Below are positions 1-37,099 of a DNA stretch of 37,099 bases, in pieces. A program made the position numbers and the translations under genes. Numbering within the stretch: the stretch's first letter is position 1; each line of letters begins with the position of its first letter. The notes under the pieces were generated by a model. It made no database searches, had not been told where the DNA came from, and saw only the letters and a list, made by a program, of their open reading frames with translations. Source of the stretch: a virus; the IMG/VR virus record IMGVR_UViG_3300009610_000057, positions 1-37,099 of that record; one strand, given 5' to 3'.

Positions 1-633
1 GAGGATTTTGGCACCTCGCATGGGCTGACGGCGATCGCGCTCGGCGATAGCGTGGTACTGGATAGATACGGGATCCAGGGGACGCTGACGGTGGGCAGCC
101 AGACGACGGAGCGGGACTGGCACTCGGACACGGAACTCCTCACGGCGCAGCCCTACGCCCTGCTGGTCTCGGCGCGTGGGGGCACGTTTAATGGCAGTGG
201 GCAAATCCGCTGTCGCCTGGTCTGGCAGACCCTGGCGGACACGGAAGTACCAGGCGCCGATCCGACGGTGATCACCTGGGGACAAGCAGAACAGACACTT
301 ACTGCCGTGGATGGGGAAACGGTCCTCACGGCAAGTGCCCTGGCTCCCGCGAATGCGCGGCTGTTGGGACTCACGACGGAGATCCTCGCCGACTTCGGTA
401 CGAGTCGCGGGCTTTCAGGATTGGCATTGGGTGACGCTACTCTGAACGACCGCTTTGGCGTGACGACGGTATTGACGGCGGAGACGACGACGAATTTACG
501 CGAGGCTCACAGTGATACGCAACAAATTGCACCACCCGGCTATACGGTGCTCGTCTCAGCCATCGGTGGTACATTTAGCTCTGAAGGCTCTCTTACGGTT
601 CGACTGTATTGGCAGACGTTAACGCCGTTGTAG
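1..633 (+). CDS. Tail fibre, C-terminal part (5' end outside window)
   Basis: The frame is open from the first base and ends at a TAG at 631-633, so this is the 3' part of a longer gene. It holds two copies of a roughly 110-residue beta-rich module. Each has the pattern DFGTS.GL..ALGD...DR(Y/F)G, then a variable stretch, then LLVSA or VLVSA..GGTF and a closing WQTL. The same module closes the 187-aa protein at 36112. Such modules sit at the C-termini of phage tail fibres, including DUF2793-type tail proteins, and probably form receptor-binding or trimer-capping knobs. The gene may be the end of the fibre that starts at 36846, but the two edges are out of frame if joined directly, so sequence is missing or they are different genes. 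Confidence 0.7.
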   Translation, partial: EDFGTSHGLTAIALGDSVVLDRYGIQGTLTVGSQTTERDWHSDTELLTAQPYALLVSARGGTFNGSGQIRCRLVWQTLADTEVPGADPTVITWGQAEQTLTAVDGETVLTASALAPANARLLGLTTEILADFGTSRGLSGLALGDATLNDRFGVTTVLTAETTTNLREAHSDTQQIAPPGYTVLVSAIGGTFSSEGSLTVRLYWQTLTPL

Positions 634-643
634 AAAGAGAACT

Positions 644-1735
644 ATGGGCAATAGTCATGGTGTTCCTGATACGATGTATGAGCTGCAAGCCACCGCGTCT
701 GACCTGCTTCCCGCGTGTATTGTCTCGACGACCTTTCCGGCGGTCCCTGCGCCGCCAGGGCTCACGCTCGCGGCGTTTGCGACCGCCGGATACGTCAAAG
801 ATGGTCCCACGCTGGTGTATGTCACCCAGGAAGCGCACACCGTCACCCTCGTCGGTGGTGATGGGACGTACTGGGTGGCCTTGACCCAGGATAGCTTCAC
901 GACGTATGCCACCTGGAACCGCGTGGCGGGCACCCAGTATGCCTGGAAGCCCTCCGCCACCCGCCCGCCCGACGTCGACGGCCTGCTCGTGTTCCTCTCC
1001 TGCACCGTCAGTGGCGGCAACATCACCGCCGTCACCCCGGCCCCTGGCGTGACGCGGGCCGAGGCGCTGCGGGCGCTCTCCGGCCTCGGCACCATGGCGA
1101 CGCAGCACGCCGACGCAGTGGCGATTACGGGGGGGACGGCGACGGGGCTCGCGGGTTTCTCCAATCCGAGTGGGGATGCGTATCTCTGGGGGTTGCGGGT
1201 GGGCTCCGGCACCGTGCTCACCCAACAGGGCCAACTGGAGGTGGCGGGGTTGGCGACCTTTGTGGGGACGACCTCGGCGCCGCCGGTTACTGTGCTGCAG
1301 AGCAAGACCGTCCATTCTGGCATGGAGATGCGGGCGGCGAGCAGTGACACAGGGAATCCGGCCATCGCGTTTTTTAACATCGCCGGGGGCTATGTGGGCG
1401 GCATTACGACGACGGCGACGGCGGTGGCGTACAACACGACGTCTGATGGGCGCCTCAAGGAGGCGATCACCACCCTCGCTGGCGCCCTCGACGTGATCCG
1501 CGCGCTGCGTCCCGTGGCATTCCGGTGGCAAGCCGACCAGTCCACAGGGCACGGCTTCCTCGCACACGAACTCCAACAAACCATTCCTGAAGCTGTGACT
1601 GGTGAACCTGATGCTGTCAATGATGATGGCAGTATCCGCCCACAGCAAGTTGACCACAGCAAGCTCGTGCCGCATCTCGTCGGCGCCATCCAGGCATTGC
1701 TGGCACGCGTTGAGGCCGTCGAGGCGCGGGCTTAA
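644..1735 (+). CDS. Tail fibre/spike protein with S74 intramolecular chaperone
   Basis: This is a 363-residue virion fibre. Residues 1-150 hold a beta-rich region with a short linker, and 150-260 is a glycine/threonine-rich shaft. The C-terminus from about 262 is a Peptidase_S74 (endosialidase-type) chaperone domain. It has the motif TTSDGRLKE with the expected catalytic Ser267 and Lys272, then I.ALRPVAFRW, GFLAHEL and a terminal coiled coil ending in VEAVEARA. In this family the domain folds the trimer and then cuts itself off just before the serine, so the mature fibre would be about 266 residues. It lies 10 bases after the preceding fibre gene and probably shares its transcript. The ATG at 644 has a weak AAAGAGA ribosome site. 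The S74 call is firm; the receptor is unknown. Confidence 0.88.
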   Translation: MGNSHGVPDTMYELQATASDLLPACIVSTTFPAVPAPPGLTLAAFATAGYVKDGPTLVYVTQEAHTVTLVGGDGTYWVALTQDSFTTYATWNRVAGTQYAWKPSATRPPDVDGLLVFLSCTVSGGNITAVTPAPGVTRAEALRALSGLGTMATQHADAVAITGGTATGLAGFSNPSGDAYLWGLRVGSGTVLTQQGQLEVAGLATFVGTTSAPPVTVLQSKTVHSGMEMRAASSDTGNPAIAFFNIAGGYVGGITTTATAVAYNTTSDGRLKEAITTLAGALDVIRALRPVAFRWQADQSTGHGFLAHELQQTIPEAVTGEPDAVNDDGSIRPQQVDHSKLVPHLVGAIQALLARVEAVEARA

Positions 1736-1830
1736 CCGCTGAAACTGGTCCACAGGACGGCGAGGCCGAGGGCCACCAGGAGCCCCCAGACGCACACGTG
1801 CCACCAGCGGGTGGGGGCGGGCACGGCCAT
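1732..1830 (-). CDS. Tiny single-pass membrane protein (32 aa)
   Basis: A short minus-strand frame starts with ATG at 1830-1828 behind a clear GGAGG five bases upstream and ends in TAA at 1734-1732. That stop overlaps the TAA of the fibre gene on the other strand. The product begins MAVPAPTRWWH and continues with about 18 hydrophobic residues (VCVWGLLVALGLAVLW), so it is probably a single membrane helix with a short charged/aromatic N-terminus. It resembles in style the other small minus-strand membrane genes of this genome (8392, 9345, 13943, 34179, 34415). Its start codon overlaps, head to head, an ATG on the plus strand (CATG at 1828-1831). Function unknown; a holin-like or host-membrane role is only a guess. 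Support is the ribosome site, the hydrophobic pattern and tail-to-tail packing. Confidence 0.5.
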   Translation of the reverse strand: MAVPAPTRWWHVCVWGLLVALGLAVLWTSFSG

Positions 1831-2011
1831 GCGAACCTCCAGCGAAAGGGAACGGATGCAGGAGCGTATAACACGGCGCCTGGCGGAACGCAAGTAGGTG
1901 CAGACCAGCGTCGCGCAGGAACTGACGCAGATTGAGCAACGACGGGCGTATCTCGTGCAGGAGGTGCTGAGCGATGCTGTGGAACGTGCCAGGGCAAGGC
2001 ATCGTCGATGA
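1829..2011 (+). pseudogene. Small charged helical ORF interrupted by in-frame TAG
   Basis: Starting at ATG 1829, or ATG 1856 which follows an AAAGGGA ribosome-like site, the frame reads 22 codons to a TAG at 1895-1897. It then stays open for 37 more codons to TGA at 2009-2011. Both sides look alike: rich in Arg, Glu and Gln with regular hydrophobic spacing (ERITRRLAERK before the stop; VAQELTQIEQRRAYLVQEVL after it), typical of a small coiled-coil phage protein. The 3' end overlaps the first 38 bases of the ejection-protein gene, whose ribosome site AGGAGGTG lies inside this ORF, an arrangement suggesting translational coupling. TAG is used as a normal stop elsewhere here (633, 4688, 36110). 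This is therefore either a decayed gene, a GTG-started 37-aa ORF at 1898, or a readthrough case. Confidence 0.4.
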
Positions 2012-4688
2012 CCAGGAAGAGGGGGTATCGATCCCCGAATACGGCAGCATCACCCTGCCCAACGGCCAGCGCATCGAGTGGGGCACCAAGGGCGTCGAGA
2101 AGTTGCCAGAATATCGCAATGTCGCGCAGTTTGGGAGCGATGCCTTTCAGTGGGACCCGGCGCGCCAGGTGATGGGCGGGGCGATTGGCCAGACCAGCCC
2201 GGGCTATCTGACGACGCTGCTGGACTACCGCGACCGGGTGCGCTCGGGGCAGGCCAAGGACTACGAGGCGGAGCAGTACCGTACGTGGGAGACGCAAGCC
2301 CGGGCGATTCCGACGCGGGACCTCGGCAGCCTGACACCGGGCTGGCAGGGCGAGCGGACGAGCGAGGGCTGGTGGAGCCGCCTCGACCCGGGCAGCCCAG
2401 ACGCGGGGCCGATCATGCTGGGCATCCGCGACAAGATGGACGCTGGCACGGCGACCCCGCAGGAGCGCCAGCTCTTCCAGCAGGTCTTTCGCATGGCCGC
2501 CGATTGGGACTACCGCGCCAGTGTCCCGCAGGCGTCCGACGTCGGTTTTGGGCTGGGTGATAACCTGTTTGGCGCCCTCGGCGTCCTCGGCCTCGGGGCC
2601 ACCGGCGGGTTGGCGGCCGGGGCGCTCGCGGCGGGCGGGGCGTCCCTGGCCTCGACGCTGGGCTCGATCGGCACCTTGAGTGGCATTGCCGGGACCGGGG
2701 CGGGGGTCGTAGGCCAGGCCATCGATCAACCCTGGTTACGCAACCTCGGCCTGGGGCTGGGGATCGCCGGGGGCCTCGCCGGCGGTATTGGCGGGCTTTC
2801 GAACGTGTTCAGCAGTGGCGTCAACTCCCTCAGCGATGCGGCCCGGCTGGCGTCGTCTGCCGGGAAGGTGACGGGCGCGCTCGGGCGCATTCCGGGCGCC
2901 GACCCGCTCAAGCAGGCGAGTCGGTACCTGGGGCTCGCGGGTGGCCTGGGGCAGGCGGGCAGTGGCGTCCAGGGACTCCTCGGGGCGGCGCAGGGCGCCG
3001 CGCAGGGGGCCACCGAAGGCGCCGCGCAGGCCACGACCCAGGCGCTCACAGACACAGGAGGACAGCGGATGGCCGATGTGAGTTACGACGATTTTCTCGG
3101 CTGGGGCGGCGACGAGACGCAGCAGCCCTGGTACGATTGGGCGACGCAGGCCTCCGCCGATGATCCGGCGATGGCGTCGTTTCTGGGCTGGGGCGGTGAT
3201 GAGACGCAACAAGGGTGGTATCAGGGGGCCGACCTCGACACGAGTGGTGGCGGCGTGGGGGGTGGTGGCGTCTTCAACTCCATCCTGGGCGGCCTGGGCT
3301 CCATCGGCGGCTTCCTCGGCAAGAATGCGGGGACGTTGGGGCCGCTCCTGAGTGGCGCGGGGGCGCTCGCGGGCGGTGCTATTGGCAGCAACGCCAGTAA
3401 TGACGCGGCCCGCCTGCAAGCGGCAGCGCTCAACCGGGGCCTCGACCTGCAGACCGCGCAGTGGCTCCAGCAGCAGGCCAATCAAGCGCCGTGGCTCCAG
3501 GCCGGGCAACAGGCCTTGCCGCAACTCCAGCAGCTCGCCGGGCAGGGGCCGCCGGGGGCGTTTCAACCGCCGCCGACCATTAGCGGGGTGGCCTATGGGC
3601 TGCCCAGCGCGACCCCTGGATGGACGCCCCAGGACTATCAAGGGCCAGCCGCCGTGCACGCCGGCGACTATCGCTACACGCCGGGGCAGGGGCCCCGGGC
3701 GCAGGACTATCGCTACACGCCGGGGGGCATCCCGAACGCCAGCCAGTACCGCTACACGCCGGGGCAGGCGCCGCAAGCGAGTCAGTACCGCTACACGCCG
3801 GGGGCCGTGCCGACGCTGAGCGGGCAGGAGCTCTTGCGCAACGATCCGGGGGTGCAGTTTCGCCTCGACCGTGCCCGCAATGCCCTTGAGGGCTCGGCGG
3901 CGGCGCGCGGCAGTGCCCTGTCGGGCCCCGCCCTGATGGCCCTCCAGGAACAGGGCCAGGAGCTGTCCTCGCAGGAGTACGGCGCGGCCTGGAACCGGGC
4001 CGCGCAGCAAGCGCAGCTGCGCGAAGGCTGGCAGCAAGTGGCCACGCAGCAGGGCTTTGGCCAGGCCATGAGTGAAGCGCAGGCCCGCGAGCAGTGGGCG
4101 CAGCAGGCCTCGCAGATGGGGTTTGGGCAGGCCATGAGTGAGACGCAGTTGCGCGAACAGGTGAACCAGATCGCCTCGCAGCAGGGCTGGTCGCAGGCGC
4201 AGGCGGAAACGGCCTTGCGGGAACAACTGGCGCAACAGGCGAGTCAGCAGGGCTTTAGTCAGGCGCTCCAGGGGCAGGGGCAACAGTTTACCCAGGGGCT
4301 CCAGAGTCAGCAGTGGAGCCAGCAGCAACAGCAGCAGTACCAGCAGGAGATGTACAACCGCATGCTGCAACAATCGCAATACCGCTACGGGCAGGATGTC
4401 GCCCAGAATCAGAGCGATTATGAACGCATGCTGGCGACGTACCAGAGCCAGCTCCAGGGCCAAAATACGCAGTGGAACCGGCTGGCGGGGCTCGCGGGCC
4501 TGGGCCAGACGGCGGTGGGACAGCTGGGCGAGCTGGGTTTTGCCAATGCCCGGCAGCAGGGCAGCCTGCTGAGTCAACTCGGCACGGCGCAGGGCGGTGG
4601 CGAGCTGGGCGGCGCGCTGTCGTGGCAACGCGCGCTGACCGGGGCCGGGAATCAGTTGCCCGCTCTCCTGCGCAGCGTGAACGCATAG
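1974..4688 (+). CDS. Large internal virion / DNA-ejection protein with repeats
   Basis: This 904-residue protein starts at ATG 1974 behind AGGAGGTG with a 7-base spacer. The N-terminal 190 residues look globular. Residues about 190-340 are long Gly/Ala-rich hydrophobic segments (membrane-active or helical). Two copies of GWGGDETQQ..WY follow near 373 and 402, then another glycine-rich hydrophobic stretch. Residues 565-616 are four 13-residue YRYTPG repeats. A motif region near 620-680 (NDPGVQFRLDRARNALEGSA and LSGPALMALQEQGQ) matches the conserved block of podovirus DNA-transfer or internal virion proteins. Four 22-residue Gln-rich helical repeats follow, ending in LAGLAGLGQTA. Position after the fibres and before two further large virion proteins parallels P22 genes 7-20-16. 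An ejectosome component is the likely role; the exact P22 counterpart is uncertain. Confidence 0.72.
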   Translation: MLWNVPGQGIVDDQEEGVSIPEYGSITLPNGQRIEWGTKGVEKLPEYRNVAQFGSDAFQWDPARQVMGGAIGQTSPGYLTTLLDYRDRVRSGQAKDYEAEQYRTWETQARAIPTRDLGSLTPGWQGERTSEGWWSRLDPGSPDAGPIMLGIRDKMDAGTATPQERQLFQQVFRMAADWDYRASVPQASDVGFGLGDNLFGALGVLGLGATGGLAAGALAAGGASLASTLGSIGTLSGIAGTGAGVVGQAIDQPWLRNLGLGLGIAGGLAGGIGGLSNVFSSGVNSLSDAARLASSAGKVTGALGRIPGADPLKQASRYLGLAGGLGQAGSGVQGLLGAAQGAAQGATEGAAQATTQALTDTGGQRMADVSYDDFLGWGGDETQQPWYDWATQASADDPAMASFLGWGGDETQQGWYQGADLDTSGGGVGGGGVFNSILGGLGSIGGFLGKNAGTLGPLLSGAGALAGGAIGSNASNDAARLQAAALNRGLDLQTAQWLQQQANQAPWLQAGQQALPQLQQLAGQGPPGAFQPPPTISGVAYGLPSATPGWTPQDYQGPAAVHAGDYRYTPGQGPRAQDYRYTPGGIPNASQYRYTPGQAPQASQYRYTPGAVPTLSGQELLRNDPGVQFRLDRARNALEGSAAARGSALSGPALMALQEQGQELSSQEYGAAWNRAAQQAQLREGWQQVATQQGFGQAMSEAQAREQWAQQASQMGFGQAMSETQLREQVNQIASQQGWSQAQAETALREQLAQQASQQGFSQALQGQGQQFTQGLQSQQWSQQQQQQYQQEMYNRMLQQSQYRYGQDVAQNQSDYERMLATYQSQLQGQNTQWNRLAGLAGLGQTAVGQLGELGFANARQQGSLLSQLGTAQGGGELGGALSWQRALTGAGNQLPALLRSVNA
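3666..3821 (+). repeat. Four 39-bp tandem repeats (YRYTPG)
   Basis: Four in-frame 13-codon units inside the ejection-protein gene encode (D/Q)YRYTPG followed by a variable G/A-P-x-A-S/Q tail. The YRYTPG core codons are nearly identical between copies (TATCGCTACACGCCGGGG, or TACCGCTACACGCCGGGG) while the linkers differ. That suggests recent duplication with selection on the core. Confidence 0.9.
4020..4283 (+). repeat. Four 66-bp repeats encoding a Gln-rich helical unit
   Basis: Four in-frame 22-codon units follow the pattern RE.W.Q.A.QQGF.QA.SE.Q. with degenerate copies. Regular spacing of hydrophobic residues and many Gln/Glu predict a helical rod or coiled coil. The units sit between the conserved DNA-transfer-protein block and the C-terminal GLGQTA segment of the ejection protein. 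Confidence 0.85.
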
Positions 4689-4697
4689 GAGCAGGCC

Positions 4698-6263
4698 ATG
4701 TCCACACTTGGCTCATTGCTCGGGATGTTGGGAGACAGCCAGATCCGGCCCTGGTCTCAGGGGGTCATGGAGGCGAACCGGGCCGACACGGGCCTCATCG
4801 AGTTGGCCGAACTCAAGCGCCAGCAGGAGACGGCGGCCCGGACCCGCCAGTACTATCAGCAGAACCCGGGCGCGGTGCTGGGGGGTCCCACGTCCACGCT
4901 CGGCGATCCGGCCCTGGCGCTGGCGCCGGGTGGTGGTCCCATGCCTGCACTGGGACCCAATCCAGTGACCCAACAGACGTTTGGTCCAGGCATGACACCC
5001 CAACCACCACAGCAGGTCCCTGGTGGGCAGGACCTCAGCCAGTACGCGCAGGGGCCACCAGGTGGCGGCATGCCGGGAGGTCCACCACAGAGCACGATCG
5101 GGTCGCTCGGGGGACCGCCACGGCAGCACCCGCTGGAGGCGCTCATGCGCACCGATCCCGATGCGGCGTTCCAGGTCATGGGTCAGCAGATGAAGATGCA
5201 GACGCAGCGGCTGGAGTGGGGGGAAAAGATTGCCGGCTCCATTGGCCGCATCGCCCAGGGCGTCAACGATCAGGCGAGCCTCGACCAGGCCAGGCAGGAC
5301 ATTGGGCAGATTGACCCCAGGGCGGCGGCACAACTGCCACAGTTCTACTCCAAGGCCGCGATGGAGCCGTTTATTCAGCGGGCGCTCGATGTGAAGTCGG
5401 CGCAGACGCTCAAGATTCAGGACCTCGCAGCGCAAGCCGAGGCCGTGAAGGCGCAGGCAACGCTCCTCAAACAACAACAGGCGGGGGCGAATATCCCCAA
5501 CTACACGGGCGATGCCCAACTTGACGCGGTGATTTACACGAAAATGAAGGATCAACCCCCTGGGACCATGCCGAGTCGGGAGATTGTCGAGGCGGCGATC
5601 CAGCAGCGCGAAGCGGATAAACTGCGGGTGTCCCAGCAACAAGGGGCCGCGAGTGAAGGGCTCAAACCCCTCGGCGAGACGCAACTGCTCCGCTTTAACA
5701 CGCTGACGCAGGCCGAAGATACCATCAAGAAACTGACGACGGAATTTACCCCCGAGGAGCGCAAGAAGTTCGTCGGCATGGGCGGCATGACGATGGGAGC
5801 CCAACAACTCCAGCAACTCTACGCGGATGCCACGGGGGGGAAGGCCGACCCCAAATTTGCGCGCTTTGCGGCGCTGGTCGCCCTGGCCAAAGCCGAAGCC
5901 TTTAGCACGGCCGGCAAGGCACTTACCGAGACCGAGAGCGGCGTGGTGTACGGTTATATCCCGACCGGCAAGGAATATTCGGCGGAGGAATTTGAGCAGA
6001 AGCTCACCCTGGCGCAGGAACGGGTGCCGAGCATGCTTGACCGAGAGTTGAAGTTAGCCACGACGCCGCGCAGTGAGTTACCGGGCATGCGGCAGCGCGG
6101 GGAATTGGGGGCGACACCGCGACCGGCCCCCGCGGGCACCAGTGGCCAGGGCGGCGAGAAGGTCGCCTCGGAAGCCGATATCGCGGCGACCATGAAGGGC
6201 AGTGGGAAAACGCGCCAGGAGGTCCTCGATGCCTTGAAGGCGAAGGGCTATACCGTACGTTAG
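4698..6263 (+). CDS. Internal virion protein, probable ejectosome component
   Basis: This 521-residue protein starts at ATG 4698 after AGGAG. I do not recognise a named domain. The first 45 residues are helical and charged. Residues about 45-150 are a Pro/Gly/Gln-rich, low-complexity linker. From 150 to 430 it is largely helical, Gln- and Lys-rich, with a stretch near 360-440 (KFARFAALVALAKAEAFS, then GKALTETE and YIPTGKEYSAEEF) resembling segments of large phage structural proteins that bind near the injection machinery. A second flexible Pro/Gly linker precedes a final small helical domain (ASEADIAATMKGSGKT). It lies between two other large virion proteins, separated by 9 bases on each side, so all three are probably co-translated and co-ejected. 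The role is inferred from position and composition. Confidence 0.6.
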   Translation: MSTLGSLLGMLGDSQIRPWSQGVMEANRADTGLIELAELKRQQETAARTRQYYQQNPGAVLGGPTSTLGDPALALAPGGGPMPALGPNPVTQQTFGPGMTPQPPQQVPGGQDLSQYAQGPPGGGMPGGPPQSTIGSLGGPPRQHPLEALMRTDPDAAFQVMGQQMKMQTQRLEWGEKIAGSIGRIAQGVNDQASLDQARQDIGQIDPRAAAQLPQFYSKAAMEPFIQRALDVKSAQTLKIQDLAAQAEAVKAQATLLKQQQAGANIPNYTGDAQLDAVIYTKMKDQPPGTMPSREIVEAAIQQREADKLRVSQQQGAASEGLKPLGETQLLRFNTLTQAEDTIKKLTTEFTPEERKKFVGMGGMTMGAQQLQQLYADATGGKADPKFARFAALVALAKAEAFSTAGKALTETESGVVYGYIPTGKEYSAEEFEQKLTLAQERVPSMLDRELKLATTPRSELPGMRQRGELGATPRPAPAGTSGQGGEKVASEADIAATMKGSGKTRQEVLDALKAKGYTVR

Positions 6264-6272
6264 GAGGGGGCC

Positions 6273-8420
6273 ATGGCCGACGGACGCGATCTCAGTGGCG
6301 AACTGTTTGGTGGCGGGGGTCGGACGTCGGTCGACACCTGGCGGTCGCAGCTCGGGCTCGATCAGTTAGAGGAGCAGCACGGCCTGCCTTCCGGCCTCAT
6401 GACCGCGGTGCTGCGCCAGGAGTCGGGTGGCGATCCGCGCGTCAAGTCCTCCGCAGGGGCGCAGGGCCTGTTTCAGTTTATGCCCGCGACGGCCGCGCAG
6501 TACAAGATTGATCCGTTCGATCCCCAGCAGGCAGCCCCGGCCGCCGCCAAAGAACTGCGCAGTCTGTATACGAAATATGGCGGCGACGTGGACCGCACGC
6601 TGGCGGCGTGGAATTGGGGCCAGGGCAATGTGGATCGCCAAGGCCTGGCCAACATGCCCCGCGAAACGCGGGGCTTTCTCACGAACGTGAAGCGCTTTCT
6701 CAGCCCTGGCGTGGCCGAAGCCGCGACCCAGGCCCAGACGGGGGGACGCGACCTCTCGCAGGCGTTGTTTGGCACGACAGCCCCACCAGGTGGAAGAGAT
6801 CTCTCACAGGCCGTAGAAGCCCCTGCAAGCCCGCAGGCGCCTGCCCCGTCCTCCCAGACGGCCCCCGGACCATCGACGCAACCTGGGGCCAGCCAGGCGC
6901 CCGAAACACGGTTTCTCCAGTTACCCTCCATCCAGCAACTGCCTCCGGCGGTGCGGCAGCAGCGGCTCGGGGAGTTTCGGGGGCTGCGGCCCGACCTGCA
7001 AGCGGAGTTTCTGGCCAGTGAGGAGCCACCGAGTCAGCTGACGATTGCCATCGAGAAGCCGAGCACGCCGCAGGCAGCTCCCCCAGCGCCGACGAGGCAG
7101 CAGGCCCTGGCGTCCATCGAGCCGCTTGATCCCACCGCGGCAAGCCGGATGCTGGCAGAACGGCGCCATGAGCAAGGCATCCCCCTCTCGGCCGTGCCCG
7201 CGATTGCCGTGAATACCCTGGGGACCGTAGGCGGGGCCGCGCTGGGCGCTCCGCTCGGTCCTGTCGGTTCGGCCGCAGGGGCAGCCCTGGGTGGCAGCCT
7301 GGCGACGCGGGCCAATACGGCCATGGGCCTGACCGGACAGGAGAAGCCGCTGCTCGAAACCCCGTTTATGAACGTGTACCCGAGCGATCTGCTGGGCGCG
7401 ATTCCCCTGGGGGTGGCGGGGACCACCGCGGCCGTGAAGGGCACGGTGCGCACCCTGCCCGGGGCCAATGTGGGGCGGCATGAGCTGGCGGCTGAGAAGC
7501 TGGCGCAACTCGGGCAGCGCACGATGCCGGCCAGGCCATCGAGCGAGTTATTCACGGAGGCGGCCGCCCAGGGTGGGGCCGTGCCGACGACCCATTTGTG
7601 GCGGGCCGCAGGGAAAGTCGTCCGGGAAGAGCAGGGCATGGAGAAGGGCTTTGTCAGCACAGAAGCCATGCAGGCCGGGAGTGGGCTCATGAGCCTGATG
7701 CGCAAGCATGGGGGTAACGTGCCCCTCGATGAACTGGAAAAGTATCGGCAGCGCCTGTTCCAAAAGATACAGACGACGACGGATAAGGCGGAACTGAAGC
7801 GCTTACAGGATCTCTACGGCGCGGTGCACGAGGATCTGGCCCAGGCCGCCACCCGGGGCACGGCCGCCGGGGCAGGGACGCTCAAGGAGGCCATTGCGGC
7901 CAAACGGAAAGAGCATGCCCACGAGACGCTGACTGACATCTGGAGTCCTGGCAAAGGGCTGCAACTCCAGGAAGGTGCGCATACGCAGATTTACGGCAAG
8001 CGTATCCGCAATGAGGTGGAAAAGCGCCTGCATCAAGACAAGCTCTTTGCGGGCAGCTTTACAGCGGCGGAAGTGGTCGATATGCGCAACACGTTACGCG
8101 AGGTGGGCAAGCTCACGCGGGTGACGAATCCCGATGCCCAGGGCACCGTCGGGAGCACGCTGAAATGGCTCGGACGTCTGGGCGGGGCCGGCTACGGGGC
8201 GACGACCGGGGACCTGCTCACGGGGGGGGCGATGATTCTGGCCACGGAAGGCGCCTCGGCCGTGCTGTCCAGCATCATGCAATCGAAACTGGGGCGTCTG
8301 GCCTTGCGCGAGGCCATCCGCGAAGGCAACGGGACGCTTACGCACGGGTCCTTGAGTGCTATCGCCGCCCTCGTCGCACGCGAAGCGGCGCCTAAGCCTG
8401 AGACTGCGCCCACGCCTTGA
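6273..8420 (+). CDS. Ejection protein with N-terminal lytic transglycosylase (SLT) domain
   Basis: This 715-residue protein has ATG at 6273 with AGGAGG just upstream. Residues about 27-135 form an SLT/lysozyme-like domain. Catalytic Glu50 sits in the LRQESGGDP motif, followed by SSAGAQGLFQFMP and LAAWNWGQGNV, all typical of GH23-like lytic transglycosylases. It would cut a local hole in peptidoglycan during DNA entry. The short motif GRDLS occurs three times (residues 4, about 157 and 174), bracketing the enzyme domain. A Pro/Ala-rich linker, a glycine-rich hydrophobic region near 305-345 and a long helical C-terminus follow, as in T7 gp16 or P22 gp16-type ejection proteins. It is the only recognisable cell-wall enzyme in the window. 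The last 29 bases overlap the 3' end of a minus-strand gene. Confidence 0.88.
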   Translation: MADGRDLSGELFGGGGRTSVDTWRSQLGLDQLEEQHGLPSGLMTAVLRQESGGDPRVKSSAGAQGLFQFMPATAAQYKIDPFDPQQAAPAAAKELRSLYTKYGGDVDRTLAAWNWGQGNVDRQGLANMPRETRGFLTNVKRFLSPGVAEAATQAQTGGRDLSQALFGTTAPPGGRDLSQAVEAPASPQAPAPSSQTAPGPSTQPGASQAPETRFLQLPSIQQLPPAVRQQRLGEFRGLRPDLQAEFLASEEPPSQLTIAIEKPSTPQAAPPAPTRQQALASIEPLDPTAASRMLAERRHEQGIPLSAVPAIAVNTLGTVGGAALGAPLGPVGSAAGAALGGSLATRANTAMGLTGQEKPLLETPFMNVYPSDLLGAIPLGVAGTTAAVKGTVRTLPGANVGRHELAAEKLAQLGQRTMPARPSSELFTEAAAQGGAVPTTHLWRAAGKVVREEQGMEKGFVSTEAMQAGSGLMSLMRKHGGNVPLDELEKYRQRLFQKIQTTTDKAELKRLQDLYGAVHEDLAQAATRGTAAGAGTLKEAIAAKRKEHAHETLTDIWSPGKGLQLQEGAHTQIYGKRIRNEVEKRLHQDKLFAGSFTAAEVVDMRNTLREVGKLTRVTNPDAQGTVGSTLKWLGRLGGAGYGATTGDLLTGGAMILATEGASAVLSSIMQSKLGRLALREAIREGNGTLTHGSLSAIAALVAREAAPKPETAPTP

Positions 8421-8751
8421 ACGTCCCTGCGAGGCCGAACACGAGGCCGCCAAGGATGAGCACGGGGGCATCTGGGGTGCGCCACTGCCACATCCCGGCA
8501 CCAAGACAGAGCCCGGCAAAGGCCAGACACGCGCCGAGAAACCACCAGGGCCAGGGCGCGCGCCACGGTTCGAGCCGGCGTGCACGTCGGTCTGCCTGTG
8601 CGAACTCCTGGGCAAACGCCTTGAGGGCCGCGCCGTCAGGGCAGTCCCATTGGGCTGCCTCCCAGGCCCGGGCCGCGGCACGCGACGTGCGGATGGAAGC
8701 GACGAGCCCCCAGAGACACACGGGAATCAGCAGCGCGAAGAGGAGAGACAT
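8392..8751 (-). CDS. Small multi-pass membrane protein (119 aa)
   Basis: The minus-strand ATG at 8751 follows AAAGGA with about 6 bases spacing. The product has an N-terminal hydrophobic helix (SLLFALLIPVCLWGLVASI), then a charged, Arg-rich amphipathic segment of about 45 residues. Two closely spaced hydrophobic helices follow (WWFLGACLAFAGLCLGAGMW and VLILGGLVFGLAGTF). Three membrane spans with a cytoplasmic charged loop would fit a holin-like or membrane-modifying protein, but no family is recognised. It is the last gene of a minus-strand run starting near 9721, and its 3' end overlaps the end of the transglycosylase gene. A repeated RNA hairpin separates it from the gene upstream. Confidence 0.65.
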   Translation of the reverse strand: MSLLFALLIPVCLWGLVASIRTSRAAARAWEAAQWDCPDGAALKAFAQEFAQADRRARRLEPWRAPWPWWFLGACLAFAGLCLGAGMWQWRTPDAPVLILGGLVFGLAGTFKAWAQSQA

Positions 8752-8765
8752 ACCGATCCTTTCGT

Positions 8766-8784
8766 GCCCCCGGCGGCCAGGGGC
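8766..8784 (-). repeat. Intergenic hairpin repeat, copy 1
   Basis: GCCCCCGG CGG CCAGGGGC lies between two minus-strand genes, just upstream of the next ribosome site. Read on the minus strand the arms pair with a single G-U wobble; on the plus strand this would be a C-A mismatch. That suggests it acts as RNA in minus-strand transcripts. Confidence 0.7.
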
Positions 8785-8790
8785 GGGGGG

Positions 8791-9033
8791 TTAGGGCTGG
8801 GCACCACCGTTACGGCGCTCCAGCAGGTCCTTGATGGCTTGTAAGGTCAGGTCGATCCGTTCGACCGTCGCCTGCAGGGCATCCATCCGCAGGTGATGGC
8901 GCTCCAGCTGGTCGGCATAGGCCGTCAGCCAGTGCTGGTGCACGCCGAGGCGTTCCTTGTGATCGATCAGCGTGTCGGCATGGAGCTGCATGGCACGCTG
9001 CAGCAGTTCCATGGGAGTCGGGGTCGGTGGCAT
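8791..9033 (-). CDS. Small coiled-coil protein (80 aa)
   Basis: I chose the ATG at 9033, preceded by GAAAGG, over longer upstream frames, because upstream sequence is the repeated hairpin plus the tail of the next gene. The product is highly helical (MELLQRAMQLHADTLIDHKE, then LERHHLRMDALQATVERIDL and a basic C-terminus). It is similar in character to the 63-aa protein at 22575, which has the same I.RIDV.IE.L heptad pattern. No enzyme motif is visible. The call rests on the ribosome site, coding-like heptads and position inside a regularly spaced minus-strand gene run. Function unknown. Confidence 0.6.
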   Translation of the reverse strand: MPPTPTPMELLQRAMQLHADTLIDHKERLGVHQHWLTAYADQLERHHLRMDALQATVERIDLTLQAIKDLLERRNGGAQP

Positions 9034-9045
9034 ACAACCTTTCGT

Positions 9046-9064
9046 GCCCCTGGCGGCCAGGGGC
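9046..9064 (-). repeat. Intergenic hairpin repeat, copy 2
   Basis: GCCCCTGG CGG CCAGGGGC is a perfect 8-bp stem with a 3-base loop, at the same place relative to the neighbouring stop and ribosome site as copies 1 and 3. Confidence 0.75.
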
Positions 9065-9071
9065 GTGCGTG

Positions 9072-9275
9072 TTAGTCGAGGACGGCCAGGGCGGCGTCTT
9101 CTTCGGGGGTGACGCCCGTGGTCAGGAAGCGTTGCGCTGCAGCCGTGAGCGGTGGCTCGACCTCGGCCAGAGTGATCTCCCCCTGTTGCCACTGGAGCAA
9201 CTGGAGATTGGTGACCGGGATGGTCATCGTCTGCATGGTGCCACTCAGCACCGAGCGGCGGGTAATGGTCAGCAT
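9072..9275 (-). CDS. Hypothetical protein (67 aa)
   Basis: The ATG at 9275 is preceded by AAGGAGG with a proper spacer, which is the main reason to accept it. The product begins MLTITRRSVLSGTMQTMTIP and continues with mixed polar and hydrophobic residues, including LQLLQWQQGEITLAEVEPPL. The acidic end (TPEEDAALAVLD) has no cysteine clusters or membrane span. I do not recognise a family. It lies between two other small minus-strand genes with the repeated intergenic hairpin on either side. Confidence 0.55.
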   Translation of the reverse strand: MLTITRRSVLSGTMQTMTIPVTNLQLLQWQQGEITLAEVEPPLTAAAQRFLTTGVTPEEDAALAVLD

Positions 9276-9290
9276 ACGACCTCCTTGCGT

Positions 9291-9336
9291 GCCCCCGGCG
9301 GCCAGGGCCTGCCCTGGACGTGTGTCATCCAGGGGC
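9291..9336 (-). repeat. Intergenic hairpin repeat, copy 3, with second hairpin
   Basis: GCCCCCGG CGG CCAGGGC at 9291-9308 repeats the element of copies 1 and 2. It runs directly into a second stem, CCCTGGA (9312-9318) with TCCAGGG (9328-9334). The second part starts GGCCTGCCC and resembles the palindromic repeats found inside genes at 9566 and 13142. Confidence 0.65.
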
Positions 9337-9344
9337 GGGGGGTG

Positions 9345-9551
9345 TTAGGGTGCGGAGCGTTTCAGCAGCTCCGTCGTTTGCTGGTGGATATCCCGCGCGA
9401 TGCGGCTCATCTCCACCGTATATTTGCCCAGGATGGCGAAGCACACCAGCATGCCCACCGTCAAGACGATGAGGGTATATCCCATCAGGGACTCGGTGCT
9501 GGCGAGGCTCGTGATGGCATCCGCCAGCTGTTGCACAATCTTGGGGTCCAT
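9345..9551 (-). CDS. Small single-pass membrane protein (68 aa)
   Basis: The start is ATG at 9551 with GGGAGG 7 bases upstream. It overlaps the stop of the zinc-ribbon gene as TGATG, so the two are probably coupled. The product has a short N-terminal helix (MDPKIVQQLADAITSL), one strong membrane helix (YTLIVLTVGMLVCFAILG) and a charged C-terminal helix (YTVEMSRIARDIHQQTTELL). This layout (N-out helix, membrane span, cytoplasmic coiled tail) is common in small phage inner-membrane proteins. No family is recognised; holin or exclusion roles are possible but unsupported. Confidence 0.62.
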   Translation of the reverse strand: MDPKIVQQLADAITSLASTESLMGYTLIVLTVGMLVCFAILGKYTVEMSRIARDIHQQTTELLKRSAP

Positions 9552-9721
9552 CAGCACGCCTCCCTGGCCTGCCCCGGAGCCCCATCCGGTGGCGCAGGTC
9601 TGGGCGTCTCAAAGTACGCCGTTTTACATTTGGCACACTGCCGGATCTCGACCTTACGGGGAATCCAGGTGTGGCCACAGCGTTGGCAGGTCAGAGTCTT
9701 GATACGTGTTTTCATGCTCAT
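9551..9721 (-). CDS. Small zinc-ribbon protein
   Basis: Two CxxC pairs (TCQRCGHTW and QCAKCKTAYF) separated by about 14 residues make a zinc ribbon, probably nucleic-acid or protein binding. Possible starts are ATG at 9721, ATG at 9715 or an upstream TTG. None has a ribosome site. A TATACT -10-like element at 9727-9722 abuts the ATG, so a leaderless mRNA is plausible. The C-terminal residues include PDGAPGQA, encoded by a palindromic repeat that also occurs in the SWIM gene at 13142. The gene is the first of the minus-strand run and is coupled to the next one by a TGATG overlap. Confidence 0.65.
   Translation of the reverse strand: MSMKTRIKTLTCQRCGHTWIPRKVEIRQCAKCKTAYFETPRPAPPDGAPGQAREAC
9566..9589. 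repeat. Palindromic repeat inside zinc-ribbon gene
   Basis: This 24-base segment is identical at 23 of 24 positions to 13142-13165, in an unrelated gene. In both it is read in the same minus-strand frame as PDGAPGQA. The arms CCGGA and TCCGG pair. It looks like a small mobile palindrome tolerated at a protein tail. Confidence 0.75.
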
Positions 9722-9771
9722 AGTATACGGTATCGGTATACGTATGCGCAAACTTTAGCGAGGGTCACATA
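9722..9771. promoter_or_regulatory. Divergent promoter/operator region
   Basis: Between the minus-strand zinc-ribbon gene and the plus-strand membrane cassette lies a repeated GTATAC/GGTATC sequence (9723-9741), partly dyad symmetric. On the minus strand TATACT at 9727-9722 is a good -10 box. On the plus strand GGTATACG could serve the 9772 gene. The repeats could also be an operator. Confidence 0.5.
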
Positions 9772-9912
9772 ATGTTGACGGTTTTCGTCCTCCTGGCCGT
9801 CAGTGCCTTCGTCATCAGTATCGTGCACGCGATAGGCAGGGCACCCCTCTGGCCTGCCGTCCTCGTGGTGTCGCTGATCGAACTGCTGCGGGCGCTCCCG
9901 CTGGGGCGGTGA
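9772..9912 (+). CDS. Small two-helix membrane protein, holin-like (46 aa)
   Basis: ATG at 9772 follows GAGGG with an 8-base spacer. The 46 residues contain a hydrophobic segment (LTVFVLLAVSAFVISIV), a short polar turn (HAIGRAPLW) and a second hydrophobic segment (PAVLVVSLIELL), ending in a basic ALPLGR. Two short spans with a positively charged tail is a common layout of small phage holins. It is followed within 3 bases by another membrane protein and then by an outer-membrane-type lipoprotein, which supports a lysis or envelope cassette. A soluble endolysin is missing nearby, so holin function is an inference. Confidence 0.6.
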   Translation: MLTVFVLLAVSAFVISIVHAIGRAPLWPAVLVVSLIELLRALPLGR

Positions 9913-9915
9913 GGC

Positions 9916-10299
9916 GTGGTCGAGACGGGAGCGGCCACGCCTGCCGCCCTCCCCGCGCCCGCGCCACCCACAAAGATATGGCAATACCTGATCCTGTATC
10001 CGACGCTCGCGCTGTCGATTGGCGGCAGTGTGCCGACAGTGATACAGGAAGTGAAGGCGTGGCGCATTGGCGTACGGTCCTCCGAACTCCAGCTCGTACA
10101 GGAACAAACACGTTTATGGAGCCGTAACGCCGCGTGTCTCCAGCAGGGGAGTAGCTACGAGGTGGATGGGCCGCATAACATTGTCGTGCGTGTAACCTTG
10201 TGCCAGAGCACGGGCGATACGCTGCTCCGGTATCACGTGGGCGCGTGGGAACCTATTTTTAAATGGGTCGCATTACCAGTCGAAAAGGTCAACAAATGA
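9916..10299 (+). CDS. Membrane-anchored protein of envelope cassette (127 aa)
   Basis: It begins at GTG 9916, three bases after the holin-like gene, and ends in a TGA that overlaps the next ATG (ATGA at 10296-10299). A Pro/Ala-rich N-terminus precedes one hydrophobic segment (IWQYLILYPTLALSIGGSV). The rest is a soluble, probably periplasmic domain of about 85 residues, with two cysteines (NAACLQQ and VTLCQS) that could form a disulfide. The domain starts with a helical stretch (EVKAWRIGVRSSELQLVQEQ). Membrane anchor, coiled stretch and overlap with a lipoprotein gene recall inner-membrane spanins, but no family match is claimed. Confidence 0.6.
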   Translation: MVETGAATPAALPAPAPPTKIWQYLILYPTLALSIGGSVPTVIQEVKAWRIGVRSSELQLVQEQTRLWSRNAACLQQGSSYEVDGPHNIVVRVTLCQSTGDTLLRYHVGAWEPIFKWVALPVEKVNK

Positions 10300-10874
10300 G
10301 AGGTGCGTACTGCGGGCTCGTCGTGCTGCTGCTGAGTGCCTGTGCGGGTCCACGCGAGCGCATCGTGCTGCTTGGCGCCGAGGAAGGCGAGACGCTGACC
10401 GTCACGACGGCCAGAGGTACCACGACGCTCACGACCCCTGAGAGTACCGCCGACATTTGGCAGGGCGGGCGGCTGCTGCTGGGCACGTTGCCGCCCGAGA
10501 CCATTCAGCAGCGCTACGGGGCAGTGCTGGCCACGGCGCCGGAGCCAGCGGCGGTGTTCACCTTCCGGTTTGCCACCGGCAAGGTTGGGCTCAGTGCCGA
10601 GGGCCGTGTCACCCTGGCACAGCTCCTGACGGAGGTGCAGCGGCGCGGCGTGGTCGAGGTGGAGATCACCGGCCACACCGATCAAGTCGGGACGGACGTG
10701 GGCAATGACCGGCTGTCGCTCGCCCGGGCGGAGGCGGTGCGCCTGCTGCTGTGGCAGGGGGGACTGATGGCGACATTTGTGCGGGTCACGGGGCGTGGCA
10801 GTCGCGCACCGCTCGTCGATCGCCCTGGGCAATCAGAACCTCGTAACCGTAGAGTCGAGGTCCTCGTGCGCTAG
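10296..10874 (+). CDS. OmpA/Pal-like outer-membrane lipoprotein
   Basis: I chose ATG 10296, which overlaps the upstream TGA, rather than the longer frame, because it puts a lipoprotein signal at the N-terminus: MRG, hydrophobic core LVVLLL, lipobox LSAC with Cys16. Residue +2 is Ala, not Asp, which favours the outer membrane. Residues about 90-192 are an OmpA C-terminal, peptidoglycan-binding domain, with VEITGHTDQVGTD, NDRLSLARAEAV, GRGSRAP and a final NRRVEVLV. Host Pal proteins link outer membrane and wall with this fold. In a cassette with a holin-like protein and a membrane-anchored periplasmic protein, it could disturb the Tol-Pal bridge at lysis, act like an outer-membrane spanin, or block superinfection. 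Domain call is firm, role is inferred. Its TAG shares CTAG with the stop of the convergent gene. Confidence 0.85.
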   Translation: MRGAYCGLVVLLLSACAGPRERIVLLGAEEGETLTVTTARGTTTLTTPESTADIWQGGRLLLGTLPPETIQQRYGAVLATAPEPAAVFTFRFATGKVGLSAEGRVTLAQLLTEVQRRGVVEVEITGHTDQVGTDVGNDRLSLARAEAVRLLLWQGGLMATFVRVTGRGSRAPLVDRPGQSEPRNRRVEVLVR

Positions 10875-11338
10875 AGGCGCAGCGTGCGGAGCCGGGTGAT
10901 CGTCTCCAGGGTGGTTTCGTAGGCGAGACTGCCAGGCGTGCAGCTCCGCAGTCCACGTTCCAGGGTCGGCACGTCTTCCAGCGTCAGCTCTTTTCTCCCT
11001 CTTTCTGTTCTCGATGGCGCTGTGTCACATGCACAGGTGGGCAGTATAAACTTGTAGAGATTCAGCATGCAACGCTGCGAACGCAGCCGGGTCACGGTCT
11101 TGCACAGGACGCCCAGGGCGATCAGTTTGGCGACGTGGCGCATGATCGTGCGGACGTGCAGGCCCGTGCGTTTGGCGAGGTAGCGATAGGCCACGCGCCC
11201 GATGCCAGCCCCGTTACACTTGTACGCAATGTTCAGCGCGGTGAAGCGCAGCGAACCTTTGACTTGCGGATGAGAGCAAATGGTGTGTAGAATGGCTGTA
11301 TGCAAGTGGCATAGCCCTCCTGGTAAGGGGTATGTCAT
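10871..11338 (-). CDS. Winged-helix DNA-binding protein (replication or regulation)
   Basis: The 155-residue frame has a helix-turn-helix at about residues 30-85. It begins with the helix SLRFTALNIAYKC, continues with RVAYRYLAKRTGLHVRTIMR as turn and recognition helix, and ends in the wing VAKLIALGVLCKTVTRL. This pattern fits MarR/replication-initiator-like winged helices. The start is uncertain. ATG 11338 has no ribosome site, while an in-frame TTG at 11305 lies about 10 bases after AGGAGG and would give 144 residues. An out-of-frame ATG lies too close to the same ribosome site. It is the most downstream gene of the long minus-strand early region. Confidence 0.65.
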   Translation of the reverse strand: MTYPLPGGLCHLHTAILHTICSHPQVKGSLRFTALNIAYKCNGAGIGRVAYRYLAKRTGLHVRTIMRHVAKLIALGVLCKTVTRLRSQRCMLNLYKFILPTCACDTAPSRTERGRKELTLEDVPTLERGLRSCTPGSLAYETTLETITRLRTLRL

Positions 11339-11376
11339 GGATACGGGGGCTGTTTGCGCGGTCCCCGTTCCGCCTT

Positions 11377-11388
11377 AGGAGATCTCCT
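11377..11388. other. Perfect 12-bp palindrome AGGAGATCTCCT
   Basis: A 12-bp perfect palindrome lies in the gap between two minus-strand genes and is followed by GTATAC. It could be a protein-binding site or chance; nothing else distinguishes it. The remainder of 11339-11419 shows no gene. Confidence 0.3.
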
Positions 11389-11419
11389 GTATACACCACC
11401 CCGCACCCCAACACAAGCC

Positions 11420-11725
11420 CTATCGTGTCTCCTGCCGGTGTGCCTCTCTGGGATCCTCCACCGGTAGCCAGATATCGACCTCCAGGTGCCAATGCTCCGC
11501 CAGATCCACCAGGCACAGCCCAAGCGCCAGGGCGTGGCGCCGGGCCTCTCTCAGCGTCATCGTCGGCGCCTGCATGGCCAGCACGGCCTGCGCGGCGGCC
11601 TCCCAGGCACGTTGCGCCGTGTGCGAGAGGTGGGCATACGGCGCCCAGATGGGGCACGCGGCGTCAGGGAAGCGCGCCGCCGCATACGCCTCGTAGGCCG
11701 TTTGCCCAGGAGTACAATCAGGCAT
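11420..11725 (-). CDS. Small phage protein (101 aa)
   Basis: ATG at 11725 follows GAGAGGA at slightly long spacing. The N-terminal half (GQTAYEAYAAARFPDAACPI, then WAPYAHLSHTAQRAWEAAAQ) follows the pattern 'aYeay....g......w..L....q.aW..aa', which is common in small phage early proteins of unknown function. The C-terminal half is helical and then Trp/Leu-rich (ALGLCLVDLAEHWHLEVDIWL). No catalytic motif is visible. Confidence 0.6.
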   Translation of the reverse strand: MPDCTPGQTAYEAYAAARFPDAACPIWAPYAHLSHTAQRAWEAAAQAVLAMQAPTMTLREARRHALALGLCLVDLAEHWHLEVDIWLPVEDPREAHRQETR

Positions 11726-11760
11726 GGGGCGCGTCCTCTCGTGGAGTACATCCTGTCAGA

Positions 11761-11827
11761 CTGGCTCCGGCCAGCGTGGGTGGTTGATCCCAGAATCCCC
11801 CGGCTTTAGCCGTGGGGAGTACGTCAA
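11761..11827 (+). mobile_element. IS200/IS605 (TnpB)-like right end, possible omegaRNA 3' end
   Basis: Two hairpins lie in tandem. The first is CTGGC TCCG GCCAG (11761-11774). The second is CCCCCGGC TTTA GCCGTGGGG (11797-11817), followed by AGTACGTCAA. A GC hairpin preceded by GAAT and followed by a ...GTCAA tail is how many TnpB-carrying IS200/IS605-type elements end, and it forms the 3' end of the guide RNA scaffold. There is no tnpA or tnpB frame nearby. It abuts the stop codon (11824-11826) of a minus-strand gene, so it may also serve as that gene's terminator. The match is from memory of the family pattern, not a search. Confidence 0.45.
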
Positions 11828-12237
11828 GCATGCGTGTCTTCCCCCCGCCTGTGGCCCCGGGCTGGCACCCGACGGGTCCCCAGTGTGCGCAGGCGGTACA
11901 GCGTCCGCTGGCCGTCTTTGCACACCGCCGCCACGCCCGAGCGCCGCCCGGCGTGGCGCGCAAAGAAGCGGCGGTGGTGGGGTTCCTGGCACCACCAGCA
12001 CCAGGACTCGTCTGGCCCCCGGCTCCGGGCGGTGCGGTGGCCTGTGGTGCGCGCCAGCGGCCTGGGCGACGCATACCGCGCCCGGCAGCGGGCATTGTAG
12101 CACGGCCCACAGACGCGGCGGCCGGCCATCCGCACGCCCCCACACGCCACGCAGCCGGCGCTCGGGGAGGCGGCCGGGCCAAAGGGCTGCCAGAGCACGT
12201 CGTCGGCCTCATCCCGGCAGGTTACACAGCGTCGCAT
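11824..12237 (-). CDS. Cysteine-rich zinc-binding protein (137 aa)
   Basis: ATG at 12237 follows GGGAGG with a 5-base spacer. The product carries several CxxC-type pairs: CVTC at residues 4-7, CVAC and CGPCYNARC near 29-52, and CWWC near 81, with an isolated later Cys. This indicates one or two structural zinc sites. The rest is Arg-rich and likely binds nucleic acid. Its start overlaps the end of the upstream gene by 16 bases. The stop codon sits at the IS605-like end, so the original C-terminus may have been altered by that insertion. No named family is recognised. Confidence 0.6.
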   Translation of the reverse strand: MRRCVTCRDEADDVLWQPFGPAASPSAGCVACGGVRMAGRRVCGPCYNARCRARYASPRPLARTTGHRTARSRGPDESWCWWCQEPHHRRFFARHAGRRSGVAAVCKDGQRTLYRLRTLGTRRVPARGHRRGEDTHA

Positions 12238-12566
12238 GCGTCCTCCCTATTGTCGCAGACCAGGCCGCTGGAGCGCACTAAAAGGTCAATGGCCGCGTCT
12301 AATGACACAATAACGCACGTTAATTGTGCCCACCCATCGCTACACGGCTCGTAGGTGTCACGGTACGTGGCGAGGGCGTTGCCGACGTTGCAGAGGTGCT
12401 CGAAGAGGCACAGCGCGGTCGTGCCCCTCCCCAAACAGGCCTGGCAGGTGACCAGGGCCCGCAGCGTGGAGCCGCTGACGACCTGGTCCAGGCCGCACAC
12501 CGGGCGCCAGTCGTCGGTGGATCGCAGCAGGTGGATCAGGGCCACGGCAGCGAGGGGGGTGCTCAT
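12222..12566 (-). CDS. Hypothetical early protein (114 aa)
   Basis: ATG at 12566 overlaps the TGA of the upstream SWIM gene (ATGA) and has AAGGAGG at good spacing, so the two are coupled. The protein is mostly helical with scattered cysteines (VCGLD, CQACLGRG, CLFEHLCNV, PCSDG, LTCVIV, LVCDNRE). Possible paired metal ligands are CQAC and a downstream CLFEHLC. No family is recognised. Its end overlaps the next gene by 16 bases, indicating a compact operon. Confidence 0.55.
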   Translation of the reverse strand: MSTPLAAVALIHLLRSTDDWRPVCGLDQVVSGSTLRALVTCQACLGRGTTALCLFEHLCNVGNALATYRDTYEPCSDGWAQLTCVIVSLDAAIDLLVRSSGLVCDNREDACDAV

Positions 12567-13864
12567 AGGGCCTCCTTGAGTGGGGGGAGGACGTCAACTA
12601 AGCGCTGGGCAATCTCAGCATAGCGATCTGGATGGAGCGTCAGGCCCGTGTGTGCGAACACCCATGCTTCAACCCCTTCGCGTGTCGTGACCTGGGGGGC
12701 GCGCTCCTTGACGATGGACCAAATCCGTTGCCTGCGGCGCTTGTCCGTCGACGCCGGACTCATGTCCGGCACCTCGCGCTTCGGCGTGTCATCCTCTAAC
12801 TCCTCGACGCTGCACTCGCTGATCCCGAGCGCATCGCGTAAGCACCGCGCCTTCGCCCGCGTCAGGGCCACACGCCGAAAGTGGGTCGCAATCCCCTTGC
12901 TGACGTTCGCGGGGGTGGCATCGCCACTGTCTTCATAGCGGCGGCCATCGGCAAAGGTGCACACCGCATGCGCCAGCGACAGCTCGGCATCGTTGTAAGT
13001 CCAGTCGGCGGCCAGGGTGAGCAGGCCTTGCGTGCGGGCGGCGAGGACCAGTCCGGTGTAGAGGACGTGCACGCGGCCCTTGATCGACACCGTGTACTCG
13101 CGGGGGATACGCAGCGGGGCAGGGGCGGGCGGCTCTTCCACGGCCTGCCCCGGAGCTCCATCCGGGGCCGTGGCCGCCGCGCCGAAGCGGGGGAAATCGG
13201 CCTCGGTGGCCGTAAAGCCGTCGGGGGGCTCCGGGATGTAGGCCTCAGCGTCTTCGGTCATCAGGTCCTCCTGGGGCGTCGGTAACGCATCATACACGTG
13301 ATCCCTGGCGACCGCGGCGGCCGGCGCCAGGCGGTCCTCGGTGGCATGGGGGCCGGCCGCGAGGCGCTCGTCAATCGTCGTGGGTGGCAGCGGCAGCGGC
13401 AGCGGCAGCGTCTCGTCGTCCACCGGGAAGCCGTTGCCGGGGGCGTCGTCCTCGTCCGGGGTGATCGGCAGCACGGGGGCCGTGCCGGCGCGCAGCGTGC
13501 CGAGGACGACCGGGCTGAACGTGGGCGCCCGGGGGCGCAGGCGCTTCTGCCATTCGACGTACAGCGCCACAGCCACGGCGTGATAACACCAACGAGACTG
13601 CCCTTTCTGGCTCTGTGGGCAGGAGCAGGAGTCGCCCACGCGGTACGTGCGGTGCTCGCTGCCTTCCACGGTGTAGGAGCCGTCACTGTTGGGGGTGATG
13701 CGCCCGTCGACGCACACGCGCAAGGCCCGCGCCAGCCGCGTATCCCCACCTTTGCCCGCGTGGAAGTAGGGAGGCCGCTCGAACTCACGGCCGACGATCC
13801 ACAACTCTCGCTCATCTGCACTGTCCACGATATCTTGCACTTCTGGGATAATTGTTGTACTCAT
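12563..13864 (-). CDS. SWIM zinc-finger protein with annealing-like C-terminal domain
   Basis: This 433-residue protein starts at ATG 13864 after AAGGAG. Residues about 55-105 form a SWIM finger (SCSCPQSQKGQSRWCYHAVA, i.e. CxC..CxH), a nucleic-acid or protein binding module. Residues 110-250 are Pro/Ala/Asp-rich and disordered, and contain the PDGAPGQA palindromic insertion. Residues about 255-365 have YTVSIKGRVHVLYTGLVLAA, then SGDATPANVSKGIATHFRRV and ALTRAKARCLRDALGI. This resembles a widespread phage/bacterial domain I associate with Rad52/Erf-like single-strand annealing proteins. The C-terminal 70 residues are a helical tail. A role in recombination or replication is plausible; domain assignment is by eye only. 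Confidence 0.65.
   Translation of the reverse strand: MSTTIIPEVQDIVDSADERELWIVGREFERPPYFHAGKGGDTRLARALRVCVDGRITPNSDGSYTVEGSEHRTYRVGDSCSCPQSQKGQSRWCYHAVAVALYVEWQKRLRPRAPTFSPVVLGTLRAGTAPVLPITPDEDDAPGNGFPVDDETLPLPLPLPPTTIDERLAAGPHATEDRLAPAAAVARDHVYDALPTPQEDLMTEDAEAYIPEPPDGFTATEADFPRFGAAATAPDGAPGQAVEEPPAPAPLRIPREYTVSIKGRVHVLYTGLVLAARTQGLLTLAADWTYNDAELSLAHAVCTFADGRRYEDSGDATPANVSKGIATHFRRVALTRAKARCLRDALGISECSVEELEDDTPKREVPDMSPASTDKRRRQRIWSIVKERAPQVTTREGVEAWVFAHTGLTLHPDRYAEIAQRLVDVLPPLKEAL
13142..13165. repeat. Palindromic repeat inside SWIM gene
   Basis: This segment is nearly identical (23/24) to 9566-9589, and the two encode PDGAPGQA in the same frame. Here the arms GCCCCGGA (13147-13154) and TCCGGGGC (13161-13168) pair perfectly with a 6-base loop. 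It sits in the disordered linker of the host protein. Confidence 0.78.
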
Positions 13865-13926
13865 TCCACTACTCTCCTTCGTGCGTTTGGGGAGTCAGGC
13901 AGGCCGCCCTATCTTTTGCGGGAGGG

Positions 13927-13944
13927 GGTGGCCTGTCGTCGTTT
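13927..13944. repeat. 18-bp direct repeat, copy 1
   Basis: GGTGGCCTGTCGTCGTTT occurs here and at 14164-14181, one copy downstream of and one upstream of the small membrane gene at 13943. The unit appears to be a gene-spacer cassette. Confidence 0.8.
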
Positions 13945-14140
13945 AGACACATGCAAGTGCGATCGTGCCGATCAGTGTCCCGGCGGACCACACCACGCCT
14001 ACGGCGTGTTGCTTCTCCAGGCTGTGTGGGACCGAGCACACGAACCCGCCGAGCAGGAACATAATGCCCAGGAAGATGGCACTGGCATCACCGCCAAAGC
14101 GGCAGACGGCAAGCGCAGCAAGGAAACACAGATTCATCAT
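13943..14140 (-). CDS. Small membrane protein (65 aa)
   Basis: ATG at 14140 (a second ATG follows directly) is preceded by AAAGGAG at about 9-12 bases. The product has two or three hydrophobic segments (LCFLAALAVCRF, SAIFLGIMFLLGGFVCSV and VGVVWSAGTLIGTIALACV), so it is almost entirely membrane embedded. No family is recognised. It is flanked by the 18-bp direct repeats and lies between the SWIM gene and the probable origin. Confidence 0.6.
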   Translation of the reverse strand: MMNLCFLAALAVCRFGGDASAIFLGIMFLLGGFVCSVPHSLEKQHAVGVVWSAGTLIGTIALACV

Positions 14141-14163
14141 CGCGGGCGCTCCTTTCGCCGGAA

Positions 14164-14181
14164 GGTGGCCTGTCGTCGTTT
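14164..14181. repeat. 18-bp direct repeat, copy 2
   Basis: Second exact copy of GGTGGCCTGTCGTCGTTT, just upstream of the small membrane gene and next to the AT-rich tract. Confidence 0.8.
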
Positions 14182-14470
14182 TGGGTCATACACTACGTAT
14201 CGGCAATTATATTCCAAACATAACATACAAATCAAATATAATCTCACAGTTTATATGTCTTCACGCGCGCGCTATGCGCGAGGTCAATCATGACAAACAT
14301 GACAACATGACAAACCCCGTTTGCCCCTGTATTGGCGCGGCGATTTTTTCAGAATTTGTCATACGGCCAAAAGTGACAACATGACAAACATCCATACGTT
14401 CCATTGTCATCTTTGTCCGTGATGTCATGCTTGTCGCCATTGTCATGTTTGTCATAATAGAGCGCATGGG
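14182..14470. other. Probable replication origin with TGACAA/TTGTCA iterons
   Basis: No gene lies in this stretch. The left part (14182-14260) is markedly AT-rich against a GC-rich genome. The right part carries many copies of TGACAA (14291, 14300, 14308, 14374, 14382) and of its complement TTGTCA (14356, 14404, 14440, 14449). Several sit in an ATGACAAACATGACAAC or GTCATGTTTGTCA context with 8-9 base spacing. Directly repeated iterons beside an AT-rich unwinding tract and a helicase gene is the classic layout of an iteron origin. The same repeats could instead be operators controlling the helicase gene, which ends here on the minus strand. Confidence 0.65.
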
Positions 14471-15793
14471 TTAGTCTCCGTAGCGGCCATCGTCATAGTC
14501 CGCAAGGCTGTCCTGTGCCAGAAATTCATGGGCGGCTCGGACCGTTGCGCTATAGCGTCCCTGTCTGGTGCGATGAATAAAATCATCTTTGACGAGACTC
14601 ACCAGAAGGTTGCGAACGTAGGCATATTTCTCCTCTTTAAACCCGGCCGCTTTCATGATTTCCGGGATACTTAATTCACGGGGCTCCTCATTCAGGACAT
14701 GAATAATCTTGCGGCTATCACGGCTCACTTCGTACTCTTCGCCTTCCCCGATGTACTCCCAATGGCCATCAAGAAAGCGCAAGGCAATGGTGCTTTCTTC
14801 GGCGTCTTTGTCACGAATATGCAGGAAGGCAAAGTCATCTTTAGGTTTCCGCTCTAAGACCCATAAGACGTCCTGGGCGCCCTGGTACGCGACTGATCCC
14901 ATGATGGCATCGAAGACATCATCGGCTTCCTGCTTCCGTAAGTGGGTGAGCATGGCCAGGCAGAACGGGTGCTCCTTCCGCAGCTCTTGCAGGGGAGTGA
15001 ACATGTGATAAATGTCGTGATATCCACGCTCACTCTTGCCCGCCGGGGCGGTTTCAAGCTTGGCAAGCACATCAATAATGACCAGGCCATAGTGATACCT
15101 GGCGATTTCTTCCTGGAGTGCTTCAATTCCCCCGTGCGCGAGGGCAGGGAAGGCGTACCGCAGGTGGAAATTATCGACCTGGGTGAGGTTCGGCTGGATG
15201 GCCTTGGCGCGGCCCTGGAGCCGGGCACGGCCATCTTCAAGCGCCAGGTACAGCACGGGCAGCGGTGCCGGACACGGAAAATGTCGAAAGCCCGCACGAC
15301 CGACCGCCAGCGCAATGGCCAGATCAAAGATGAGCCACGACTTGCCCCGCTTCGATTTGCCCCCAAAGAGCAACATGCCATCGTGCATCAGGCCCTCGAA
15401 GAGGGGTCGTGGGGGTGCAATATCGTCCGCAAGGAGGTGGGTCAAGGTCTCTGGAGGTGGCAGCGCCTGTGTCGGTGCCGTCAGTGCGAGCGCCGCAATA
15501 TCGCGGTCCCAATCCCGCCAACGCTGGGGCATCGCTGCGGTGATAAGTTCCAACAGTTGGCCGTGGTACAGCGCCGGGTCGCGGACGCGGATGCGTGCAC
15601 AGCGTTGCTGAATGGCGTGCTCAAACAGACAGCCATTCCCGGCCTCGGCTACCGCCTGGATCACCCCAAGCGTAAAGATGCTGTCATCCTCCGATGCCAC
15701 GACGACCTCAAGCACTTTCGCCCACGTCACGCCAGATGGGAGATGGCCATTGGTACTCGTCCTCAGCTCTTCTGCTGTGTATGTCTCGGCCAT
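14471..15793 (-). CDS. RepA-type AAA/RecA-fold replicative helicase
   Basis: I chose ATG 15793, preceded by CAGGGGGA, over a longer frame; it gives 440 residues. Walker A is GGKSKRGKS at 144-152. Walker B is GLVIID at 236-241 with Asp241. A sensor-like LTHLRKQEADD lies near 286-296. This matches the AAA_25/RepA branch of hexameric helicases (RSF1010 RepA-like). An N-terminal helical region of about 130 residues and a C-terminal winged-helix-like domain (SRKIIHVLNEEPRELSIPEI, then LLVSLVKDDFIHRT) surround the motor. The gene's 3' end borders the iteron tract, consistent with origin melting and unwinding. It is the only replication enzyme recognised, so polymerase must come from the host or lie outside the window. 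Confidence 0.82.
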   Translation of the reverse strand: MAETYTAEELRTSTNGHLPSGVTWAKVLEVVVASEDDSIFTLGVIQAVAEAGNGCLFEHAIQQRCARIRVRDPALYHGQLLELITAAMPQRWRDWDRDIAALALTAPTQALPPPETLTHLLADDIAPPRPLFEGLMHDGMLLFGGKSKRGKSWLIFDLAIALAVGRAGFRHFPCPAPLPVLYLALEDGRARLQGRAKAIQPNLTQVDNFHLRYAFPALAHGGIEALQEEIARYHYGLVIIDVLAKLETAPAGKSERGYHDIYHMFTPLQELRKEHPFCLAMLTHLRKQEADDVFDAIMGSVAYQGAQDVLWVLERKPKDDFAFLHIRDKDAEESTIALRFLDGHWEYIGEGEEYEVSRDSRKIIHVLNEEPRELSIPEIMKAAGFKEEKYAYVRNLLVSLVKDDFIHRTRQGRYSATVRAAHEFLAQDSLADYDDGRYGD

Positions 15794-15850
15794 GAGTCCC
15801 CCTGAGAGTTGTATGGATATAATCGAAACTATGGATGATATTTTAGATAA

Positions 15851-15879
15851 TTGACTAAAGATTGCAAGAGCAATATACT
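15851..15879 (+). promoter_or_regulatory. Sigma70-like promoter for RHH/GIY-YIG pair
   Basis: TTGACT (15851-15856), a 17-base spacer and TATACT (15874-15879) lie 34 bases before the ATG of the ribbon-helix-helix gene. This is among the best housekeeping-type promoters in the window and fires away from the helicase gene. The divergent helicase promoter must lie in the same 119-base gap but is less clear. Confidence 0.75.
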
Positions 15880-15912
15880 TTCCATAAAAGCCCTTTACTA
15901 AGGAGCATCTGT

Positions 15913-16146
15913 ATGCCTGCAATCGAGACAATGGACCGTGTGACCATCCATCTGAAAACGAACCGCCCCGTACGTGATCGCCTCCTGGGCACGCTGCGGA
16001 TGCGGGGCATTACCATGCAAGACTTTTTCGACGACCTCATGCAAACCCTCGTCGAGCGGCCTGAGCGTATTCAGGAAATCACGGACTGGATGGCGGATGT
16101 CCCCAAAGCCCCCAGGAAGTCACCAGGGAGACCTGTACGTGTTTGA
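15913..16146 (+). CDS. Ribbon-helix-helix regulator-like protein (77 aa)
   Basis: ATG 15913 follows AAGGAG with an 8-base spacer. A beta strand (MDRVTIHLKT) followed by two helices (VRDRLLGTLRMRG and TMQDFFDDLMQTLVERP) is the Arc/CopG layout. A basic Pro-rich tail (KAPRKSPGRPVRV) could contact DNA nonspecifically. It is coupled to the GIY-YIG gene by an 8-base overlap and may repress their shared promoter at 15851, or help partition a plasmid-like form. Fold by eye; target unknown. Confidence 0.65.
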   Translation: MPAIETMDRVTIHLKTNRPVRDRLLGTLRMRGITMQDFFDDLMQTLVERPERIQEITDWMADVPKAPRKSPGRPVRV

Positions 16147-16630
16147 TCCGCAGACGATTCCTTTACTTACTCTGCCCTCGGTGGCGTTCGACAATCGCAA
16201 GGCATTGCCAACGTATGCCGCCATCTACTTTGTCCTCAATGCCCAGGGCACGGTGCTCTATATTGGGCAAACACAGTGCCTCTTCCAACGGTGGCAGGGG
16301 CATTTCTTTGCCCGCTTTCGTGCTCACCATGCGAGCCGTATTGCCTGGCTTGTCATGAGTGATGACACACTCTTGAAGCCCGTCGAAAAAGCCTGCATTG
16401 CGTATTTCGATCCTCTCTGCAATACCCGCAAAGGTCGCGCGCCTGACGAACTCATTCAAACGACCTTGCGTGTACGTCCAGAAGTGTTCCGCAAAGCGCA
16501 GTTTTATCTGCATGAAGATGACTCCAACATTAACGAGTTCTGCGCCAAGCAACTCGAACAATACATTGAGAAACGGGAACGCCGCGCGCCGTCCCCCCTG
16601 GTCGAGCAGCGCGAGCCACAGGCGTCCTAA
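16139..16630 (+). CDS. GIY-YIG endonuclease with C-terminal RHH-like segment
   Basis: GTG 16139, 8 bases after AGGGAG, is the best start and gives 163 residues. The GIY-YIG core reads AIYFVLNAQGTVLYIGQT (28-45). Arg51, Glu83 in KPVEKACIAYFDP and Asn95 match the family's catalytic residues. Sequence past residue 104 (LRVRPEVFRKAQFYLHEDDS, then INEFCAKQLEQYIEKRE) looks like a ribbon-helix-helix or other DNA-binding module. That makes a plausible cutter plus targeting domain, as in homing endonucleases. It overlaps the RHH gene and shares its promoter. Confidence 0.78.
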   Translation: MFDPQTIPLLTLPSVAFDNRKALPTYAAIYFVLNAQGTVLYIGQTQCLFQRWQGHFFARFRAHHASRIAWLVMSDDTLLKPVEKACIAYFDPLCNTRKGRAPDELIQTTLRVRPEVFRKAQFYLHEDDSNINEFCAKQLEQYIEKRERRAPSPLVEQREPQAS

Positions 16631-16703
16631 CCCCCGGCCTGGGGCAGCCGAGTGACCGCGCCAGGACCAGGCCCGCGATGCTACGGCACCTTCACGCGGG
16701 GCA

Positions 16704-16775
16704 TAGGGAGCAGGGCCGCGGGCGCAGGCGGGTCGCGTTCCCTGTAGGAAGCGTTCCCTCACACCCTGCTCCCTA
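16704..16775. terminator. Long inverted repeat between convergent genes
   Basis: TAGGGAGCAGGG (16704-16715) pairs exactly with CCCTGCTCCCTA (16764-16775) across a 48-base GC-rich loop that itself repeats GCGTTCCCT. It lies between the ends of the plus GIY-YIG gene and the minus 16779 gene, where a bidirectional terminator is expected. There is no T-run, so the termination role is inferred from place. Confidence 0.5.
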
Positions 16776-16778
16776 CCT

Positions 16779-17366
16779 TTACGCGCCTGACACGGCAGCC
16801 AGGGCTTTGCGAGGGCGTCCGCCCTTGCGCTGACTCCTGGCCAGCTGATCCTCATTGAGGCAGACGACACAACCGCCGTTTCCTTTGTACCGCAGCGATT
16901 GTTCAGTACCATTGAAGGCATGGCCACGGGAACAGAGTTTGCCTAGTCTGTGCCTGGCCATGTCGAATGACGACCCACTGTGATCTAAAATCTCACTGTG
17001 ATCTCGATCCTCACTGTGATCTCGATCCTCACTGTGATCTGGAAGATACATGCACACCAGTTCCCCTAACTCTGTCAGTGCATACCAATAGATACAGTCG
17101 GTCCGAGGGCTGCGTTTGACGATGCCTGCACGCCTGAGCGTTGTGAGGGCCATGACGGTACTCCTCTCATGCGAGATGGCTGTGGCATCGCCCATGGGCC
17201 AGGTTGCGGCAAGCATCCTGCTTGACATAGGCACCCTGCTAGCCTGCATGGACCGCAGCAGGCTGCGGAGCCTACGGTAGTGGCCTTCGACAAGTTTGAT
17301 GGCCATTTCCCGCGCCCAGAAGCGCCGCATCTCTTCATAGCGTTTAGCTGCGGTGTGGAGATCCAA
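16779..17366 (-). CDS. DNA-binding protein: winged helix plus CxxGH...CxxC finger
   Basis: The start is TTG at 17366, eight bases after AGGAGG; it overlaps the end of the upstream ParB-like gene by 23 bases. Residues about 35-105 look like a winged helix (SSRMLAATW, ISHERSTVMALTTLRRAGIV, KRSPRTDCIYWYALTELGE). A repeat DHSEDRDHSEDRDHSE follows, encoded by 18-bp repeats. The C-terminal part has CSRGHAF..TEQSLRYKGNG then CVVC, the treble-clef-like finger found beside HNH nucleases in phages (also in the HNH protein at 26712), and a basic SQRKGGRPRK tail. Likely a regulator or DNA-processing accessory; function unknown. Confidence 0.6.
   Translation of the reverse strand: MDLHTAAKRYEEMRRFWAREMAIKLVEGHYRRLRSLLRSMQASRVPMSSRMLAATWPMGDATAISHERSTVMALTTLRRAGIVKRSPRTDCIYWYALTELGELVCMYLPDHSEDRDHSEDRDHSEILDHSGSSFDMARHRLGKLCSRGHAFNGTEQSLRYKGNGGCVVCLNEDQLARSQRKGGRPRKALAAVSGA
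16976..17040 (-). repeat. 18-bp tandem repeat encoding DHSEDR
   Basis: TCACTGTGATCTCGATCC occurs twice in tandem (16993-17010, 17011-17028), followed and preceded by partial copies starting CACTGTGATCT. In the minus-strand frame it encodes DHSEDR repeats, a charged linker between the two DNA-binding modules. It is likely a slippage-expanded tract. Confidence 0.85.
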
Positions 17367-18243
17367 GGGTGATCCTCCTGTGCTGCGGCCGGCCGCTGTT
17401 GTAGAGATCGATCATGACACGCTGCAGCGCCGCACCCGTCGAGAGCAGCGGTTTCGTGCCCAGCCTGAGCATGAGCGCTTGCTCGCGCAAGTCTTCAGGG
17501 CGATGTTCCTTCAACTTGGCGATAAAGGCGCGGCGGTCAAGTTCCTCGGAGTGCAGGCCGAGGATGCGATGCATGGAGTCAAGGAAGATGGCCGTCAGGG
17601 AATTGCCGCTGTATTCCCAGGTATCTTTGATCAGATCGAGCGCCATCCCCAACACCTCGCCCGTTGGTTGACCAGATTCCTTCTCCGTTGGTTCACGAGC
17701 AATCATGCGTTTGAGATAGCTCACGCAGGTGACGACCGGGGGCAATTCCGCGCTGCGGTAGCGCTGCGTCGAGGCATAGGATTCGATCTCAATGCCGCGC
17801 GTGGCCAGCACCTTGTGAATGAGCACGGCCATGGATCGCCCGGCGACAAATTCTGCCAGGAAGAAATCGACCGGCATGCGTTTGGCATTGATACATTTGA
17901 GCAGATAGACACCGGCTTCCTCAGCCTGGGTGAGTCCGTACAGCATTTCGGCGCGTATCCATCGGATCTCGCGGAGCTGATGCACGGCATATCTCGTCTG
18001 GCCATCAAGAATCCACATGCTGCCATCGCTCCGTTGGTTGACCAGGATAAAGCCGCTATAGGCTTCTTGAAAATCTTTGTTCAGGGCGTCAATCGCACTC
18101 GCATAGGGCCGATGTTGATAGCTATAGTCCACCAGCAAGTCCGCTACCGCGAGCCATTCAATCGTCGGCAGCGCCTCGCGTGAGGGTTTGCGTTGCACTG
18201 CAGTTCTAGCTTCTACCTGTTTGCGCTCTGTCACGTCAGCCAT
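17344..18243 (-). CDS. ParB/Srx-like domain protein (299 aa)
   Basis: I chose ATG 18243, six bases after AAAGGA; longer frames extend to 18345 but lack a ribosome site. The N-terminal third resembles the ParB N-terminal/sulfiredoxin-like fold. It has LPTIEWLAVADLLVDYSYQH (like the 'I..I...DYQR' start), then ALNKDFQEAYSGFILVNQRS and MWILDGQTRYAVHQL, which corresponds to the family's 'v.DGqhR..A' motif. The remaining 180 residues are helical with no motif I know. Phages use such proteins as DNA-binding nucleases or regulators; with the iteron tract and RepA-like helicase it might serve segregation. The downstream gene starts within its last 23 bases. Confidence 0.7.
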   Translation of the reverse strand: MADVTERKQVEARTAVQRKPSREALPTIEWLAVADLLVDYSYQHRPYASAIDALNKDFQEAYSGFILVNQRSDGSMWILDGQTRYAVHQLREIRWIRAEMLYGLTQAEEAGVYLLKCINAKRMPVDFFLAEFVAGRSMAVLIHKVLATRGIEIESYASTQRYRSAELPPVVTCVSYLKRMIAREPTEKESGQPTGEVLGMALDLIKDTWEYSGNSLTAIFLDSMHRILGLHSEELDRRAFIAKLKEHRPEDLREQALMLRLGTKPLLSTGAALQRVMIDLYNSGRPQHRRITLGSPHRS

Positions 18244-18317
18244 TAGGCTTCCTTTCATGGGGATGAGGATCCTCCCGCCAGGCTGTCCACCATACGCGGG
18301 ACGGATCAGGTTTGTGG

Positions 18318-18338
18318 GGCCGGGCACCACACCCGGCC
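18318..18338 (-). terminator. 7-bp GC hairpin in gap before ParB-like gene
   Basis: GGCCGGG CACCACA CCCGGCC is a perfect stem with a 7-base loop in the 135-base gap between two minus-strand genes. It has no T-run. It could be a weak terminator or another member of the palindromic repeats; nothing else is visible in the gap. Confidence 0.4.
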
Positions 18339-18378
18339 TTGCCACTCTGCGACGGTGTTGCTGTCGTGCACCTCCCTC

Positions 18379-18766
18379 CTAGCCACGTAACTGGGCACGA
18401 ATGCTCTCGAGCATCCTGGGCCGCCAGACGCCACTCACCACCCCACAACTCCCAGCCAGGGCCGCCAGCCACGCCACCTGGGCCTTCGTACACTGACCGG
18501 TGTCGGTCTTCAGCTCCACCAGGTACAGCGGATGCCCGGGGGTCGGATGCGCGAGCGCCAGGTCAAGGCCAGCCCGACGGCGAGCGCCGGGCGTCCCAGG
18601 TGTGGTAACACATGAATCCGGCCGCCGTGGCCATGCGGACGACGGCAGCCTGCCAGGCGGCTTCGCTGAGGGCTGGCGCCTCGACTGGTGCCAGCACCCC
18701 GGCGCGCGCAGCGAGGGCCGTACACCAGGGACACAGGGCGGGGCCGTGACAGGTGCAGCCGCGCAT
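18379..18766 (-). pseudogene. VRR-NUC nuclease gene with a one-base frameshift
   Basis: ATG 18766 with GGAGG opens a frame beginning MRGCTCHGPALCPWC, which runs through AAGFMCYHTWDARRSPSGWP and stops at TGA 18565-18563. The adjacent frame continues at once with DLALAHPTPGHPLYLVELKT and ends at 18379. Together they make a VRR-NUC domain: GWPDL with the metal-binding Asp, VELK and a Gln-rich helix (CTKAQVAWLAALAG). One extra T in CCTTGACC breaks the frame inside the GxPDL motif. The domain is the standalone phage type (about 128 residues) that may trim or resolve DNA. This is a disabled gene, a sequencing error, or a slippage site; the N-terminal CxC..CxxC cysteines are intact. Confidence 0.72.
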
Positions 18767-18976
18767 CTAGGTGTCCTCCAGCGATGCCAGGTCGTCCTCA
18801 TACGCCACCGCGTCCTGCGTCTCGTCCATGGCCCGCAACTGATAGCGCACGCCGCTGCGGAGCTGACTCTGCTCATAGAGGCGCGCCATGACGCGCCAGC
18901 GCACCTCAGGCTCCAGTGCCCAGCGCACCCGTTGCCCGAGGGCGTAGCGGAAGGTGACGGGGACGGTGTCGCTCAT
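18767..18976 (-). CDS. Small hypothetical protein (69 aa)
   Basis: ATG 18976 overlaps the upstream stop as ATGA, so translation is probably coupled; the nearest GGAGG is 12 bases away. The product begins MSDTVPVTFRYALGQRVRW, a beta-rich start typical of small phage proteins that fold as an SH3-like barrel (VTFRYALGQRVRW, RVMARLYEQSQLRSGVRYQL). It ends in an acidic helix. No catalytic motif is visible. Confidence 0.55.
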   Translation of the reverse strand: MSDTVPVTFRYALGQRVRWALEPEVRWRVMARLYEQSQLRSGVRYQLRAMDETQDAVAYEDDLASLEDT

Positions 18977-19407
18977 ATCGTTTGCCCGCCTCCGGTAAAA
19001 TCCGGCGTCACCGGGCCATCGAGCGGGCAGTACAGGTGCAGCACGGCCTTGTGGATGTTCACATGCTTGGACGTAGGGGGGTGCACCTGGTACGCGGTGC
19101 GCTCTGCCCCGCAAAACAGGTCTTTGACCGTACACATCTCCCGCCACACGGGCAGACGCCCATTGCGGTGCGACACACTGACGTGCAGCCACCGCCGGCG
19201 TTCCTGGAGCATCGCCGTGAGCAGCACCCGGAGCCCGGTTTTCGAGCGATAGGCGCGGCCATAGTCGCGCTCGGGACAGAAGGCGCGCGCATCGATTTCT
19301 CCCCACTCCGGCGGCAGGTGCGCTGGGGCAATGTGCTCCAGATGCAGGGGCGTGGACGGCGTGCCCACGCGGTAGGTCTGGCCGTGGATGGTGACGGTCT
19401 CAGGCAT
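18973..19407 (-). CDS. DUF7694-like protein (144 aa)
   Basis: ATG 19407 is coupled to the upstream gene by a TGATG overlap. The C-terminal half has the pattern LLTAMLQERRRWLHVSVSHR, then LPVWREMCTVKDLFCGAERT and VHPPTSKHVNIHKAVLHLY. This closely follows a small family common in Actinobacteria, Chloroflexi and phages (DUF7694: 'rRWlHlSvs....P.w.el..vkd.ffG...y.vqv.Pp...yvn.hp..lHLw'). Function of the family is unknown. The N-terminal 60 residues are less conserved and begin MPETVTIHGQTYRVG. The operon context suggests an early accessory gene. Confidence 0.65.
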   Translation of the reverse strand: MPETVTIHGQTYRVGTPSTPLHLEHIAPAHLPPEWGEIDARAFCPERDYGRAYRSKTGLRVLLTAMLQERRRWLHVSVSHRNGRLPVWREMCTVKDLFCGAERTAYQVHPPTSKHVNIHKAVLHLYCPLDGPVTPDFTGGGQTI

Positions 19408-19658
19408 CAGGTGTCCTCGCCTGGGCCCAGGAGCTGCCGTAACGTCTGGTCGTACGCCTCCCCGAACCGGGCGTGATACGCCTCCATGGCCGCCATATAC
19501 GCCGCCCGCTGGGCCTCGTAGGTGGGAGCGGGATGCGGCGCGCTCTCCAGGGACGGCGAGAAATTGTACTGATAGCAACTATGGCAGACACCGACATGCA
19601 CCAGGTCGCAGTCACGCACGTAGGGGACCTCATCCCCACAGATGCCGCATGGCAGCAT
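19407..19658 (-). CDS. Small zinc-finger protein (83 aa)
   Basis: ATG 19658 follows GGGAGG with a 6-base spacer. The N-terminal 30 residues carry two CxxC pairs (CGIC and CHSC) plus a CDLVHVG segment, forming a probable zinc ribbon. The rest is a helical tail rich in Tyr and Ala (YEAQRAAYMAAMEAYHARFG). It is coupled to the next gene by TGATG. No family is recognised. The 135 bases between here and 19794 hold no convincing gene. Confidence 0.6.
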   Translation of the reverse strand: MLPCGICGDEVPYVRDCDLVHVGVCHSCYQYNFSPSLESAPHPAPTYEAQRAAYMAAMEAYHARFGEAYDQTLRQLLGPGEDT

Positions 19659-19793
19659 ACGCACCTCCCAGAAGGCAACCCAGGCGCAACCACGGCAGGC
19701 GGTGCGCAGCGAGATGCTGTCTTGTCAAGCAGATAGCGACATTACCAAGGAAACTTCTTCGTTCCTTGCGGCCCTCGCGGCGGCCCGGGTGGG

Positions 19794-20063
19794 TCATGAG
19801 GCACGGGCCGGCGGCGGCCCCGGCTCCCGGCCCGGGGCCGGCCCCGGGTGACAGGGGCAGGGCACGAGTAAGGCATCGAGGCTGGGGGCCTGCAGCGCGT
19901 GCTTGAGGCGGACGAAGACCTCCAGGGAGGGGGTCGAGGTCCCGGCTTCGAATTGGGTAATGGCGACACGACTACAGCCGACGGCGTGGGCGAGCTGGGC
20001 CTGGGTGAGGTGGCCCAGCTCGCGGTAGTGGCGGACACGTAAGCCAACACAGGGACGGGGCAT
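19794..20063 (-). CDS. Cro/CI-type HTH repressor-like protein (89 aa)
   Basis: ATG 20063 follows GAGGAGGGGG. Residues 5-60 form an XRE helix-turn-helix: RVRHYRELGHLTQAQLAHAV, then GCSRVAITQFEAGTSTPSLE and VFVRLKHALQ. The Pro-rich C-terminal 30 residues lack a peptidase or dimerisation domain. It is divergent from another XRE gene at 20283 with a 219-base control region between, which resembles a lysis-lysogeny or early-gene switch. Confidence 0.8.
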   Translation of the reverse strand: MPRPCVGLRVRHYRELGHLTQAQLAHAVGCSRVAITQFEAGTSTPSLEVFVRLKHALQAPSLDALLVPCPCHPGPAPGREPGPPPARAS

Positions 20064-20282
20064 CTCCCCCTCCTCTCCGCTACAGGCTGTGCATGCATGT
20101 AAGTGGCACTATACCAAAGTCAATAACGTAACAAAATGTTTTTTTTACCCGTGCCGCTCTTCCTTTGTGTAGGCTATGTAAGGCATACTTACCATACCGT
20201 AATTTACCCCTTTTAATGATAGTACTTGTGACCATCAGGTAAGTGAGACTAACATAGTGATGCCACGTGGAAAGGAGGGGGG
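20064..20282. promoter_or_regulatory. Divergent control region between two XRE genes
   Basis: This AT-rich gap holds no gene. On the minus strand TGGTATAGT (-10 at 20113-20108 with an extended TG) is a likely promoter for the 20063 repressor. On the plus strand TTGTGA at 20227 and TAACAT 18 bases later could drive 20283. The half-site GTAAGT occurs near both promoters, as TGTAAGTGGCAC (from 20098) and GGTAAGTGAGAC. Together with CATACTTACC near 20190, these are candidate operators. Confidence 0.5.
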
Positions 20283-20813
20283 ATGGCGAAGCAGCGGGAC
20301 AAAGGCAAGGGAGGCGCGATGCCAGAACCGTGGGTGACACGCTTGGGCGATGAGGTGCAGTTTCAGCGGGAAGAGCGGCATATGCGGCAGTCGGATCTGG
20401 CGGCCGCGACAAGTGTGACGGCGGGGATGATCTCGCAGATCGAAAACGGCGTGGTGACGCCCTCGGGCGATACCATCGTGCGCCTGGCGCGGTTCCTCAA
20501 ACTCGATCTGAACCGCATTCTGGGGATTCGGCCACCCGACCCGCCGCCGGGGGCGTTCGGGCTCCCCGAGGCCATGAGCGATCCGATCCTGGTGCGCACG
20601 CTGGCGATGATTGACCGGGTGTGGGCCTGGCCGCCCGAGCAGCGGCAGGCGGTGGTGTCGGTGTGGCGGGCGTTGGCGACGGCGGTCGAGGAATGGCCCG
20701 CCCGCCAAGGCGTGGGCGCCAGGGAGCCGGAGCCGGAGCCGGACCACGAGGACGCAGGGGGACCCCACGACGGGCACCCGGTACGGCCCATCCGCTCCAG
20801 CGGGACGGATTGA
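20283..20813 (+). CDS. XRE-family transcriptional regulator (176 aa)
   Basis: ATG 20283 follows AAAGGAGG. Residues about 20-80 are an XRE helix-turn-helix (LGDEVQFQREERHMRQSDLA, then TSVTAGMISQIENGVVTPSG). A helical middle part follows (PILVRTLAMIDRVWAWPPEQ, then VVSVWRALATAVEEW), perhaps a dimerisation region. An Arg/Glu/Pro-rich disordered tail ends at a stop codon that lies inside the left arm of a terminator hairpin. No LexA-like peptidase domain is present, so SOS cleavage is not expected. Confidence 0.8.
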   Translation: MAKQRDKGKGGAMPEPWVTRLGDEVQFQREERHMRQSDLAAATSVTAGMISQIENGVVTPSGDTIVRLARFLKLDLNRILGIRPPDPPPGAFGLPEAMSDPILVRTLAMIDRVWAWPPEQRQAVVSVWRALATAVEEWPARQGVGAREPEPEPDHEDAGGPHDGHPVRPIRSSGTD

Positions 20814-20850
20814 CGTCCTCCCAAGGGCAGAGACCTTGGGAGGACGTCAA
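20810..20850. terminator. 17-bp bidirectional terminator enclosing both stop codons
   Basis: TTGACGTCCTCCCAAGG (20810-20826) pairs perfectly with CCTTGGGAGGACGTCAA (20834-20850) around a 7-base loop. The TGA of the plus XRE gene (20811-20813) and the TGA of the minus gene (20849-20847) are mirror images in the two arms, so the hairpin serves both convergent genes. Confidence 0.88.
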
Positions 20851-21092
20851 GGTTTGAAGAGCAGCAGTTTGCCCAGGATGAGCAGCGTCAGTGCCCAGTT
20901 CACGCCGATCATCCATTTGAGGTGTTTCAGATCGGTGCGCACCTCAGCAAGATCGCTTTTGGTGGCGAGCTGGCCAACACTGTCCTCAAGTGCTTCCTTC
21001 AGGGCTAAGGACACGGCTTCAGCCTGTGCGAGGGGCATCTGCCCCTGCTGAAGTCGAGTAATCAAGGCATAGGTATCAAAGGCGACGGGCAT
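20847..21092 (-). CDS. DUF1640-like coiled-coil membrane protein (81 aa)
   Basis: ATG 21092 follows AAGGAGG with a good spacer. The product has a helical N-terminus (FDTYALITRLQQGQMPLAQA, then EAVSLALKEALEDSVGQLAT), the characteristic KSDLAEVRTDLKHLKW coiled segment and a C-terminal membrane helix (ALTLLILGKLLLF). This is the layout of DUF1640 proteins, which occur widely in phages with unknown role. The 34179 protein shares the start of this pattern. Confidence 0.7.
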   Translation of the reverse strand: MPVAFDTYALITRLQQGQMPLAQAEAVSLALKEALEDSVGQLATKSDLAEVRTDLKHLKWMIGVNWALTLLILGKLLLFKP

Positions 21093-21107
21093 AAGGGCCT
21101 CCTTCGT

Positions 21108-21128
21108 GGGGCGCCGCGAGGGCGCCCC
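21108..21128 (-). repeat. Intergenic hairpin between minus-strand genes
   Basis: GGGGCGCC GCGAG GGCGCCCC forms an 8-bp stem between the stop of the SWIM gene and the AAGGAGG of the next gene. Its position matches the hairpins at 8766, 9046 and 9291 although its sequence differs, suggesting that hairpin placement, not sequence, is conserved. Confidence 0.65.
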
Positions 21129-21139
21129 GGTGGGTGGTG

Positions 21140-21676
21140 TTAGCGGGCGTAGCCGCGGCACACGGCGGCGACCAATCCGCCTGCCGCCTCTTCTTCGGCA
21201 CGCTTGGCCGTGGCTACCTGGACGTTGCCACCGAGGACCAGCGCGTGGGTCGAGGCGTAGATGGGCTCGCCCCCGTCCTCCGGCACGAAGTGCCAGCCCA
21301 GCGGCGTCTCGGTCGCCATGCCCTGGTGGTCCGTGCCATCCGGCGCACTGTACGTGGCAAAGTACCGTCGCGCGAGACAGGGGGCCTTCTGCACCAGGGC
21401 CTTACTCCAGCGGTGCTTGCAGCGGCCTTCCGGTGCCCGTGTGGCGTCGGGGCAGTCGCAATGCCCATTGATCGTGTACACGATCTCCGCGTTGCTGCTG
21501 CTCTGCACGCTCGCGCTGCCGTCTTCGTGCAGGGTCACGCCACCATTGAGGGCCAGCACCAGGCCGCGGTCGATGCGGGCCGCTTCGCCCGCGTAGCGCG
21601 TGCGGGCCTTGGCAGCGGCGCTACGCAGGGCGGTGTCGAACTGGACGGTCGTGATCGTGTGTGCTAACGTTGCCAT
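21140..21676 (-). CDS. SWIM zinc-finger protein (178 aa)
   Basis: ATG 21676 follows AAAGGA. The centre contains a SWIM finger (VYTINGHCDCPDATRAPEGR followed by CKHRWS: CxC..CxH), preceded by a beta hairpin (VTLHEDGSASVQSS) as in this family. The C-terminal part (GWHFVPEDGGEPIYASTHAL) is beta-rich. It resembles the N-terminal module of the large protein at 12563, so the genome has two SWIM proteins. Likely a DNA- or protein-binding early protein. Confidence 0.75.
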   Translation of the reverse strand: MATLAHTITTVQFDTALRSAAAKARTRYAGEAARIDRGLVLALNGGVTLHEDGSASVQSSSNAEIVYTINGHCDCPDATRAPEGRCKHRWSKALVQKAPCLARRYFATYSAPDGTDHQGMATETPLGWHFVPEDGGEPIYASTHALVLGGNVQVATAKRAEEEAAGGLVAAVCRGYAR

Positions 21677-21879
21677 ACTCTGGGTCCTTTCGCAGGGTCA
21701 AGGGTTGGGGTGGGGCAGGCTCTCTTTCCGGGGTCGCTTGCTCCACTCTGTATACATACATTATCGGTCATCTGTTGCTTTTTGTCAACACTACTACGAT
21801 ACATTTCCTCACATTTCTCTAGATTTATCGCAAAAAAAGGACGATACTATTGTTGTATGGTCTGTCAACAGGAGGATCT
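21677..21879. promoter_or_regulatory. Divergent control region with TGTCAACA repeats
   Basis: No gene lies in this gap. TGTCAACA occurs at 21783-21790 and 21863-21870, and ACGATAC at 21796-21802 and 21841-21847, so the two pairs form an ordered direct repeat suited to a regulator. GTATACATACATTAT near 21751 is AT-rich and promoter-like. Confidence 0.45.
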
Positions 21880-22116
21880 ATGACACTAGGAGATCGTGTA
21901 CAACTCTGGCGGGCAAAGAAAGGCTGGGGCTTGCGTGAGCTTGCCCGGCATTCTGGCGTGGATGTCTCGCTGATTAGTCGTCTGGAAAGTGGCGACCGGC
22001 AAACCATCTCGCTCGATGCGGCCATGAAATTGGCTCGTGCCCTAGGGATATCGCTGGATTATCTGTCTGGAATGTATGAGGAAGAGAGGGAGCCTGAGAC
22101 GGCTGGCGTAGCGTAA
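21880..22116 (+). CDS. Small XRE-family regulator (78 aa)
   Basis: ATG 21880 is preceded by AGGAGG with a 5-base spacer. Nearly the whole protein is an XRE helix-turn-helix: LGDRVQLWRAKKGWGLRELA, then RHSGVDVSLISRLESGDRQT and ISLDAAMKLARALGISLDYL. The short acidic tail (MYEEEREPETAGVA) has no extra domain. It is the third such regulator in 2.3 kb and lies upstream of the HNH gene, so it may control that plus-strand operon through the TGTCAACA sites just before it. Confidence 0.82.
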   Translation: MTLGDRVQLWRAKKGWGLRELARHSGVDVSLISRLESGDRQTISLDAAMKLARALGISLDYLSGMYEEEREPETAGVA

Positions 22117-22174
22117 CATGGGGATGCGACCCTGCGCCAGCCTGGCAATCTTTGCAGATCACGTGGAGAGAAGT

Positions 22175-22582
22175 ATGCCATCATTGCGGGAACTTGAGCA
22201 AGCTTTTTGGGCGAAGGTCCGTCGGTGTCGCCATGGGAAGACATGCCGGCGTTGTTGTTGGGAGTGGCAAGGACCATTCTCTCGTCAGGGCTATGGCGTA
22301 TATTTTATTGGCTCTCCTGTCCATGCACATCGATTTATCCTTGAAACGTTGCATGGCGCTTTGATCTTAGGGAGATTTGTCGTGCGCACCGCTTCTGATG
22401 GAAGCATGCTCGTCTATCGTGAGGGGGGTGGATGTTTTTGTGTCATGCATCATTGTGACAATCCTCCCTGCGTCAATCCTTCGCATATACGTCTTGCTAC
22501 CTATAGTGATAATATCCGCGATGCCATCCAGAAAGGCCGCTGGCATAATGGGCGTATGCCGAAGGAGACGCCTCATGCCTGA
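22175..22582 (+). CDS. HNH homing-type endonuclease (135 aa)
   Basis: ATG 22175 follows GGAGAG; a longer frame from 22118 lacks a ribosome site. The N-terminus (FWAKVRRCRHGKTCRRCCWE) is a Cys-rich zinc-binding start. VHAHRFILETLHGALIL leads to the HNH core CVMHHCDNPPCVNPSHIRLA, with the usual HxCdNPpCvNPxHl pattern, then YSDNIRDAIQKGRWHNGR. The protein is the intact relative of the split gene at 23140: both share FW.KV..C.H...C.RCCW and the ALIL strand. Typical free-standing phage HNH nuclease; it cuts unoccupied alleles in relatives. Confidence 0.85.
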   Translation: MPSLRELEQAFWAKVRRCRHGKTCRRCCWEWQGPFSRQGYGVYFIGSPVHAHRFILETLHGALILGRFVVRTASDGSMLVYREGGGCFCVMHHCDNPPCVNPSHIRLATYSDNIRDAIQKGRWHNGRMPKETPHA

Positions 22583-22766
22583 CGACTTTTCCGCCCAGCT
22601 CGCCAGCCACGACGCCATCCTGCGCCATCTCGTCGCCCTGAACGTCAAGATGGTGGAGGCGATTGCCCGCATTGACGTGAGTATCGAGCGGCTCACGACC
22701 AACCTGGAGGTGGTGACCGCCCTGCTGCAACGCCAGCGGGATGACGAGCACCGCCATGGGAGTTAG
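22575..22766 (+). CDS. Small coiled-coil protein (63 aa)
   Basis: ATG 22575 overlaps the end of the HNH gene and follows AAGGAGA. The sequence is helical throughout (FSAQLASHDAILRHLVALNV, then MVEAIARIDVSIERLTTNLE and VVTALLQRQRDDEH). Its heptads resemble the minus-strand 8791 protein. Function unknown; probably a self-associating accessory protein. Confidence 0.6.
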   Translation: MPDDFSAQLASHDAILRHLVALNVKMVEAIARIDVSIERLTTNLEVVTALLQRQRDDEHRHGS

Positions 22767-22768
22767 CC

Positions 22769-23014
22769 ATGCCTGACGAGACGCGGATGGCCCAGATGGA
22801 GCACCGCGGCCAGCAGGTGCATGCCGTGTTCGCCCTGATTACCGAGACGCTGGCCCAGCCACGGACGCTGGCCAGCGTCGTCTGGGCCGCCAGCCTGCTG
22901 ACGCAGCTGCGCCCCGCCCTCACCACCGTGGCGCAGTGGCAGCAGTGGGGGGCGCTGGCCACGGCGCTCCTGGAGGACCTCGTGCTGGGGTATGCGCCAC
23001 CCACCGACCCGTAG
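22769..23014 (+). CDS. Small helical hypothetical protein (81 aa)
   Basis: ATG 22769 follows GGGAG. The product starts MPDETRMAQMEHRGQQ and is Ala/Leu/Thr-rich with amphipathic helices (VFALITETLAQPRTLASVVW, then ASLLTQLRPALTTVAQWQQW). No cysteine clusters or strong membrane span are present. It is the last gene before the promoter at 23028. No family is recognised. Confidence 0.55.
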   Translation: MPDETRMAQMEHRGQQVHAVFALITETLAQPRTLASVVWAASLLTQLRPALTTVAQWQQWGALATALLEDLVLGYAPPTDP

Positions 23015-23027
23015 CGCATTTTTGCGC

Positions 23028-23056
23028 TTGACACGCCGGCGCGACTCTTTTACTTT
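23028..23056 (+). promoter_or_regulatory. Promoter before the split HNH gene
   Basis: A perfect TTGACA (23028-23033), a 17-base spacer and TACTTT (23051-23056). It would start a transcript near 23063 that carries the hairpin at 23071, the HNH 5' part and the whole structured element. Confidence 0.65.
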
Positions 23057-23070
23057 GGTCTAAATAAACA

Positions 23071-23104
23071 AGCGGCATCCCATGCGCAAACACGAGATGC
23101 CGCT
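23071..23104 (+). promoter_or_regulatory. Leader hairpin upstream of split HNH gene
   Basis: AGCGGCATC (23071-23079) pairs with GATGCCGCT (23096-23104) around a 16-base loop, just after the promoter and before the ATG. The same promoter-hairpin-ATG arrangement precedes the HNH genes at 26712 and 29654. Confidence 0.6.
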
Positions 23105-23139
23105 CTGACCACTTCCCTTGCGAATGGAGCGCAACGGTC

Positions 23140-23529
23140 ATGGCGTTCGACTATTCTACCGTAGATCTGCCCCCCGTGTTTATGCGTCATGCGAGAGGGG
23201 GACGGAGCAATAGCAAACATGGCAGGGCAACGAGAAGCGTCCCGTTTTGGGGTCGCGGTGGGGCTATCGACCCTCCGAATCCTCCCACTCCCCCGCTACC
23301 AATGCTCCCAACCGACATCTCTATGGTCGAGTTCGAGCGTGATTTCTGGTCAAAGGTCTGGCAGTGTACGCATCGACACCCATGCAAACGCTGCTGTTGG
23401 CCCTGGCGGGAAGCCTTTGCGGAGGGACATCAGCCGGCGCGTCCGACCTATGGCAAGGTGTATGTGCCGCATTTTCGCAAAGTCATGAAGACACATCGGG
23501 TTGCGACTATCCTTGCACATCATCAGTGA
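23140..23529 (+). CDS. HNH endonuclease, 5' part of an interrupted gene
   Basis: The frame opens at ATG 23140 and stops at TGA 23527-23529, right where the structured element begins. The last 70 residues (FERDFWSKVWQCTHRHPCKR, CCWPWREAF, then KTHRVATILAHHQ) align with the N-terminal half of the intact HNH protein at 22175. The nuclease core itself is missing and is found at 23936-24166. The first 60 residues are Pro/Arg-rich and have no counterpart in the relative. Removing 406 bases at the junction rejoins the halves in frame and gives a 206-residue HNH protein. As it stands, translation yields a 129-residue truncated product without catalytic residues. Confidence 0.75.
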   Translation: MAFDYSTVDLPPVFMRHARGGRSNSKHGRATRSVPFWGRGGAIDPPNPPTPPLPMLPTDISMVEFERDFWSKVWQCTHRHPCKRCCWPWREAFAEGHQPARPTYGKVYVPHFRKVMKTHRVATILAHHQ

Positions 23530-23935
23530 CCTCCGGGATACCCCAGCCAAGCCTCAAGGCTTGGCTGGGGAGGAAAGGAGGTTGCCTCGCAGAGGCAATT
23601 CCTCGTGTGCCGTAGGCACATCTGTGTTGCATAGGTTACAAAACACTAGATACACTTTCTCTACAAGCTAAAGGCACTCCTTCGGGAGCTTCACGGTTGG
23701 GCTTGTGGTGGTTCTTCGACAACTGAGCTAGGAGGTTCCCTTGAGAACCGTTCAAGGGGGAAAAGTTCAACGTCAGTACCTCCGTACTGTACATGTCCAG
23801 GGCCGAGTCAACGGTCCTAACGGAGAGAGGTACTCTCTCTAAGGTAACGCATCGACGCGGGCTACCCTCGCGGTCGTGTAAGTCAGTTACAAGCTCCGCC
23901 CAGATCGCTTCTTAGCGATTGGGGGGAGTGCTGAC
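23530..23935 (+). ncRNA. HEARO/omegaRNA-like structured element without nuclease ORF
   Basis: This 406-base insertion holds no gene but is packed with perfect stems. An outer ACCTCC/GGAGGT (23529-23534 with 23577-23582) encloses a 13-bp hairpin (23541-23570). Next come TTGCCTC GCA GAGGCAA (23582-23598), TGTGCC GTA GGCACA (23606-23620), CTCC TTCG GGAG (23677-23688), CCCTTGA/TCAAGGG (23738-23758) and CAGTAC CTCC GTACTG (23774-23789). The 3' half has AGAGAG GTA CTCTCT (23824-23838), CGAC/GTCG (23853-23876) and a three-part 3' stem closed by GTCAG/CTGAC (23882-23935). It starts immediately after GTGA. As I recall, HEARO RNAs (guide scaffolds of IscB) are reported to sit after ATGA or GTGA and can lack the ORF. 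A group I-like self-splicing element is the main alternative, since the junction also fits T|G...G splicing. Confidence 0.6.
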
Positions 23936-24166
23936 GCCCTGATCTTGCCCTTTGGGAGGGGCTTGCATCTATGCCACCTCTGCGCGTTTCCTCCCTGTTG
24001 TAACCCACGACATCTTGTCCTTGGCACGCCGTATGACAATCTCAGTCGTGGCCCAGAACGCATCCACGGACGCCTTTCAGGGCTCCGCGGTCCGATCCAT
24101 CTGCCAAATGGCGTGGATATTATGATTAACTATCGTGTCTTGCGACGGTCTGAACTTTTCTTTTGA
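23936..24166 (+). pseudogene. HNH endonuclease, 3' part of the interrupted gene
   Basis: Directly after the element the frame GCC CTG ATC TTG CCC resumes and encodes ALILPFGRGLHLCHLCAFPP followed by CCNPRHLVLGTPYDN and GRLSG, the classic HxC..PPCCNPxHL..GT..DN core of HNH_3 nucleases. The ALIL strand matches the intact relative at 22175. There is no ribosome site; the only nearby starts are TTG or internal codons. Separate expression is therefore unlikely unless the RNA is spliced. The tail (PIHLPNGVDIMINYRVLRR) ends at TGA 24164-24166. Confidence 0.75.
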
Positions 24167-24413
24167 CATAGACGAAAGGGTTCCATAAAATTGCCTCCGT
24201 GCAGTAGTCTATCTGGTATAGCATAGTTTATCTATGACTATGGCGGATGGCTGCTGCATTTTCTTTTTGTAGCCACTCCCTACCAGATAGCCTTCCTGTA
24301 CTGCTCCCAGGACTCTCAGATAGACAACCGCACCCGCCGTGTGCCGCCTCACCCTCGGCACACGGATGGGGGATCACACCATGCCGGACGGGCTATAGTA
24401 GTCAAGGTAGCTT
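24167..24413. promoter_or_regulatory. Terminase upstream region: inverted repeat, hairpin, promoter
   Basis: No gene lies in this gap. CTATCTGGTA (24209-24218) is repeated inverted as TACCAGATAG (24281-24290), with TGGTATAGC as an extended -10-like box inside the left arm. A second hairpin, CCGTGTGCCG (24337-24346) with CGGCACACGG (24356-24365), has a 9-base loop. Such paired structures just before terminase could be a packaging (pac) site, a terminator for the upstream operon, or both. Confidence 0.5.
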
Positions 24414-24776
24414 ATGCCACGCGGCGGCTCGCAACCCGGTCAGCGTCGTGGGGGCCGTGCCAAAGGCACCCGCAACAAAGGGACCATCAAAAGCCAGGCG
24501 GAGCTGTGGGCCTATATCGAGCAGCAGGTGGCCACAGGCAAGAAGGCCAATCCGTTTCAGGTGCTGGTGGATACGATGGTGAGCAGCCGTAAACCTGCCC
24601 TCAAAATCGCCTGCGCTACTGACCTTGCTGACCGCCTCCTGCCCAAGCTGAAAGCCATTGAACACACGGGGGCGGGGGGTGGGCCGATTGACTACCGCGA
24701 GGTGCCGGCAGCCGAGCGCCAACGCCTCATTACCGCCCTGCTGGCGAAAAGGAACGGCCATGTGGTCGCGGGATGA
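24414..24776 (+). CDS. terS: Terminase small subunit
   Basis: ATG 24414 follows AAGG. The 120-residue protein starts with a basic Gly/Arg-rich tail (MPRGGSQPGQRRGGRAKGTR) typical of small terminases. A helical body follows (SQAELWAYIEQQVATGKKAN, then PALKIACATDLADRLLPKLK), with an oligomerisation-like end. It recognises phage DNA and loads the large subunit. It overlaps the large subunit gene by 17 bases. Assignment rests mainly on position and character; the family is weakly conserved in sequence. Confidence 0.72.
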   Translation: MPRGGSQPGQRRGGRAKGTRNKGTIKSQAELWAYIEQQVATGKKANPFQVLVDTMVSSRKPALKIACATDLADRLLPKLKAIEHTGAGGGPIDYREVPAAERQRLITALLAKRNGHVVAG

Positions 24777-26238
24777 CGAGGCCGCCCTGGCGGGGCTCCT
24801 GGTGGCCGACGACGCCGAAACGTCGACCGGCCGCCTGTGGACGGTCTTTCCCGACACCGGCCCCTACGCCCGGCAGCACTACGCCAAGCACCTGCACTTT
24901 TTTGCCGGAGGGCAGGCGCACCGGGAACGCCTGTTCATCAGCGCCAACCGGATCGGCAAGACGCGCGCCGCGTGCTACGAGCTGGTCCTACATCTCACCG
25001 GCCTCTATCCCGCCTGGTGGGAGGGCCGGCGTTTCGAGCATCCTGTCCGCGCCTGGGCCGCGGGGACCAGCAGCAAGAAAGTGAAAGAAATTCTCCAGGA
25101 AGAATTGTTCGGGCCGATCGGCGAGCAGGGCACCGGGATGATTCCGGCCTCGCACCTCCTGCATGTGACCAGGGCCGCGGGCTCGGTGGCGGACCTCATC
25201 GACAGCGCCCAGGTCTATCACGTCTCCGGCGCCGCGTCCCAGCTCACCCTCAAATACTACGAGCAAGGCCGCGCAGCGTTCGAGGGCACCTTCCAGGATG
25301 TCATTGTGGAAGATGAGGAACCGCCGCTGACCATTCATGCCGAAAACGTCTTGCGCACCATGGATACCACCGGCACGGGGGACCACAACGGCCTGGTGAT
25401 GACCACGTTTACGCCGCTCGAGGGCCTGTCCGAGACCGTCATGCATTTTTTGCCGGACGGGCAGATCCCCGAGGCGCCGGCGCAGGGGGGGAAGTACATC
25501 GTCAATGCGACGTGGGACGATGTGCCGCACCTGGACGCGGCGACGAAAGCGGATCTGCTCGCCACCATCCCGCCCTATCAACGTGAGGCCCGCAGCCGGG
25601 GGATTCCGGTGCTGGGCGCCGGGGTGATCTACCCGGTGGCCGAAGACGATTATCTCGTCGACGACTTCCAGATCCCCAAGCACTGGCGCCGGGCCTATGC
25701 CCTCGATGTCGGCTGGAACCGCACGGCGGCGCTGTGGGGCGCCTATGATGCGGAGCAGGACCGCTGGACGCTGTACCACGAGCATTACGGCTCGCATGCG
25801 GAGCCGAGCATCCATGCCCGGGCCATGCAAGCCCCAGGCGCCTGGATTCCGGGCGTCATCGATCCGGCGGCCCGGGGGCGCTCGCAACGCGATGGCCGCC
25901 AGCTCATGCAGGAGTATGTGGACCTGGGCCTGCATCTGACGGAAGCGCAGAACGCGGTGGAAGCGGGGCTCTATAAGGTCTGGGAGTTGCTCTCGACGGG
26001 CCGGTTGAAAGTCTGTCGGTCGCTGTCCAATTGGCGCAAGGAGTGCCGGCTGTACCGCCGGGATGAGCGGGGGAACATCGTCAAGAAAGACGATCACCTC
26101 ATGGACGCCATGCGCTACCTCGTGATGAGTGGGGGCGAGGTGGCGCGCGTGGAGGCGCCCGGCCCCGTGGTCATGCCCCAGATGCCGCAGGGGCCGCCCT
26201 GGGCCCGGGAAGCGTTCTGGAGGCAGCATGCCCGCTGA
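24760..26238 (+). CDS. terL: Terminase large subunit (ATPase-nuclease)
   Basis: ATG 24760 after AAAGGA gives 492 residues. The motor has a Walker A variant SANRIGKT (61-68), as in T7-like enzymes, and Walker B DVIVEDEE with the paired acidic residues. Coupling motif candidates lie near MTTFTPLEG. The nuclease domain has the RNase H-type start ALDVGWNRTAALWGAYD (around 312), a second acidic site (GVIDPAARG) and a late HLMDAMRYLV. It packages DNA into the prohead through the portal at 27488. The 3' end overlaps the next small gene by 11 bases. Confidence 0.92.
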   Translation: MWSRDDEAALAGLLVADDAETSTGRLWTVFPDTGPYARQHYAKHLHFFAGGQAHRERLFISANRIGKTRAACYELVLHLTGLYPAWWEGRRFEHPVRAWAAGTSSKKVKEILQEELFGPIGEQGTGMIPASHLLHVTRAAGSVADLIDSAQVYHVSGAASQLTLKYYEQGRAAFEGTFQDVIVEDEEPPLTIHAENVLRTMDTTGTGDHNGLVMTTFTPLEGLSETVMHFLPDGQIPEAPAQGGKYIVNATWDDVPHLDAATKADLLATIPPYQREARSRGIPVLGAGVIYPVAEDDYLVDDFQIPKHWRRAYALDVGWNRTAALWGAYDAEQDRWTLYHEHYGSHAEPSIHARAMQAPGAWIPGVIDPAARGRSQRDGRQLMQEYVDLGLHLTEAQNAVEAGLYKVWELLSTGRLKVCRSLSNWRKECRLYRRDERGNIVKKDDHLMDAMRYLVMSGGEVARVEAPGPVVMPQMPQGPPWAREAFWRQHAR

Positions 26239-26455
26239 CACCCCCCTGCTCACCGTGCCGATGTCCCCGGGGGTCTGGTCCCATCCTCACTTGCGCTGGT
26301 GGGCCACGTGGCTGCGTGTGCACGGCTACCGCGGCCGCTTGCCGACGTGGGCCGTGCGGCGGTGCTGGTGTTGGTGGCCAAACGAGATCTGTGATTGCCG
26401 TATGTATAGGGTCCTGTGGACTGACAAGGAGGGTTTTGATGCCGGCGAAGAGTAA
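26228..26455 (+). CDS. Small Trp/Cys-rich protein (75 aa)
   Basis: ATG 26228 lies within the last bases of terL and follows GGAGG. The product is unusually rich in Trp, Cys and Arg (SPGVWSHPHLRWWATWLRVH, then PTWAVRRCWCWWPNEICDCR). It has a possible metal site in CWCWW...CDC and an acidic end. It overlaps the next gene by 17 bases. The ribosome site and tight packing support it, but composition is odd and no family is recognised. Confidence 0.5.
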   Translation: MPADTPLLTVPMSPGVWSHPHLRWWATWLRVHGYRGRLPTWAVRRCWCWWPNEICDCRMYRVLWTDKEGFDAGEE

Positions 26456-26618
26456 AGCACAACAGGCGTATATGGCGATCCAGTTGGAGAAGAAACGGGC
26501 TGGCAAGAAGACGGACGTGGAGATGAGTGCCGCGCAACTGGAAGACTTTGCGGCGACCAAGACCAAGAAATTGCCCGAGAAGGTGAAAGCGAAGAAAGGG
26601 TCGAAAACGAGTTACTAA
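26439..26618 (+). CDS. DUF3008-like small basic protein (59 aa)
   Basis: ATG 26439 follows AAGGAGGG. The start MPAKSKAQQAYM is the hallmark of DUF3008 proteins ('MPAKSKAQQ.fM'). A Lys-rich helical body with a DVEMSAAQLEDFAAT segment and a Lys tail follows. These proteins are common in phages near terminase or portal genes; their role is unknown, though DNA binding or head association fits the charge. Confidence 0.75.
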   Translation: MPAKSKAQQAYMAIQLEKKRAGKKTDVEMSAAQLEDFAATKTKKLPEKVKAKKGSKTSY

Positions 26619-26629
26619 GACTAGGGGAA

Positions 26630-26705
26630 AGTGGTATACTTAGCGAGACGTACCGCGCTGTGAACGCGATACGCCCCTCGCCCTACACACGACTAGCTAG
26701 GAGTC
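26630..26705 (+). promoter_or_regulatory. Extended -10 promoter and hairpins before HNH gene
   Basis: AGTGGTATACTTA (26630-26642) is identical to 29571-29583, also before an HNH gene, and contains an extended -10 (TGGTATACT). A stem GTACCGCG/CGCGATAC (26650-26672, one mismatch, 7-base loop) follows. GACT/AGTC (26691-26705) loops around the AGGAG ribosome site and could mask it. Confidence 0.65.
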
Positions 26706-26711
26706 GCACGC

Positions 26712-27518
26712 ATGGTTACGACAAATGTACCAGATCCCGCTCTGTTCGAGTTACAGCAAATTGGTGGGAACCGCCGGCGCAAGGTCTATCTCTGCCCTGC
26801 CTGTCAGACGCCCTTTTCTCGCCGTGCCAATGAATGCGGCTGCTCGCCGGCGTGCCGCCTGTTCATCCGTTTCTGGCGCTACGTTACAAAGACAGAGACG
26901 TGTTGGCTGTGGACAGGCGCGAAGGTCACAGGGACAGGCTACGGCTGCATCGTTATGCCCAATCGTAGTTCTTACATGGCGCATCGATTGTCCTATGCAT
27001 GGCATGTGGGTCCCATCCCAGACGGATACGTTATTGACCACCTCTGTCAGGTCAGGAATTGTGTCCGGCCTGAGCACCTGGAAGCGGTTACGAATGCAGA
27101 AAATCTCTTACGGGGCAATGGGGTCTGTGCGCTCAACAAGCGCAAAACCCATTGTAAGCGCGGCCATCTGCTGGATGAGGCCAACATTTCTGTGCCGCCG
27201 CAAGGGGGTCGTGCCTGTCGCCAGTGTAAGCGCGAGTGGGACAAGGAGAGGCGTGAAGGCCAGCGTGCGGCCATGTTCGCCGCTGGGTGGGTGGATGCGC
27301 GGACGATACGCATTACGCACTGTCAACGCGGCCACCCGTTTGATGAGGCGAATACCATCTGGTACAAAACCCGCCGGCGTTGTCGCACCTGTCACAATGC
27401 CCGTGCCCGTGACTATACCGCACGCAAACGTGCCGCCATGGTCCGTGGTGAGCAACTCGCGCTCTTTGCGCCAGCGCAGGAGAGCCAATGGCTGAGAGTA
27501 CCACCCTTGCGCCGTTGA
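26712..27518 (+). CDS. HNH homing endonuclease with two CxxGH fingers (268 aa)
   Basis: ATG 26712 lies after a stem-looped AGGAG. An N-terminal zinc site (CPACQTPFSRRANECGCSPA) is followed by the HNH_3 core: ETCWLWTGAKVTGTGYG, AHRLSYAWHVGPIPDGYVID, then HLCQVRNCVRPEHLEAVT and NAENLLRGN. Two near-identical treble-clef fingers follow (CKRGHLLDEANI...CRQC and CQRGHPFDEANT...CRTC), which probably bind the target. The gene sits between DUF3008 and the portal gene and overlaps portal by 31 bases. It has its own promoter, as expected for a free-standing mobile nuclease inserted in the head operon. Confidence 0.9.
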   Translation: MVTTNVPDPALFELQQIGGNRRRKVYLCPACQTPFSRRANECGCSPACRLFIRFWRYVTKTETCWLWTGAKVTGTGYGCIVMPNRSSYMAHRLSYAWHVGPIPDGYVIDHLCQVRNCVRPEHLEAVTNAENLLRGNGVCALNKRKTHCKRGHLLDEANISVPPQGGRACRQCKREWDKERREGQRAAMFAAGWVDARTIRITHCQRGHPFDEANTIWYKTRRRCRTCHNARARDYTARKRAAMVRGEQLALFAPAQESQWLRVPPLRR

Positions 27519-29563
27519 CCCGCGATGATCGGGAGAGTATTGCGCCCAAAGGGGACGAGCAAATCTTGAGCACGGCATTGGCGAGGTTTCGACAAGCGGC
27601 GGATGCTGAGAAGGACGAACGCCTCAATCAAAATCATGCGCTGAAGTTTCGTGCAGGGGAGCACACGCCTCCCACCCGTTCAGGCACGGGCGAAGTCTAT
27701 GCTGCGCCCCTGCTCACCGTGGATCGAGTGCGCCAGCACCTCAATCAAGTCGTGAATAGTTACCGTAAGAATCCCCTGAGTATTCGCGTGCGGCCCAAAT
27801 CAGGGGGAGCCACGAAGAAAATTGCCGAGCTGTTAGAAGCCCACATCCGAAGCATTGAACAAGAGAGTGAGGCTAGCATCAGCTATACGAATGCCCTGGA
27901 CTCTGCTGCCTCGATTGGTGTGGGCTATTTCCGCCTCACGACCGAGTTTAGCGATCCGTGGAGCTTCGAACAGACCGTCAAGATTGAACCCATCTTTAAT
28001 CGCTTTAGCGTCTTCATGGACCCGCAGGCCACGCACCCCGCAGCCCTGGATGCCACCTTCGCCTTCGTGACCTCGATGATGAGCCGTGAGGCCTTCATGG
28101 CCGAGTACGACAAACAGCCACCCTCGGTCGCTGCATGGGTCGCTCTCGGCAATGACCGGGAATGGTACACGGGTGAGGAAATCCAGGTAGCCGATTATTA
28201 CTATAAGACCCACGAACGTACTGAATTGGTGCGTATGCCGGACGGCACGGTCTTGCCGACAGAGGGGCTAGAGGACCTCAATCCAGCATGGCCGCGCCGT
28301 GTCAGCCACATTCCCCAGGTCTGGTGGGTGCAGTTGTGTGGACACGCGATACTCGCCAAGCAACGTTGGCCAGGACTCTACATCCCGCTGTGTCGGGTCG
28401 AAGGGGACCGGCTGGTGGTCGATGGGCAAGTACAGCGAACAGGTATGGTTCAAGCAAGCTTAAATCCATGTCTTGCCTACGACTATTTCTTTTCGTCCCA
28501 GACGGAAGCGATTGCCCTGGCCCCGAAAGCCCCGTGGTTGTTGTACGCCGAGCAGATCGCCGGCTACGAGCAGTTTTGGAACCGCGCCAACGATGCCTAC
28601 CAGCCCTATCTGCTGCACAAGGCCGTGGTGGTCAATGGGCAACTGCTGGAGCGCCCGCAGCGTGCGACGGTCGAGCCAGCTATCCAAGCCATTACGGCGG
28701 CCCTCGGCACGGCGGACGAGGCGATCCGCGCCTCACTCGGGATGTACGCACCCAGCGTCGGACAGCCGCAGGGCGACCAGAGCGGGGTGGCTCTGAGAAC
28801 TCAGAAGATCACAGGAGACCAGGCAACTTACAACTACCCCGATAATTTAGCGTGGAGTATCCGTGCCTGTGGGATTCAACTCGTGGACCTCCTGCGGAAG
28901 CTGCACGCCGGCCCCACCGAATTGCGGCAGGTGGCGACCGATGGACAGGTGAGTATGGCGAAGGTCAATCAGCCCACGCAGACGCAGGACGGGCAGACGC
29001 AGACGCACATGCTGGGGCAAGGGCAGTACGATGTGGTGGTCGACAGCGGCCCGGCGTACAGCACCTTGCGCGAGATGAGCGTCGAACGCTTAGGCATACT
29101 CGCCACGGCCCAGCCGGACCTGGTGCCGTACTTCAGTGACTACTGGGCGGGCGATATGGATATCCCGCATAGTGATGAGATCAGCGCCAGGCTCAAAACG
29201 GCCGTGCCCCCGCAAGCCCTGGCGGCCACGCAGGACGAGAATCCCGAGACGCGGGTGGCCACGCTCCAGACGCAACTGCAACAGCTGGGCGAGCAATTCC
29301 AGCAGCTCCAGCAGCAGATGCAGCAGGGGAAAGCCACCGAGGAAGCCGCGGTGCAGCAAGTGAAGCTGCTCGAGCAGCAGGTGGCCCAGATGCAGGTGCG
29401 CATGGCCGACAAGAGCGAAGAGAATCAGTTAGACGCCCAGAAGAACCAACAAGATCACGCGTTTAACATGGCCAAACTGCGGCTGGAGGAACAGAAGCTC
29501 ATGCTTGACATGGCCCAGCAGGCGTCGCAGCAGGCCGTGAGTACAAATGGGCAGGAATCTTAG
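27488..29563 (+). CDS. Portal protein (P22 gp1-like)
   Basis: This 691-residue protein starts at ATG 27488 after GGAGAG. The pattern LNQNHALKFRAGEHTPPTRS, LTVDRVRQHLNQVVNSYRKN and ISYTNALDSAASIGVGYFRL, followed by VFMDPQATHPAALDATFAFV, is that of P22-like podovirus portals. The stem and crown parts continue to about 560. The C-terminus (residues 580-691) is a long Gln-rich coiled coil (LQTQLQQLGEQFQQLQQQMQ, then VKLLEQQVAQMQVRM) that likely forms the barrel reaching into the head. The dodecameric portal is the DNA gate and connects to the adaptor at 33448. The start is inside the preceding HNH gene. Confidence 0.9.
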   Translation: MAESTTLAPLTRDDRESIAPKGDEQILSTALARFRQAADAEKDERLNQNHALKFRAGEHTPPTRSGTGEVYAAPLLTVDRVRQHLNQVVNSYRKNPLSIRVRPKSGGATKKIAELLEAHIRSIEQESEASISYTNALDSAASIGVGYFRLTTEFSDPWSFEQTVKIEPIFNRFSVFMDPQATHPAALDATFAFVTSMMSREAFMAEYDKQPPSVAAWVALGNDREWYTGEEIQVADYYYKTHERTELVRMPDGTVLPTEGLEDLNPAWPRRVSHIPQVWWVQLCGHAILAKQRWPGLYIPLCRVEGDRLVVDGQVQRTGMVQASLNPCLAYDYFFSSQTEAIALAPKAPWLLYAEQIAGYEQFWNRANDAYQPYLLHKAVVVNGQLLERPQRATVEPAIQAITAALGTADEAIRASLGMYAPSVGQPQGDQSGVALRTQKITGDQATYNYPDNLAWSIRACGIQLVDLLRKLHAGPTELRQVATDGQVSMAKVNQPTQTQDGQTQTHMLGQGQYDVVVDSGPAYSTLREMSVERLGILATAQPDLVPYFSDYWAGDMDIPHSDEISARLKTAVPPQALAATQDENPETRVATLQTQLQQLGEQFQQLQQQMQQGKATEEAAVQQVKLLEQQVAQMQVRMADKSEENQLDAQKNQQDHAFNMAKLRLEEQKLMLDMAQQASQQAVSTNGQES

Positions 29564-29570
29564 TATGTTT

Positions 29571-29616
29571 AGTGGTATACTTAAAGCAGAACATGGCGGT
29601 CTTGTCCACCGCCATG
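29571..29616 (+). promoter_or_regulatory. Second copy of the HNH-linked promoter and hairpin
   Basis: AGTGGTATACTTA (29571-29583) is identical to the copy at 26630. It is followed by a perfect 9-bp stem CATGGCGGT (29592-29600) and ACCGCCATG (29608-29616) with a 7-base loop. Together they make a cassette that starts 8 bases after the portal stop and precedes an HNH gene. Confidence 0.7.
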
Positions 29617-29653
29617 CTCCTAGCCACAACGTACCTATGCGAGAGGTAACGCC

Positions 29654-30388
29654 ATGGATGACACCAGTATACCAGAGCTGTCCCCAGAAGAACGCCGGAA
29701 GGCGAAGCAACGTGATTATCAGCGCGCCTATTATGCCCGTCATCGCGAGGCGATTAAGCGTCGTGCCAATGCCCATAGAGCCACGCATCTGGACGAAATA
29801 CGTCAAAAGCAACAAGCGTGGCGTGATGCGCATCGAGAACAGCTCCGTATCCATGATAGGGCGTATTATCAACGCACGAAGACGCATTATCGGCAAAAGC
29901 AACAAGCGTGGGTTGCGGCTAATCGTGAGCGCGTTCGCGGACAAAAGGCCACCTTGCGGGCAGAGAAACGCGAAGTCTATCGGGCCTATGCGCGCAAATG
30001 GGCTGCGGTCTACCGCCTTGTACATCCAGAGAAATATCACGCCTATCGACGCGAATGGACCGCAGCAAATCGCGACAAAGTGTCTGCGAAAGAAGTGCGC
30101 CGACGGGCACGTAAATATCAGGTCCCTCGGAATGACTTCACGGCAGCGCAATGGCAGGCCTTGCTGGAGCTTTGCCGCTATCGGTGTGTCTATTGTGGGA
30201 AGAAGATGACACGCGAGACGATGACCAGAGACCATCTCACGCCCTATGTCGAGAAGGGGAGCAACACCTTACAGAATGTGTTGCCCGCGTGTCGTACCTG
30301 TAATAGCCGCAAAGGCATTCGGAATGTTTTAAAGCCAGTACAGCCTTTTTTGCTCGTACTGTTAGAGGAAAAGGCCAAAAAGAAATGA
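29654..30388 (+). CDS. HNH endonuclease with repeated basic helices (244 aa)
   Basis: ATG 29654 follows GAGAGG. The N-terminal 155 residues are basic helices with repeats of the type YYxRhREaikr, QKQQAWRDAHREQLR and QKQQAWVAANRERVR. These are common in phage homing nucleases and probably wrap the target DNA. The C-terminal 80 residues hold a classic zinc-bound HNH: CRYRCVYCGKKMTRETMTRD, HLTPYVEKGSNTLQNVLPAC, then RTCNSRKGIRN. It separates portal from scaffold. Its TGA overlaps the scaffold ATG (ATGA), so the insertion keeps the scaffold translated. Confidence 0.9.
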   Translation: MDDTSIPELSPEERRKAKQRDYQRAYYARHREAIKRRANAHRATHLDEIRQKQQAWRDAHREQLRIHDRAYYQRTKTHYRQKQQAWVAANRERVRGQKATLRAEKREVYRAYARKWAAVYRLVHPEKYHAYRREWTAANRDKVSAKEVRRRARKYQVPRNDFTAAQWQALLELCRYRCVYCGKKMTRETMTRDHLTPYVEKGSNTLQNVLPACRTCNSRKGIRNVLKPVQPFLLVLLEEKAKKK

Positions 30389-31407
30389 TCGAAGCCTATA
30401 CGATCTCTGAACAGGATGGCACCCACATCCCCGTAAGTACGGGTAACGGTTCGACCCGTGGCCCTGGCGCGCAGGACGCTGCCGTACAGGCCCAAACCGA
30501 GCCGCCTGCTGACAATGGAGTCTCAGCACCTCCACAGGCTTCTCCTCCCCAAGCGCCGGGCTTGGCGGCGCCGGAAGGCGGGGAGGGGGAGACCGATCTG
30601 GACGAAGCCGCCGCCATGACCCCCGAGGAATTTGCCGCCTCCCGCCGCCGCATCAATCAACTCAATGGCCGCTGGCGCGCCGAACAGCGCCGCCGGGAGG
30701 CCGACCAGCAGCAGCACCAGCGTGAGCTGGCCGAGGCCAACGCCAAGCTTGACGTGGTGACCCGCCTGCTCCAGGGCGCCGCGCCGGATATGGGCCAGGC
30801 CCCAGCCCCACCCCCAGGGCCACCCCAGGCAGAACACTTTGCCTCGCACGAGGACTATGTCAGAGCCGCGGCCCGCTACGAGGCGCAGCAAGAACTCCAG
30901 CACCGCGACCAGCAGACGCAGCAGGCGCGCCAGCGGGAGCAGGGTCTGGCCCTGCAGCAGCAGATCCTGGAGCGTGAGGCGGCCTACAGGGCCCAGCACC
31001 CGGATTTTGACGACGTGGTGCGTGGGGGTTTAGTTGGGAAGCTCGCCCCGCATGTGCAGATAGCGCTCCAGATCCTCCCCGAGGGACCCGCCCTGGCCTA
31101 TCAGTTGGCCCAGCAGCCGGACCTCGTGCGCACGCTCAACACGCTGCCGCCGCCGCTGGTGTTTGCGGAGCTGGGACGCCTCATGCCCGGCACGCTGGTG
31201 CCTGGCGCCACCGGCGGGGCACCGGAGACGACGCCCCCCGCGCCGACGAACGGGACACGGCCGCCACCGTTGCCAGAGCCGATGCGGCCGGTAGGGGGGG
31301 GAGGGAGTAGCACACCGCCGGCGTACCATGACGATATGAGCCAGGAGGACTATCGCGCGTGGCGCGCCAGGACAAGCCAGTTGCCACGGTGGAAGCAGAC
31401 GGGGTAG
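30385..31407 (+). CDS. Scaffolding protein
   Basis: ATG 30385 overlaps the HNH stop. The 340-residue protein has a Pro/Gly/Ala-rich disordered N-terminus (1-80), then highly charged Gln/Arg-rich helices (RRRINQLNGRWRAEQRRREA, then QQHQRELAEANAKLDVVTRL; later LQHRDQQTQQARQREQG). An HPDFDDVVRGG motif with a helical bundle follows (VQIALQILPEGPALAYQLAQ), then a Pro-rich tail ending SQEDYRAWRA. This composition and its place between portal and coat match P22-like scaffolds, which direct coat assembly and leave the prohead. The C-terminal basic residues (ARTSQLPRWKQTG) could contact coat protein. Confidence 0.85.
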   Translation: MIEAYTISEQDGTHIPVSTGNGSTRGPGAQDAAVQAQTEPPADNGVSAPPQASPPQAPGLAAPEGGEGETDLDEAAAMTPEEFAASRRRINQLNGRWRAEQRRREADQQQHQRELAEANAKLDVVTRLLQGAAPDMGQAPAPPPGPPQAEHFASHEDYVRAAARYEAQQELQHRDQQTQQARQREQGLALQQQILEREAAYRAQHPDFDDVVRGGLVGKLAPHVQIALQILPEGPALAYQLAQQPDLVRTLNTLPPPLVFAELGRLMPGTLVPGATGGAPETTPPAPTNGTRPPPLPEPMRPVGGGGSSTPPAYHDDMSQEDYRAWRARTSQLPRWKQTG

Positions 31408-31412
31408 GAGCG

Positions 31413-31487
31413 ATGCGTGCCGCCAGGAGTCGAGAGAGACCGAGCCGCCAACACACCAAGGAGCCGCCAATGATCACGACACGCTAA
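31413..31487 (+). CDS. Possible leader minicistron before coat gene (24 aa)
   Basis: A short frame, ATG 31413 to TAA 31485-31487, encodes a basic 24-residue peptide starting MRAARSRERPS. It has GGAG at short spacing. An internal ATG at 31470, 7 bases after AAGGAG, would give MITTR only. Coat protein is the most expressed gene and has a weak start site of its own, so translation here could couple to it. Evidence is limited to the ribosome sites. Confidence 0.3.
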   Translation: MRAARSRERPSRQHTKEPPMITTR

Positions 31488-31502
31488 CTGCCGCCTAGAA
31501 CG

Positions 31503-32744
31503 GTGAGTATTATGCCTGACGTTATCCTGACCATTGGGCAAATAACACGGGAGCTTTTAGACTGTACCGAAAACAACATGGTATTTTGCAAGGGGATCAT
31601 GCGACAATATTCCAGCGAATTTGCCAGGCCGGGGGACAAAATAGGCCCAACCTTGAACATCCGGCTCCCGGCCCAGCTGCGCACCGTGAGTGGCCCGAAC
31701 TTGCAGGTCCAAGATTATATCGAGCAGTCCGTGCCCTTGACCATCGATCAACAGGAACACGTCGATCTCCAGTTCTCCAGTTTCGAGATGACCTTGAGTT
31801 TAGACGCGTGGCGTGAGCGCATTGGACGTCCCAGTGGCATCGTGCTCGCCAACAAAGTGGACGCGTATGGGTTGGGCTTGTACTGGGCGGTCCCGAATGC
31901 CGTCATGTCCCCCGCACCCTCCCCCACCACGAGCAAGTGGCGCGCCTATCTCCAGGCCGGCGCCGTGCTCGCCGACAATGGCTGTCCGGCGGATGCCACC
32001 TGGCGCGCCGTGCTCAATCAGTGGGAACAAGTCGAGGTGGTCAATGAACTGAAGGGGCTGTTCCAGTCCTCCGAAGAGATTCGTAGGCAGTACGAGCGCG
32101 GCCTCATGGGCGAGTCGGGGGGGTTAGTGTGGACGTGGGACCAAAACGTCGCGGTGCATGTCTCCGGGCCGGCCGGTGGCGCGCCGCTGTATGCCACCAC
32201 CGTGACCGGTGGCGCGTCCATCACCGTCACAGGCTTCACGGCCGCGGCAGCCTTACGGTTGAAGCGCGGCGACTTGTTCACCATTGCCAACGTCAACGGC
32301 GTCAACCCCGTGTCCCTGGCCACCACCGGCAAGCCGCGCCAATTCACGGTCACCGCGGACGTCAACTCGGCTGCCGATGGCACGGCCACGATTCCGCTGT
32401 ACCCGCCGATCATTGGCCCCGAGACGCCGGCGAACCCGCGTCAAACGGTGGCAGCACTGCCGATCGCCGCCGCGCCACTGACGCTGGTGATGACGGCGAA
32501 CACGGCGTACCACCAAAACATCGTGCATCAAGAGCAAGCGTTTGCCCTGGGCATGTGTCGCTTGCAGGAACCCTTTAGCGGCCAATCGGCCTACGCCGTC
32601 GATGCCGATAACGGCGTGGCCATCCGCACCTGGAAGGCGAGCGATATCAGTACGGATACGCACGCTTCGAGGGCTGACGAAGCCTTTGGGATGGTCGCGA
32701 CGCGCCCGATTTGGGCCTGTCGGGTGTTGAGTGCGGTCGCGTAA
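31503..32744 (+). CDS. Major capsid protein (P22 gp5-like)
   Basis: The start is GTG 31503 or ATG 31512; neither has a strong ribosome site. The 413-residue protein shows the P22-type coat pattern: IGQITRELLDCTENNMVFCK, MRQYSSEFARPGDKIGPTLN and YIEQSVPLTIDQQEHVDLQF, then SSFEMTLSLDAWRERIGRPS with LANKVDAYG. A beta insertion domain (GGASITVTGFTAAAALRLKR, then FTIANVNGV) follows, and the end is VATRPIWACRVLSAV. It forms the HK97-fold shell over the scaffold. Upstream lies a minicistron that may influence its translation. Confidence 0.9.
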   Translation: MSIMPDVILTIGQITRELLDCTENNMVFCKGIMRQYSSEFARPGDKIGPTLNIRLPAQLRTVSGPNLQVQDYIEQSVPLTIDQQEHVDLQFSSFEMTLSLDAWRERIGRPSGIVLANKVDAYGLGLYWAVPNAVMSPAPSPTTSKWRAYLQAGAVLADNGCPADATWRAVLNQWEQVEVVNELKGLFQSSEEIRRQYERGLMGESGGLVWTWDQNVAVHVSGPAGGAPLYATTVTGGASITVTGFTAAAALRLKRGDLFTIANVNGVNPVSLATTGKPRQFTVTADVNSAADGTATIPLYPPIIGPETPANPRQTVAALPIAAAPLTLVMTANTAYHQNIVHQEQAFALGMCRLQEPFSGQSAYAVDADNGVAIRTWKASDISTDTHASRADEAFGMVATRPIWACRVLSAVA

Positions 32745-32754
32745 GGAGCCCCTA

Positions 32755-33036
32755 ATGGCCAATACGATTCTCACCAGTGGCGGCCTGGTCCCGGCTCCAG
32801 AGCCCGACCCGCCGCCAGAAGGAGCGCAAGCGATGGCCGAGGAGTACGTGTTCCCCCGGTTCTATTTCAGCAAGGATGAGCCCAACGGTCGGCCCTTTGA
32901 CAACCAGGCGGATCTCGACGCCGCAGGGGGTCGGGCGGTCTGGAAGCTCACGCCGCAAGAGGCCACGGCTGTCACCCCACCCGCGCCAGCGGACGAGGGC
33001 GAAGGGCCGCCCCCCCGCCCGACGAGCAGGAGGTAG
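32755..33036 (+). CDS. Small capsid-associated protein (93 aa)
   Basis: ATG 32755 follows AAGGAG with an 8-base spacer, 10 bases after coat. The product has a Pro-rich N-terminus, a compact middle (EEYVFPRFYFSKDEPNGRPF, DNQADLDAAG, AVWKLTPQEAT) and an acidic Pro-rich tail ending in basic PRPTSRR. No family is recognised. Position between coat and adaptor suggests head decoration or head completion. Confidence 0.6.
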   Translation: MANTILTSGGLVPAPEPDPPPEGAQAMAEEYVFPRFYFSKDEPNGRPFDNQADLDAAGGRAVWKLTPQEATAVTPPAPADEGEGPPPRPTSRR

Positions 33037-33039
33037 CGT

Positions 33040-33438
33040 ATGCACGTCCACACGTCGACCCCGATCGCCCTCACCCTTACCGAGGACGCCACGCCGCCGC
33101 TGTTCGTGCCCCTGGTGGAGCTCCAGCCGGGCTCCCTCGTCCTGGAGAGCCAGTGCTTCCTGGCGTGGGAAGGCGTGCCGGAGCCGGTGGAGATGCGCCT
33201 CGTGGTGGCCCCGCTGGGCACGCCACTCGGCACGCCGGTGGAGAATCTGGCAGAAGGTGCCCCGTTTACCACGACCACGGGCATGGTGCCCCTGGGGCTC
33301 TCGGCTGGGCTGCCCGACCTGCGGCCCCATACGGGCGTGCTGGGGGTGACCATCGCGGCGGGCGGGACGCAACCGGCGACGTTACCGGAAGGCGCCACGC
33401 TGGTGGGGCGCCTGGCCATGGTGTCGGGCGCCGTGTAG
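33040..33438 (+). CDS. Beta-rich virion protein, possible head decoration (132 aa)
   Basis: ATG 33040 is preceded by AGGAGG. The protein is almost entirely short beta strands and turns (TPIALTLTEDATPPLFVPLV, then SLVLESQCFLAWEGVPEPVE and MRLVVAPLGTPLG). It has few charges, as expected of a capsid surface or tail beta-sandwich, and no catalytic residues. Place in the head operon after coat supports a structural role. Confidence 0.6.
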   Translation: MHVHTSTPIALTLTEDATPPLFVPLVELQPGSLVLESQCFLAWEGVPEPVEMRLVVAPLGTPLGTPVENLAEGAPFTTTTGMVPLGLSAGLPDLRPHTGVLGVTIAAGGTQPATLPEGATLVGRLAMVSGAV

Positions 33439-33447
33439 GGGGACTCG

Positions 33448-34182
33448 ATGCTGATCTATGCGCGGCACGTGTGTACAACGGCGTTGCGATTAAACGGTCT
33501 CGCCGCCGCCGAGCAACCGATTGACGCGGACATGGCCCAGCGTGCGCTCGAAGCCCTGAACAGCCTGTTAGACGCCTGGAGCACCGACACCCTGCTGGCG
33601 TGGACACGGCCGAAAATCCCGCTCCAGCTCATCCCAGGCCAGCAGGTGTACACGTGGGGCCTCACCACGCCTCCCTGCGACATCGGGGGCGCGGCGCCGG
33701 TGCGCCTCGATCTGTGCCTGCTCGATATTGGCGGGGAGCCGGTGCAGGACTGGCAGGTGACGGTGCTCGACCAGACCCAATTTGAAACCTACGTGTGGCT
33801 CAAGACGATGCAGAGCACCTACGTCGAATATGTGTACTTAGAAGACACGGTACCCGTGAAACGCCTCCACGTCTGGCCAATCCCCCAATACCCCGGCTAC
33901 ACGCTGCAGCTCCTGCCGTGGCCGCCGCAGCCGCAGTACACGCATTGGGACGAGGGGCTGGAGTGGCCCAACGGATACCAGAGACTGTTTGCATACAATT
34001 TGGCCTGTGATTTAGCGCCTGAATATGGGCTGGAAGCGTCGCCTACGGTCCAACGTATTGCGGAACAGACGAAGCGGGACCTGGCTGTGGTGAACGCGAG
34101 AGTTGGGCGCTTGTCGCTGGTTCCCGGGCAACCGGCGCGCACAAGTGGCTGGGCGGCATTCCAGGCGGGACGGGCGCGTTAG
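33448..34182 (+). CDS. Head-tail adaptor / packaged DNA stabilisation protein (P22 gp4-like)
   Basis: The 244-residue protein starts at ATG 33448. ALRLNGLAAAEQPIDADMAQ followed by RALEALNSLLDAWSTDTLLA matches the helical start of P22 gp4-type adaptors. A beta region (IPLQLIPGQQVYTWGL) and a middle DDI-like stretch follow. LFAYNLACDLAPEYGLEASP, then VQRIAEQTKRDLAVVNAR, corresponds to the conserved family end. It binds the portal after packaging. The last 4 bases overlap a minus-strand gene. Confidence 0.86.
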   Translation: MLIYARHVCTTALRLNGLAAAEQPIDADMAQRALEALNSLLDAWSTDTLLAWTRPKIPLQLIPGQQVYTWGLTTPPCDIGGAAPVRLDLCLLDIGGEPVQDWQVTVLDQTQFETYVWLKTMQSTYVEYVYLEDTVPVKRLHVWPIPQYPGYTLQLLPWPPQPQYTHWDEGLEWPNGYQRLFAYNLACDLAPEYGLEASPTVQRIAEQTKRDLAVVNARVGRLSLVPGQPARTSGWAAFQAGRAR

Positions 34183-34412
34183 CGTGGCAAGCGCAGGAAG
34201 ACTTGCCAGAAGGCCGCGCCCATGGCGCCAAAGCCCACGAGCACGATGCCGATAACGAGGGTGAGCTTGCTGTCGATGCCGTTGAGACGTTCCGCCATCA
34301 CCGTGTGGCGCACATCGATGTCAGCCGCGGCGATGGCGGCTTGACGGGCTTCCGGCTCGGGTGTGCCAGCAGCGAGGAAGGCGGCGTAGGTTTCTAATTG
34401 CAGGAGGGCCAT
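34179..34412 (-). CDS. Small membrane protein, DUF1640-like start (77 aa)
   Basis: ATG 34412 follows AGGCGG, a weak ribosome site. The N-terminus (LQLETYAAFLAAGTPEPEAR) has the 'AG.pe.qA.A' pattern of DUF1640 proteins. A coiled part (MAERLNGIDSKLTLVIG) and a membrane helix (VIGIVLVGFGAMGAAFWQVFL) follow. It ends 4 bases into the adaptor gene on the other strand, so it is a minus-strand insertion inside the plus-strand virion operon. Confidence 0.6.
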   Translation of the reverse strand: MALLQLETYAAFLAAGTPEPEARQAAIAAADIDVRHTVMAERLNGIDSKLTLVIGIVLVGFGAMGAAFWQVFLRLPR

Positions 34413-34414
34413 AG

Positions 34415-34564
34415 TTACCGCCTGTCCGTGCCGAGGAAGCGGGCAATCTCACGCAGCATCTCTTGGGAGCGCGCGTGGGCACGCAGCCCGACGCGGTGGA
34501 TGTCCCAGAGCATGGCGCCAAGGATGGCAAAGAGGAAGACGAGGGTGAGGGTATCAATGGTCAT
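34415..34564 (-). CDS. Tiny membrane protein (49 aa)
   Basis: ATG 34564 follows AAGAGGT with a 7-base spacer. The product starts with a membrane helix (IDTLTLVFLFAILGAMLW) and ends with a basic, amphipathic helix (LRAHARSQEMLREIARFLG). It lies 2 bases from the next minus-strand gene, so the two are probably one transcription unit with a promoter in 34565-34691. Function unknown. Confidence 0.55.
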   Translation of the reverse strand: MTIDTLTLVFLFAILGAMLWDIHRVGLRAHARSQEMLREIARFLGTDRR

Positions 34565-34691
34565 CTGGCACCTCTTGACCGGTGTGAGGGATGGCCTGAC
34601 ATGGTCAAGCATATCAGCTTGCGAGGGGTAGCGAGCCCCTACCATCCCATGTCAGCGACTATAGTCTAATTGTACCCAATGAGGCAAGGGT
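34565..34691. promoter_or_regulatory. Divergent gap with nested inverted repeats
   Basis: CTGACATGG (34596-34604) pairs with CCATGTCAG (34647-34655), GGATGG (34589-34594) with CCATCC (34642-34647), and AGGGG/CCCCT (34624-34640) forms a local hairpin. The first two pairs cross each other, so they are alternatives or a pseudoknot. Promoters for both sides must lie here. Confidence 0.5.
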
Positions 34692-36110
34692 ATGCCAGAA
34701 TTGCCGGGGTTTGTGGGACCATCGGGGCTCGTCAGAAGCCCAAACGCAGCGGCTGACAGGTGCATCAACCTGTATGTCGAGCAAATCGAAACCGACCGCA
34801 AGCGCTATATGCTGCTGTCCATGCCCGGCCTGCGCCCGGTCGCCCTTCTGCCCTCGGGTCCCGTGCGTGGCCTGTACACCGCCAGCACCGGGCGCGTGTT
34901 TGCGACCACCTCTACCACCGTGTTCGAGGTGTTCGCCGGGTGGACATTTCTGAGTCGCGGCACGATCCACACGGGGACGGCGCCGGTGAGTTTTGCCGAC
35001 AATGGGACGCATATGGTGCTCAGCGTGGACGGCACGGGCTATGCCTATGACCTCACCACGAATGCCCTCACCGCGTTGCCCCTGACCGGCCCGCAGACGT
35101 TCGGCCAATTCGGCTACCTCGATGGCTACCTGGTCACGAACGAGCCCGGCACGCGGCGCTTCTGGTACAGCGACCTGCTCAATGCGACTCTCTGGCCGGC
35201 CCTGAACTTCTACCAGGCCGAAGCGCGACCAGACACGATCGTGACGCTGCTGGTGGATCACCGGGAGCTGTGGATCTTTGGCACACAATCCATCGAAGTA
35301 TGGTTCAGCACAGGCGACGCGCTCTCGCCCTTTGCCCGCATGCAAAACGTGTTCATCGAGCAGGGCATTGAGACGCCGTGGTCGGTCGATAGTCTAGACA
35401 ATACTCTATTTTGGCTTGGGGGAAGTCCGAAAGGAGAAGGTCCTGCTTGGACAGTTCAAGGGTATCAGCCAGTTCGTGTGAGTACGCACGCGCTTGAGTC
35501 TGCCATGGCAGGGATGCCCACCGTTGCTGATGCGGTGGCTTTTACCGCAAGACATGGCGGACACGCTTGGTACTTTTTGGATTTTCCAAGTGGAGAGCAA
35601 ACGTGGGGTTTTGATACTGCGACCCAAGCGTGGACAGAGTTGCCTTCCCTTCAAGCAGATGGCTCATTGACCAACTACTTATCGCAGCAACATTGTAGTG
35701 CTTTCGGAGAGCACTTGTTCGGTGACCGGAATACTGGTCAATTATATATTTGGGATATTGAGTACCACCGCTACGGCACGGGCACGCGCCTGTGTCGCCG
35801 CACCTCGCCGCACGTCAGGAATGAGCAAAAGCGCATCAGATATAGCATGTTTCGTGTGGAGGCTGAGGCTGGTGTGGGGCTCGATGCCGGGGTGATCCCG
35901 GGAACCGACCCGCAGATGATGCTGCGCACGTCCAGCGATGGCGGAACGTCCTGGTCCCAGGGGCGCTGGCGCAGCATGGGGAAGATCGGTGCGACCCGGC
36001 AACAGGCATGCTGGTACGCATTAGGACAGGCGCGGGAGATGGCCTTTGAGATTAGTATTTCTGATCCAGTGAAGGTCGCGTTACTCGCCGCGTACCTGGA
36101 GGTGAGCTAG
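34692..36110 (+). CDS. Tail hub / DNA stabilisation protein (P22 gp10-like)
   Basis: The 472-residue protein starts at ATG 34692 after GAGGCAAGG. The N-terminus (FVGPSGLVRSPNAAADRCIN followed by LYVEQ) matches the 'a.rSp....r.iNly.E' start of P22 gp10-type proteins. Beta-propeller-like strands follow, with repeats of the type GYLVTNEPGTRRFWYSD, then WIFGTQSIEVWFSTGDA and FWLGGSPKGEGPAW. The end is rich in Arg and beta strands. It forms the hexameric tail hub below the adaptor. It is followed one base later by the coiled-coil tail protein. Confidence 0.86.
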   Translation: MPELPGFVGPSGLVRSPNAAADRCINLYVEQIETDRKRYMLLSMPGLRPVALLPSGPVRGLYTASTGRVFATTSTTVFEVFAGWTFLSRGTIHTGTAPVSFADNGTHMVLSVDGTGYAYDLTTNALTALPLTGPQTFGQFGYLDGYLVTNEPGTRRFWYSDLLNATLWPALNFYQAEARPDTIVTLLVDHRELWIFGTQSIEVWFSTGDALSPFARMQNVFIEQGIETPWSVDSLDNTLFWLGGSPKGEGPAWTVQGYQPVRVSTHALESAMAGMPTVADAVAFTARHGGHAWYFLDFPSGEQTWGFDTATQAWTELPSLQADGSLTNYLSQQHCSAFGEHLFGDRNTGQLYIWDIEYHRYGTGTRLCRRTSPHVRNEQKRIRYSMFRVEAEAGVGLDAGVIPGTDPQMMLRTSSDGGTSWSQGRWRSMGKIGATRQQACWYALGQAREMAFEISISDPVKVALLAAYLEVS

Positions 36111-36111
36111 C

Positions 36112-36675
36112 ATGCCCGACCTCCTGGCCCCCGCGCCGACCCGTGAAGCCGTGGTGCTGCGTCCTGGCGACCTGCTGACGCGCCCGTGGCAGCGCTGGCT
36201 TGAAGATCTGTGGCGGCAACTCGGCACGGCCGAGGCCGACCTCGGGGCGCTGCAGACGCAGGTGGACGCGCTGGCCGCCGACCTGGACGCGCTGGAGGCC
36301 CTCGTTGCCGCCCTGGTGCAGCCGCAGACGACGACCCTGACGGTGGCGGTCTCTGGCGCGGCGGTGCTCACGTTCCCGGCCATGGCGCCCGCCGGCGCGA
36401 CGGTGCGCGGGGTGACGTGGAGCGTGTCCACGACGTTTACAGGGGCGCTGACGGGGCTGCTGGTGGGGGATAGCGTGGTGGGCGATCGCTGGGGGCAGGC
36501 GTCTGCCGTGAGTGCTGGGACGACCGGGGGCAGTGCGGCCTGGCGTGGGCCGGGGGGGTTCACGGTGCCGAGTGCCTATACGGTGCTGGCACAGGCAGTG
36601 GGGGACACATTTGGCGCGGCAGGGGCGTTGACGTGTGCGTGTACCTGGTGGCCGGCGCTGCTGCCACCACCCTAG
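36112..36675 (+). CDS. Tail needle- or fibre-like protein (187 aa)
   Basis: ATG 36112 comes 1 base after the hub gene and follows GGAGG. Residues 25-70 are a coiled coil (RWLEDLWRQLGTAEADLGAL, then QTQVDALAADLDALEALVAA). Residues 75-187 are a beta module whose pattern TGLLVGDSVVGDRWG, YTVLAQAVGDTF and CTWWPAL matches the repeated module at the end of the fibre in 1-633. The layout (helical rod plus C-terminal knob, right after the hub) recalls P22 gp26 tail needle. Homology to the fibre knob is clear by eye; needle function is an inference. Confidence 0.65.
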   Translation: MPDLLAPAPTREAVVLRPGDLLTRPWQRWLEDLWRQLGTAEADLGALQTQVDALAADLDALEALVAALVQPQTTTLTVAVSGAAVLTFPAMAPAGATVRGVTWSVSTTFTGALTGLLVGDSVVGDRWGQASAVSAGTTGGSAAWRGPGGFTVPSAYTVLAQAVGDTFGAAGALTCACTWWPALLPPP

Positions 36676-36845
36676 GAACAGATGGTAATGTGGCAAGATC
36701 TATCGCAGGATTCATGGGACACATCCTCTCATCACGAGGGCATCATTGTTGGTTGAGTGGCGGGCAGTTGATGAGACTGCCAGGGCTGCAGACCCTGTGC
36801 CACTCGCATAAGAGTATACCCTAATTATACCATAGGAACAGCCTA
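36676..36845. promoter_or_regulatory. Upstream region of tail fibre with three-way RNA fold
   Basis: No gene lies in this gap. GAGTGGC (36755-36761) pairs with GCCACTC (36799-36805), enclosing GGCAGT TGATGAG ACTGCC (36763-36781) and AGGG CTGCAGA CCCT (36782-36796), a compact three-way junction. AGTATACC and ATTATACC follow and may be promoter -10 sites for the fibre gene. Confidence 0.5.
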
Positions 36846-37099
36846 ATGCCCCCAATGGTTGAAGAGGTTCCAATAGTCATATTCCCATGGCCAGTTTTCA
36901 CCGTGTTTGGGACTGATGGCTTCCCACTCATTGGTGGCAAGCTGTATACGTATGATGCTGGCACATCAACCCCCCGGGCAAGCTATGCTGATCCATTTTA
37001 TACTACTCCTAATAGTAACCCTGTCATCCTTAACTCGGAAGGCCAGGCGGTTGTGTACCTTGATGGGTATTACAACCTTCGGTTGCATGACGACGAAGA
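36846..37099 (+). CDS. Tail fibre, N-terminal part (cut by window end)
   Basis: ATG 36846 opens a frame that runs to the edge (84 codons plus 2 bases). The sequence TVFGTDGFPLIGGKLYTYDA, then GTSTPRASYADPFYTTPNSN and PVILNSEGQAVVYLDGYYNL, is the conserved N-terminal block of many phage tail fibres and spikes (the particle-binding end). The rest of the protein lies outside the window. Start codon support is ATAGGAACAG just upstream. Confidence 0.85.
   Translation, partial: MPPMVEEVPIVIFPWPVFTVFGTDGFPLIGGKLYTYDAGTSTPRASYADPFYTTPNSNPVILNSEGQAVVYLDGYYNLRLHDDE

Follow-up and report, generated by a model that had tools for sequence, protein, structure and literature searches.

What interrupts an HNH endonuclease gene in the genome of a P22-like podovirus, and what kind of element could have come to lie there? 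The window, that is the whole 37,099-base virus record that was analysed, is assigned to the P22-like podoviruses on the basis of its large terminase and its P22-type portal and P22-type coat proteins; among named phages, the terminase of EBPR podovirus 1 is the closest (52%). The phage also encodes an OmpA-family protein (10263-10874), which hints at a Gram-negative host.

The 5′ half of the interrupted gene lies on the plus strand at 23140-23523, in a reading frame (23140-23529) that translates as MAFDY...HRVATILAHHQ*; in alignments with a paralog and relatives its conserved part begins at about 23326 (MVEFERDFWSKV). The 3′ half (23936-24166, plus strand) carries an HxC..PPCCNPRH motif and has Pfam zf-His_Me_endon and PHROG endonuclease matches. 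Its reading frame (23933-24166) translates as DALILPFGRGLHLCHLCAFPPCCNPRHLVLGT...*, starts with (D)ALILPFGRGLHLCHLCAFPPCCNPRHLVLGT and ends in a stop codon at 24164-24166. An intact HNH paralog on the plus strand, recognized as an ORF, by alignment and by profile match, serves as the yardstick. The original prediction had aligned both halves to an intact relative at 22175; the relative is real, but its ORF spans 22118-22582 and 22175 is an internal start. The predicted alignment itself is borne out: the joined halves are 39% identical to the paralog, and HRVATILAHH|ALIL pairs with HRFILETLHGALIL without a gap. In tblastn searches, HNH proteins of mycobacteriophages match the joined protein over as much as 92% of its length. 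The family profile phrog_1872 scores it at 43.1 bits across the junction; the 3′ half alone reaches 33.3 bits, and the 5′ half has no match. In the alignment with relatives, the H, N and H residues of the motif are kept. Because the joining is gapless, the profile scores rise and the motif residues are kept, the two halves are, as read from the sequence, one HNH gene, and the H...N...H motif together with the profile match of the joined protein places it among the HNH endonucleases. It is of the same kind as the free-standing phage HNH genes (phrog_1872, phrog_826), but split by an insert, outside of which the halves contain neither a stop nor a frameshift. No close HNH relatives were confirmed in viral or genome contigs, where one of the queries carried a single wrong residue (FEHDFW for FERDFW). 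The window has a third gene of this kind at 29654-30388 (Pfam matches HNH and HNH_5), located between those for the portal and the coat. On the minus strand, immediately ahead of the interrupted gene (23070-23105), a stem of 16 pairs that runs into a T-rich tail resembles a terminator, and a near-consensus (11/12) sigma-70 promoter-like sequence (24163-24191) begins at the gene end, ahead of the terminase genes.

The two reading frames dictate that the length of the insert equals 1 modulo 3. In a junction scan based on frame and profile, phrog_1872 scores are 47.8, 43.9, 42.5 and 41.5 bits when 415, 412, 409 and 406 nt are removed, respectively. As these differences are small, the ends are given as ranges, at about 23519-23528 and 23933-23936; the insert is annotated at 23524-23935 on the plus strand (about 412 nt, with ends uncertain by several bases). 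The claim that the HNH gene is split by an ORF-less element thus survives, with an insert of about 412 nt that is without a gene. Removal of 406 bases, which had been said to rejoin the halves, is possible, but not the best fit when compared with 412-415 nt. The interruption is exact and in frame, and none of the frame-restoring junction choices comes with a target duplication. A transposon flanked by a TGAC duplication was considered and rejected: the copies of this repeat are 405 apart, and the frame is not restored. It is important to point out that in-frame joining is not specific to introns, because any exact, duplication-free insertion gives the same result.

No other 412-nt tile of the window is as structured as the insert, which has the lowest z-score on each strand (89 tiles per strand, 178 strand-tiles in all). 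Its fold has a z of -6.6 to -6.9 on the sense strand and -4.5 to -5.4 on the antisense strand. It contains seven perfect hairpins (stem of at least 6, loop of 3-8), compared with at most three in the 88 other tiles (tile mean 0.6) and at most five in 2000 shuffles. A perfect 13-bp hairpin with a TCAA loop is located near the left end (23541-23570, plus strand). A run of four hairpins follows at 23738-23840 (plus strand), formed by CCCTTGAG/TTCAAGGG, CAGTAC/GTACTG, AGGGCCG/CGGTCCT and GGAGAGAG/CTCTCTCT. The closed GTCAG/CTGAC stem that had been described at the end of the element was found again (23882-23886 with 23931-23935), and in the right-end structure (23882-23935, plus strand) it can close a GCTCC...GGAGT hairpin. 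The sense strand folds better than the antisense strand and has more G-U pairs (17 versus 9), which suggests an RNA; the insert is accordingly predicted, by folding, to encode a structured RNA. The ends of the sense RNA pair with each other (CAGU with GCUG), and no terminator was found inside the insert. One segment, AACGGTCCTAA, has what we take to be a likeness to a stretch of 23S rRNA; this was dismissed as chance because it lies largely within a hairpin stem.

Searches for relatives of the insert returned none by blastn in phages and plasmids, and none among 50 phage records related by TerL. Five patterns derived from the insert were scanned in viral contigs, and the inspected matches had no similarity beyond the pattern; a gapped pattern gave zero matches in viral and genome contigs. 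Neither a second copy nor an autonomous partner (TnpA and/or TnpB/IscB with shared ends) was found in these searches; the pattern scans among them register exact matches only, which makes them insensitive, and copies that have diverged could escape. Within the record there is no transposase and no TnpB-type domain (PF07282). The genomic neighbourhood comes into view through a related phage fragment, L021, whose DNA is mostly 94-97% identical to the window. The stretch between its HTH gene and its terminase genes is unlike the window: both HNH genes (the 23140-24166 locus and 22118-22582) are missing, and this region (L021:4600-8050) holds, before the terminase, a DNA methyltransferase gene with a weak ParB-like match at its N terminus. 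The interrupted HNH gene therefore sits in a cargo region. L021 offers no empty insertion site, as the HNH gene itself is missing there. Elsewhere, at 20810-20850, two 17-nt arms form a perfect inverted repeat around a 7-nt spacer (TTGACGTCCTCCCAAGG), with an L021 match at about 3764-3804.

The best single reading of the locus, which we favour tentatively, is the exact insertion of an element of the IS200/IS605 or ISC kind that has a structured RNA but no gene. A once-intact phage gene for a homing-type HNH endonuclease would have been hit by this mobile element, some 412 nt long, and the insertion would now inactivate the gene. The plan of the element would resemble that of IS200/IS605/ISC elements, with no target duplication, a strong hairpin near each end and a structured sense-strand RNA in between; an enzyme of the host or of a co-infecting source may have moved it in trans. 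We infer the mobility of the element, the moving enzyme and any guide-RNA-like role. The lack of a frame-compatible target duplication is as expected for single-strand transposition but not for most cut-and-paste elements, and the undamaged HNH halves fit a recent event. In its lack of duplication, its hairpins near both ends, its structured RNA and its lack of an ORF, the insert is like non-autonomous IS200/IS605 or ISC elements (with or without omega-RNA), features that are not specific to this family; it differs from them in that it has no demonstrable known ends or cleavage-site signature and no relatives or autonomous partner that were found. What counts for this reading is the gapless halves and raised profile scores, the hairpins near both ends, the extreme ORF-less structure, and the position of the gene in a cargo region whose content is different in a 94-97% identical relative. 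Counted against it are the missing second copy, autonomous relative and transposase or TnpB, ends that are not base-exact, and the failure of the HEARO and IsrB omega-RNA models.

Several other explanations have to be weighed. What landed in the gene may have been an ordinary MITE rich in palindromes, or else some other structured non-coding RNA from phage or host, in which case there would be no guide role and the fold would serve DNA mobility or an unrelated RNA function; this is a possible but doubtful account. Both strands are highly structured and known RNA families are unmatched, as such an origin would have it, whereas the absence of a frame-compatible target duplication, the failure to find copies in the searches made and the better folding of the G-U-richer sense strand speak against it. 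A self-splicing intron missed by current models, whose folded sense RNA would remove itself so that a functional HNH enzyme is made again, is unlikely. It would agree with the shared orientation of insert and gene, the undamaged halves in register, the pairing RNA ends, the absence of an internal terminator and a U|...G| junction choice at 23528-23933. Splicing at this T|G...G|A site, as originally proposed, is formally possible, but the protein profiles prefer another length and no group I core accompanies it. The group I (RF00028) and group II (RF00029) models, each searched alone on the record, gave no match at E = 10, and a crude descriptor gives the best P3/P7-type pseudoknot in the insert a score of 66.0, where the median of shuffles is 64.8, so a group I or group II identity for the suggested intron is not upheld. 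Group II hallmarks (domain V, a GUGYG start and an AY end) were likewise not found, and no frame-restoring junction choice offers a GTG...AY pair. The insert shares with ORF-less phage group I introns an interrupted phage gene, a length of about 400 nt, sense-strand structure and in-frame joining; in contrast to these introns, neither the model nor the descriptor reveals a group I core in it, and it sits within a homing-type nuclease gene while carrying none. Subgroups ID and IE are, however, poorly covered by the Rfam group I model (PMC11878797).

The identity originally put first, a HEARO or omega-RNA guide scaffold, fares worst. A divergent stand-alone HEARO (IscB/IsrB omega-RNA), with its nuclease encoded elsewhere and its guide drawn from the left flank, is very unlikely. 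HEARO elements are reported to insert directly after a retained RTGA target. A GTGA is present at 23526-23529 and had been read as a clue in favour of HEARO; here it counts against it, because, had GTGA been retained as the target, the gene before its interruption would have had the codons CAT CAT CAG TGA, with an in-frame stop. The HEARO model (RF02033), searched alone on the record, had no match even at E = 10, and Rfam as a whole gave nothing at the gathering threshold; relaxing this to E = 10 brought up only sub-threshold chance matches to unrelated families. A core model of the DtIsrB omega-RNA (nexus and embedded S3/S4/SL4-SL6; sequence and structure from PMC9581776), which is built on a single sequence and thus a weak test, reaches at most 4.5 bits in the insert, whereas chance matches in other parts of the window score up to 15.1; DtIsrB DNA was not found in plasmids. 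Length class, many stems in an ornate fold and a possible lack of an ORF are shared with HEARO, and stand-alone omega-RNAs that work with IscB have been reported (PMC9581776). The Rfam model detects only 65% of the 5′ UTRs of HEARO nucleases, missing about 35%, and viruses or prophages account for more than 16% of HEARO-nuclease fragments (PMC9755519). The tests thus lower the probability of the named identities, but with the limited sensitivity of the HEARO and group I models divergent members could go unseen.

Across these readings, the insert could represent a structured RNA element of a new class, housed in a phage gene for a homing-type endonuclease: either a self-splicing intron that has the core of neither group I nor group II, or a mobile RNA that resembles guide RNAs but falls outside the known omega-RNA families. 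We regard this proposal as rather improbable. Splicing of the RNA would make it an autocatalytic intron that belongs to neither of these groups and is nested in a selfish nuclease gene. A mobile omega-like RNA would mean that guide-RNA elements also include gene-less parasites of phage nucleases. And if the insert is only a MITE, it would still be a case of one mobile element silencing another at a phage cargo site.
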